Source of the DNA: Siphonodentalium dalli
Taxonomy: Eukaryota; Mollusca; Scaphopoda; Gadilida; Siphonodentaliidae
Direction: 5' to 3'
Assembly (NCBI GenBank): GCA_032622095.1
Contig: CP136067.1
Location: 128,189,030-128,253,029, forward strand
Length of the DNA stretch: 64,000 bases
Shown here: positions 1 through 64,000 of the stretch, one piece after another
Numbering within the stretch: position 1 is the first letter of the stretch
Layout of the letters: each line of letters opens with the position of its first letter
Notes under the pieces: model-generated
What the model was told of the DNA's origin: nothing
What the model saw: the letters and a program-made list of their open reading frames with translations, nothing else
Databases searched by the model: none
Program-made: the position numbers and the translations under genes

Positions 1-429
1 TGTTACCCACGTACGCATTTGTGTCACTATGTGTGTATTAATTAGCCATAATTTTGTTACTGTATAAATTATGTTACAGAAAACTGATATCTATACTCCA
101 TGTCGACCATTTTATGGAGGAGCTAATAATTGTTTCTAATATTCATGAGCGGTGTGCGTGATATTAAATATGTTTGCTTGACCTGAGTGCGTGGTATTCG
201 AAACCGTTGTTCGAGTTCTTGCAGAAATAACACTAGATTCAAAATGCATACCGTATATGTGCTTTAATCTTGACTGATTTGTCACGGTTCTTTATGATTA
301 AAAATTATCATCTTCGGGACAAAATCATGTATAATTATATATATCTTAAATACATTAAACTTTCTTGAACGAACAGAGGCTGCATAAGTGTCGTTTTACC
401 GAAACCTAAACTTTAGATCACAATTAACT
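1..429. other. No recognisable feature
   Basis: AT-rich sequence with no open frame of note. The better-conserved part of repeat R1 begins near 430. No second copy of this stretch is visible elsewhere in the window. Confidence 0.5.
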
Positions 430-903
430 CGGATATAGCGAGTTAACGTGTAATTATCAACATGTAATCACTAAAAATCAAGCCATGTATACGTAATTTC
501 TCTGTTTTCGGTGGCATACCGACTGTGAAACGCATTCTGAAGACGAACACTGAGTATAAATTGTATCTGTGTTAATCTTCTGTAAAATAGCTGAGGAAAT
601 ATCCCGATGTGTGTCGATAATTTGGAGTATTAGCTTCCTAATCACAACTTATGAGTGTTACGGTTCTATTTCAAGGTAATCACGGCTGTGACGGTTCTTT
701 ATGTGATATTTATTCGAACGAATTCTGCACTTTGGGATCATTTAGTTGTGTGTAACAAATGTTTTAAACCCGATAATGGCTGCAGCTGATGTTACCTACA
801 TAATCCAACAAGTATATTAAGAAATAAGAGTATAGCTATCTAGTATAACAGAAGATTAAGTGGCATTACCTTTACTTCGAGTGCCAAATAAAACATATTG
901 AAA
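430..903 (-). repeat. Dispersed repeat R1, copy 1, distal part
   Basis: The reverse complement of this stretch matches 18142-18573. Shared landmarks include the segments around 'aacagaagatta', 'gaaacgcattctgaagac' and 'acatgttgataatt'. The other half of the copy is at 3541-3890. The two halves are separated by the retrotransposon at 904-3540, and copy 2 at 17718-18573 is uninterrupted. R1 has no coding capacity that I can see; its class is unknown. Confidence 0.8.
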
Positions 904-3540
904 TAGTAGTAGTAGTAACATATTTATTGTGCCATGAATATATAGGATTAGATTACAAATTAGATATATTTATACATGTGATGTGGCAACAGGGGATTGC
1001 AGTACAAGTTATGCAACTTATGTACGATCCTCTCCCTTGTTCATAAGCTCTCGTGAGGATATATAGTAAAGAGATGGTAGTGCTGATCAGAAAAGGATAT
1101 ACCAAGTTTAAGTGGTTAAAGTAGTCAAAGATATATACATGGGTTCGGACCTCAAAATTTAAAGAAAAGGATAATATCCGGGTTGTTTCATTATTATCTG
1201 GGGAAATGGTGGTTGTTCAAATGCAATCTGTGAAATATGTTTCATGCCTTACACTAGACATCAATTGTTATTAAGGTAAATTTCCTCACAATAGGTCCGG
1301 AGCATACACCCTTAAGTACATGATGGCGGTGTTGTTGCTGCAATGGCATCAGAAAACGGTGTCGTAGACATAATATTCATAGTAGTACGCTCGTGTTAGG
1401 CCTCAGATGAAACGACCAGATGTCGAAATATAAGATTGTACTATTTCAAATAAACGACTATTTAATTCATTGCTCATCTGCGGTATACCGAATAAAAGGT
1501 CGATTACAGAAGTAACATGGATATTCGATCTAGTAAATTTTCCCAGCATTAATTGCCTGGCTTGGTTGTATAAAGAACACTGAAAAACATAATGATATGC
1601 GTCTTCACAATGATGACTGCATTGGCAAAATGAGTTGTCGGCAATATGATTCCGTTGTTTATCGAAATTTAGGTCACTACAATTATTTCGTAATCTACAT
1701 TGTAATACGTTCAATTTTCGTTGTCCTGTTTTATAGTATGGTGGCGGTTTCGGAATATCTACTGTAGCTCTACAAGCAGTATACATTTTGGCAAGCACTG
1801 TGTTTTTATTGAGTTCGCCCTCTACTTTCGTGGTGGCAGTGTTCCATTCCGATATCATAGACGGAACACAGGAGGATCTCATGTGTGCACTTCTATTATT
1901 GTCATGTCTCATCCATAGATGGTTTCTAAGTGGGTAATCGGTCAATTCACCAGATGTTTTAGGTATCAAAGATGTTAGGTATTTTGGAGATTTCCCATCA
2001 ATTGTTTTATGCCATATACGTAATTTGTGCATTTTTCGTCTTTCTTTGAGCTTGGTCCAACCAGTTTCTATTAACACCCTGTCAGATGAGGCTGATCGTG
2101 TAAGGCCAGTAACAATGAGCCCGGCCTCGATCTATAATCGCTCTAATTTATCCAAAAGATTGTCAGGAGCATTGACCCAGACTACATCACCATATTCCAT
2201 TAGAGGTAAGATATATGTTTTATACATAAGATCAAGAATTTCTCTGTTTACTAAAAATTTTATTTTACGGAGCTGTGCTATACGAGAAGATACTCGTTTA
2301 CAGATGTCATACATTTGGAAATCCCAGTTTAGGTTCGATTGTAGAGTTATCCCTAAGTGTTTGTGGTGTGAGACTTCCTCTATCTCCTGGTTATCAAGTT
2401 CTAATTCGAGAATATCTGAATTTTCGACAAAAGAAAATTACATAGACTTGGTTTTGTTTGGATTAAATGTCACCAACCATTGCCTAGACCACTTGTGCAC
2501 TCTGTCGATATCTTCAGTTCGTGAATTTGCACAATCATTTAAAGTCGGTTGAACGCTGAAAAGGCAGGTGTCATCGGCGTACATACGTGTAGCTGAATTA
2601 ATAACGTTAGAGAGGTCGTTAATGTCAGTTAAAAATAAAAAAGGACCTAGGATTGACCCCTGGGGCATGCGCACTCCCGACATAAGGCGATCGTATTTAG
2701 AGAATGAGTTATTAATTAGAACGCGTTGTTGGCGACACTTGAGATAACTTTCCAGCCAGTTAAGCAATTTCCCATTCACTCAATACTGTTTCAGTTTAAA
2801 AATCAGTCCTCTGTGCCAGACCCTTTCAAATGCTTTTGAAATATCGCAAAATACTGCACTTGTTACCGAATATTCATCCAGGGCCTGACAAAGTGAGTGA
2901 TACAATTCAATCAACTGAAGAGACGTACATTGCCCTGGTGTAAAACCAGCTTGATATCCATATAGTAAATTATTTTCAGTGAAGTGAACATTTGAGTATT
3001 TAAGGGTAACTTTCTCATAAATCGTTGCTAGGCAGGGGAGAAGTGAAATAAGGCAGTAATTATTGGGATCAGAGCGTTCATTCTTTTTATAGATCGGTAT
3101 CACATTTGCCTTCTTCCACTCGCAGGGAAATATTTCACAGTAAAGTGACAACTTGAAAAGTTTCAAGAGGGGTGTAGCATTAGTTGGAAGTGTTCCTTGT
3201 AGCATTCTGATAGTTATTCCGTCGTGTCTTGATGCTTTGTTCGGTTTCATGGACCGTATAGCCGCTTCGATATCTTCCGTTTTCAATTCTATTTCCGAGA
3301 TATTGGATTCACATAATTTCCTGAAGGGTGGCAAATTGCAGAGTGTATCGTCCAAGTTAGAATGTTCAATGAATGCATAGTTGAGAAGGGAGGCTTTGTC
3401 AACATCTTCGTACATTAGTGTGCCAGTACCGTCGCATAAAGGAGGAATTGCAGCTTTTGTGTTTGTATTTAAAATTTCTTTAACAGAGTGCCAAAAATAT
3501 TTCACAGATGGTTGTTTTTTTATGTTCTTCAGAAGCGTTT
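904..3540 (-). mobile_element. 5'-truncated CR1/Jockey-group non-LTR retrotransposon (LINE-A)
   Basis: The insertion is bounded by a 7-bp target-site duplication ATTGAAA at 897-903 and 3541-3547. The matching unoccupied site lies in repeat R1 copy 2 at 18135-18141. On the minus strand the element ends in an AATAAAT signal and an (ACT)n microsatellite tail, typical of CR1-like 3' ends that lack poly(A). The 5' end falls in the linker upstream of the reverse transcriptase domain, so the endonuclease is missing and the copy is 5'-truncated. The length is 2,637 bp. The reading frame is broken by three nonsense codons, so the copy is dead. Confidence 0.92.
1403..3539 (-). pseudogene. LINE-A ORF2 remnant: reverse transcriptase and C-terminal zinc-knuckle region
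   Basis: One continuous minus-strand frame runs from the 5' truncation point to 1403. It contains no frameshift, only three in-frame stops: TGA at 2780-2782, TAA at 2438-2440 and TAG at 2132-2134. Reverse transcriptase landmarks appear in order: the fingers motif with 'KKANVIPIYKK', motif A with 'FCDISKAF', motif B with 'PQGSILGP', and motif C as YADD at 2570-2581. After the thumb ('EYGDVVW') comes a C-terminal C-x-C...H-x4-C cluster around 1560-1640 that is also present in the LINE at 57-61.6 kb, so the two copies belong to one family. Reverse transcription by target priming is the known role of such proteins; this copy cannot make one. Confidence 0.9.
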
Positions 3541-3890
3541 ATTGAAAGTCATGTTGGGTATAGGATCATATATAATCGTGCACGCCCGCATAATTGACCC
3601 AATGGAATTAGACATATAATAAGTATAAGATTGGTTGCACATACAAGAAATGTTGATAAGTATATATACCGGCCTCATATGTTCTGGGAAATACATACTG
3701 TGATCAGAGCCCTTTTCCAGCTGTTTACAATTTTTCGCACAGAAGTGAACTAAAGGCTCTTTATTTCTACCATATCAAGAATAGACTAACACGGAACGCT
3801 CCTTTCCGTTCCATGTCGTGCAAATGGCTGTTTTTGTTTGGAACCCAAATATCGGGTTCAAAGTTGTATTTTTCATGACTCCAATGTGTC
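3541..3890 (-). repeat. Dispersed repeat R1, copy 1, proximal part
   Basis: The reverse complement matches 17718-18141, with shared segments such as 'gttccgtgttagtctattcttgatatggtag' split by small differences. It continues R1 on the other side of the LINE-A insertion and begins with the duplicated target ATTGAAA. Confidence 0.82.
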
Positions 3891-5506
3891 TTTCTGTGAC
3901 ATTATTATACTGCTCGTAGAAAGATATTTCAAGTGTTTATCGAGCTAGTTCTATATCATGAAAACTTCAAAAGCGACAATTATTACGCATATTTTGGAGC
4001 GCAAGCCACCAAGTGACTTTAATTGATAAATGAAGGTCTGTGGTTGAAAGTTCCAGATGGGATATATTTTCTGAATACAATTTTTTCAAATGTAATTGAT
4101 TACGATTACAATAATTTAGTAAACTGTAACTGATTACTTTTCGATTACATCTGATTACAATTTTTAGTTTCCAACCATTTGATCCCATAGTAATAAATAA
4201 TGAAATAAATCAAATTAAAATATCAAATGTTATTTAATAACAAAACAAAAACTATAGATATATAATGCGTAAACACGGAACGACTGAACAAATAAAACTA
4301 GCAAGCAATAAGCACATAATCTTTTTACATTAATGTGTGATGTTTTGTCATGGAGTTGTGTACCAACATATTGGGAATAGACCGTGTTTTATGTGTATTT
4401 ATTTATTTTTGTTAATATAGTTTTCATTTCGCTCGAGCCATCCAAAATTTCATCGAGTGAAATGTTAATACGCTCGTATATGCTTAGCTGCCCATTTTTA
4501 TACGAAGCATTTATACAGATAACCCAAATTGCACAAGTAAGCCCAAAATAGAGTTAAAGCGAACTTAATTACAAACTATATACCGACTCGGACTCGGACT
4601 CACTTTATCTTTCATACTGCATCAAGGTGCAATGACAACTCTGGGCAAAATGAAATTAAAACATGTGCCCACAAGACACCCTTAACACCCCCCCCCCGAT
4701 TCAAATTCAGTTTACCGCCATCCATTTTGGATCGGGTGGGGTTTGTGGTGACTGTTTAAGGCGTCTTGGGGGGGGGGGCAACTTACTGGACCCTTTGTTT
4801 GACCTTAATATATAAAGGAACCGAGAAATGGCATGGGTCACCTATATGAACCCCTCTGTGTGGGCGGCGGCCATTTTCGAATAAGGAATGGAAGTCACGT
4901 GGTTAGCATAAGTTTAATACAAGGTGAAAAATGCGACTTCTTGAAAAAACAGTGGCGGCCATTTTGAAAAAAAGTGGTGGCCATTTTGAATCAATCTTAT
5001 TATGATTGGTTTGTAGGGGGAAAATCAGTCTTCGCAGTTCACATTGACCATTCATGTCAAATTGCCTACTTTGCGTCACAATAAAGTGAACGATTCTGTT
5101 ACTACTGTTGACACATAATTATATATAAGAAGGCAGTGTAACTCACCGAAATTGATCATAAGTGGTGTAAAATCAACAGAATTCATATTTCGTTGTGTTC
5201 ACTTGGTTATTTTCACGAATCCTTCCAAATAATAGTCATCGTATTTCGCGGACAGAACCGATTAAATTGGGAGAGAACCGACTCGATCGAGAGAGAACCG
5301 ATCGAGATATCACAATTCGGAGTTTTCATCGTTAATTATCACCTAGATGGCTCAAAAATTGCGTTTTAACTGACAAAATCTCGCGAAAATGTCTAATTTG
5401 GATCATAAGGAACCGTCACAAATCAGTCAAGAACCATCACAAATCGGCGATAGAACGACTTCCGATGTAACAGTTCCTACACAGTGTTCTCACCCACATG
5501 TCCCTG
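3891..5506. other. Unannotated AT-rich stretch with short low-complexity tracts
   Basis: There is no supportable gene. 4089-4160 holds repeated TGATTACA-like words. C and G homopolymer runs occur near 4690 and 4769. Several 'ggcggccattttg' segments (4725, 4865, 4955) resemble the motifs in the 45.7-50.3 kb element. The stretch is probably degraded transposon sequence. Confidence 0.4.
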
Positions 5507-5588
5507 GCACAACAGACCCCCACCACCCAAAGACATATTTTTATATATATGTGTGTGTGTGTCTTTGGGTGGTAGGGGTCTATTGTGC
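5507..5588. repeat. Palindrome with TG-repeat loop
   Basis: Arms of about 33 bases (beginning 'gcacaacagaccccc') are near-perfect reverse complements. They are separated by a short TA/TG-repeat loop, so the DNA can form a hairpin. It is likely a tiny fold-back element. Confidence 0.8.
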
Positions 5589-5898
5589 ATGGTCCTGTGG
5601 TCTCACCAAACGATTGAAATCGTATACATGGAAATTATTCAAGAAATAAGGTATTTCTTTTGTGACACGAATAAGACATTATTTCGCCAATGTATTACTT
5701 CTTCCATAGATGGTTCATTTTCACACCTTTTCAATTAATCTGATATATACAATAGCATTTTTTTTTTAATACTCACCGATTTTGTGCAGTGGCATCGACG
5801 TGAAAATTTAAAAAAATGACCGTTGTACTTAGTTCGCGTTACCAAAAGTCGAGTTTTTTTTACTACGATTAAAACATTAGATGGGCCTATATATATAA

Positions 5899-7399
5899 TA
5901 GAGCTGGGACGGTTATGGGTTTTTCGTGACCGGTTATGAACGGCAAAAAAACGCGATTAACCGGTTAACCACATATTATAGGTACTATTATGGGTGGGTA
6001 AGCCCAGTATGCAGAACGGCGATGATTGTGATGCTCACTGACATGGTACGTTTGAGAACGGCTCCTGCCCATTATACAAAGAAGTTGTCACCCATGACAC
6101 ACATAATCACATATCTAATTAAGTACTGTATACACCCCGTCAGTAAGCCCAGGGGGCACGTGCACGTTTTTGTCAAAAAAGTGGGTACTGCATGGGCTTA
6201 CTCACGGGGATCCCCCCGTGCAAAATCTCAGTTAGCCTTGAGATGCTGGTTTACCATCGTATTTTATACTGATACCAAGAGTAGTTGCGTTATATTATTT
6301 ATATAAAGAGAATGATGCGTTTTATTAAGATAAAATCATATAATAACAAGATACAGATGTCGACAGGTAAAACAAAAAATACAATTTATACGTTGTAAAC
6401 ATGCGTATGGAACGGTTAATAGCGCACATAAATAGCACAAAGTTCAAACAACAAAGTTCAGAAGACGACAAGTCCATCGTCGTCGAAACCATCGAACTCC
6501 AGGTCGTCGTCGTCAGAATCTTCCTCGAAGAAGAAAAAAATTATGAATTTCGCGGTAATCCAGGGGGGGGGTCGGAAAAAAATTTCAGGCACGTATGGCA
6601 TTTTTTCACTTTCGATCATTTTTTGTACCCACCCACCCCCACCGCCAAATTTTTTTCCGTTTTCGGCATTTTTTTCCGACCATTTTTTGACACCCACCCC
6701 CCATTTTAACACTAAAACAGAGATTTGCGCGGGGAAATTCACTGTAAACAGCTGTATATGAATTTCTGTGCATACTATTTATCATGGATGTTAACATGGA
6801 CATGTAAATAGGAATGAGTAATTTTGAGGTCATTCGGCCAAAAAAACATGGCTGCCAGCGGCCATCTTGGATTTCAAAATTTGCAACAAAATACAACACG
6901 ATAACTGCCTGCAGTCAGTTTACCAGTTAGAATTACATTATTTCTCTCATTCAAACTGATTCAAAGTGGTTTTGAAGCCCAACTCATTGCCAAAACACTA
7001 AAAACAAGCAGGAATTTTTTTTTTTAGTTGCGGAAAAAATTGCTTGTTGGTGGCTTTGACCACCCACCCACCCCGGCATACGTGCCGGAAGAAATTTTTT
7101 CACCCCCCCCCCCCTGGGTAATCGACGAAACGTATTATGTACGTTCTGCAACAAGAACAATAACTCTATAAATTCGAGGTGGATTAATATTCGAATGGAA
7201 AAACTCATTTGATGTTGTTCCGTCAATCTCGGATTCATTTTAATTGACGGAGACAGATTAACCCTCTTACAGCCAGTTATAGCTGACCATCACAGTGATC
7301 ATACACTATAATAGTGATGTTACGGTTAACCGACCACGGCAAATCCGTGACCGGTCACGGCCATAGTTGGTGGTTAACCGCATAACCGTCCCAGCTCTA
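5899..7399. mobile_element. Non-autonomous hAT element (hAT-1)
   Basis: Terminal inverted repeats TAGAGCTGGGACGGTTATG (left) and its complement (right end) are flanked by a perfect 8-bp duplication ATATATAA at 5891-5898 and 7400-7407. An 8-bp duplication and this type of terminus are hallmarks of hAT transposons. The 1,501-bp interior has no transposase. Inside is a second inverted pair, 'gtaatccaggggggg' near 6555 against 'ccccctgggtaatcgac' near 7110, bordering C- and G-rich tracts, perhaps an older nested element. A minus-strand acidic D/E-rich stretch near 6460-6540 has no recognised domain. Confidence 0.92.
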
Positions 7400-8299
7400 A
7401 TATATAATACATAGGTCATTGATTTTATGATATTCTTCATTACTCCAATGTTCTTTTGAACTAATGGGTATAAGCCATATAACATAAAACTGCCCCCAGT
7501 CATTGATGTTATTTAAGTTAACTGGCGGTATGCATGTATCGAGACGGAACGACACGCATCGGGATGATCGAGTGTCATTTTAAATGCGCACGCTGAAGTG
7601 CGATTGTTTGGTTTTGATCCAGATAGGGCTTGCATGTACTGTCGTGCAGAATAGACCTGTATGAACTAAGTTCCAATCGCCAAGTCGATATATCAAGCGG
7701 AAACGGCGCTGTTAACCCATAACTTGCGGCCGATTCCGCCAGGTACGCAAAATCAAAAAGGCACCGACCGCACCTCACCTGACAACGGAAAGGGACATCA
7801 TATCATGTAGCGAATACCCCACTTCGTCCACGGCCGATCGGACAAGTTGCTAGCTATACCGGAAGTGAATGTATTAACCTTTACGCTGCGATCGAATTCG
7901 CTATTCATGTACTCAAAAACACAGAAAATAACACCCGCCAACCGTACCGTCACCAGGGGAGGGCGAGATAGGGTATGTATTATCGCGCAGAATAGACCTG
8001 TATGTACCAACCTTCCAATCCCCAAGTCGATATCTCAAGCGGAAACGCCAATGTTAACCCCTAACTTGCGGCCGATTCCACCAGGTACACAAAATAAAAA
8101 GGTACCCACCGCACCTCTCCTAGCCGCCTGACCACGGGAAACTGATCATTAAGGAAAGAATTGGGCCGCACCGGACTGGACAACCTACATGTAGTCAGTG
8201 GATCGGACCACCTAGTGTAGTTCGCTCCAGTTCGTATCACGAATGCGAACATTGTTCGTGCTGTATACTAAGTGGTTTCCTTGATGTTTATAAATGTTT

Positions 8300-8925
8300 T
8301 CATTAACTAGCAGTTTAGCATCATAGCCCCGTTAGAATCGAGTTTGAAACTCTCATTTCTATATTTGTTCTTAAATAGCAGTTTAGCAGCATAGCACTGC
8401 TAGGATCGAGTTTGAAATTCTATTTTCTTCATATTTGCATTAATTATCAGGTTAACAGCATAGCACAGCTAGAATCGAGTATGGAACTCCATTTTCTTAA
8501 TTTGCTAATGCATGTATTAAAAGTCTAGCAGCATAGCATCACTAGAATCGAGTTTGAAATTCCATTCTCTTAATTCTTTCATGTACATGTATTAATAGTT
8601 TAGCAGCAAAACATCGCTAGAATCCAGTTTGAAACTCTGGTTTCTTAATTGTTTCATTTATTATCAGTTTAGCAGTAGAGCACTGCTAGAATCGAGTTTG
8701 CAATTATATTTTCTTCATGTTATCATTAATTAGCAGTTTAGCAACATAGCACCACTAGAATCGAGTTTGAAACACACGTTTCTTACTGTTTTCATTAATT
8801 GGCAGTTTAGCAGCATATCACAGCCAGAGTTTGAAATTCCATTTTTTTTCATTTTTATCATTAATTAGCAATTTAGCAGCATAGCACCACTAGATTAAAG
8901 TTGAAACTGCATTTTCTTAATTCTG
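8300..8925 (+). repeat. ~70-bp tandem repeat, about nine copies
   Basis: Each unit contains 'cattaattagcagtttagcagcatagca' (split here by variation) followed by 'ctagaatcgagtttgaaa'. Copies begin near 8302, 8375, 8442, 8513, 8592, 8655, 8725, 8795 and 8862. They are diverged from each other, so the array is old. Confidence 0.85.
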
Positions 8926-8934
8926 TCATGACCT

Positions 8935-9775
8935 TGAGTTTTATACGTGACCTTGACATTTGAGTGTCACCTTGGATATGTGGAAATGTCGGCATCGCAC
9001 GTCTGTCCATAAACCAATGTAAACTTTTAGTAGTTGTTAAATTATTCACGATACGTACTATCTAATGCAAACTTTCCAAATATCCGATTATTAGCCATCG
9101 TTGCCATGGCAATTTACCAAATTTGTCCCAATTGGATCTTCCTAAATAAAGGATATTCTAACAAAGTAGACATTTAACTATCCAGGGTACCAAAAGACAT
9201 ATGTGTTGCAACCAGTTCACACTAACTGACATGTTGCATATACATTATGACAAGTTATGTTGTGATTTTTTGCCTCAACAATCGACTATATAAATATCAC
9301 AAGTTATGTCTTGTTGTACATACAAATGTTGTCGCCATATATTTCAAACCGCTATAGTTTCTAATGCAGATATCGATATCCACTCAAATGAACTTTCCCA
9401 TGGAGCCTGAGTGTTGGCGATAGCTATTTGTAGTAAATCATAACAAGGACAGTCGAAAATATGATAAAAATCCTCATTTTTAACAAAGACCTTGACCTGT
9501 ATACGTGACCTTGACATTTAAAGGTCACCTTGGATATGTGGAAATGTCGGTCATTACAAGTGTTTTCATAAACCAATGTAAATTTTAGGTAGTCATTAAA
9601 TTATTCACGATACGCACTATTTAATGTAAAATTTCCAAATACCCAATTATTAGCCATCGTTGCCATGGAAACACAAATTTATCAAATTTGTCCCAATTGG
9701 CTTTTCCTAAAATATTGATAGTCTACTGCAGTACATATTCAGCTATCCAGTAAAATAAAAGGCATTTGTGTAGTT
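8935..9775 (+). repeat. Two direct copies of a ~280-bp repeat
   Basis: 8935-9215 and 9485-9770 align over most of their length. They share 'gtgaccttgacattt', 'caccttggatatgtgg' and 'attagccatcgttgcc'. The spacing is about 550 bp. They lie in the loop of the fold-back structure. Confidence 0.8.
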
Positions 9776-10462
9776 CCGGGTTCACCCCATTTTCTGCTAG
9801 ATCGCCTGTACTACATAGAAAATTCGACCGCGGCGTATGGGTTAATCTATTCAATCCCATCATAGTTAGTAACATGCCCGATCGCCCATGGATGCCGATC
9901 GCCCATGGATGCAGAGGGGTATTCGCTGCATGCTATAATATATATCCTTAGTCGGGCAGTTATGAGCCGTGCGGTCGGTGCCTTTTTTATTTTGCATACC
10001 TGGCGAAATCGTCTGCAAGTTAGGGGTTAACACTGCCGTTTCCGCTTGAGATATCGACTTGGGGATTGGAACTTTGGTACATATATGTATATTCAGCACC
10101 ATACTACTTGCCCCATTTCGCTAGATTCCCCTGACGGCGGTACGGTCGGCGGGTGTTATTTTCTGTGTTTTTGCGTACATGAATAGTTAATTCGACCGCA
10201 GCGTATGTGTCAATATATTCACTTCCGGTATAGCTAGCAACTTGCCCGATCGGCCATGGGTGCACAGGGGTATTCGCTGCATGACATGGTCTCCCTTTCC
10301 GTGGTCCGGCAGCTAGGAGAGGTGCGGTCGGTGCCTTTTTTTATTTTGCGTACCTGGCGGAATCGGCCGCAAGTTAGGGATTAACAGTGCCGTTTCCCCA
10401 TGATATATCGACTTGGGGATTGGAATTTTGGTACATACAGGCCTATTATGCACGATAGTGCC

Positions 10463-11117
10463 CGAACCATCTCGGTCGTACCCCTCGGGACGGTACGGTC
10501 GGTGCGGTCGGTGCGGTCGGGTTTTTGTACTATTGTCAGTAAGTTTGTATTTTTTGGGTAGGTGATTGCCGGCGGTTGTGGGTGCCCAGAAGAAGGTTAT
10601 TACAATAAAGGGGTATTAAAGGGGTACTGTACAACAAGTCCGGCCATTCACGGGACCATCTCCTATTATTCTCAATAGAATATAGGCAAACAATAAAAGA
10701 ATTTGAGCGACGTTATTTGTGCAAAATACACTCATTTGCTCTGTGAACAACAACATGGTAATTGTAATGAAAATGAATTTATGACTCCAGTCATGTATTG
10801 CTATTCATTATCATTTCCATGTTGTTTGCATCGTTCATGTAGCACATAAGAGTTTTTTGCAGCAGCAGTGTCGATGATGTTGACCCAAATAAAAAAAGAC
10901 GAGAAGAATGGGACCAATATCGAGTCCAACAACGACAGCAAGAACAACAATATCAAAAAGTCACCACACACGACTCCCCCATCTTCAGGAGGAAAACCAA
11001 AGAAAGAAGAAACAAAAAAAGAAATGATGTTAAAAAATGCTTTCCTTTAAAATAAAGGCATAAAAATGAGGGGTGAAGGAATAGACCTATCGGTCTATTC
11101 GACCATCTCGTGGTTAG
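10463..11117. other. Unannotated stretch with a GGTGCGGTC minisatellite
   Basis: A short (GGTGCGGTC)n tract lies at about 10490-10523. A 'ttaaaggggtactgtac' segment near 10617 resembles the terminus of the TTAA-flanked element that starts at 45660, so this may be a lone end of that family. No gene is supportable. Confidence 0.45.
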
Positions 11118-11142
11118 CCCCCCCCCCCCCCCCCCCCCCCCC
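11118..11142 (+). repeat. C homopolymer, 25 bases
   Basis: An uninterrupted cytosine run. Its length may be unreliable in any assembly. Confidence 0.9.
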
Positions 11143-11185
11143 ACAAATCACTCTCAGCTTTCACAAACTGTGATATACAGCAAAT

Positions 11186-11756
11186 ATGAATCGTAAGTTA
11201 GATTTTGGCAACAGTGCATCGGGCACACAACATCCTTCTAAAATGAAGAAAGTTACTGATTTCTTCGGACGTTCAGACATTATCAATTATAGTCCAAATA
11301 AACTAAAGTGCTACGACGCTCAACCGAGAAACACACAAGTCTTCAATGTCACGAGAATGCCACAAAAGCTGCAAGTTCGCCAAAGGTAAAATTTCGAAAT
11401 GAGTGGTGTGCCAATATACACCCATGGGCAGAACCTTCAACCCAGGGAAGCAGACAATCTCCAGTACGTAAGGGCGGCACGATTATTATTGAAAAGTGGA
11501 AAGAAATCGAACAATTGAAACTGAATATCTAATTGTAAATCTCTTTAATTTCTGCATTTTTTGCCAAATGTTTGTAATTTTGTATGACAAGTCTGATTGT
11601 GTATGTATTTTTGATCTCAATAACAATTAATTTTTTTTTAAATTATTATTCGATGGTGACAAAAAAATTGTGTTCTGTTCTACATGCCATGCTGCGAATG
11701 TTACCAACATGTATGTATATGGTTGTAGTATCACCAAGAAAGATGCTATGCAGAAG
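11186..11756 (+). pseudogene. ZMYM1/KIAA1586-like zinc-finger N-terminal remnant
   Basis: Three pieces in different frames resemble the N-terminal part of ZMYM1-, KIAA1586- or hAT-transposase-related proteins. First, a frame from 11186 includes 'MKKVTDFFGRSD', like the short DFF motif near the start of such proteins. Second, a frame from about 11380 includes 'KFRNEWCANIHPW', like their KF-x2-W...PW segment. Third, a frame at 11646-11756 includes 'VFCSTCHAANV' and 'YGCSITKKDAMQKV', like the C-x2-C TTF-type finger with a trailing SxxxKxxAxxxH-like helix. The last piece ends in AAG followed by GTAGGT at 11757, a plausible splice donor. The frame changes could be introns or damage. It could be a decayed transposase rather than a host gene. 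Confidence 0.4.
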
Positions 11757-11760
11757 GTAG

Positions 11761-12584
11761 GTGTACTGTGTTTCAATATAAATTTAAATATCACGCTACT
11801 ATCCACAGGTTAATGGCAAAATTCCTGTATAAATTCCTCCCTTCGGGGTGTAAGCTTCTGGTGCGTTTTAGGTATGTAGACAGAGTTACCTGCCTAACAA
11901 GGCATGTATAAGTATAGACATAAAATTTCACGCCTGTCGAGTTGAGTCATATGCAATGTGGTTCGTAAGCGTGGTAAAACACTCCTCCCGGTATGTATAT
12001 ATGAAATTGTACTAACAAGTCATTCTAAACAAAAACCCTCTCTGGAATAACACTACTAACAAAAACGTATATACAGCTGTGAGTGTGTATGCCTACGTCG
12101 TGCCAAACTCCATACAGCGCCCTCTACGCTATCGCTGCGATATATCACTGCCACAATGAGTGTACTTTGCAGACGATAAATCTAGTTTTCATATATCGTC
12201 GCGGAACTGTATTTACTACTATTTAGTCACCTATTATCTTGTTTTGACCACCAAATTGTTTTTAAAGTTTGCAATAATGGTAATTCTTTCGGTATTGATC
12301 AGAACAATATGAACTGAGCCAGACATAGACAATTTTAATCCTAAAACATAAGAACTAAAAACACGTAAGAATTCCTTACCAATTAATGTCATTATGGCAG
12401 CGGTATCTCAGCGGAACGATGGGAGATAATTCTGCCTGGAGTTTGACGCCGTGCTATCGGCGGTTCTCTTGACATAGTAGCAATTTAGAACAAGAAAACC
12501 ATAGTCAGAAATGGTAACGCCACCAAGATCATATTATTAGCCATAAATATAAATTATAATATAATTATAATATAAAATATTATT
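11761..12584. other. No recognisable gene
   Basis: AT-rich sequence without a credible open frame. A weak tRNA-like A/B-box pair near 12398-12460 is discussed among rejected items. Confidence 0.4.
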
Positions 12585-12618
12585 CATTAGTTAGCGCTAA
12601 TATAGGCGCTAACTAATG
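12585..12618. repeat. Short palindrome
   Basis: Arms 'cattagttagcgc' and its complement enclose a loop of a few bases. Confidence 0.8.
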
Positions 12619-13181
12619 ACTTGTTAAATAACATCTAATAAATATTCATCTTATTCACAACTTTAAGGAGTCCTTCTGGCACACGAGAATATTTATCGCC
12701 GTTTGATTTGCACCAAGTGAACTCGGCGCATATATAATTGATAGAACAGACCTCTATTATGATGATCGTGTCGTTATTTGTTTAAGATACGTATCAATTG
12801 ACATATACGCACCCGTTCCCTCATTAAAATCTATATATATCGCCCATTTTAGGGGACCTCCGCGAATTCGGGGACCTCCGCAAAGTGACCTACTGCAAAT
12901 CGTCGCACCCAATGCAATTTGTAAACAAATACGATTGACATGCGTTTTAACGAGGTGAGCTTTAATTAAACGAAAGAAGCATTCTACATTTGTCATGGAC
13001 TCAGCCAGTGTGCCATATATATGTGTGTCAACTAAGGTCGCTTTGCGTGGTAAAAGTGAAAAGTGAAAGTGGAAAATCCTATTGAAAATGAAAGTAGCCT
13101 ACAATTTTGGGAATTCCGCGGCAGATTGCCGTGAATCTATACTATTGGAAGTGAATATACAATTCCTGGAATTCTATCAGA
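12619..13181. other. No recognisable gene
   Basis: A short internal repeat 'ggggacctccgc' occurs twice at 12853-12890. Nothing else is supportable. Confidence 0.4.
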
Positions 13182-13259
13182 TATCGCGACTCTGTTCGTT
13201 TTCGTGATCATAGGTTATATAGGGCCTATATGACCACGAAAACGAGTCGAGTCGCGATA
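13182..13259. repeat. Palindrome, ~35-bp arms
   Basis: 'tatcgcgactctgttcgtt...' pairs with the complement ending '...cgagtcgcgata'. The centre is 'tatagggcctata'. It is one of several fold-back sequences in the window. Confidence 0.8.
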
Positions 13260-13449
13260 CATCCATCGGTACAAACACATTGTGCATACGATACAATTTT
13301 GACTTGATGGCCAGAAAATAAAAGATGGCGGTTAATCCAAGTCTCCAACAGAACAGACATGCGCGCTCCAATTAAAATTACCCATAATTCACTTCACTAC
13401 ACCAGGGGTTCCCAATGGGTTATACATTATTTTCAGGCTATCAGATTAT

Positions 13450-13612
13450 TTATATTTTCAAGAACATATTATTACACCGGTGACTTTAAGTTTACAATTT
13501 CAGCCTGTCCTGACTCTATCGGTATGTTTGAGTTATATTTTCAAGAACATATTATTTACGGTGGCGTTAACTTTACAATTTCAGCATTTACGTGATTCTA
13601 TCGGTACGATTG
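13450..13612 (+). repeat. Two-copy ~84-bp tandem duplication
   Basis: 'atattttcaagaacatatt' starts at 13452 and again at 13536. 'tttacaatttcagc' and 'gattctatcggta'-like segments follow in both copies. Confidence 0.8.
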
Positions 13613-14244
13613 AGCAAGGTACAAAAACCTATTCTCCCACAATGTATTCGCTCACTGCTCCATAAATTATCAAAAACTCAAAAACAACTTGCACCACCTT
13701 GTGGCGTAATAAAATAGGAGACGATAATCTACGTACAGCGGGGAGTAACTCTACCATTCATTCCTGTCATTTTTTGCACACAATTGTATCAGCTTCGTCA
13801 CAAGTTCACACATTGAAGGAAACTGCCGAGGATATCCGATTGTTTTCAATTGGATGTAACTCTACCAATTATGTCAGCATTAGTGTTAGTTAGAATAAAT
13901 ATAATTATACATATAACAGGTAGTTTGCTTGTTTTATTTTTTGGAAATTTGGATATACCCCAAATCAAAAGTGGCACCATTGGTCGGAAAAGTGGTAACA
14001 GAAAATATAATTGCAATGTAAATAATGCAAATGGCAACAGTGTTGACAACTGGGAATGATGGACCAGCGCGAACCCAAGCTACCGGTATGTTCACCTTAT
14101 GGGTGTCAAAATAATTTGATAAATGCATGACATACATAGTTCATCTAAGTAGTCAGAATGTATGTCCTGGTATAAACAAACTCTGCAAAAATAACGACTA
14201 CAGAAAGACGAACTACATGTACGTTGTGGACCAAATTTTGGCAT
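13613..14244. other. No recognisable gene
   Basis: Short overlapping open frames on both strands, without family features. Likely chance. Confidence 0.4.
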
Positions 14245-14540
14245 ATTTATTAGACGCCCGTTTGAAAAAACGGTCGTATTGTGTAAATGGGTTGTCCGTC
14301 CGTCGTCCGTCCGTCCGTCCGTCGTCTAGCCGTCCGTCGTCTAGCCGTCCGTCCGATTTTGGTTTCCGAATGATAACTTTGTATTGAATCGAACTGAACC
14401 CAATTTGATATGTTAGTTTACCACACCAACATACAGATAAAGTTCGAATATGTGTTTCATCCGCATGATTTTGACTGAGTTATGTCCCATTTTCGACTTA
14501 TATTTTACCTGATATGCGGTTTCCAGATGATAACTTGGGA
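14245..14540 (+). repeat. Dispersed repeat with (CCGT)n tract
   Basis: A (CCGT)n microsatellite at about 14298-14355 is followed by 'cattttcgactta' and 'cggtttccagatgataac'. The same features occur in opposite orientation at 25030-25860, so these are two copies of one family. Class unknown. Confidence 0.65.
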
Positions 14541-14942
14541 TTTCATCAGATTTTATCTAAATCCACTACAGATTATGGTTCATGTATTGACTTAATCTTT
14601 ACAAACAAGGAATTGTATTGCGGTGTTTCGGAAGTATACTATTCATATCACAAACTTGTTTGGATTGGATGGAATGATTGTTGACGTCGTTATTTCTCAC
14701 TGGTAACAAGGTATGTTAATTTCAACTTAAAATGTTTATATTTTGAGGTTTCTGATTGATAAACAAAAAATTATGTGAATGTTTCAGTCAAAAATACCAC
14801 ACTTGAAGATATTGTGTTTTATGTTTGTTATTATTTCGTCTTAAGTCAAAGGTTTCAAACAAATGAATTAAACCGTGCCCCACCGTCTACTCCAAAAAAG
14901 GGCGTATTATGCCACTCCCCGACGGCCTGCTCTTGTCGATTA

Positions 14943-16073
14943 GGGTGCATTTACATTGCTATAGAACTGTACACAGATCTACACGCAGACTAGTGTAAAC
15001 GGGTTGATATAGAAATGCACACAGAAAGAAAACGGTATTAGTTCGTGTGAGCAAAACTCATGTCCGCTATACGTCACGGTCAACGCCGAAGCATTGTGAC
15101 AGACAAATCTGTTTTGATTAATTGTTGCTCGGGCTTGGCGACTGTGTTTTAGCGTTCGTTGTCATTTCAACCCGCGTATTTCGAATATTGAACACGGACA
15201 GGGACGTGGCAACTTTGGTCAAAATTTTCAACAGTTGGAAATTTCATACCTGACACAACATTAGTTGTAATTTCCAAACCAACAATTTTGAAATAGGTTG
15301 AAAATGATCTTGTAGTTTGATTTTCAAACATTATATTGGGGGGGGGTATTGTTTTCGGACCAATATTTGCATAATTTCCTACTTTTTATCAAATTTTTGG
15401 GCTGGAATGGCCATCAGCTGGAAGTTTTCCAACCTCATGGGGGCGGGTGTCAGGTTGGAAATTTCCAACACTTGGAAAGATTGTGTTCTGGTCCCTCCCC
15501 GTGGCCAGTCAAAAGCTGCTAGTTAATTTAAGAAAACAATATTATTCTACATTGGGTCAACATTGCCATTGGAATTGTCATCAGTTGGAATTTTTACTAC
15601 ATTTGGTCAAATAAAGGGTGTTGTAGGGTGGTTACCCATTCCACACAGATCCAAAATGGCCACCGCCCAGATTGTGTCAAACAGGAGACCTATATATAGA
15701 TATATAGATCATCACCTGAAATCCTAAATATTGGTGGAATCGCCATCTAAATCTATATGGGTGCTCTCTATTTGTGCACACGGTTGTTTGTTGTGTATTC
15801 ATATGCGATTTTCATTCTTTCTTCGAACCATTATCAAGTGGTATAATGATACACTTTAAATACATGCGGCACATACCAAATCGCTGTTGTCTGCTGATAG
15901 TTGATCCATTTTTATGTCTGGCCTAAACTGAAACGACTCGTAGTGAATTGTCAATTACCAGAGTACTGATCAGCGCGCGTTCACTATTAGTAATCATATT
16001 GTGATCACAGTAATGCGCGACACGTGACTTCATACAGATCTGTATACAGTTCTATATCAGTGTAAATGCACCC
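14943..16073. mobile_element. PIF/Harbinger-type non-autonomous element (Harb-1)
   Basis: The termini GGGTGCATTTACA (left) and TGTAAATGCACCC (right) are inverted repeats. They extend through related subterminal 'tatagaactgtacacagatc' and 'gatctgtatacagttctata' segments. They are flanked by TTA at 14940-14942 and 16074-16076. A 3-bp TWA duplication with GGG...ACA ends is characteristic of PIF/Harbinger and Tourist-like elements. No transposase or Myb-like gene is present in the 1,131 bp. The interior around 15190-15500 contains 'ccaac...ttggaaa' words similar to those at 45254-45610. Confidence 0.87.
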
Positions 16074-16076
16074 TTA

Positions 16077-17388
16077 TCATGTAACAGTTCGAATTTAGCT
16101 CAGGACTTGTAGTTAAGATAGCGAGCAAAATATAATAAAAATCAAAATTAACGCATAATATTATACGTCTGTTAAAGTGGCATGTCCGTTTTAATTTTGA
16201 CATTTTTAAATTATTTTTACGCCCCATTTCTAAACCACAAGCTTCTTTAAATGTTACCGGACATCTTTTAGGGCTGCATTGTGATTAGTAACGTGTTGTT
16301 ACACATTCAAGTCATCGGATCGCCCCCAGCGGTCATTGACCATACACGAAAATGTTGTATTTAGACACAAGTTTTGACAAAATTGAGTATAGGCTCATGT
16401 TTAATGGACCAGGTTCTGTACTGAATGCCCTTCAGTAATTGAATAAATTGAATAATTGAATAATTTTGGTGTCATTTGAGGACGTGAGCTGTCAACTACC
16501 GATCATTTCCAAAATGGAGGACAGAAATGAAAATAGCGGACAATGCTGGATAATGAATGAGTTAGTCCACCACAGGAGACCAATCGGATAAGAGATAATT
16601 TAATATTTGGATATTTGCGAGTCTATTATCCTTATGTGGAAAGAACAGTCGTAAACGTCAAATATAACATAGGTTCTGTCCCGATAAGTGTACTTTGGTG
16701 GACTATGATTGAATGAATGAAAAAAGTGATTGTGTGGTTGAAAGATGTTTATCTGCGGGATCGATAGTTGTTTTATGAAAACACTTATCTAATTTCATGA
16801 AACTACTTTTAAAATGTGGATTTTATCAGTTATCGTTAATTCCATGATTAAATTACAGGGAATAAACACCCTGTGTATTGGATACTGAAAGTGCCATTCT
16901 TTGTGGCTACAATCGCGGTTATCGTCGTTCGAGATACCTCGGAAATATAGACATGCGCAGACTTAATTCCGATATCGGCAATAAATGAAGCTGCAACTGA
17001 TCTCCAAGTCCCTCATTGTTCTATATCGTCGTCAGCTGTTTAAAACCAGTTATTGAAACGATCATTTCGGGACCTAAATATTTTGTTGCGCGCATGCACA
17101 TGTTCCAAGGGTTTTTGTGGACACTTAATGGCATCAATATTTCGATACATTTAACTCTCGGGTGAGATTTTATAATAAATATTATCAGGCAATTGTATTA
17201 ACATTGTGCATGGAGCTTGAGCCATCAATAATGTAGACATGAGACGAGAACACACGAATGGGAATACATGCATATCCATAGATGATTTATTCTTCTTGTA
17301 TTTAGGTACACTTGTCAGGAACAAGTAATAATGCTGGAATATTTTGTTAACTATCATTTTATGAGCAGTATAATTATATTCCATAAAT
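16077..17388. other. No recognisable gene
   Basis: AT-rich sequence. A short 'aattgaataaattgaataattgaataatt' tandem lies near 16435-16465. No element boundaries found. Confidence 0.4.
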
Positions 17389-17717
17389 AGAGGATCTCAC
17401 GTGAGTTTCTATTTTATACGGAATTTATCAACCGAGTTCACTAAATTTGATTTGAGCCGAGGTTTACCGAGGCTCAAATAGAATTTAGTGGACGAGGTTG
17501 ATAAATTACGTATACAATAGGACGAGTGTGAGATACCTTTTATCACATGCTCAAATAAACGCGAAGCAACGCGAAGTTTCACCGAAAACAACGATCATAA
17601 ACTGCAGCGATCGCAAGTCATTTAAAGAACTGCGTGACGTCATCGCACGCGCTGATATTAAACGTGTGACTTACCGATAATTATGAAACTGCTTTTATGG
17701 GCAAATTATGTGATAAA
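17389..17717 (+). repeat. Dispersed repeat R2, copy 1, with internal hairpin
   Basis: It aligns directly with 33747-34065 over about 320 bp. The first 120 bp form an imperfect hairpin: 'tttatcaacc...actaaat...gagcc' at 17425-17463 against its complement to about 17506. The rest includes 'ctgcagcgatcgcaagtca'. The second copy lies inside the 11.4-kb element. Non-coding. Confidence 0.85.
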
Positions 17718-18573
17718 AACGCATTTAAGTCATGAAAAATACCCGATGTTTGGATACCAAACAAAAACAGCCACTTTCACGTCAAATAACAGAAAAGAGC
17801 GTTCCGTGTTAGTCTATTCTTGATATGGTAGCAATAAAGAGCGTTTGTTTCACTTCTGTGCGAAAAATTGTAAACAACTGGAAAAGGGCGCTGACCATGG
17901 TAAGTATTTCTCAGAAAATATGAGGCCGGTATATCTAATTATATCAACATTTCGTGTATTTTGCAACCAATCGTATGCACCCTTCCAAATTACTTAATCA
18001 AAATCTGGAAGCTCGAATGAGACTTGTCCGTTTAAAATTAACAGACTATCATGACAGTATATAGATGTCTAATTTCATTAGCTCAATTATATGGGTGAGC
18101 ATGATTATATATGAGCCAGTATACCCCACATTACTTTCAATATGCTGTCTGCCACTCGTGAAGGTACCTAATCTTCTGTTATACCAGATAGCTATACTCG
18201 TATTTCTTAATATACCTTTTGGATTATGTATATAATATACGCTACAGTAAGTATCTGGTTTAAAACGTCTGATATATACACAAAATTATATTCGGATCAA
18301 ATTGCAGAAATCGTTGAAATAAATATTATGTAAAGAACCGTAACAGCCATGGTTGCCTTTAAATAGAACCGTAACATGAATAAGGAGGCTAATGCTCCAA
18401 ATTACCAACCCACATAGGGATATTTCCTCAGCAATTTTACAGAAGAATAACACAGCTATACGTTATATTCAGTGATCGTCTTCAGAATGCGTTTCACGGT
18501 CGATATGCCACCGAAAATAAAGGAATTACGTTTACATGGCTTGATTTTCTGTTATTACAGTACATGTTGATAA
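17718..18573 (+). repeat. Dispersed repeat R1, copy 2 (uninterrupted)
   Basis: Matches the reverse complement of 3890-3541 and then 903-430. The continuity across 18135-18141 (TTTCAAT) shows the pre-insertion state of the site occupied by LINE-A in copy 1. Confidence 0.85.
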
Positions 18574-19805
18574 TTCACTCACTTTTTCTCACCGACAGAC
18601 AAACCACAATTTATTTTGTCCAAAATGATTTGTTCATATTCAATTTTTCATACTCATAAGTAATTGTTGATGAAAAATATGCCATATTATTTCATGACGA
18701 ATTCATTGAATTCACAGACAGAATTATCTCTCAGTACTAAATGTAAATTGTTTGACAAATTAATAATGCCTATTCTGTTGTATGGTTGCGAAATATGGGC
18801 TGCTGAGTTGAAATTTCCGTTTGTTGATAACTACCCTCTTGAGCAGACACATTTAAAGTTCTGTAAAAATATACTACAACTCAATATAAAAGCGTCAAAT
18901 CATGCTTCGAGGGCTGAAATAGGTCGATACCCCATAGCAATCAATGCCATCGGAAATATGTTCAAATATCTAAATAAACTTCGTTTTGCACAACCGGGAA
19001 ATATAATACATGTTTCTTTCACAGAATCTATATTATGTAATCTTCCAACGTGGGACACACATCTTGCGAAAAGCGGTATCAATATATCACAGTCTAATAA
19101 AACGATAGGATTCACCGACAAACTTATAATTGAGAGACTAAAATCAGAACATGTAAATTATTTAAAAAAAGATATATTCGATGACGACAAAATGAATGGT
19201 GCTAATAAACTACGCACATATAGTTCAACGTTCAAAGACAAATATGAAATAAGACCATACATCAAACACGTCCGATCAACAACAGCAAGAGAAATGTTCA
19301 CCCGACTGCGTATTAGCAATCATATATTAGCTATAGAAAAAGGCCGACACACACAGCCAAATACGTTATTAAAAGACAGAATGTTTCTCATGTGGGGAAA
19401 AAGTTTAAACTGAAAAACATTTCATAATGGAATGCAGTGCGTACACCGACTTCAGGAAATAATTATTTGATGTTGCTACATGTAGCACTAATAACATACA
19501 TTTTACAAATATGAACGATGATGATAAATTCATTTTTATAATTAAAAATGAAGACAAAGTAATTATGAATTCCGAGTGCAACATGATCCGGTTATTCTTC
19601 CAAAGGAGAACAAATATAAATATGGGGAAATGAAAATTATGGGAAATTTATATTTAATTAAGAATCGTATGTAGGATATAGTTATAGGTTTGTTTACTGT
19701 TATATGTACATATATTATGTATTATGTTTAATTTACTTGTACTTTATGTTATTTGCAACTGCCTGCACTGGTGTATTGCAATAAACTATATTATCTTATC
19801 TTATG
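18574..19805 (+). mobile_element. 5'-truncated L2/CR1-like non-LTR retrotransposon (LINE-B)
   Basis: This is the 3' part of a LINE: thumb region and C-terminal domain of ORF2, a short 3' UTR, an AATAAA at 19781-19786 and an (TTATC)n tail running to about 19804. It lies between repeat R1 and the zinc-finger array, directly abutting the latter. No target duplication is identifiable because the flanks are different repeats. The same 3' tail recurs three times inside the adjacent array. Confidence 0.8.
18664..19633 (+). pseudogene. LINE-B ORF2 C-terminal remnant
   Basis: The frame from 18664 to 19413 encodes the post-catalytic region of a LINE reverse transcriptase. The landmark 'ILLYGCEIW' is followed by a 'LEQTHLKFCKNIL'-like segment and an 'EIGRYPI' segment, all typical of the L2/CR1 group. 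After a one-base shift near 19380 the other frame gives C-x2-C-x9-H-x4-C (CFSC...HFIMEC) at about 19383-19440, the same C-terminal knuckle as in LINE-D at 60 kb, with internal stops at 19411 and 19465. The palm with the catalytic aspartates is missing. Inactive. Confidence 0.82.
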
Positions 19806-21302
19806 GAGTTTGCAATATGTTACAACTCAGAAGGTTATCCGAGCGGGCAAACCATTCTCACAGACATCACACACATAACGGTGGGAGACAGTGTGTGATC
19901 TCTTATTACTCACCATGTTATCTGAGCAGTCAAACCATTTCTCACAGACATCACACACATAAGGATGGGAGACCGTGTGGGATCTCTTATAACTCGCCAG
20001 GTTACCCGAGCGGGCAAACCATGCTCACATACATCACACACACAAGGGTGTGAGACCGTGTGGAATCCGTTATAAGACACCAGGTTATCCGATCGGTCAA
20101 ATCAATTCTCACAGACATCACGCACATAAGGGCGGGAGACCGTGTGGGATCTCATATAACTCACCAGGTTATCCGAGCGGGCGAACCAATTCTCACAGAC
20201 ATCACACACATAAGGGCGGGAGACCGTGTAGAATCTCTTATAATCCACAATGTTATCGAGGGGGCAAACCATTCTCACAGATATCACACACATAAGGGCG
20301 GGAGACCGTGTAGGATCTCTTATAACTCACAAGGTTATCCGAGCGGTCAAACCATTTCTCACAGACATCACACACATATGGGCGGGAGACCATGTGGAAT
20401 CTGTTATAACTCGACAGGTCATCTGAGCGGTCAAACCATTTCTCACAGACATCACACACATAATGGTGGGAGACAGTGTGGAATCTCTTATAACTCACCA
20501 GGTTATCCGAGCGGGCAAACCATTCTCACAGACATCACACACATAAGGGCGGGAGACCGTGTAGGGTCTCTTATAACTCACCAGGTTATCCGAGCGGGCA
20601 AACCATTATCACAGACATCACACACATAAGGGCGGGAGACAGTGTAGGATCTCTTATAACTCACAAGGTTATCCGAGCGGTCAAACCATTTCTCACAGAC
20701 ATCACACACATAAGGGTGTGAGACCGTTATAACTGACCAGGTTTATCCGATCGGGCAAACCATTATCACAGACATCACACACACACAAGGGCGGGAGACC
20801 GTGTGAGATCTCTTATAACTCACAAGGTTATCCGAGCGGGCGAACCATTTCTCAGAGACATCACACACATAATGGTGGGAGACCGTGTGGGATCTCTTAT
20901 AACTCACCAGGTTATCTGAGCGGGCAAACCATTCTCACAGACATCACACACAAAAGGGCGAGAGACCGTGTGGGATCTCGTATAACTCACCAGGTTATCC
21001 GAGCGGGCAAACCATTCTCACAGACATCACACACATAAGGGCGTGAGACCGTGCGGGATCTCTTATAACTCACAAGGTTATCTGAGCGGTCAAACCATTT
21101 CTCATAGACATCTCACACATAAGGGTGCGATACCGAGTGTAATCTCTTAAAAATCAACAGGTTATCCGAGCGGGCAAACCATTCTCACAAACATCACACA
21201 CATAAGGGTGGGAGACCGTGTGGAATCTATTATAACTCACCAGGTTATCCGAGCGGGCAAACCATTCTCAGAGACATCTCACACATAAGGGCGGAAGACA
21301 GT
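19806..21302 (-). repeat. Zinc-finger higher-order repeat, block 1
   Basis: About 18 units. It is preceded by LINE-B and followed by the short LINE tail at 21303. Confidence 0.85.
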
Positions 21303-21330
21303 GTCTATTGCAATAAACTATCTTATGGAG
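21303..21330 (+). mobile_element. LINE-B 3' tail embedded in array, copy 1
   Basis: 'tattgcaataaactatcttat' continues directly into zinc-finger sequence. The microsatellite is shorter than in the other copies. Confidence 0.85.
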
Positions 21331-22831
21331 TTTGGAATATGTTATAATCAGAAGGTAATCCGAGCGGGCAAACCATTCTCACAGACATCACTCACATAAG
21401 GGTGGGATACCGTGTGGGATCTATTATAACTCACAAGGTTATCCGAGCGGGCAAACACTTCTCACATACATCACACACATAAGGGCGGGAGACCGCGTTG
21501 GATCTCTTATAACTCACCAGGTTATCCGAGCGGGCAAACCATTCTCACAGACATCACACACATAAGGGCGGGATACCGAGGGATCTCTTATAACTCATCA
21601 GGTTATCCGAGCGGTCAAATCATTTCTCACAGACATCACGCACATAAGGGCGGGAGACCGTGTGGGATCTCATATAACTCACCAGGTTATCCGAGCGGGC
21701 GAACCATTTCTCACAGACATCACACACATAAGGGCGAGATACCGTGTAGAATCTCTTATAATTCACAATGTTATCCGAGGGGGCAAACCATTCTCACATA
21801 TATCACACACATAAGGGCGGGAGACCGTGTAGGATCTCTTATAACTCACAAGGTTATCCGAGCGGTCAAACCATTTCTCACAGACATCACACACATATGG
21901 GCGGGACACCATGTGGAATCTGTTATAACTCGACAGGTCATCTGAGTGGTCAAACCATTTCTCACAGACATCACACACATAATGGTGGGAGACAGTGTGC
22001 AATCTCTTATAACTCACCAGGTTATCCGAGCGGGCAAACCATTCTCACAGACATCACACACATAAGGGCGGGAGACCGTGTAGGGTCTCTTATAACTCAC
22101 CAGGTTATCCGAGCGGGCAAACCATTATCACATACATCACACACATAAGGGCGGGAGACAGTGTAGGATCTCTTATAACTCACAAGGTTATCCGAGCGGT
22201 CAAACCATTTCTCACAGACATCACACACATAAGGGTGTGAGACCGTGTGGAATCTGTTATAACTGACCAGGTTTATCCGATCGGGCAAACCATTATCACA
22301 GACATCACACACACAAGGGCGGGAGACCGTGTGGGATCTCTTATAACTCACAAGGTTATCCGAGCGGGCGAACCATTTCTCAGAGACATCACACACATAA
22401 TGGTGGGAGACCGTGTGGGATCTCTTATAACTCACCAGGTTATCTGAGCGGGCAAACCATTCTCACAGACATCACACACAAAAGGGCGAGAGACCGTGTG
22501 GGATCTCTTATAACTCACCAGGTTATCCGAGCGGGCAAACCATTCTCACAGACATCACACACATAAGGGCGGGAGACCGTGCGGGATCTCTTATAACTCA
22601 CAAGGTTATCTGAGCGGTCAAACCATTTATCATAGACATCTCACACATAAGGGTGCGATACCGAGTGTAATCTCTTAAAAATCAACAGGTTATCCGAGCG
22701 GGCAAACCATTCTCACAAACATCACACACATAAGGGTGGGAGACCGTGTGGAATCTATTATAACTCACCAGGTTATCCGAGCGGGCAAACCATTCTCAGA
22801 GACATCTCACACATAAGGGCGGAAGACAGTG
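21331..22831 (-). repeat. Zinc-finger higher-order repeat, block 2
   Basis: About 18 units, nearly identical to block 1 over long stretches (compare 20283 onward with 21792 onward). Confidence 0.85.
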
Positions 22832-22867
22832 TCTATTGCAATAAACTATCTTATCTTATCTTATGGA
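22832..22867 (+). mobile_element. LINE-B 3' tail embedded in array, copy 2
   Basis: 'tattgcaataaactat' plus (CTTAT)3, flanked on both sides by zinc-finger units. Confidence 0.87.
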
Positions 22868-24287
22868 GTTTGGAATATGTTATAATCAGAAGGTTATCCG
22901 AGCGGGCAAACACTTCTCACATACATCACACACATAAGGGCGGGAGACCGCGTAGGATCTCTTATAACTCACCAGGTTATCCGAGCGGGCAAACCATTCT
23001 CACAGACATCACACACATAAGGGCGGGCGACCGAGGGATCTCTTATAACTCATCAGGTTATCCGAGCGGTCAAATCATTTCTCACAGACATCACGCACAT
23101 AAGGGCGGGAGACCGTGTGGGATCTCATATAACTCACCAGGTTATCCGAGCGGGCGAACCATTTCTCACAGACATCACACACATAAGGGCGGGAGACCGT
23201 GTAGAATCTCTTATAATTCACAATGTTATCAGAGGGGGCAAACCATTCTCACAGATATCACACACATAAGGGCGGGAGACCGTGTAGGATCTCTTATAAC
23301 TCACAAGGTTATCCGAGCGGTAAACCATTTCTCACAGACATCACACACATATGGGCGGGAGATATTGTGGAATCTGTTATAACTCGACAGGTCATCTCTG
23401 AGTGGTCAAACCATTTCTCACAGACATCACACACATAATGGTGGGAGACAGTGTAGAATCTCTTATAACTCACCAGGTTATCCGAGCGGGCAAACCATTC
23501 TCACAGACATCACACACATAAGGGCGGGATACCGTGTAGGGTCTCTTATAACTCACCAGGTTATCCGAGCGGGCAAACCATTATCACATACATCACACAC
23601 ATAAGGGCGGGAGACAGTGTAGGATCTCTTATAACTCACAAGGTTATCCGAGCGGTCAAACCATTTCTCACAGACATCACTCACATAAGGGTGTGAGACC
23701 GTGTGGAATCTGTTATAACTGACCAGGTTTATCCGATCGGCCAAACCATTATCACATACATCACACACATAAGGGCGGGAGACCGTGTGGGATCTCTTAT
23801 AACTCACAAGGTTATCCGAGCGGGCGAACCATTTCTCAGAGACATCACACACATAAGGATGGGAGACCGTGTGGGATCTCTTATACCTCACCAGGTTATC
23901 TGAGCGGGCAAACCATTATCACATACATCACACACAAAAGGACGAGAGACCGTGTGAGATCTCTTATAACTCACCAGGTTATCCGAGCGGGCAAACCATT
24001 CTCACAGACATCACACACATAAGGGCGGGAGACCGTGTGGGATCTCTTATAACTCACAAGGTTATCTGAGCGGTCAAACCATTTCTCATAGACATCTCAC
24101 ACATAAGGGTGGGAGACCGTGTGTAATCTCTTAAAAATCAACAGGTTATCCGAGCGGGCAAACCATTCTCACAAACATCACACACATAAGGGTGGGAGAC
24201 CGTGTGGAATCTATTATAACTCACCAGGTTATCCGAGCGGGCAAACCATTCTCAGAGACATCTCACACATAAGGGCGGAAGACAGTG
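22868..24287 (-). repeat. Zinc-finger higher-order repeat, block 3
   Basis: About 17 units, one fewer than blocks 1 and 2. Otherwise the same order of unit variants. Confidence 0.85.
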
Positions 24288-24324
24288 TATATTGCAATAA
24301 ACTATCTTATCTTATCTTATGGAG
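24288..24324 (+). mobile_element. LINE-B 3' tail embedded in array, copy 3
   Basis: 'tatattgcaataaactat' plus (CTTAT)3, in the same position relative to the finger units as copies 1 and 2. Confidence 0.87.
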
Positions 24325-24890
24325 TTTGGAATATGTTATAATCAGAATGTTATCCGAGCGGGCAAATCATTCTCACATACATCACACATAAGGGTGAGAG
24401 ACCGTGTGGAATCTGTTATAACTCACCAGGTTATCCGAGCGGGCAAATCATCTCACAGACATCACACACATACGGGTGGGAGACCGTGTGGGATCTATTG
24501 TAACTCACAAGGTTATCCGAGCGGGCAAACCGTTCTCACAGACATCACACACATAAGGGCGGGAGACCGCGTGGGATCTCTTATAACTCACCAGGTTATC
24601 CGAGCGGGCAAACCATTCTCACAGACATCACACATATAAGGGCGGGAGACCGAGGGATCTCTTATAACTCACCAGGTTATCCGAGCGGGCAAACCATTCT
24701 CACAGACATCACTCACATAAGGGTGGGAGACCGTGTGGGATATATTATAACTCACCAGGTTATCCGAGCGGGCAAACCAATCTCACAGACATCACACACA
24801 GAAGGGTGGGAGACCGTGTGGGATCACCTATAACTCACCAGGTTATCTGAGCGGGCAAACCATTTTCACATACATCACACTAAAATGGAC
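24325..24890 (-). repeat. Zinc-finger higher-order repeat, partial block 4
   Basis: About seven units, after which the repeat stops and non-amplified finger sequence begins. Confidence 0.82.
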
Positions 24891-24965
24891 GTCCCTCAGT
24901 ATGGACTTCGATGAAACGTCAGATTCCCGACTACAGATTGTCCTCACATGTGACATATTTCGGAA
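24860..24965 (-). pseudogene. Zinc-finger relic at the array edge
   Basis: On the minus strand the edge unit reads into 'VHTEGRPF', a stop, then CDVCENG. The linker differs from the TVSRP linker of the array, so this looks like the unamplified neighbour of the founder finger. Stops interrupt it. Confidence 0.65.
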
Positions 24966-25029
24966 TATGCTCATCCATTTGTCACCTCCAAAGTTCTCAA
25001 CTCCCAATCTAAGATACTGAAACTACTCA

Positions 25030-25860
25030 TGTTTACTCCAGGGACAGAATAAAACAAGAGGTGTGCATTCGAGTGCTAGCATACCCCCACTGCGGCAAAT
25101 TCAACCCGCATTATCCGTAAAAAAAAGATTTTTAACTTTAAAGGAAAATTCGGACTAATAATATCGATATGTGGGTAACAATACTCTGAAGTTTCAAATA
25201 TCTATGATCAAAACTGTAGGAGGAGCTTATTACACCATGAAGATACCCTCATACAGAAAAACAGAAAATTATTTTTAAAAATTCAAAGGCCCATAACTTT
25301 GGGAAAAATCATTGGATCAAACTCAAATTCGAACTTGACCTGTATTTTGATATGAACGACCCACAAAAAAAAGAATTTCCAATTAAACAATCCTAACTTG
25401 AGTTATCATCCGGAAACCAAAGAAAAAAAGTAGAAAATTGAATTTTCTAAGTAAAAAAAAGACCATAACTCTAGAAAAAAATCATCGGACTCAACCTGTT
25501 TCTTGATATGACTGATCTACAAAACAACGGTATTTGCAATTAAAGGATCCAAACTTGAGATATCATCCGGAAACCGAAAAAGTGAGAAACTTCTAAAAAC
25601 AATAAGTCGAAAATGAGATGTAACTTAAAAAAAAAAAGTCGGACCGAACCGCAATTACCATCACACAGAGAGGCAGTCCTAATGAGATTGCATACAAAAA
25701 TTTATTGAAATCGGTTCATAGTTGTTCGAGTTATGAGGTCGGACGGACGGACGGACGGACACACGGACGCTAAGACACACGGAGGGAGAAAGTGTGACGG
25801 ACAGACGCAGTCAATCCAGTATACCCCTCATTTTCTTCGAAAGTGGGGATATAAAAACAT
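25030..25860 (-). repeat. Dispersed repeat with (GGAC)n tract
   Basis: Begins near 'cccccactgcggcaaattc' and ends near 'tcgaaagtggggatata'. A (GGAC)n microsatellite lies at 25741-25760. 'catccggaaacc' and 'gtcgaaaatga' match the reverse complement of 14360-14530. Probably a non-autonomous element; ends not proven. Confidence 0.65.
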
Positions 25861-26064
25861 ATTTCTTTTATGCTGACTCCGAATTAAATGCAGCGATTTG
25901 AATTCAGACAAATTTCGATTTGTAATACCAAGCAGCCCTGAATGTAGTGTAGCAAGCAGTCGCAGACGACGGTATCCCCCGCCGAATTGTGCAGTTGGGG
26001 AAGTACATTCTCAATAATGTTTGCGTTCTCAGTATGTGCTAAACAAGAGGTGGGATTTTGTCAA

Positions 26065-26610
26065 AAGCCTGGCTTGCGAACTCATTTTAGGTGCTGACAT
26101 TTATGGAAATTAGCCATGTGACATCGTCCATTTGCACCAATAACTCTGCTGAAATATCCGGCCGGACCTGGTTTGCGAACTCGTTCTAGATACTGGTCAT
26201 GTGAACTCATATACCAAAAATCTTTGAAATCCGTTGACATTTGTCGATATGAGCACTGTGACGTCGTCCATTTGAACACAAAAATATAAACAAAGTCCAA
26301 TAACTCTGAAGAAAATATCCGGCCGGACCTGGTTTACGATCTCGTTCTAGATACTGGTCATGTAAACTCATATACCAAAAATCTTTGAAATCCGTTGACA
26401 TTTGTGGAAATGAGCCCTGTGACGTCGTCTATTTGCTATTTGGTAAATTCGACAAAAATTATAAACAATGTCCAATAACTCCGGTAAAAATATCCGGCCG
26501 GACCTGGCTTGCGAACTCATTCTATGTAATGGTCAGGTGAACTCATATTCCACAAATCTTTTAAATCCGTTGACATTTGTTCAAGTTATGACTCTTAAAA
26601 ATTCGGGACG
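26065..26610 (+). repeat. ~165-175-bp tandem repeat, about 3.5 copies
   Basis: 'tccggccggacctgg' recurs at 26157, 26318 and 26492. Each is followed by 'gaactc...tctagatactggtcatgt' and 'aaatccgttgacatttgt'. A partial first unit precedes 26157. Confidence 0.88.
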
Positions 26611-26704
26611 GACGGGCGGAACCCATTCCTATATCCCCCGCAAATTTTCAATTTGGCGAGGGATGATAACTATTGCTATGTTATATGTTTATGAATATGA
26701 ATAC

Positions 26705-26865
26705 GGACACTTCCCAGTGTAAATCATGCTGTTCCTCAGATTATCCAAGTTAGCGAACGATTGTTCACAGACATCACACTGAAATGGACGGGTCTCAATG
26801 TGAACATGTGATGTGACCGATTTTATGCTTTGTTACATATATCACAACGATAAGAACTCTTCTGA
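26705..26865 (-). pseudogene. Zinc-finger relic, two fingers
   Basis: One minus-strand frame gives 'HIETRPFQCDVCEQSFANLD' followed by NLRNS, a C2H2 finger with its linker. The adjacent upstream frame gives 'SYRCDICNKA', a stop and NRSHH, the first half of another finger. A frameshift lies between them and the distal histidine positions have decayed. Confidence 0.75.
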
Positions 26866-27302
26866 CTGATCTTAAATATAAATTGTTGGTCTAAATTTTT
26901 AGAATAGAATATAATTTAATACCAAACTGGACCCCAAGGCGTATAATATAATGTATAATCAAACACATATACACAGATAAACGCACTGCAAATGTCAAAA
27001 TAACATGCATAATATGCTAATACAAGAAATGTTAATAAATCAGAAGGACGGATACTAGAATGGATACAAAGCAGTTGTCTTGAGAGGGAAATGTATGCCT
27101 GCCTAATTATTATGAAGAGAAGAAAACAAATATAAATAAAGCTGACATTTTTGGGATCAGAGAGATTTTCATGTAGCTAAATTGAATATAGTTTAAGTAA
27201 TCGATTACATCACGGTGCATTAAGATAAGACAGATTCCCAATCAGACAAGTGCTAAGCCATGAGTTTTAACAAACTGTATAGGTTGGGATAAAGCAAAAT
27301 AT
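26866..27302. other. No recognisable feature
   Basis: AT-rich. No repeat partner seen in the window. Confidence 0.4.
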
Positions 27303-27829
27303 TTAAAGGTGGATTATCTCTTTGTAAACATGTATTATATAGTTACCGGGGTATAAAATATTAGATCTGAATCGAAGACTCCTGTCCGGAAATGCTTCTA
27401 TCGATTAATATTCATTTTATTTCGAATATTTTCTGGTCTAAAAAGGTGTGGTTGTTTAGCTAACGAACAATAGGGGTTACTGTTAACAGAGACCAGAAAT
27501 TTGATGGTGTAATTTTGTCACAAATAAACATTAATTATACTCATTATCGCTTATAACTATGGAATAAAACAATACAACCAATCAATCTGGGACATTTGAC
27601 GTTCGGTGCGTAGCCATAGAAACAGCCTAATGCTCTCTATCGCTATATGGTATCACCCGAATGGTCTGTTCTAAAGATAGACAAATGAACGGGCCCAATA
27701 AAATATTCGAAATAAAATCAATATTAATTGATAGAAGCCGTTCCGGACAGGGGTCTTCATTTCATATTTATTATTTTATACCCACGCAACTATTTCAAAT
27801 TTGTTATTTTAAGAGATAATCCATCTTTA
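27303..27829. mobile_element. Inverted-repeat MITE, family M, copy 1
   Basis: Starts 'ttaaaggtggattatctcttt' and ends with the complement 'aaagagataatccatctttaa'. The arms extend about 130 bp, including 'cctgtccggaaatgcttctatcgatt' against its complement. The ends are bordered by TTAA, suggesting a TTAA-targeting superfamily. No coding capacity. Confidence 0.82.
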
Positions 27830-28072
27830 AATAACACACTAATAAAACAGTAATATAGCTGTTACATGTACAGCAGATCTAAATTCTCAATTTGCATTGG
27901 CCACTAAAGTTTTGAATCATCACCAAGCCTTAGTTTTTGTAATATTTGGAAATTTTACTGAAATGAACCTGCCTCAGTTTTTCATAAAGAGTGCATTCCA
28001 TAATGAAATGATGCTCGTTTTCTATTTTGCACCTATTTGCATATCCTCAAAGGTCTTGCTGGTTTTTTACTT

Positions 28073-28624
28073 TTAAAGGGGGATTATCTCTTTGTAAACA
28101 TGCGTTATACAGTTACCGGGGCTTTAAATATTAGATACGAATCGAAGACTTCTGTCCGGAAATGTTTCTATCGATTAATATTGATTTTATTTCGAATATT
28201 TTCTGGTCTAAAAAGGTGTGGTCGTTTAGCTAACGAACAATAGTGGGTATTATTAACAGAGACCAGAAATGTTATTGTGTATTTTTGTCACAAATGAACG
28301 TTAATTAGACTCATTGTCGCTTATAACTATGCAAAAAAACAATACAGTCAATCAATCTGGGACATTTGACGTTCGGTGCGTAGCTATAGCAATAACCTAA
28401 TGCCCTATTTCGCTATGTGGTATCGCGCGAATGGTCTGTTCTAAAAATAGACAAATACAGTGTCCCAATTAATCATCCCATTTCATAATAAAAAATATTC
28501 GTAATAAAATCAATATTAATTGATAGAAGCCTTTCCGGACAGGGGTCTTCAATTCATATTTATTATTTTATGCCCATGCAACTATTTCAAATTTGTTATT
28601 TAAAGAGATAATCCATCTTTTAAA
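28073..28624. mobile_element. Inverted-repeat MITE, family M, copy 2
   Basis: Same arms and interior as copy 1 (for example 'ggacatttgacgttcggtgcg'). Termini 'ttaaagggggattatc' and 'gataatccatctttta'. Confidence 0.82.
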
Positions 28625-28687
28625 AATGTACCCAGACCCCTGTGGTCATGCAATAGTTTTGCAAACAGTGAGTTTTGTAAAGAGATA

Positions 28688-29220
28688 TTAAAGATGGTAC
28701 TATCTCTTTGTAAACATGTGTTAGATAGTTACCATTGTATAACATATATTTGAATCGAAGACCCCTCTCCGGAAATACTTCTATCGATTAATAATGATTA
28801 TATTTCGAATATTTTCTGGTCTAAAAACGTGTGGTTGTTTAGCTAACGAACAACAGAGGTTATTATTGTTTACTGTTTATAAGGTGTAATTTTGTCAGAA
28901 ATAAACATTAATTAGACTCATTATCGCTTATAACTATGGAATAAAGGAATATAAACAATCAATCTGGGATATTTGACGTTCATAGCACTCTAAGGGAACA
29001 CCCCAATTATCTCTATCGCTATATGGTATCGCCTGAATGGTCTATTCTAACAATAGAACAATAAAGTGTCCCATTTAATCATCTCATTCTATAATAAATC
29101 GAAATAAAATCAGTATAATTGATAGAAGCGTTTCCGAATATGGGTCTTCAATTCATATCTATTATTATATACCCACGAAACTATTTCAAAATTGTTATAT
29201 AAAGAGATAATCCATCTTAA
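28688..29220. mobile_element. Inverted-repeat MITE, family M, copy 3
   Basis: Same family, more diverged. Termini 'ttaaagatggtactatc' and 'gataatccatcttaa'. Only 63 bp separate it from copy 2. Confidence 0.8.
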
Positions 29221-29275
29221 AACTATACAGTACTAGATTTAATGAGGATGTGTCAGCGCTTCTGATTGGTTCAAT

Positions 29276-29498
29276 CTCCTGTGTGGATTCGTTTATGTGC
29301 CGTTAGATGGTGAGACCGATTAAATTATTTCCCACACCTCACATGTATATGGGCGGTCCCTGTGTGGATTCTATTATGAGCGATCAATTGATGAGGCCGA
29401 CTGAACGATTTCTCACAATTATCACATGAATATGGATGGTCAATTGATGAGGCCGACTGAACGATTTCTCACAATTATCACATGAATATGGATGGTCA
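29276..29498 (-). pseudogene. Zinc-finger relic with duplicated finger segment
   Basis: On the minus strand, 'HPYSCDNCEKSFSRPHQL' occurs twice because a ~63-bp segment is directly duplicated. The second copy continues through I-AHNRIHTG, a finger with both histidines intact. A further degraded finger follows and ends near 'HLTAHKRIHTG'. The stretch retains the canonical HTG linker, unlike the array. Stops and shifts make it non-coding. Confidence 0.82.
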
Positions 29499-29820
29499 CT
29501 TAATCTCTAACAGAAATCATGGCAGATACGAAAACTGAATGTCCTTTAGAACGACATTTCAAAACCTGTGTACCCTTCAGCACATTTTGAAAAAGCACTT
29601 TTTTTGGTGAGAGTGACCCCTTCAGCTCGAATGGTTCCTCTTAGTGTAAACATATTGTATGGCATAAATACCGCAACGGGAATGAGACACAAGTTTTGCA
29701 ACTTACAAAGGGTCTCTCTCCCCACATAATTGTATTACACAAAATGAACATAAAATACAATTATACACAAGTTTACATGATAATTGATATGTATAACATC
29801 TTTTCACTTATAACAATATA

Positions 29821-30269
29821 TGTGACCCGCCATATCAAATCCAGTCGTAAGTCGGGATTTTTTTTACCCTGTGCCAATGCATTCTCTTGTATATGCGAGT
29901 CGACCATAGGTCGCCTCGCATATATAAGAGAAAGCATTGGCCTAACAGTTTTTTATCATTTTTTTTTAAATAAATGTTTCTTACAATTTTTAGGACATAA
30001 AATAAAAAAACATCCATTACCCTGCAGGGAGCCCCACACATATATAGAAGCATATATAAGAGTGTCGTCTGCTCATGTTTGTCTGGGGCTCTGTATGGGT
30101 GAAATTATAAAATTGTTAAAATTATTAAAATTGTAAAATATTGTTAGGCCAATGCATTCTCTTAAATATGCGACGCGACTTATGGTCGACTCGCATATAT
30201 AAGAGAATGCATTGGCACAGGGTAAAAAAAAATCCCGACTTACTGCTGGATTTGATATGGCGGGTCACA
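29821..30269. mobile_element. Double-hairpin MITE flanked by TA
   Basis: Terminal repeats TGTGACCCGCCATATC and the complement are flanked by TA at 29819-29820 and 30270-30271, as in Tc1/mariner-like elements. The interior contains two separate hairpins, 29874-29940 and 30149-30215. Each is built from the same inverted word 'ccaatgcattctctt' around a 'tatgcgagtcgac' core. The two hairpins are themselves inverted relative to each other. No transposase. Confidence 0.87.
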
Positions 30270-30329
30270 TATGATATAATCTTGAGTGTGACTATAACGG
30301 TGGATATTTCACTTTATGTGGGTCCTGTG

Positions 30330-30383
30330 GCTTAAGTCAGATTATTGGATTGAGTAAACGATTTTCCGCAAACGTCGCATTTA
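30330..30383 (-). pseudogene. Zinc finger interrupted by the 11.4-kb element, C-terminal side
   Basis: The minus strand reads 'KCDVCGKSFTQSNNLT' and then a stop. The sequence just upstream in the gene is displaced to 41819-41875 by the element at 30384-41818. Confidence 0.75.
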
Positions 30384-30660
30384 CAGTACAAGGCCCGTGG
30401 TTTTTTCAAAACCACGCGTGGCCAACATTTTAACACGGAAAAATCGCGCGTGGTCTTAGCGTGGTCAACTTCAGAAAAATGGCCAGCGTGTTCAAAAACG
30501 GTTTGAACACGGCGTATACATGCCGTGGTCACACGAGTTCACGCCGTGATCATCCGTGTTGAAGTCGTGTTCGTAGCGTGATCAATTACGGCAAAATGGC
30601 CAGCGTGTTCAAAAACGGTCTGAACACGGCGTGTACATGCCGTGGTCATCTGAGTGCACG

Positions 30661-32172
30661 CCGTGGTCATCCGTGTTGAAGTCGTGTTATTGCCGTGTTA
30701 ATAGCGTGGTCAGCCGTGTTTACGGCGTGGTCTGCACCCCAATGCAGAGCGGCACCTACTCTTTTCAGGGACAGTGCGGGATGTGTGAATAATCCGCGAC
30801 ATCAAAGAGTTGCCGCAGTATTGCTTGCGGTAGGATTTTTTCGGGTATATTTGGCCCGGATTGATTTCGTCAATGAATAAAGAATTGTCAGATAAAATCT
30901 TTTATAATAAAAAACAATTTCATATATTTAATTATATATATATATGCATAAACATATCTCTCTCTCTTTATATCCATGTCATGTTTTGTTGTCGCATTTT
31001 ATTTTAGTTGGCATTAATATTTTCTTGTGTTTGTTCATATTACATGTACGCAAATGGTTTCGTAGTTTGTGCGGCGATATCGTGTTCTAACAAATGGATG
31101 AAAAGTTGGATATAACATTACAAAAATTCATAAGTTAAAGACATATTATGCACTCTGAGTGTACTCCGTGGTCATCCGTGTTGAAGTCGTGTTCAAGCCG
31201 TGGTCATCCATGTTAATACGCTATTGTCATATATATTGTCAGCAGTGTTTACACCGTGGTCTGCATCCCATTGCAGAGAGGCACCTACTCTTTTCAGGGA
31301 CAGTGTGGGAGGTGTGAATAATCCGCGACATCAAAGAGTTGCCGCATGATTACTTGCGGTAGGCTTTTTTAGCGTATATTTGACCCGGATTGATTTCGTC
31401 AATGAATAAAGAATTGTCAGATAAAATCTTTTATAATAAAAAACAATTTCATATATTTAATTATATATATATATGCATATTTGTTAATCCGTGTCAATGG
31501 CCTTTATATCCGTATCATGTTTTGTTGTCGCATTTTATTTTAGTTGGCATTAATATTTTCTTGTGTTTGTTCATATTACATGTACGCAAATGGTTTCGGT
31601 ATTTTGTGTGGCGATATCGTGTTCTAACAAATGGCTGAAAAGTTGGATATAACATTACAAAAATTCATAAGTTAAAGACATATTATGCTCTCTGAGTGCA
31701 CTCCGTGGCCATCCGTGTTGAAGTCGTGTTCATGCCGTGGTCATGCATGTTAATAGCGTGGTCAGCTGTGTTTACCCCGTGGTCTACATCCCAATGCAGA
31801 GCGGCACTTACTCTTTGCAGGGACAGTGCGGGAGGTGTGAATAATCCGCGACATCAAAGAATTGCCGCAGGATTATTTGCGGTAGGCTTTTTTAGGGTAT
31901 ATTTGGCCCGGATTGATTTCTTTATAATAAAAAACAATTTCATATATTGAATTATATATATATGCATATTTGATTATCTGTGTCTATGGCCTTTATATCC
32001 GTGTCATGTTTTGTTGTCGCATTTTATTTTAGTTGGCATTACTATTTTCTTGTATTTGTTCATATTACATGTACGCAAATGGTTTCGGTAGTTTGTGCGG
32101 CGATATCGTGTTCTAACAAATGGCTGAAAAATTGGATATAACATTACAAAAATTCATAAGTTAAAGACATAT
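30661..32172 (+). repeat. Three tandem ~505-536-bp units inside the 11.4-kb element
   Basis: 'ccgtggtcatccgtgttgaa'-type anchors lie at 30661, 31166 and 31702. Each is followed by 'gcagagcggcacctactctt'-like and 'tgtacgcaaatggtttcg' segments. The copies are similar enough that short open frames recur in each, but they show no protein family features. Confidence 0.88.
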
Positions 32173-33746
32173 TATTCACTTGTTCGTGAGCGTGAAACTG
32201 ATTAGTTAGTATGCAGGCGCTATGCCAACTGGGGGAATGTATAATTCTACTAACATTGCCGAAAATCTCAAACAAATCGACCGTACCACTTCATAGAAAA
32301 CATCGTCTGAACTACGCTCAATTGTAAATATTTACTTCTCCATTCGGGACGCGACTATCGGCGATAAATTAACACAAACAATTTCGCCATCGGGGGGTCA
32401 CTGTATTTAATGAATACATAAGAATTACGGTGTGTTTTGTCAATTTGGATATAATATTTGTAAAAATAACTACTTTCAGCAAGATTATTCTCCATTTCTA
32501 TTTGATCACACTACCGGAGTGTTTCACATCACTTTAAAATTTCGAATTTAATGTTCAAAGCGTAACTAAAGTTTTAAATTTTAATTTTAATAAATTTGTT
32601 TTGAAAACTCGGATGAAAATTTATAAATTAAATTTAGTTTTTCCAAATTTAGTTTAAAATGCTCATTTCCAACAATTAACAAAATTTTCAAGAATTGTCA
32701 ATATCAAAGTAATTTCAAATATATGCACATATGCATATTTTATAGCACACACAATGTGTTCACGCCCTATGATTCATTGTCTAGGGTCTTTACATCCGTG
32801 TCCACAGCTTATGTTACATTCTACGGCAGTTTTAATTTACAATAAATCTATATAATTCGACGCTCTTGTATTCTTATACCACAATTATTAGCTAGATGTT
32901 TTTATGGTTTAAATTGTTTGTTGCGTAAAAGAAACAGACCAGCTGCTCGTGTTTCCTCATGCTCCCCGCGATCTCAACCAAACTCAACAGAGATGAACTT
33001 GACAATTTTGGAGGCCAACACTCTCATCAGATCATTGTCTGTTGCGCAGGAATTGGTCTTGGAACCATGTGCCATCATCGATTAAAGAGACTCAGTGACA
33101 TTGTTATTTATACAGATATAATTTATGTAATCATGAAACCGTGATTGATTCGTCAGCTACATGTATACCCACATTCACAACGTTTATATACATTTACGAT
33201 GGTAAATTCGCAATTCGACACATGCTAAAATTTTACCCACAGTCTAATCAGAAATAAACCCAGTTTAATTAATTCACAACTCACTTTATTGTCACTATAA
33301 AATTCTAAAATCGAGACTTGTAGCTCAATAACATTTCTAAATTGTGAAACACGCTCTCGGTCGCTTTCGATCATGTGTTCATCATTATTCTCAGTGAGTT
33401 AAAACTCTATTTAACTTTTGTAAAGTGCTTTTACATGTATACATTGTATATCGTTGTTATGTTTATCATTGCGGTAACATTTTACGCCCCGTGCTAGGAG
33501 ATACAGATAAGTTTGCGTTCCATACATTTGTTCCATTCGTTCCATAATCTTTTATATATATGTTTGGTCTTATTTTTAGCAATCCGTTGTTATCATTCAT
33601 GGCGAGAAAATGTTCAATATTCTCATTAAAATATTTGGACTCCATACATGTATATCAAATAGTAAACGGTTACATGTACACAGAACAATTGACCCGCGAA
33701 TTGGGCAAATACAAACCGCAAACATGTTACTTTAATTTTAGATATA
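32173..33746. other. No recognisable gene (inside the 11.4-kb element)
   Basis: AT-rich. Nothing resembles a transposase, and no inverted or tandem structure is evident. Confidence 0.4.
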
Positions 33747-34065
33747 GAGCATCTCAGATGAGTTTCTATTTTATATGGAATTTATCAACCGAGTTTACTA
33801 AATACGATTTGAACCAATGTTTACCGAGGCTCAAATAGAATTTAGTGGACGAGGTTGATAAATTACGTATAAAATAGAACGGGTGCGAGATACCTTTTAT
33901 CACATGATCAAATAAACGCAAAATATTCATCGAAAACAACAATAATAAACTGCAGCGATCGCAAGTCATTTAAAGAATGGTGTGACATCATCGCACGCAC
34001 TGATATTACACGTGTGTCTTATCGATAATTACTAAACTGGTGTTATGGGCTAATTATGTGATAAA
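33747..34065 (+). repeat. Dispersed repeat R2, copy 2
   Basis: Direct match to 17389-17717, including the internal hairpin (arms about 33781-33818 and 33826-33862). Confidence 0.85.
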
Positions 34066-34203
34066 TTGTGATATTAGCTGTACGTGGCATATCCATATTC
34101 ATAGTAATAACAAATTAATTGTTGTTGATGACTACAAAATGTTATTCAAATAAACATTAAATGTTTTATTCAGTTTGTTGTCATTATGACATCCCACTCT
34201 ACA

Positions 34204-36026
34204 TAGGGCTTCACGGTATCCACCTTCAGAATACCGACTACGATATTTGATGAAATACCGCGGTATGACTAAATACCGTCAAGAATAATTTCCAAACATT
34301 TTGCTAGTCAAGATACCTTGGAACATGCAGTACGAATTCCAATATTTGAGTGTGAATGTAGTGTCACGCCGACACACGCAAATAGGACAACGCAATGCAT
34401 GTCACTTGTGATCATAACAATGTATGGGGTCCTAATGACGTACGTCGCTTTCGTAAACAATGTCAAGCATTTAGTTCACAATTTTTATTTCATAACAAAG
34501 CATATTCAACGTGCTAAAATAACGACAATACTGAACTGACATGTTTATCCGAACAAAGTACACCACTACAGTCCAATGAGTCTACATTTTTGCCGCGAGA
34601 AACGACAACATATAAACATTATCTGGCTTCAGACGAGAACGCTTCGGTTCAATAATCTGTCCCGACTTAAGGCTTAGAAGGCACACTTGTGACACATGTG
34701 TATACATGGATATGTTCGCGCGAATTCTGACAACGTTGTGTAGTTTGCATTTCGTAATTGTATGGATGGCGATCATGGTCTAAATATTTGAGCTGCATAT
34801 GGGATGACGTACATCCGTTAGGATTATCGTTGTCTTTTTAAAGAGACTGGTATCACGCATGCATCGCGAAAATCCTCAAAATTATCGATAAGTTATACGT
34901 CGTAAACGTTCATAAAAGCTCATAATTGAAAACGTTTCGTTGGTGCACTAAACACACACCCATCAGCATTCAACGCGTTGACACTCCTTTTGTTGTGAAT
35001 GCTTTTAGCACTTTATTCAGTTTTGCCCTGGGCGTCTTGTCTGGCTCGTTATCTTTTCGTATCGCTGGTTCTAGTTTCGTCTCGCTGATTCTCGTTTATA
35101 TATCAAAAGCTGGAATGGATCGCTTACTGAACTATGCTTTCAATACAGTCGATTGTGGCGTTTCAGTTTTTCTGACACGAAACGTGTAGTGATTACTTTC
35201 TGGGCGTCTTGTCTGGCTGGTTGTTTTCACATGTCGCTGCATGGTCTCGTTTCGTCTCGCTGGTTCTCTTTCATTACTTACACGCACGCGTTGTTGTTTC
35301 GTATATATTAAATTTGTTTACGTTTGCTGTCGTAAAACCGACTAAGTGCCACCGCAGGCGCTGCGATTAAAATCTTAAGTGGGGAAAATCGCAGGTGGAG
35401 AAAAGTGCTCTGGTGCTGCGATGTCTGCAGCTGGGATTTTATCCACGCGATCGATCACATGATAGCAAAATATTATACCACATTCTCCGCATTATGCAAT
35501 TATATACATATGCATGGCATGTATCTCAATTTTCTAAACTAACAAGTTGAACTTGAAAGTTCAAGTGAAATTGAATAATTTTTTGAATAACAATTGCGCA
35601 GCCCTTTTCTCCCTGTCTGCATATCAGATGGCTGATATGTTGTGTAGGAACTCCCTGCCTTGCCACATCTCCACTAATGTGGCCTCGTTTTTTAAAAGTC
35701 CAAGATGTTTGTGAACGCCATTTTTGATTTTTTTTCTTTTCGTGGTATTTATCACATGTCCAGTGCGCGACCATGGTCATGTGACAGCTACGAACGCGCG
35801 AGTTGACAAGGTCACGCCACGATTTTCCTGATAAAATCAAACAGTGCTTGGTCGCTACGATATGGCTGCGACATTGTCGTGGGCACGCACACGTCTGCGG
35901 TGGTTCTAAAAGAAGAAAATATAGCGTGCCTCGATATACCGACCATTCAAGTAATCCAATACCGACTACTCGGTATTAACAATTAAACCGCGGTATGACT
36001 AAATACCGAAAAACCGCGAAGCCCTA
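34204..36026. mobile_element. hAT element nested in the 11.4-kb element (hAT-2)
   Basis: Termini TAGGGCTTCACGGTAT (left) and the near-complement of it (right, ending 'gaagcccta') are flanked by a perfect 8-bp duplication ACTCTACA at 34196-34203 and 36027-36034. Subterminal 'ccgcggtatgactaaatacc' occurs at both ends in the same orientation. A direct duplication of 'tgggcgtcttgtctggct' lies at about 35029 and 35203. No transposase in the 1,823 bp. Confidence 0.93.
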
Positions 36027-36182
36027 ACTCTACATAACAGTTCCAATGTACCCATGTTTGGCGAGATATTTCAGTAATATAGATTTCACACGGATTCATT
36101 TAAACAATTACGTTAATGTACAAATGTCTGGTAATTTTCTTTTATAAACGCCGATTACGCGCACACTGACCAGCTTGTGTAA

Positions 36183-38395
36183 GGGTGGATACACACATGC
36201 ATGTAATCTCTGTAAATATTGTGTATTTGGCGTTTTACATGGATCATACAGACCATGTAATATGTGTCTGCTGACAACCCAATCATTGCGGTTATGTTTG
36301 ACCACAGTGAGTTAAGCTCTGAACGTGCAGAGAGCGGTTGACTGGACGAAGTCGTCAGGCCGCTTAACATAATTGTTCGCGCGATAACCCAAATGTTGGA
36401 CGTTCTGTTTAAATCATTGTCAGTCTTCTCTTGATTGTATACCAGTGATGGTCCCAGGATTTCCCCAACGCGGGGGCTATGATCCCCAACATGGGGGCTA
36501 TATTATCCCGGAAGCTACCGGACTGACCACTACATATGTTCTCGACCGGGGGGGGGGGGGGTTGCATGCAGCACCATGAGTCCTACCCCATGAAGCCACG
36601 AAGCCACTCCTGATTTGTAAATTTCGTAGTTGACAGTCATATCTGTCGTGCCTGTTTGCTATATATACGAGTGATTAATCTCATATGCAGCAATTTATGC
36701 TATTCATATAATTATGAACATAATATTACAGCTTTAAATTTGAAGGTACAGAAGGTGGTGTTGCTGTGTGTCTTCATTCGGGAAAAGGGTTGTCTAGCTA
36801 AGAGTTCACACATACGTCACATTTCCTCTCTTGTGTTATATACGCACACTTTACAACTATGGAATATTTAAGTAAAACATTATGTTGTACATTCTTGCCC
36901 AGATAATCCCGGCCGATACATTCAACTAAATCCCTTAGTTATTCGAAACTTTCGAGAACAAGTCCCCTCCCCCAATCATGGATTATAGTCCAAAATGTGA
37001 TAATTCAAGCCTGTACAGGCTAAAATTGTGACAGTTAGGAACTTGTTCATCCTTCGGCCTGAGAAACATATACTGTTCTGTAAATTCTGGGTTAAAAATG
37101 GGGGGGGGGGGTGACTCTTTTTTCTTTCAACGCTGTACCTGCATTAATTTTCTTGGCGCTGTGATGGATATATGCATGGAAATCCCAATTGAATGTTATC
37201 AATTGAGCTCGCCCTCAAATTATCCGAGCAATCTCAACAAACTGGTATTGTCTGTCTTAATTTTCCAATGCCTGTTATTCAAGGGATGAGAGCATCATAT
37301 CGGATTGTTAAAATTTGAGCTCAGGCCATGCATAGTGGTTACAATACACCAAATGATTTGCATAGGCCTCAGTGTTAACAAATCCCGCTGGCCTGTATTC
37401 GCATGAAAGTTTTGACCCTGCACGAGTATAAAAAATTGAAGAACGCCATTTTAGAAACAAGAAAATGTGCTCAAAAGTACTTGTCAACGATCTCGATCTC
37501 GCTGCAGTTTGACAAACGTCACACTACCCTTAAAATTGAGAAAAAAATGACATCGAAAAAAAAACACCAACCCCTCCCACAAATTAATCGCCAATTTTAC
37601 AGTCGTAACTGTTCACCATGTGACTATATTTGTTTCTCGTCGGGAAACACGTTTGTGCATTTTTTCGTGCAATTTTCATCCATCTATCATTGACCATTCA
37701 GCTGCCAGAATTGTTTTTATGCTGATCCTAGCTTGGGGGTCCCAGGGGAAATCACTCTACTAATTTGTATTTGGTGTATTGTAACCTATAGTCGAGAAAC
37801 AAATATTCTTATCCTTACGACTCGGCGTTGTTCGATTAGGCTAAATCACTTAACATGGAATTCACCATGTATGAGTTAGTTGATTGCCATGTGTATTAAT
37901 ATAGCACTTCCAAAATGTGGAGCCAGAGAGCCGTTCGGCTTTTGCTGGACGAGATCCAATTGGGAGTCAGTGTGTAGGACATTAAACACTCATGTATCAC
38001 AATCATCCTAAAAGAGCTTCAAACGTCTGCACATTTTATTGTTATTTTGGATGACCCTGTTTCCAAGAAATGACGAGAAACAAATCAAGTATAAAATCGA
38101 CGGACTCAAATCCACTTTTCGAAATGAACTAAAACTCGTGAAAAACAGCAACAGATATCAGACAGGATTTATTCATTTCGGCACCCATGAAAAAAGACAT
38201 GTTTATGACTGGCCTGAAATCTCTTGATAACAGTTAGAGTGATTTTGGCTTATAACTACTCACTGGTCTCGCCTGTTAAAATGGAACGGTCGTGCGCAGG
38301 CGATTAATGCTATCAATGATTGGTGTGACCATGTAAAATACATGGATTTTACATACAGACATTACATGCATGTGTGTATCCACCCTAAATGTGTC
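36183..38395. mobile_element. PIF/Harbinger-type element nested in the 11.4-kb element (Harb-2)
   Basis: Termini GGGTGGATACACACATG and its complement are flanked by TAA at 36180-36182 and 38396-38398. The inverted repeat continues with 'catgtaat' and a 'ttttacatgg' block at both ends. The 2,213-bp interior has a G run near 37099 and only short open frames (63-96 residues) without recognisable domains. Confidence 0.87.
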
Positions 38396-38398
38396 TCT

Positions 38399-40438
38399 CA
38401 TAACCCACATCTACTTCTCACCTACCCTAAATCGAGCGGGAGTACGTGTCTCGCATGGAATATAATTTGGTGCGTACAATAACATCAATTCGATCACATA
38501 ATTAATCTTAAATAATTCCGTCATTTGATATTATGGAATTATTCGTAAATTGACATGACAGATAATATTCGTGTCGTCGAGGATTGATATCTTGGAAACA
38601 AACAGTTTCACTCGAGTGTTTATAAAGAACTTCCTGATAATATTTGCGTGTGGTACAGTAAAACAAAAACTGTCTTGTAAATAAAACGATAAAAACAAAA
38701 CAATGAACTAAAACATAAACAATAATTTGTTGGTATTCCGCATGTCCCACACCATCACCCAGGTTAACTAAACAAAGTTCATGTGGAAATACTTTCGATC
38801 TGAGAACGGACTCGGATATCCACTGAAACGCTTTTGAAATTGACAAAATATTCGCATGTTTCTGTCAAAATAATCGGAGAAAAATCAGCATTTCATAAAT
38901 AAATATATATTTCATTGTACGCGCGGGTGGTTTTAATGCCACATACCCAATGCACAGGCGGGAACAATCCCATTATTGGTACGACCGAACCTGACATAGA
39001 ATGAGTTAATTTAATGCAAATTTCCATATTAAAAAAATCGGCGGTTTCCTGTGCACTGACTTCACCCATCGCCGCTTTTTAAAAGGCATAGCAGGAAATG
39101 GCACCCTTTTGATAATCTCTAAACAATGGCTTGATTAGCCCATGGTCTCATTTTTGTCCATCGGTTATTAATTTCCGGGTGCCTGCGGAACATGCAGTTA
39201 CAGTGATAACTGAACAGGTCTAGAGGCATTACAAGATTTGTACACAACATAGACTCCACGTTCTGCGCACATACATGCATGATGCATTGGACCTCGGAGA
39301 GACAATTTCACACGGAGTTTACGGATATGGGACATCGGTTACATAATACAGTTTCTAATCGCGGGATAAAGACGATTGCATCCCGGACATCTGCCCCTCA
39401 AAGTTTGTTCAAGATTCTTTTTTAGATCAGATTAGATACTTTATTCGCACAAAACATTTACATTACAACATGCAGTGAGAACAAGTAGACAATTTGTTTT
39501 GTACAGTATGGCCAGGATTGGTCGTCTTCCTACTGCCCTGTTTTAAATTACCGTTATAGTTGTATTGATGGACATAACTTTCAAAACAATAAATTTCAAT
39601 TTTAGTTTCTTTTTGAATTTACCAGGACTATTTCAGTTTCATTGGTGAAAAAATCATTTTCAAAAATTTAAATTTAAATTTAAAAAACTAAATTTTGCAA
39701 TACCACACTAAGCCCCAAAATGAACGATATCTACACTATTTGTCTAATTGTACTTAATTTAGCTGACCTCTTTGTCTTCGATGGTGTCTGCATGGGGTTA
39801 TATCATAATGCTATGAAGAAGCAATGTGTTTTCAAAATGTTTCATAATCAGCTGACCAACTTATCACTGACCACCGTGTTTTAATTGTTGAAACTTGAAT
39901 TGACCCATACGTTAATTAATTTCAATAAAGTATATAAAAATAAATATTATCGTAAAACTTATAGGAGGGCACTTGACATGAGGTCGAATATACACGCACG
40001 CCGGTTATGGTCATCAATAACAGTAAATACCCTAACCCTAACCCACATGATGTATGTTAACAAAACTGAAAATAAATAAGTTTCCGTGGACATTATTTCC
40101 ATGCTTGTAACGACCAATTATCAGTTTGAATATTTTATTCGTTTAATATATATAAAACATAATCACATATTTCTTTTAAAAAAATATTGCAGTAAAATCA
40201 AATTTAAAATAGGGACATTTTGAGCCGAAGCCCTCTGCGCTGGTTACGGATATCGATTATACATGTATATATGAAAGAATTAGCAAAACGAAGCCATCCA
40301 TCCATCGAAATAGTTTCCATGTAACGAATTATATCAGGTCAGAATATATTATTCTTTTAACACATATTAAATATTCATATGTTCGTGTAAATATATTGGA
40401 GAAAAATCAGTTGAAAGGTTCCAATCCGACACAACGTT
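38399..40438. other. No recognisable gene; possible LINE 3' end
   Basis: Around 39422-39500 the minus strand carries an AATAAAG followed by a TATCTAATCTGATCT-like tail, which may be a short LINE or SINE 3' end. A two-and-a-half-copy CCCTAA tract at 40030-40044 is too short to mean much. The 112-residue minus-strand frame at 38508-38846 has no recognised family. Confidence 0.4.
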
Positions 40439-41533
40439 CGAAGGTTTGTTTAAAACTAAACGGACATTGATACCAGACAAATTCTAAATTGAAACTAATT
40501 TGAAGATTTATCAAAGGTCCCGTCAAGATATTTTCGATCTAACAACAGGAAGTTGTAAATCTATAAGATTCAATAAATATATATAGTCATATGTTCCTGT
40601 CACAATATTCGAGTTATTTAGTAATTAGTTAGCACCCTTCTTGAAATAATGCATGTGTATCGGTACCATTCCGACTCCATATATAAGTTATTTTTATGAG
40701 TAATCGCGGTATATTGGTATCTTTACTCTCTCTGTGCCAATTTTTACAATCGACGGGTTGAATTTCGATGAAATTTCAGTTAAATAAAATGATGCTGCTC
40801 ATTTGCCAATTTGAGCAGCAATTTCGAGAAAATATTTTGGACTAGGGAGGTGATAATTAATTACGTAACGCACACCGCGAGCTCCGCCACCGCGGAATGC
40901 AAAGCTCCGGCCGCCAGCGATGGCTCCGTGTTCAGCCATGTTCCTCCGTGTTCCTCCGTGTATGTATGTGTATGTATGTATGTGACATCTGTGTTATATA
41001 TCCCCATAAAAGTGCCACACGTTGTACTACATATTACTTAATAATTTGATTTTGATCTTTGTGTTATATATTGTGGGGGGGGGGTGATTCTGTGCAGTGA
41101 TTGCACCATGGAATCACAGTTCATGGAAGGCGACGGAGGGCAGGGACCCGGCCCTCTGATGGTGATAGTTCCTGAACATTACCGTTGGCGGACCGGGTTT
41201 GTGCCCTCGGTGGCCTTCTTGGAATGTTTTTCCAAATTATATAGGACAGATTTGTCCTGTATATCACGTGACTCATTTATTATTGTAAATATGTTATGAA
41301 TATATACAGTCTATACAATGTAAAATGTTATAAGACTGAATAAAAAAAGTTGAAGTGTTCATGTCGCGGTCACCTGTGTTATGGCCGTGGTCACCCGTGG
41401 TCATAGCGTGGATGTTCCGTGTTCAAACGTGATCAAGGTTTGTTTAAAACTAAACGGACATTGATACCAGAAACATTCGAAACTAAATTGAACATTTATC
41501 AAAGGTCCCGTCAAGTTATTTTCGATCAGGAAG
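40439..41533 (+). repeat. Pair of ~105-bp direct repeats near the element's right end
   Basis: 'aaggtttgtttaaaactaaa' starts at 40439 and 41425. Both copies run through 'caaaggtcccgtcaag' to 'attttcgatc'. The intervening 'gccgtggtcacccgtggtca' segments (41380 and 41532) are also repeated. Confidence 0.85.
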
Positions 41534-41818
41534 ATGGCCGTGGTCACCCGTGGTCATAGCGTGGATGTTCCGTGTTCAAACGTGATCATTTGGCCGTGGT
41601 CACCCGTTCGTCGTACCGTGATCGTAGCGTGGATTTTCGTGTTCAAACGTGATCAGAGCATGTTCAAACGTGATCAGAGCGTGTTCAAAATCTGAACACG
41701 ATTGAACACGTTTACCCAGACCGTGTTCTTGGCGAGTTCAGATTTTGAACACGGAAAAACCACGGAAAAATCGCGCGTGGTCTTCTTGGACATGTAAAAA
41801 ACCACGGGCCTTGTACTG

Positions 41819-41875
41819 TACTCATCGTATTGAGTGTGGCTCAATTCCCATGCCCCTGGTTGTGGATCGGTTTAT
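41819..41875 (-). pseudogene. Zinc finger interrupted by the 11.4-kb element, N-terminal side
   Basis: When joined to 30381 with one TA removed, the minus-strand frame places a histidine, three codons (one a stop), alanine, then an eight-residue linker before the CDVC of the split finger. That is the H-x3-H-linker spacing of C2H2 arrays with the second histidine lost. Confidence 0.6.
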
Positions 41876-44800
41876 AAATATGTTATAACCCGCTTGGGTA
41901 TCTGTTCAATAAATACAGACCGCGGCGCTGACGCTATCTTGCACAAATATACCCAAGCTGGTTACAACCAAAACATACCACATTATCTCGAACTTAGCTG
42001 TTTGGAATGCGGTTTTCATGAAAATACTCAATCGTCTTAACACTCTCACATGTTGTATAGCAATAAGCCCGTTGAATTTGTAAATAATCTGATTCTGCCA
42101 ATACTAAATGGTTGATTGTGCGACAACCAATTGTTTTATTGTATACCGTGAAATGACAGCCCATGCTATTATGTGCTGATGAACGAATGTGAATCAAGAG
42201 AGATAACCCAATTCACAAAACGTTCATTTTGCAACGTGTATTTGAGTTCTGTTTTACTACTATTATTAAAGGTACACAATCCGATTCGATGGTCCCCGTA
42301 TCACCAGATAGCAACAACAACAACAACAACAATTATTCAACAGACACTACAGTTATCAGACTGAATAATTACCAAAAGCTAATGCTGACCACTTTCAACT
42401 ATAATATAACATTTCCAAAAGCGTGTTACATATCAACATTTTGTTCAACGCATTTTGGTATATCGAGTATGTCGGTCTGCTCGTCGAATATTTACTAGTC
42501 CGCCAAATATTCAGGTTGTGAAAATTAACTTATTATAAAAATTGATATATGATAACTCTGAGCATTGATGGGTGGTTTTCTCGACTCGAATAAAATATTG
42601 TTCACCCCCGAAGTCAAATGAATAGTAATTTTGGAGCGTTAATTCGGATTATGTATCTTTAGGTGGAATAGTTTGCTCTGTGCATAGTACAGTAATTGTC
42701 GAGTACAAATAATGATAACTTTCGCGCGTTTTCTTATATTAGCACGAAAGTATTGTATTCACAGCTCGACGAATAATGTATGTTATGAGTTGGCGGAGTT
42801 TTCATTAAGGCAGCCGCCAATGAAAAGTTGTTATTTGAGAATTGTTTTCGGCGGGAAATCCGTGGCGTGTAGTCATTTCTAGTCCTGGCTGTGTTGGGTC
42901 AACACACACAATATTTTTTTGAATGAACTTAATTAAAGTGTGATATTGCTCAATTTGGATATAGTGAGTTTAACATTTTTAGTTGTTTTCAAATAATATT
43001 TGAGTTTGTTTGAGAATTTTTCATTGATCTCATTTTAACATAGACATATATGTCACTGTGATACAAAATAGTTTAAAGTTCTTATCTTATGATATTTATG
43101 TGTTCCTATATAAATATGCAACGTGTAGAGTAAGACATTTGTATGTGTAAAATTTCATTGAGAGTGTATTTCCGACACTAAAAGCTGTTTCCATACGAGT
43201 GTTCGGATAACAGGTTTCCATCATGGTTTTCCCTAAAACTGTTTTTTTCCTGGTGGTTGTTTCTGGACCGCTGTTCAGCATAGGTAGAACAGATGGAGTA
43301 AAGTGAATTCATGTGTATGTACATGTCTTCTTATTGTTTCATCTGAACAATAAACGCTGACTGACGATGGCCTGGCTCGATTGCTTTAGTAGTTTGTTAC
43401 CATTATGGTAGAATTGGGAATACCAAAATAATTCAACACTGTCACTTGTTTCTGACAAAATTGCAAATATATAACACGTGATCACACGTAACTGAATGTG
43501 GAAAGTAGATATCGTGTCTCAGAACAGATTGCTAAACGACTATTATGTGTGTGTGAGTCTCTAGTATTCTGGGATATTCCATAAGTTGGTTGAACAGATA
43601 ATATCCATGAGAGTGGTATCTTATAGAGTTGCTCGAGCGAAATCTAACCATGCGGCGTTCGCAACGAGTTCGATAAAGATTTGAGATTATGATGCGCTGT
43701 GTTCAGTATTTATTCCACACCGTTGTGGCAGATACGTTCAATCCATGACCGTCACCATCATTGATACTATAGCTACCGTTATTGTGACTTACGTTAATAA
43801 CCATCACCCGAAGCGGATCGCTGGCGTCAACGTCAACAAGTTCCGGCTTGTATTCCACTAGAGATGTTCACTAACACGTGACTCACGTCAATGGGTGTGG
43901 AATAAAATATTATACTCACCTGGAGGACGAGAGTCTGTTTTGTGTGGGTATATACTGAGGATTACCGTTATACTGCACAGGAAAGATGCCGCTCGTGAAA
44001 CATAATCACCTGCGGAGGACATAATTAGTATGTATATGAACATGTACATGTATATTGGAGTTAGGTGGGTTTAACACATGTGTTAATGGACACCTTCCGC
44101 AAACTTCTTGCCACTGAGAGTACGGTTATGTCGTTCTGTTTACCGTGATTATGTTTTTCTAATTTATGCTGTTATACAGGTTTCATATAGTGATTTGTGT
44201 GTCCCACTCGTATTTCATGGCGACGAATTATCTGATTGCCACTAAGAGATAAAAATTATGGCAATTACAATTTAAGGACACAATGAGGACAATAGAAACG
44301 ATCTCGAACCTATAACTATATATGATGAATTTGTGAGTGTTGTTGAAAACCGTAGTCGTAAATACGGATATGGCAAAACACAAATTATAGTGACGTACAT
44401 GTAGTACCCGCAATTCGCAACGCAACGTAACCAAGAAAACAAACATGAGCTCGCGAGCATTGCATGCTGTCATCGAGCTTACCACTGAATGTGACCTGAC
44501 AACAACTTAACGAAGAGCAAACTAATCACAGTAAACATTATCATATCACCTTACTGAGAGTGGCACGAAGTTTGAACAACACCATTTTCTCATACACGGA
44601 CTCGTAGTCGTCAATTATGCGAAAAGGAATTTGGTCCACCAGAAACAAAATACGACTATAATTTGTATAGCTATTCGTAATTATTATCTGTATTAGTTCA
44701 TCATGCGCAATGTGTCTATATTTTAATTAAGAGTTGACTAAATTTAGTCACCCGTAACAAAAATTTATTTAGAATGCAAGGTACATTTTCTAGCGTTTAC

Positions 44801-45253
44801 GACACAATGTCCTCGATATGGTGTACACAATATACCACATTTTCCCATGTGCCCATCGACATTGAGTCACGACTAAATCGCGAACACGCACCGGATAAAA
44901 TCCGCAATTAACAGAAAGACCCATATTCGATAGTAATATAAGCACACGATTGTTCAATTTAAAACAAAACAATGTCGACCTAACTTTTAGTACATTAGAA
45001 GCTGCAATCTTCAGTGTCTGCAATAAACATAGAACAACACAGTTGTGTGAACATGTTAACGTTATTGCACTCGCTTGGCATGACGTGAAGTAAAACTCGA
45101 ACCTCGTTTTATCATCGAGTCACAAAAATCTCGTGCAATAACGTTAACCAGTTCACACAAGTGTGTCGTTCTATCTATATATCACGTATTCTTCCAAGCC
45201 ACTCGCCTAATACTTAACGGGATTCAATGCTTTTTCCTTTGCTATACTGAAAT
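41876..45253. other. Long stretch with no recognisable gene
   Basis: AT-rich, with scattered open frames of 60-90 residues without family features. A (CAA)n tract lies at about 42313-42331. 45045-45165 forms a loose inverted repeat around 'gttaacgttattgcac'. No element termini found. Confidence 0.4.
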
Positions 45254-45610
45254 CAGGGACGTGGGTAGGGGGTCTCCGTTGGTGGGTGTCCACCTTGACA
45301 TTTACATCTGCACCTAATTGAACCAGACCAAACCATTTGGACCCCCTTGTGTTGAAACTCTCCAACTGGTACCACAAACTTTCCAACTATTGGACATTTC
45401 CAATCTGAGATCCCCTTACGGTTCGACATTTCCAATTGATGGCGCTTTTTAGACCAAATGATTTAACAAAAGTAGAATGCTACTGTATGTCTAAAAACAA
45501 CACATCCATCACATGTTCAACTAATGGTATGTCAGGCATGACCGTTCCAATTGTTAAACATTAAGAGGTGACACACCCCCTGAACCCCATAAATTGTCGC
45601 CAAGTCCCTG
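45254..45610. mobile_element. Small hAT-like MITE
   Basis: Termini CAGGGACGTGGG (left) and the near-complement ending AAGTCCCTG (right) resemble hAT ends. Flanks ACTGAAAT and ACTAGAAT match at six of eight positions, consistent with an aged 8-bp duplication. The interior repeats 'tccaac...ttggaa' words. Confidence 0.65.
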
Positions 45611-45659
45611 ACTAGAATTGTGTTGGGCCAAAATATGTTTGGACATACAATCATATTAA

Positions 45660-48600
45660 AGAGGTACTGTACGCCATTTTCAATAAATTCTCAGTAATAA
45701 CAACGATCTAATATCGATAATATATAGAGCAATAAGTAATTTGAGTCGAAGATATATTCTGTAAACGTTCAGGTTAATATGTTGTCTTAAAATCAAAGCT
45801 AATAATTTGATATAAATTAAATTACAAATGTCCATGTACAAGACGTAGTCAAGTTAATTGACGGATATAGTGTGGTCGTCAAAGGGTTCGACCCGGAAGA
45901 AATTGGTATAGAAGCGGTTTTGGTGTCATTCGACGCGGGAGAATCTCGTGTATAACATATCCAAAATCCGCTAAAATCCGCTTTGGGCAAAATTCAGGAT
46001 CCAAGATGGCGTCCAACATGGCTGCCGTTAGTCAAAAGATACTCTGACTGAGATTAATTCGATAACAGTGAGAACAAATGTTGTCATATGTATACAAATG
46101 TATACATTTTTGCAAAGGTACAATGTTGAGCCACCTGTTTATGGCAAAAATGGAACCCATCGTCCCAGATGGCCGCCAATATGGCGGCCTAAACTCGAAC
46201 ATTTGAAGTTTTTGCCTAATATCTTAAAGATCAATTCCTGTTGTTTGATAATGGTTCAGACTGGCGACATTGATTAGTCATATTCATGTTAATTCATCAT
46301 TGGAGCAATGAAAGATACCATAAATGGGGTCCCAGACTCATCTACACCCTCAAAAATTCGATTTTACAGAACGCGGTATAACATTCCACAAAACTCTCCA
46401 TTGTGATTACAGTCATATATCAACAAGAAATGGACAGAACTGTACAATGTAAGTTGGGCATACCAATATCTATAAATACTCCAATTCAATGAAACCCAAA
46501 TTGGCGCTTTGTCTCAAAATGGCTGCCAAAATGGCGGTCAAAATATGGAAAATGGCGGATATTGATCACAGTGACATTCAATCCATTATAAGTAGTGGTT
46601 GATGAATAAAATTGACTAAATAAATACGAATGAATACCTCTTTATGATGCCATTATGCTAGCTCTATGTAAAAACTTAAAAATCAGTACCAAAAATGGCT
46701 GCCAAAATGGCCAACCGATGTGAAAAATACTATTTTCTATCACTTCTGTTTATCACTTGTTGCTCTCTGAACTGGGAAACAATGGGTATATTCTTTCAAT
46801 GATCGTGTCAACTGATCATTACAGCAATGACATTTCTAATAGATTAGATCATAGTTTACTCCGGTCCTTCACTAATAAGTTATAACGAATGCGGTATGAA
46901 ATTTAACCAAAATCGACTTTGGGGTTCTGGTCACATTTGATATTTAGGGATGAGCAGATCTTGTCTGCAAAATAATTGATCGTTTCTTTTATTTGTGAAC
47001 ATTCCATCTCAAATAGACCAAAAGAAACAATAAATTTTATCTAATATGGCTTCCAAAACGAAAATGGTAGACTCTGCCCAGCTCATCACATAATGGAAGT
47101 TGTGAGTGGTGGATGCAGTTGATAGTTGGCTCATATACATGTATGTGGCTCATATACATCAAAACTATTTATTTTCAATCTTTTGGTGGCTTCCCGCGGG
47201 TTGACAAAATCTCGACTCATCAGTGCTATAATGTCGTATATCCATTATGGCGGGAAATGAGTATTTGATACCATTCGAATCGTGAGAAAAAATCCAATCC
47301 GATGGGCCAAACTGTCCTTGCATTGGATGACAAATATTCGCACAAACCAGTGAAGCAAATGTCTTTACAATTATTCGTACTATGAGGTCGTATGTCCAAC
47401 AGCAGCCAATCGGACGCTTCAGGTTGTCCACGTGACTTCTATTTTGTGTTTGTGAATTCTAAAATATGTGCTATATGGCAGTATCTCCATCTTAGTCGCG
47501 TGATCATTTGGTGATTTAAATTTTGTGATTGTTCCACACATTTCTGTATGATGATGCACATGGGTGAATTTTCATAGTGTAGAATAGGCACTTTTTAGTT
47601 CATAGACACATGCGATTGCCACCATATTTAGCTTAATCTGCATTTATTAGCACAACTTCATTATAGCACGGAAACGAATCGTCGCTGGCATACGCAAAAT
47701 GCTTTGTCAACATTAGGAGAAATGTTGTCTAAAAACTTCAACCTTCATTTTCTCGGAAAGTTGAAAATGTGGGTTACATTATAGCACTGAGCGACGAAAT
47801 ATTAACTATTCGGGCTCGGCCATCATTTTCAAGTTTCAAGCTGGAACTAAATGTAGCCCATGGATTCCCCATTTCGACATGTAAGAAAAGTAGTTTTACT
47901 CTGATCTCTTCCCAGATATTAACTCTCCGGTAAATGGTGATCTCTTATGTTCTAGAAAATACGTGTGCCAAATACATATATGTATGAAGAAACTATTCCC
48001 ACACATTGTTTACACATCGACTCCGTAAGTATGTGGAGGTTTTCTTGGACAAGCGGGATTTTCAAACATCGAAACCGTCCGTACAAACAATAAAAGTTAA
48101 TAGGAAATGACGTTGGGTGTAGGTCTAGAGTACGTCGTCCGCATGAAATAGTTTCGTGTCATTAATTTGCACATAGTTCGTGCTCTGATGAGCATGGATG
48201 AACGCCTTATGTGGCAGTTTGATTGTCTAACATCCGGAAAATAACATGTTCATTGTTCACATTTCTTAGACAAACATGTTGTTAATCACCATCTTCATGT
48301 GGCATTTCTATCCAATGACAACCTTGAAATGCCAGTTAATCAAGCTAAATGGTTGATACCTTTACGCCTACGGGTCAGATCCAGCCGTGACGCACATTGT
48401 GTCTACATACCATTGATGAAATTCACTAAATGTGTAGAAGATATAGGTGCGTCTATATATGTACTAGAATGTTTCTATCCACATGTAAATACCCACAATC
48501 GCATGACACGGAATTGTCACATAAAGTGTGAAGGGTATACAATGTACGTGCGAATTTTCATTTTTCCTCTTGATATTGAAGAAAATAATTTTACTTTGAA

Positions 48601-50311
48601 ACTCTCCAGCTCCGATAACCAACTTGCCCACCAATTAAGTAAACCCCAGATTATTCGTGTTTCCCTCCTGTCCTTTTCACTTTCGCCAGCACTGGAAAAC
48701 CTATTATAGCCTGATGCTTCCGTACTAGACCACCGATGCCCATATAATTGATGTTCCGAATAGTCGTTATAAGTAGAAATGTTGACACTGTGTTTTCAAA
48801 TAATCCAGATTCGTAGCAATTTAATTTATTTTTAATTAATTTCCAGATAGTCCCTCGTAATACGTGGACATCGTGTTGGTTCCTGCAGTAGATACTGCTT
48901 AGTTGGAACATTTAGGGCTGAACTGATTGTGGTAGTAGATTATTGGCAACATGTTTAATAGATCTGTCATCGTTAGCTCACAACCGAAGTGTTGTTTCGG
49001 CTTTCCTCTGAGCAGAACTTAAATTTCGACAATTTTCGGTGGCCATTTTGGAGGCCATCTTAGTATTTTGAATCGTGATTGGCTACTCATACCCACAAAA
49101 AACATTGATTTCAATCAATGATGTGTATTGGCGACCATGTTGGACGCCATCTTGAATTCTGTATTTTCCCCAAAGCGGATTTTGGATATGTTATACACGA
49201 GATTCTCCCGCGTCGAATGACAACAAAACCGATTCTTTACCAATTCCTTCTGGGTCTAACCCTCTGACGACCATTCTAAATATCTGCCATTTTCCATATT
49301 TTGACCGCCATTTTGGCAGCCATTTTAAGACAAAGCGCCAATTTGGGTTTCATTGAATTGGAGCAATTATAGATAATGGTATGCCCAACTTACATTGTAC
49401 AGTTCTGTCCATTTCTTGTTGATATACGACTGGAATCCCAATGGCGATATTTGTGGAATTTTATACCGCGTTCTGTAAAATCAAATTTTTGAGGGTGTAT
49501 ATGAGTCTGGGACCCCATTTATGGTATCTTTCATTGCTCCAATGATGAATTAACATGAATATGACTAATCAATGTCGCCAATCTGAACCATTATCAAACA
49601 ACAGGAATTGATCTTTAAGATATTAGGCAAAAATTTCAATTTTTCGAGTTTAGGCCACCATTTTGGCAGCCATCTGGGGCGAGGGGTTCCATTTTTTCTA
49701 TAGATATGTGGCATAATACTTTACCTTCGCAAAAATGTATACATTTGTATTAATATGGCAACATATGTTCTCATTATGTTGAATTAATCTCAGTCAGAAT
49801 CTCTTTTGACTAATGGCGGCCATGTTGGACGCCATCTTGGATCCTGGATTTTGCCCAAAGCGGATTTTAGCGGATTTTGGATATGTTGTAGCAGAGGTTC
49901 TCCCGGGTTGGATGACACCGAGATCGCTTCTATACCAATTTCTTCTGGGTTGACCCCTTTTTTCGCGTACCACGACCACACTAATAGTGGATTTGGCAAT
50001 GCGTGGAACACATGATCGTATAAAAAATTACAATGATACGGGTCGTAAACTCAAGCCACTCACTGACTAGTGACTATACAATAACTTAAATGAGTACATG
50101 GGACTAGTATGCATATAATATAACATTTATTTTATTCATTTGCTTGAAAACTGTACAAAAATTACTCGACAACGACAATTTGTATTTTCGCATTCTGACT
50201 AATCTGCCATCCGTAACATTACTTCGTACTGAACAGACTTTCAAATAATGGAAATCTGGTTACCTTATTCTACGACTCAGAGACTATAGAAACCAACAAC
50301 ACAGTATCCCT
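45660..50311. mobile_element. 4.65-kb TTAA-flanked element with long inverted arms
   Basis: TTAA flanks the left (45656-45659) and right (50312-50315) ends. The first 11 bases of each end read AGAGGTACTGT and AGGGATACTGT inward. Inside, about 45840-46575 and 49265-50020 are inverted arms of some 740 bp. A partial third copy lies at about 49120-49262. The arms carry repeated paired ATGGCGGC-like words. The central 2.5 kb has no transposase; the best frames (136 residues at 48299-48709 and 88 residues at 47165-47431) match nothing I recognise. TTAA targeting suggests piggyBac- or Kolobok-like origin, not proven. Confidence 0.6.
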
Positions 50312-50419
50312 TTAAACATGAACTACGTATGCATATACAAAATAGGTATGCATGTTGCATGGCAGAACATCATTAACCGTTCCTTGGCGGGAGCTTCGTG
50401 AAATTTATGTGCCATGCAT

Positions 50420-50576
50420 GCTCTTATATAATTATGCGAGTCTCCCATAGGGAGCCTCGCATATATAAGAGAATGCATTGGCCTAGCAATATTTACATTG
50501 ACCTTATAAGTCAGTGCATTTTCTTATATATACGAGGCTCTCTATGGTAGACTCGTATATATAAGAAAATGCACTG
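50420..50576. repeat. Second double-hairpin copy, related to the MITE at 29.8 kb
   Basis: Two adjacent hairpins, 50420-50487 and 50511-50576, use the same 'cttatatata' and 'gcgagtctcccatagg'-like core as 29874-30215. The outer TGTGACCCGCC termini are absent. Confidence 0.75.
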
Positions 50577-52087
50577 GTACAGGATCTTTAATGAAAGGGT
50601 TAATATGTAATATCATCATATCAAGATGATGCATGCATGCATGTGTCGTGCGGATGAAACTATACTGCGACATGTTCAAATGTTTCGAAGTTTGTCAGTG
50701 CGTAAACCCTACACGCAAGCATTGGTGTTTGATTTGGCAGGTGGTTTATAGACTCTGATTATTTGGCATACCCAGGACATTCGCATCTCGTTGTCGACGT
50801 GGACTGCATGAACATCGCGTGTGTATTTACCGATGCGTTCCGGAAAGCACAAGGAAACCAGATTCAACACCTTCGGCGAAAGAAATGAATTTGCACATTT
50901 TCTCATGTATACATGTACATGCCCTCTCTAAAATGTTCCGGTATACAATTGTGTCCATGCGTTCGTTCCTACGTAGTGATGACATATATATAAAAGAGTA
51001 GGTTATGTCTGACCGTCTGTCCGGATTTTTAACCAAACCCCTTGACCGAGTACCCTGGGTCACTGGCAGAGGTTATAACGGCGTTATTTTTTTTCCAAAT
51101 GTTGATTGAAACAAATTTAATTAACAATATTAAAAAATCTCAATCTAAAAAAAATTAATTTAAAACAGATATTAATATATATTGTTTTTATTAGGTTTTA
51201 GACAAACTTTTTTAATCAAACCGTACCCCCCCCCCCCCCCCCCCCCCCCCCCGACGCGTAAGAAAGGCTCCCAACGTGAGCCTGTTTAAGATAGCATAAC
51301 AAGAAGTAGCAGGGCTATCTGGCAGATTGGAGTGACGTGAAACACTCGGCTGAAGTTGGTGCGAATAGAGAATACTCTTGCTAATGTGTTACACGTATTC
51401 TCATAAATTGTATATCCAAATTGCATCACAAAACGTCATTCTTGTACATGAATTATAAGTAGTGGTTCACCTTGTCGGAGTGATTATCATTTTGTTTTTA
51501 GAGAAGCATACACCAATCTAGTGTGTTAGACTAATATTTTAAGGACACCTCGCTGTCATATCTCCATGAGGATACAGGTGTTTTAAAGAAATATCCAGGT
51601 GCTCCTCATGGTGTTATACTGGCTAATTATTCTCAGTTTAAAAGAAATGTTGCTATATGACAGCTACATGTGCCCGACATATGGTGATATGTTATGTTGT
51701 TTGTGTTAGGTTATGAGTCTGTTCTAAAAACATGAAAGAAATCCTCTGAATCGGGCAGATATGGCTATCTAACAAACTTCAGCCCAAAATGTTCTTGACG
51801 GGGAAGTCGTGTGAGATTGCCCTGAAGATGATACAAGGAGATTCATGACTGTTTTATGTATCCTGAAGTGATAATGGACAGCTGCAATTGTTTAAAGTTC
51901 ATGTGTTTTTCACCGATTTTCGTTGATGATTAATAATTCTATGGCGTGAGTGCATCGAATAACATTACACTTTAATGACCCTATGCTTATGCCATCTAGC
52001 TGAAAACCACATTTGTTCCAACTGACACTGTACTTAGAGTGTATACGCCTAACTAATATATCTTGTTGACTCTAAAAAAAAAAAAAA
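50577..52087. other. No recognisable gene; long C run
   Basis: Contains a 27-base cytosine run at 51226-51252. No other structured feature seen. Confidence 0.45.
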
Positions 52088-52255
52088 TTATATAAGGATT
52101 AACTGTCATGTGGACTGTTTTTATGGAGATGTAACGGTGAGGTAAGTGGACATAACTTGTGTAAAACCCGAAGGGTTTTACATACAAGTTATGTCCACTT
52201 ACCTCACCGTTACATCTCCATAAAAATAGTCCACATGACAGTTAATCCTTATATT
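52088..52255. repeat. Near-perfect long palindrome, ~80-bp arms
   Basis: Arms from 'ttatataaggattaactgtc' inward to 'gtaaaaccc' pair with the complement beyond the four-base centre at about 52169-52172. Only one or two mismatches are visible. Confidence 0.93.
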
Positions 52256-52788
52256 TATATACATTTAGCGAAATAGCCGCTTTTGTAAATATATTTAAAT
52301 CGAAAAGTGTATCGTGACAAGATCAGCCCAAAATACCCAATAGCACCCTTGGCAAAAGTTAATAGGAACAATTTCTCTTCATGTTGAAACCCGATGATGT
52401 ATTAAGTCAATCCTGCGCGAGTCAAAATGCGCCCAAAGCATTACGCGTTCGTCTTTCCAAACCTAATGACGTATCGATGGTGTTATTAGCTTGTTGTTAT
52501 GAGGCGTTACGCATTCACCGAGAAATAACTGCAACTAGCCACGTGGGAGCCGACCAATCAGAATGCTGGATTTAGTGATGACAACACTTAGTGTGTAAAT
52601 ATATACTGTTGACAAAGACAAATCCGTGTGGGAAAATCAAAATTTGACCTTTGACCTCCTGCATAAATTATAAAGATCAACCGCTGCTCACCCAATCGGT
52701 GTGAGCTGTTGTGGATTAACTCATATTGAGTGTTCACTACACATTCCACAACTACTACTATACTACGGTGCGGTGAAGCGAATAATCC
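52256..52788 (+). other. Region upstream of the ORF1 gene
   Basis: Less AT-rich just before the gene. Could hold the 5' untranslated region of the retrotransposon. No promoter motif I can defend. Confidence 0.35.
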
Positions 52789-53685
52789 ATGGAGGGCAAC
52801 AAAGAGAACGACAAGCGACCGCGGGGGTCTGATGACAGTATACTAGAGTCATTGGAAACAAAGAAACCAAGAGAACACAGCTCAGTATCTGACTCAACGG
52901 TATTTGAAATTGGCACGCCATATGACAACAGTACAATTACTGACAACGATGGGAAATTCCATACACCTCGGCCCATCTTCACACAACCTTCGGACCTAAT
53001 CAGAGAATTTAAAATGGCACTGCAGGATCAAGATTTTCTGGACTGCATGACGAATATTTTCAAGACCGTTTGCATCGAAGCCAATGACAAGTTGCAGGGT
53101 AGGGTATCGAAGCTGAAGGACCAAAATGCCGAGTTGCGACTGAGGTTGGCTAACCTGGAAGATAATAGCTGGGCCCAGGACGAACGCATATATCAGCTAG
53201 AGTCTGACCTTGATGGCCTGAAAGAATACGGAATGCGGAATTCCTTACGCATTACCGGTGTAAAGGAACGTCGGGATGAAGTCGTCGAGGACATAATCAA
53301 GGACATGGCAGGCGACATAGGTATCGAGGTCGAGTCAGAAGACATAGAACGATGCCACCGCTCAGGTAAACGTGGAAGTCAGAGATCAATTCTAGTGAGG
53401 TTTAATCACTATAAGAAGCGGAACACATTCTATCGCGCGAGGGGAGGATTGAAAGGATCTCGAAAATATAATTCTGTGTTCATAAATAAACATCTGACCA
53501 ACAACCGTTCGCACATGGCAGGTGAATGCCGTAAGCTGAAGAGATATAAATGTGTGGACTCAACGTGGACATTCAATGGTGTTATTTTCGTCAAGGACCT
53601 GCACGAGGAGGTGCACAGAATTGACAGTTTCCACGAATATGATGCATTCCAGAGACAACTCTTCAGTCCCAGACGCAGGAATTAA
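52789..53685 (+). CDS. Intact non-LTR retrotransposon ORF1 protein (coiled coil, RRM, CTD)
   Basis: An uninterrupted 298-residue frame. Residues 1-75 are polar and probably disordered. About 95-147 has heptad-like spacing ('VSKLKDQNAELRLRLANLED') and should form a coiled coil. About 151-235 matches the RRM of L1/Transposase_22-type ORF1 proteins, with 'NSLRITGVKE' as strand 1 and 'RSILVRF' as the RNP-1-side strand. About 236-290 is the C-terminal domain with 'FNGVIFVKD'. Known relatives trimerise and coat the retrotransposon RNA. The start at 52789 is supported by the ATGG context (ccATGG) and by the coiled-coil lying well inside. No ORF2 follows: the nearest LINE ORF2 begins 3.3 kb downstream beyond palindromes and looks much more decayed. 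Confidence 0.85.
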   Translation: MEGNKENDKRPRGSDDSILESLETKKPREHSSVSDSTVFEIGTPYDNSTITDNDGKFHTPRPIFTQPSDLIREFKMALQDQDFLDCMTNIFKTVCIEANDKLQGRVSKLKDQNAELRLRLANLEDNSWAQDERIYQLESDLDGLKEYGMRNSLRITGVKERRDEVVEDIIKDMAGDIGIEVESEDIERCHRSGKRGSQRSILVRFNHYKKRNTFYRARGGLKGSRKYNSVFINKHLTNNRSHMAGECRKLKRYKCVDSTWTFNGVIFVKDLHEEVHRIDSFHEYDAFQRQLFSPRRRN

Positions 53686-54087
53686 CCTGGGTTAGACACT
53701 CACGCATGTAGTGCGATCACATGCACTGTCTGCGTTTGGGCTATAAAACCCATAGTCCGTAGTGTTATGTTATGCCCCTGTTTCTGTATATATGTTCCAC
53801 CGCCTCAATTATATATGACTATACACGATGCCATATGGCATATGGCCCTGTATATATATTACACCGTTCCACGTAGTGATTGTATTATGTAAAGTTAGTT
53901 GTAATTCAAGTTTGGTCAGGCTCTATAAAAAAAAAGTATATATAGATATATGTATATGTATGAATATATATATGTATATATATATATATAAGCTTACAAC
54001 TTTGCAAACCCGAACATTGTGCTCTCGCGCTTAAAGCCCTTTTGACAATCGTACCATTAGTTAATAATTCAAGTACGCCAATATAAC
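53686..54087. other. AT-rich tail with TA microsatellite
   Basis: An (AT)/(GTAT) microsatellite occupies about 53936-53990. No ORF2 start or other coding feature follows the ORF1 gene here. Confidence 0.5.
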
Positions 54088-54262
54088 AATAACATGATTT
54101 TTGAGGGCGTTATGGTTTATTAACGGCCCGGCTGGAATGATTAACAGCCCAAGGGCCTATTAGCGGCCCGAGACGAAGTCGAGGGACGCTAATAGGCCCG
54201 AGGGCTGTTAATCATTTCAGAGGGCCGTTAATAAACCATAATGCCCGATGAAATCATGTTAT
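54088..54262. repeat. Long palindrome, ~80-bp arms
   Basis: Arms share 'aataacatgatttt', 'ttatggtttattaacggccc', 'gattaacagccc' and 'ggcctattagcg' with their complements. The centre is near 'gagacgaagtcgag'. Confidence 0.9.
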
Positions 54263-54639
54263 TACTATTATTACCACAGTTTTGGACATTTGACCCATTT
54301 GAGGATTCAGTGGAATAATGAAGTAGATTAAGAGAGAAATATTTTCAAGAACATTTAAATTTAATATCATTTGACTTGTCAGCCGACACGGAGTCCCGAA
54401 AATAGGAGAGGGAAAAACCAGCATTGAAGACGAGTAACAAACAATGAGAGGTTGACAGCTAAAATTATTAATGCATACGTACGCTCTGTACAATAATTCA
54501 ATCATATAGTGTGAATTCCAATCATAAAGCCACCATAGTGTCGGGAAAATCTGATACATCTTCCCATTATTTTCTTGAAATAAACACGCCAGAACGGAAG
54601 TTGAAGGGACGTAACTCGCGCGATAATAAACGCGATCAT
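54263..54639. other. Spacer between two GC-containing palindromes
   Basis: A 141-residue minus-strand frame crosses this stretch but has no recognised domain. It may be the interior of one element with the palindromes on either side. Confidence 0.35.
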
Positions 54640-54704
54640 GTTTGCGGGCGGCGGGCCGATAATGAACTAGGCTTCTCATTATCGGCCCGCGGCCCGCTGT
54701 TTTG
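54640..54704. repeat. Hairpin
   Basis: 'gcgggccgataatga' pairs with 'tcattatcggcccgc' across a short loop. The composition and the 'ggcccg' words resemble the palindrome at 54088-54262. Confidence 0.8.
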
Positions 54705-55507
54705 GTAACAATACGCTATTTGGAACGCCCCGAAAAACATTATCAATGGCCTAGAGAACGCCCTATAAAGTGGTAATAATAGTAAATAGTGTTTCACATG
54801 CTTAAATTCCATGCGTGGAACTATTCAAGACAAGTAGACATGCATATATATGAAGACTACCTTGAGAAATTGAATGAATCTGACATGAGTTCACCCAAGA
54901 GAACTAACCTTCCCTCATGTATCCCTTCAACTTTCGACTCACCAGAAGGGATACACATTGGGGGTGAAGGCTATTTCTGTCACTCCTGTCACCAACAGTA
55001 GAGTGATGGGTATGAACTCGTGCGAGAAACAGTATTTAACTTTTAACAGTCGACGGCACATTTCAGTATTATGTATTTTATTATGTACTTATAACCACGC
55101 ATACTACTGCATACATGTACGTCACATCCGACAAGTGAATTTCGTGTGGAACATATTTTCTATTGATAATAACTCAAAAGTCCTAGCAGACTGTCTACTT
55201 GAATTTAAAGTGTGTCTCTGATGGGACTATAACCAGGAGAACTGCCATCCCTTAATCGCTCCTTCCGTCTCACCATTTCGTATGAAGGGGTGAAATTGGG
55301 GGATTGGCACTTCTCTGTCAGATTATATTCATATCAGACCCACAAAAACTCTAGAAAGAAGTTTCAGAATCATACTTACACACAAAGAATTGAAATATGT
55401 ATGTATGCATGTACCTATAATTCATGCACGATTGAACTTGTATTGCACTATAGACTTTCAAATTTAGAAAATGAATGAAAATTCTCGTAAGACCATACAG
55501 TAAACTG
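54705..55507. other. No recognisable gene
   Basis: Short open frames only (60-87 residues), without family features. Confidence 0.4.
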
Positions 55508-55601
55508 TGTGCTACAATTTTGAGATAGTCATGTTATCTATATAGTAGGTGTTAAACACCTACTATATGGATAGCATGACTATCTCAAAATTGTAGCGCA
55601 C
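55508..55601. repeat. Near-perfect palindrome, ~45-bp arms
   Basis: 'gtgctacaattttgagatag' at the left pairs with the complement at the right. The centre is 'ggtgttaaacacc'. Confidence 0.93.
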
Positions 55602-56991
55602 AACTTTGAAATGCATTTGTAGCATAACCTCTCCGCAAAATCTGACAGACCAGATTTACTTAAATGTAACCACTTGTCTACAATATAATTACACATGTAA
55701 ATGTAAACTTCACTATCATACACGCACTTATATATCAACCTCGATACTCCCCAAACCAAATTATGTAATTGACTTCCAACCTCAAATAATCTACATCTGT
55801 ATTTTTCTCTCTCCCCATCCAAACAAAGGCCGTACTAAAATCCGATAGAGTAAGCTGCCCTCATATATACCCAGTATTGGAAATTGTTACAACATCATAG
55901 AGTTATCGCGCCTTGAACATAAGCGTTCATCTCGAAAAATTGTGTTTGCTCTTCAACTTGGATGCGAACGTTCACTCGTCTGGCAAAACTGACTGGCATG
56001 TACTATCAGATATATCAATGAAAATTTATATATGGACATCATTGTTTCTAGATTTAAATGATACATTTATAAATGCCTGAATTTGTACTTCTTGCACTTG
56101 TTTCAAAGGAGTGAAATCACAAGAGCCGATCACTTCACGAGATCGTATACTTTCTCTGTATATATGATTCCGGTCAAAATTATATTTCTATAAGTTTAGA
56201 AATTACATATTATATCTAATTGCCATGTAGTAAACGGCAGATCGCGTATCGTTTGTAAGGAACTCGTCGCTTATATTATATCACATGTCCTACATATGGC
56301 GAATTGCCTATACATGTATATAAATATTTCCGGGAATATCTGCCAGCGTGTGAACGTGCCATACAATCCTAACTATAATAATTTCACACTTTGAAAAAGG
56401 GTTGTCGGGCTTCGCAGTCTATCATCGTAACGGCAATAAGAATGAATATAAGAGCTCTTCGACGTATTCGACAATCAAACCCAAGTTGTTAAGTGTCATT
56501 TATTCCAATTATTTAATATGTGCAACTGCGAAACCCGACTTTCTCAGACTTTAGAATTCAAACGTCGAATACCAATGTTAATCTTCCAACTCAAGACTGT
56601 TATCTTGCTATGCAGGATTTAGTTTTTCACCATCTCTCTCATTATGTGTTCTACCATATAAACATTAATTTATTCAATTTACTTGTTTTATTATAACTCA
56701 CTGTACCTATACCTGTTCAGTAATGACCTAATTGTAACCGAGCCAACACCACTCAAACGGATTAACAAATACATGAGAAAGCCTACCCTCCGCCTTACAA
56801 ACGTCAATAATTCCCAACAACATGATCCTGGATAACTACTACCGCTCGAGGTAGGCACATTCTATTCCCGCGCGCGGTATGCGAAACGTAAAGAGCGCTT
56901 TGACTCGCATTCATCGAAATTACTTCTCCATTTCTTAAAACTAGTAATTAAAGGCACAAGCCAAATCAAAGCCGTACGCATACTACTTATC
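55602..56991. other. No recognisable gene; leader of the downstream LINE at its end
   Basis: AT-rich. The last few hundred bases may be 5' untranslated sequence of LINE-C, but I cannot place its 5' end. Confidence 0.4.
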
Positions 56992-57840
56992 ATGTCGATT
57001 GTGAACTATACTAACATATCAATGCACCATGCTAAATTTAATAGAACTGGAAATCCAATAAACACACCCAGATATACGAACATAACTGGAATACCAGCAT
57101 GGTTCAGACAGCTGTTAATAATATCTGGCAACATTTTACCTAATCCTGGGCCTCGTTTTGAATCGGAGTTATCTATTTCCCACTTAAATGTGCAGAGCAT
57201 AAACCCAAAACTTGACGTTCTCTCTATAGAGATACAAAATTTCGATGTGTGTGGTTTTACGGAGTCGTGGCTAGGAGAAAAAAATGATCAAAATGACCTA
57301 TTCATAAGAGGTTTCCACGAACCCGAACGAAAAGATAGAAAAACCGACACAGTCGGAGGTAGTGTCATAGTTTATGTTAAAAATGACCTTGCATTTAAAC
57401 GAAGAGCGGACTTAGAGAAAATAACTTTAGAGAATATATGGATAGAAATCTCAATGAATGGCCCAAACTTGTTAGTCGGTACATTTTATCGCCCACCAAA
57501 TACCCAATGCTGGAAAGACATAGAAGTAAATATTAGTGATGTAGCTAATGCTCATCCATCTCATAAAAATAGTGATATGTGGTGATCTGAATGAAAATCA
57601 ATTCAATCTCGCAAAGACAAAAGTATCCTCTATATGTACCCCGTTCACTCTTGATCAAGTTATCAAAGACTCGACAAATTTCACTGAATATTCAGAAACG
57701 CTCATAGACGTCATTCTTATCAATGACAACTGTCTTACAAATGAGAATGGCACACTAGAACCCTTTTCTGTAACTTGATCCGCTACCATGTCCCCGTCTA
57801 CGTCAAAATATCTTTATGTGACCCACCCAGACAAGACAAA
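56992..57840 (+). pseudogene. LINE-C ORF2 apurinic-like endonuclease domain
   Basis: The first frame (to 57585) carries 'SHLNVQSI', 'FTESWLGE' and 'GTFYRPPN', the usual endonuclease signatures. A shift moves to a second frame with 'IVICGDLN' at about 57575-57590. A further shift near 57775 leads to 'HVPVYVKISL', the last strand after the SDH motif. A stop at 57776-57778 lies in the second frame. This domain nicks the target to prime reverse transcription in intact elements; here it is broken at least twice. Confidence 0.82.
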
Positions 57841-59981
57841 CATAACAAACGCACTGTCTATTTATGGTGATCAAGCAAACTTCACGACCATAAACGAGCA
57901 AATACAATCACCGGAATGGGCCAAAACTTTCCGTAATGTAGCAATTGAAAATGTTTGTTGTACATTAACTGAAAAAATAACAGAACTTATGCGTAAATAT
58001 ATTCCACATAGAACAATACCATTTAGCCGAGACGAGCCTGAATGGATGAATCCACGGATTAAGTATCGAATTAGACAACGAAAAAGAATTCACCAAACAG
58101 CAAAAAGAGTTAATACCCCCACCATTTGGACTAAATATCGAAAAGCTCGTAACGTAGTAATATCCGAAGTTAGAACAGCCAAAAGTATTCATCTACTAAA
58201 AGTACAAGAAATTTTGAAAAATCCCAATACGGCGGACTGCATGTGGTGGAAAACATTCAAACGCCTCACACCAAATAGGAACGATGATGTACCTCCCCTG
58301 ATTTGGCAGGGCAATGTTGTTTCGTCCACAGTGCTTAATAATTACTTCTGTAGCATTGCCTCTATAGATAGACCCAGTAAAACCCCAGACATAATCGAAG
58401 ATGACCCCAATCTTACTATATTGCAAACCATTGAAATTTCGGAATTAGAAGTCTATAACACATTGAAAGAACTTCAGCCCGGCCGATAAGGCTTCTGGTC
58501 CCGATCTAATCAGCCCGCGCCTGCTGAAGAACTGCCTAAGTCTCAGCACGCCCCTCTCACAGATTTTTAATCGTTTTTTTGCGCGAATCATATTTTCCGT
58601 CTGAGTGGAAACGAGCAAACGTTGTCCCGATACACAAGAAAGGAGATCGTAGTAATCCTGAAAACTATCGCCCAATCTCAGTACTAAGCTGCCTCAGTAA
58701 GTTGTTTGAAAAATGTATTACTAAACACTTCATGGCTCACCTCCAGTCGAACAGCATTTTAACCAAACATCAGTTAGGATTCGTGCCGGCCGATTCAACT
58801 TCGTATCAATTATGTGGCATATATGACAATCTTAGTAGATCATTAGAACAGGGACACGATGTACGGTTACTATTTTTCGATATCAGCAAAGCTTTCGACA
58901 AAGTTTGGCACGAAGGCCTACTCTTTAAACTTCATTCTATAGGAATCCGCAATAACTTACTGCAATGGTTCAGATCGTATCTATATGACCACCAGCAACG
59001 TGTTGTTTTAACCTCTGGCCAATATGCATGGAGAAAGATAACAGCGGGAGTTCCCCAAGGATATATCCTGGGGCCAGTACTATTTCTTGTCTTTATCAAT
59101 GACATAGTCGAAAATATGGCATGTGGCATTCGGCTTTTTGCCGACGACACTTCACTCGCACTTGTCATCGACGACCCAAACATAGGAGCGACTATTTTAC
59201 AGCATGATATCAATAGACTAGAATCGTGGTCCTCTAAATGGCTTGTTAAGTTTAATGCTCTAAAAACAGAAGCATTGACATGCACTCGGAAACGTACGAA
59301 GCTTGTTCACCCAACGCTGCTCATGAACCAACAGCCTATTGAAGAAGTAGATACCCATAAACATCTTGGAGTTACTTTGAGTAAAACAGGAAGCTGGGGA
59401 TCCCATATTGAACAAGTGATGAAAACCGCATGGAAACGCATTTCACTCTTGAGAAAATATCGATTCTATCTCGACAGAGCAGCTCTCGAAAAATGTTATT
59501 TTACAATGATACGGTCAATCCTCGAATATTCTTGTGTTGTCTGGAATGGTTGTAGCCAGCAAGAATCTGACAACATCGAAGATATACAATACGATGCAGC
59601 TCGTATTGTGACAGGCGCGACTAGGTCTGTCAGTAATGTATCTCTTCTTAGAGAAACAAGTTGGGAAACCCTTAAATCACGACGGAAAAAACAAAAACTA
59701 AAATTATTTTATAAAATGGTGAAAGGTCAATCACCTGTCTATCTCAGAAACCTAGTTCCCCCTACTCACGGACATATATCACAACGTGACACTAGACAGT
59801 CTAGCAAGCTTATGGTCCCTAGTTTTGACTATGACTATTACAAAAAATCGTTTCTCCCATCAACAACAATTTTTTGGAACAACCTAGACACGAACAAGGT
59901 AGCCATGGACTCACTAGCAACTTTCTCAAATTCTCTGGAACCAAAACGACAGATGACCCCTAAATGGTTATACCACGCTAA
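57841..59981 (+). pseudogene. LINE-C ORF2 reverse transcriptase domain
   Basis: A linker frame to 58489 ends at a stop after 'LQPGR'. The neighbouring frame continues with 'DKASGPDLISP', the start of the fingers, and a second shift at the T run near 58571 leads into the long frame 58579-59981. That frame contains 'KRANVVPIHKK', motif A 'FFDISKAFDKVW', motif B 'GVPQGYILGP' and motif C FADD at 59137-59148. The thumb and connection ('EYSCVVWNG', 'AARIVTG') follow. Catalytic residues are intact; the frame breaks are upstream. It stops at the LINE-D insertion. Confidence 0.9.
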
Positions 59982-61250
59982 CACGTCCTTTCAGGACGCA
60001 GCGTACCAAAACATCGTGTTTTCAAATATGATGGTAAAATCATTGAAAGGGTTCAGAACTTCACTTATTTGGGAATAAACTTCCGACGATCTGGCTCTTT
60101 CGCGGCAGCAAAAACAACTCTTGTAGAAAAGGCAACAAAAGCTATGTACGCATTAATTGGAAAGTCTAGAAAAAATTGCCTGTCGATCAGAAATATGTTT
60201 TATCTCTTTGATTCCTTGGTTTCGCCTATTGCTTTGTATGGATGTAAAATTTGGGGATTTGCTAACAACGATATAGTTGAAAACTTACACCGGAAATTCA
60301 TTAAACACATCTTAAGATTAAAACCATCTACCCCGAATTACATGGTGTATGGCGAAAGCGGACGGCTACCGCTTAGTATAATGATTAACACACGAATGAT
60401 CAAGTTTTGGTGCAAAGTGGTAAACAACGAAGATCGCATATACAGCAAAGTACTATAAAAGTTAGCTTATAGCTTATCACATGAAAATGATTATTGTTTT
60501 CCATGGCTCTGTAATATTCGCGGCATTTTGCTTGATTCTAGTCAATCCCACTTATTGGCAGCTGATCGAATTCAGAATGTAGACCAGCTAACTGTTTATG
60601 TAAGATGCTGCCTTATAGAAAAATTTGTTTCGAGTTGGTCGACAGACATTGATAACTCTAGCAGAGGTGTCATTTATAGAATATACAAGCACAATTTCCA
60701 CTTTGAAGAATATCTAGATTGTAGTAATAGAAACGATCGAGAAACTTTATGTAAATTCCGAACGTGCAACCACAAACTCCCAGTTGAGGTGGGTAGATGG
60801 CAAAACATTGATATCGAAGATCGTATTTGCACGCTATGCTCTTCGACAAGAGTTGGCGATGAATTCCACTACCTGTTTAAGTGTGAACACTTTAATTTTC
60901 TTAGAAACCGCCTACTGTCGAAAGAATTCACTGAAAGACCAAATGTTATAGTCATGAGCGAATTACTAAATACAAAAGTCAAACATTTATATCGCCGGCT
61001 ATGTATATTAATACGACACATTATAAAGGAATTTAATTAGATTAGGAAGGTGTATTACCCATTTGTTCAATGATATCATAAATGTGTATATGACAGCGAT
61101 GTTACATGTATATCTGATCATATGTCTTTTATATAACACTGTTATGTTCTAGATAAACCATGTTGACCACATGTATATATGTAAATATTGTACACGTATA
61201 ATTATCTCCATACCTTTATTAAGGGAGTGAGAAATAAATGAATTGAATTG
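59982..61250 (+). mobile_element. 5'-truncated L2/CR1-like LINE nested in LINE-C (LINE-D)
   Basis: LINE-C codons run '...WLYHAN' up to 59981 and resume 'CEAQILHARL' at 61254, so what lies between is inserted. The insert ends with AATAAATG and an (AATTG)n tail. It belongs to the same broad group as LINE-B. The target duplication is at most a few bases and ambiguous. Confidence 0.85.
60003..61040 (+). pseudogene. LINE-D ORF2 C-terminal remnant
   Basis: One continuous frame with a single premature TAA at 60456-60458. It starts in the thumb region ('FTYLGINFRRSG'), then 'IALYGCKIWG' and 'ESGRLPLSI', and ends in a C-x2-C...H-x4-C knuckle 'CTLC...HYLFKC' at about 60832-60894, as in LINE-B. The catalytic palm is absent through 5' truncation. 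Confidence 0.85.
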
Positions 61251-61560
61251 AATTGTGAAGCGCAAATTTTGCATGCCCGCCTCAGGTTAAATTGTAGCAA
61301 TCTGAATTACCACAAATATTCTAACTTCATTGCCGACCAACCCATGTGTACCTGTGTTGAAGTAGAGGACACAGAACATTATTTAATTGAATGCCAATCA
61401 TACAATGCACAGCGACTGTTATTTATGAACGAAGTATCTGATATATGTAACATTACCACCAATATACTTCTACATGGTTCTGATGAACTGTCTCAGGAAG
61501 ATAACATAACGATTTTCCGAGAAGTTCAGAAGTAAATTATTCGTACAAAACGATTAAAAT
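61251..61560 (+). pseudogene. LINE-C ORF2 C-terminal zinc-knuckle region
   Basis: Continues the LINE-C protein after the nested insertion: 'ARLRLNCSNLNYHKYSN' then C-x-C...H-x4-C ('MCTC...HYLIEC'). The same arrangement in LINE-A ('CRLRNNCSDLNFDKQRN') shows the two are one family. A stop at 61533 precedes the probable original end at 61558. Confidence 0.85.
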
Positions 61561-62040
61561 AAATCTTGACCACAAACCAAGCACTTCCGCTTGAACCACG
61601 CACATGCATATCATCTATCATCTAACAGTTATCAAATCGACGCATATCGTCAAAAATCACGTGAGAAATATAATTATTAATGTTGATGCCATTATATATT
61701 CGTACAAATCCAATCGATAGTGGTGACGGCTCGGATGCAAACATGCTAGGTCAGAACACATAATTAGTGCATAAATTAAAAGCAATAGCATATCATTTAC
61801 ACTCCACACATCCCCCTATGATGATACAGGGCCCGTTTGGCCTCAAATCAGGAACGATAACTCTATCCGACTTTTACTCCGCAGTACTACCGTTGGAGTT
61901 TGACCTATATTCTCCGCCCACGCGTCGGTCTATTTGTACCGGTTGGACATGTCCGGACATGACCCGCTGGTTATATCCAGACTTCTCCATATGAATGGTA
62001 TATTATCTACATGTATATCACGTGATGATCTCGGTGGGGT
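61561..62040. other. No recognisable gene
   Basis: A 75-residue plus-strand frame at 61767-61994 has no recognised domain. It may be flanking sequence of LINE-C or of the Polinton-type element. Confidence 0.4.
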
Positions 62041-62054
62041 AGCTTCAGTCTTGA

Positions 62055-62173
62055 ATGTTAAAGTGACACTAGGCTCTCAATGGGGATGATTATTAAAGTG
62101 ACACTCACTATGGATGAATGTTAAAGTAACACATGGCGCACACTGTGGGATAATGTTAAAGTGACACTCGCAT
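62055..62173 (+). repeat. ~35-40-bp tandem repeat around TTAAAGTGACACT
   Basis: 'ttaaagtgacact' or a near variant occurs at about 62058, 62093, 62121 and 62155, each followed by 'atgggga' or a similar word. Confidence 0.75.
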
Positions 62174-62330
62174 TGAAAACTTCAAAAATTTCAAAAATTT
62201 CAAAAAGTTCAAAAATTTCAAAAAGTTCAAAAATTTCAAAAAGTTCAAAAAGTTCAAAAAGTTCAAAAATTTCAAAAATTTCAAAAATTTCAAAAATTTC
62301 ACAAATTTCAAAAAATTTCAAAAATTAAAC
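62174..62330 (+). repeat. 9-bp minisatellite TTCAAAAAK, about 17 copies
   Basis: TTCAAAAAT and TTCAAAAAG units alternate. The open frame across it on the minus strand (repeating FEI/FEL) is a by-product of the 9-bp period. Confidence 0.92.
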
Positions 62331-62470
62331 AAAATTCAGGATTTAGTCAAAAATATGGCTTGTTACCATTCATCGGAAAGCTATGGGGGTACGGTGGTGA
62401 GCGCCACCGAAAACAGCAAGTGAGCGAGGGAAAAAAGAGAAAAATAACATGACAAGTGGTACATAGTACA

Positions 62471-62478
62471 ATTTATTA
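62471..62478 (-). terminator. Polyadenylation signal of the ATPase gene
   Basis: AATAAA on the minus strand lies about 10 bases after the stop codon at 62485, a compact arrangement common in virus-like elements. Confidence 0.55.
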
Positions 62479-62484
62479 TATTAA

Positions 62485-64000
62485 CTATTCACTGTCACTT
62501 TCGTCCGAATTGTCATCACTTTCGTCAGATGTGTCATTTGTTTCGTCCATGAACTTTTCTAGCAATGGTCTGTACTTTAATATTGACATTTTCACTGCAT
62601 CACGATCTTCAAAACCATTCTTCATATATTTCTCCACTTTATCCATGACACTGTTGTGCAGAGTACCATTGCGCAGCCACATATTCTTTATTATTGTCCA
62701 AGCATAAACATTCATAAATAGCCTCATGCCTTCAGTTTTAAGATCTGTACTTTTAAGGTCCTTGTCAGCTTGTACTTTTGCCTCTTTTTCTGTCGAGCCA
62801 TTTTCCATATACGTTTCCACGTTATCACTCCATGCTTCTTGTGCTTTATCTCTACTCTCATCACACAAACTTTTGAAGTATTCATCTTCATTCGATTTAA
62901 TTTTCTTATTCTGACTATCATCCGTGTCTTCAGTTAATTTTCGTTTTAACTTATTTTCTTGACACCAGTTTTTTACGTGTCTCTGGACATCATGCTGATC
63001 TTCGAACAAAAGCCCACAGTCATTGCAAGGGTACGACATGTCTTCTCGAATGCCTATGTTTTTATGGTTTTCTTTATTAATTTCATTGATCTCACCAGGT
63101 GTCCTTATGTCCTTAGTATAGCCATTATGTTGACCCTGGGGCACAATATAATTATATGTCATGCACTCCCGTTGACCAGGGAGATCTCTGTCATCATATT
63201 TCATCTCATTCCGTTGATCCGGGCTATTGTTGTCATCACATTTCACCACATTCTGTTCATCTGGGTGCGCGCTGTCCTTATGGAGATTATATTTCATGCC
63301 ATTCCATTCACCCATATGTTGGTTCGTGTCCTCTTTTAGCACATTCTGTCGCAGCCGTAATGTGTCCGGGGTTGCGGCTTTTAAATCCACCAGTAGGTAA
63401 CCGTACGGTTCACTCGTCGCTTCCGAAAACTCTCGCATCATACGTTGAGGGCATTCAGGATACATCTGTCTTGATAATGTTGAAATTAAACCCTTGTCAA
63501 TTGGATTATTGAACAATACCAAATATTGACAATTTCGTCGTTGCGTCGGATCTTTGTTGTAGTAGAAATTCTGGTTCAAACTTATCAAAGATAAGTTCAA
63601 ATGGTGACTTCCTTCGGAATGTAAATCATTAACTCTCTGGTCTTTTGATGAAGTTTGCATCAAGTCATCGAGTACAACTAGATTTTTATACTGGGGGTTG
63701 ATAAGAGAATCCAAGTTTGCTGGTATTCCCCGTATAAAGTTGACCTGAGGGGTGACGGTATACTTTATGTCATCATATAGGGGCTGCCAATATTTATAAA
63801 ACCATATTATTCTGTCAGGTGCGGGTGATATTTTTGAGGCAGACTTTTGTAGCAAGGTTTTCACGAAGTATGTCTTCCCACTAGATGTCGGTCCACTTAC
63901 GCATGCTGTGAATGGATGCTTGAAAATAAAATCTGCTTGGACATTAGCCATTGGATCATCAAAGCAGGATGTTATGTCGCTTTGTTGCTGTTTCCCCCGC
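62485..64000 (-). CDS. Polinton/Maverick-type packaging ATPase with C-terminal C2HC finger (5' end beyond window)
   Basis: An open minus-strand frame. Counting from the methionine at 63951, Walker A is G20-T27 (GPTSSGKT), Walker B is L91-D96 (LVVLDD), and H116-H117-x-N-x-S with N126-Q127-N128 matches the conserved motif of Polinton and A32-like genome-packaging ATPases. After about residue 205 comes a linker of loosely repeated 14-17-residue segments (about 213-285), a C2HC finger (C309, C312, H325, C330), a lysine-rich NLS-like stretch, two related helical segments (about 370-400 and 435-470) and an acidic Asp/Ser/Glu tail. ATPases of this family pump DNA into capsids in known relatives; the finger-bearing tail has no assigned function. 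The frame is open through 64000, so the true start may lie outside the window. No other Polinton gene is in view. Confidence 0.85.
   Translation of the reverse strand, partial: RGKQQQSDITSCFDDPMANVQADFIFKHPFTACVSGPTSSGKTYFVKTLLQKSASKISPAPDRIIWFYKYWQPLYDDIKYTVTPQVNFIRGIPANLDSLINPQYKNLVVLDDLMQTSSKDQRVNDLHSEGSHHLNLSLISLNQNFYYNKDPTQRRNCQYLVLFNNPIDKGLISTLSRQMYPECPQRMMREFSEATSEPYGYLLVDLKAATPDTLRLRQNVLKEDTNQHMGEWNGMKYNLHKDSAHPDEQNVVKCDDNNSPDQRNEMKYDDRDLPGQRECMTYNYIVPQGQHNGYTKDIRTPGEINEINKENHKNIGIREDMSYPCNDCGLLFEDQHDVQRHVKNWCQENKLKRKLTEDTDDSQNKKIKSNEDEYFKSLCDESRDKAQEAWSDNVETYMENGSTEKEAKVQADKDLKSTDLKTEGMRLFMNVYAWTIIKNMWLRNGTLHNSVMDKVEKYMKNGFEDRDAVKMSILKYRPLLEKFMDETNDTSDESDDNSDESDSE

Follow-up and report, generated by a model that had tools for sequence, protein, structure and literature searches.

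A locus-specific higher-order minisatellite built of zinc-finger-derived units with a LINE fragment at its block boundaries

Within a 64,000-nucleotide stretch of the Siphonodentalium dalli genome (contig CP136067.1; the whole stretch is referred to here as the window), positions 19806-24890 possess 59 near-complete units of 83/84 bp on the minus strand, which are homologs of C2H2 zinc fingers and are organised in blocks. This array, as observed in the original prediction, is real in the assembly and is a locus-specific higher-order minisatellite; it most likely has no function, none being indicated. The best overall explanation, and one which we regard as very probable, is that an array of dead fingers was duplicated in blocks together with the edge of a LINE.

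Block organisation of the array

Wrap-around alignment of 19806-24890 gave 61 segments, of which the 59 with at least 70 aligned columns were kept, two partial end pieces being excluded from this set. With TRF, 83-bp arrays were identified at 19820-21304, 21342-22832, 22880-24288, and 24349-24880. There are four blocks of dead zinc-finger units on the minus strand, namely block A (19805-21306, unit positions p00-p17), block B (21327-22834), block C (22865-24290), which is one unit shorter than B, and the fragmentary block D (24321-24884). Blocks B and C were each delimited with TRF, alignment and tree. Approximately 60 minus-strand C2H2 units of 83-84 bp in blocks of about 18, 18, 17, and 7 had been predicted, and both the units recovered by TRF and wrap-around alignment and their counts per block (~18 in A, ~18 in B, ~17 in C, ~7 in D) match this.

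When placed in register over spans of 1.4-1.5 kb, blocks A and B are 95.6% identical, A and C 94.8% and B and C 97.5%, against 85.5-88.0% out of register for these pairs (three alignments per pair). The blocks A, B, and C are therefore more alike than their monomers, as had been claimed, a feature not shared by block D. Core differences amount to 13/1156 sites for A-B, 27/1154 for A-C, and 27/1166 for B-C. The best match of a unit lies at an offset of 18 units in 24 cases, 17 in 14 cases and 35 in 11 cases, accounting for 49 of the 59 units, while the top three offsets total at most 24 when unit order is shuffled (n = 2000).

In the unit tree, which is based on few columns and has 18 of its 49 inner branches open, 12 of the 14 core positions p04-p17 cluster across blocks (10 in the tree table, with p16 and p17 in the tree drawing); p06, p13 and positions p01-p03 of block A do not cluster by equivalent position. 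Across all position groups, the position label changes 23 times (minimum 18, shuffled mean 48.7), while the label of block alone changes 33 times for three blocks, and from these counts it follows that the units group by position and not by block. Clustering of equivalent positions across blocks, and not of neighbours within a block, was the check set for the original prediction; together with register identity and the offset shuffles it supports the higher-order organisation that had been proposed. A nested period of 3 or 5 units (TRF periods 250 and 418) was also considered and rejected, as lags 1-9 among the 17 units of block B never beat order shuffles (lowest p 0.155).

The blocks had been described as nearly identical to each other, which is the case for A, B, and C but not for block D, which reaches only 88.0-89.8% identity to them at each of its three best registers, with no block-level identity. 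The tree places units u55, u56, and u57 of this block with p01, p02, and p03 of blocks B and C, and puts its last two units, u58-u59, elsewhere and off register. By raw differences u56 is clear (1/83); u55 (8/84) and u57 (7/82) are not distinguishable from the out-of-register u58 (7/84). On identity, tree and difference counts, block D was thus rejected as a full fourth block and is considered a fragment.

The start of block A is also irregular, with its first three full units diverged from those of block B at 14, 8, and 14 positions; B and C differ near the block start by 1 and 2 at p02 and p03. Since A and B resemble each other most in the core but B and C at the block start, exchange must have proceeded in steps and in a mosaic fashion. 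Two positions are combined in the mosaic unit u03, its first third having 1 difference to p03 (u21) and its last third 1 difference to p11 (u29). The claim that the last amplification acted on whole blocks of ~1.5 kb consequently holds for the bulk of the array, but single units were exchanged as well.

Zinc-finger origin and lesions of the units

The proposed C2H2 origin is borne out by the Pfam domain zf-H2C2_2, which is above its cut-off in two of the four scanned array frames, with PF00096 remaining below its own. In addition, an nhmmer model from 44 fingers of four other loci detects array units, and the C2H2 homology extends to the 28-residue spacing. The array has neither a continuous frame nor a unit with all four ligands (0/59), in line with the predicted loss of coding capacity. 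In the aligned codon columns, the first zinc-binding His is present in 0/59 units and is replaced by Tyr in 52/59, while C1 is found in 47, C2 in 50, and the second His in 35. As a control, fingers at six other loci were collected with a pattern without requirement for the first His, and 56 of these 57 fingers possess it. The fingers used for the 44-finger model and for a codon-diversity comparison were picked by a pattern requiring both His and are therefore no control for the missing one.

A second lesion is a 1-nt gap at codons 5-6, present in 35/59 units; blocks A, B, and C have it at an identical set of 9 out of 17 positions, and block D in all seven units. Because of these shared positions, it is concluded that, before the blocks were copied, either monomers carrying the lesion were amplified or a short A run suffered it more than once. 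The deletion sits in a run of three A and could represent recurrence rather than spread. The founder finger that was amplified was probably already dead. The longest coding-strand open run among those listed is 121 aa. On the plus strand, opposite the fingers, there are open frames of 243 aa (22651-23382) and 191 aa (20054-20629), which are probably a by-product of the repeat. The linker of the unit consensus is HTVSRP; among 64 HTxx[RK]P linkers at the six other loci, 41 have GD and none has VS at the variable residues.

Differences between equivalent units fall at codon position 3 at 21/33 sites, or 13/25 without two recurrent columns. By our own count, this split is 14/20 in units with the gap and 7/13 in units without it. 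Selection on the reading frame was rejected as the cause, the excess being no weaker in gap units; it stands against plain neutrality and stays unexplained. Diversity among units at the three codon positions is 0.086, 0.117, and 0.143, values which do not cleanly separate dead from living fingers, and the pattern is much alike in units with and without the gap. C-to-A changes (AGAC to ATAC on the plus strand) were also seen at two unit columns, in 10 of the 59 units at column 9 and in 6 at column 69, recurring at unrelated unit positions, and these may be due to a mutational hotspot, conversion or systematic base-call error.

Relics of other fingers lie beyond the array, all on the minus strand. 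Adjoining the first array unit there is a possible degenerate finger part (24885-24927; HTEGRPF, stop, CDVC), whose nhmmer match has no significance by itself (E 0.62) although it keeps the register of the array. A relic C2H2 finger at 26701-26778 is detected by the finger model (E 3.3e-9) and, over 26733-26778, by the array model (E 4.2e-5), and is accompanied by a weak one at 26802-26846 (E 0.077). Three relic fingers are located at 29272-29482 (E 2.7e-13, 8.8e-11, and 8.8e-5), one of which has all four ligands in translation (CDNCEKSFSRPHQLIAHNRIH), and a further one, broken by a stop in its translation, at 30318-30379 (E 1.4e-6). The relic finger at 29.4 kb retains the first His. An exact 56-bp tandem duplication (29384-29498, TRF 100% match) lies inside a relic finger.

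The LINE at the block boundaries and the proposed history

The array is abutted by the (CTTAT)n tail of a 5′-truncated LINE on the plus strand (18688-19804), consisting of the C-terminal part of the reverse transcriptase frame and the 3′ end. The query 18664-19830 gave 40 other match rows (40 of 941 first-look candidates having been scored) with 93-95% identity, nearly all of which begin at query position 25 (18688), while most long rows end at 1135-1144, within a few bases of 19804. A fuller copy, L008, encodes RVT_1 (E 2.2e-38), which provides the reverse-transcriptase family, and the CTTAT-repeat tail is common to L008 and a further copy, L009. The 249-aa LINE frame of the window itself had no match in the Pfam scan.

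The last 20-30 bp of this LINE recur on the plus strand at all three inner junctions, namely A/B (21307-21326, 20 bp), B/C (22835-22864, 30 bp), and C/D (24291-24320, 30 bp), and the spacing between the tails, and hence between block starts, is 1532, 1528, and 1456 bp. With the tails at 21307, 22835, and 24291 recurs also the joint of LINE and array, GGAGTTTG[G/C]AATATGTTA, which leads into the same cut finger unit. The block boundary is thus set by the LINE 3′ end and the duplicated segment is the LINE tail with ~17.5 units; as this segment includes the tail, the LINE predates the blocks. That the LINE is part of the block, giving both its boundary and an order of events, was missing from the original prediction. 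The C form of ATTGCAATAAAC is not restricted to the LINE copy of the window, having 34 exact genomic matches (this copy included) against 85 for the T form, and is only weak evidence that the separators derive from this particular copy; better evidence is the LINE/array joint that they have in common.

To the left of each inner tail, AGTGT(C/A)T precedes ATTGC where the LINE reads GGTGT, so that GTGT is common to the array and the LINE and two bases have been added. The junctions look like one tandem duplication, apparently by end joining, which was copied afterwards. The best shared word around the LINE that might represent a target-site duplication is 6 bp and not adjacent to its ends, and the finger-model search left of it gave no match better than E 0.9 (a single one at E 0.97); insertion into the array is therefore not demonstrated, and the two could have been brought together by rearrangement instead. 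Other dispersed repeats are matched on both flanks, at 18300-18575 to the left of the LINE and from ~25050 onwards to the right. The matters of the target-site duplication and of the third-position excess bear on the early history of the locus and not on its description. Compared with L008 and L009, the LINE copy has private differences at 42/1108 sites, a figure that includes subfamily divergence; set beside the 13-27 core differences between blocks, whose ages conversion can reset, it is consistent with an older LINE and later blocks.

The beginnings of the locus, the sequence of its first events and the kind of recombination involved are inferred as follows. A polydactyl C2H2 gene on the minus strand would have died, and one finger, its first His already lost, would have multiplied on the 3′ flank of the relic to form an array of 83/84-bp monomers, presumably by unequal exchange or slippage. 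The 1-nt deletion would have come to fill about half of the positions, and a 5′-truncated LINE would have ended up at the array edge. A tandem duplication may then have joined the array after p17 to a point 30 bp inside the LINE 3′ end, the GTGT on both sides and the two extra bases suggesting end joining or replication switching. The result would have been a 1.5-kb block of LINE tail and p00-p17, copied again through unequal exchange between blocks, with some single-unit exchange and a loss in the last block.

Near-identical tandem blocks are a known assembly hazard. That a single real block was repeated by the assembler is nevertheless improbable, as core sites differ by 1.1-2.3% between blocks, tail lengths differ among them, the first units of A and B differ at 8-14 positions per 84, and the window is without any N; the number of block copies in the assembly could still be wrong. 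Less probable again is a living or recently living polydactyl gene, a PRDM9-like coding minisatellite seen as a damaged allele. Such a gene would suit the 84-bp unit and homogenisation across the array, the open coding-strand runs (up to 121 aa) and the third-position excess, but it is at odds with the lack of any unit with all four ligands, the codon 5-6 gap in 35/59, a linker with VS where the other loci have GD in 41/64 and VS in 0/64, and the location of the longer open frames (up to 243 aa) on the opposite strand.

We give an equally small chance to amplification driven by the LINE itself, through repeated reverse transcription or template switching leaving a tail with each block. A LINE tail is indeed found at every block boundary, but all four tails have the identical joint to an identical cut unit, and blocks B and C repeat the array units in register as well as the tail. 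This same joint and in-register copying argue for one duplicated junction rather than independent insertions. Block duplication of a dead-finger array with its LINE edge thus remains the preferred reading, and the array is an unusual yet understandable local event and not a widespread satellite.

Relation to known systems and to the rest of the genome

Alpha-satellite higher-order repeats consist of divergent monomers grouped so that one block resembles another far more closely than monomer resembles monomer. A comparable block grouping of divergent monomers is found in this array. Unlike alpha satellite (its higher-order repeats being treated in PMC4431391), the array is one 5-kb locus with three full blocks; its monomer derives from a known protein domain, each block includes a fragment of a LINE, and there is no sign of a centromeric role. 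The coding minisatellite of PRDM9 has 84-bp finger repeats changing by duplication, deletion and conversion, and its decayed paralogue PRDM7 has, in ruminants, 84-base units with disruptive mutations in zinc-finger sequences of 627-960 bp, with no higher-order blocks described in the accessible text of either source (PMC3890296, PMC4874674). The array may be likened to these in its 84-bp finger repeats, and differs from PRDM7 in having ~60 units multiplied together with the lesion.

Megasatellites with transposable elements in their unit, in which an element-collecting region was then tandemly amplified, have units mostly >2 kb, and the sections seen of that report describe no higher-order array of dead protein-domain repeats (PMC2588610). 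The array resembles these in the tandem amplification of mobile-element sequence with a host region, and differs in being higher-order and built of such repeats. Rye tandem repeats co-amplified with adjacent transposable elements have no or very short junction spacers, interpreted as end joining (PMC4857426). The element/array junctions described here are similar in this respect; however, the rye arrays are large, lie in plant heterochromatin and involve other element types. For the CapA satellite, an origin in an intron of NOS1AP has been suggested, and it is a true satellite in platyrrhines (PMC8210747). It too is a tandem array arising from a gene piece, but CapA is intron-derived and a real satellite, while this array comes from finger-coding sequence and occupies one locus.

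There are precedents for higher-order arrays, for coding minisatellites and decayed arrays of fingers, and for megasatellites bearing mobile elements, but the literature search did not turn up all of them combined at a single locus where the lesion and the boundary element can be read. This search, covering titles and the starts of abstracts, gave no description of a non-coding higher-order array of zinc-finger units, which is not proof of absence. The locus shows the formation of a higher-order repeat at an early and legible stage, and because its source domain, founder lesion, boundary element and fragmentary last block are still visible, the order of events is testable in relatives. It is also a speculative and rather doubtful suggestion that higher-order satellites can arise anew from a dead zinc finger, with the loss of ligand and frame lifting selection against length change and a LINE tail at the edge giving the block boundary; the locus would then represent a satellite that is only beginning to emerge from coding sequence and may still be expanding in the population.

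A 639-base probe from block C matched 14 times within this locus and, at 64-76% identity, 33 times outside it, and six of the outside places were inspected and are finger loci. By this search, which skips very common words, the array is at one locus only; a widespread satellite was therefore rejected, and the word satellite, as used in the original prediction, does not apply in its usual sense. No close parent gene was identified, since among the protein matches listed from elsewhere identity is at most 53%. The genome looks rich in C2H2 fingers, with 30543 first-look PF00096 candidates, of which 150 were scored, and the locus shows one fate of dead fingers in such a setting. A finger array elsewhere, L014 (G000:C7:175249000-175250600), has near-identical 28-aa units with frame breaks and is possibly another young array losing its frame.

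Other tandem repeats are also present in the window. A 161-bp repeat of 2.6 copies (26137-26580) occupies part of the interval that separates the array from its nearest clear relic finger, about nine 69-bp units occur in tandem at 8293-8929, and a 9-bp AAAATTTCA array of ~17 copies is located at 62176-62326.
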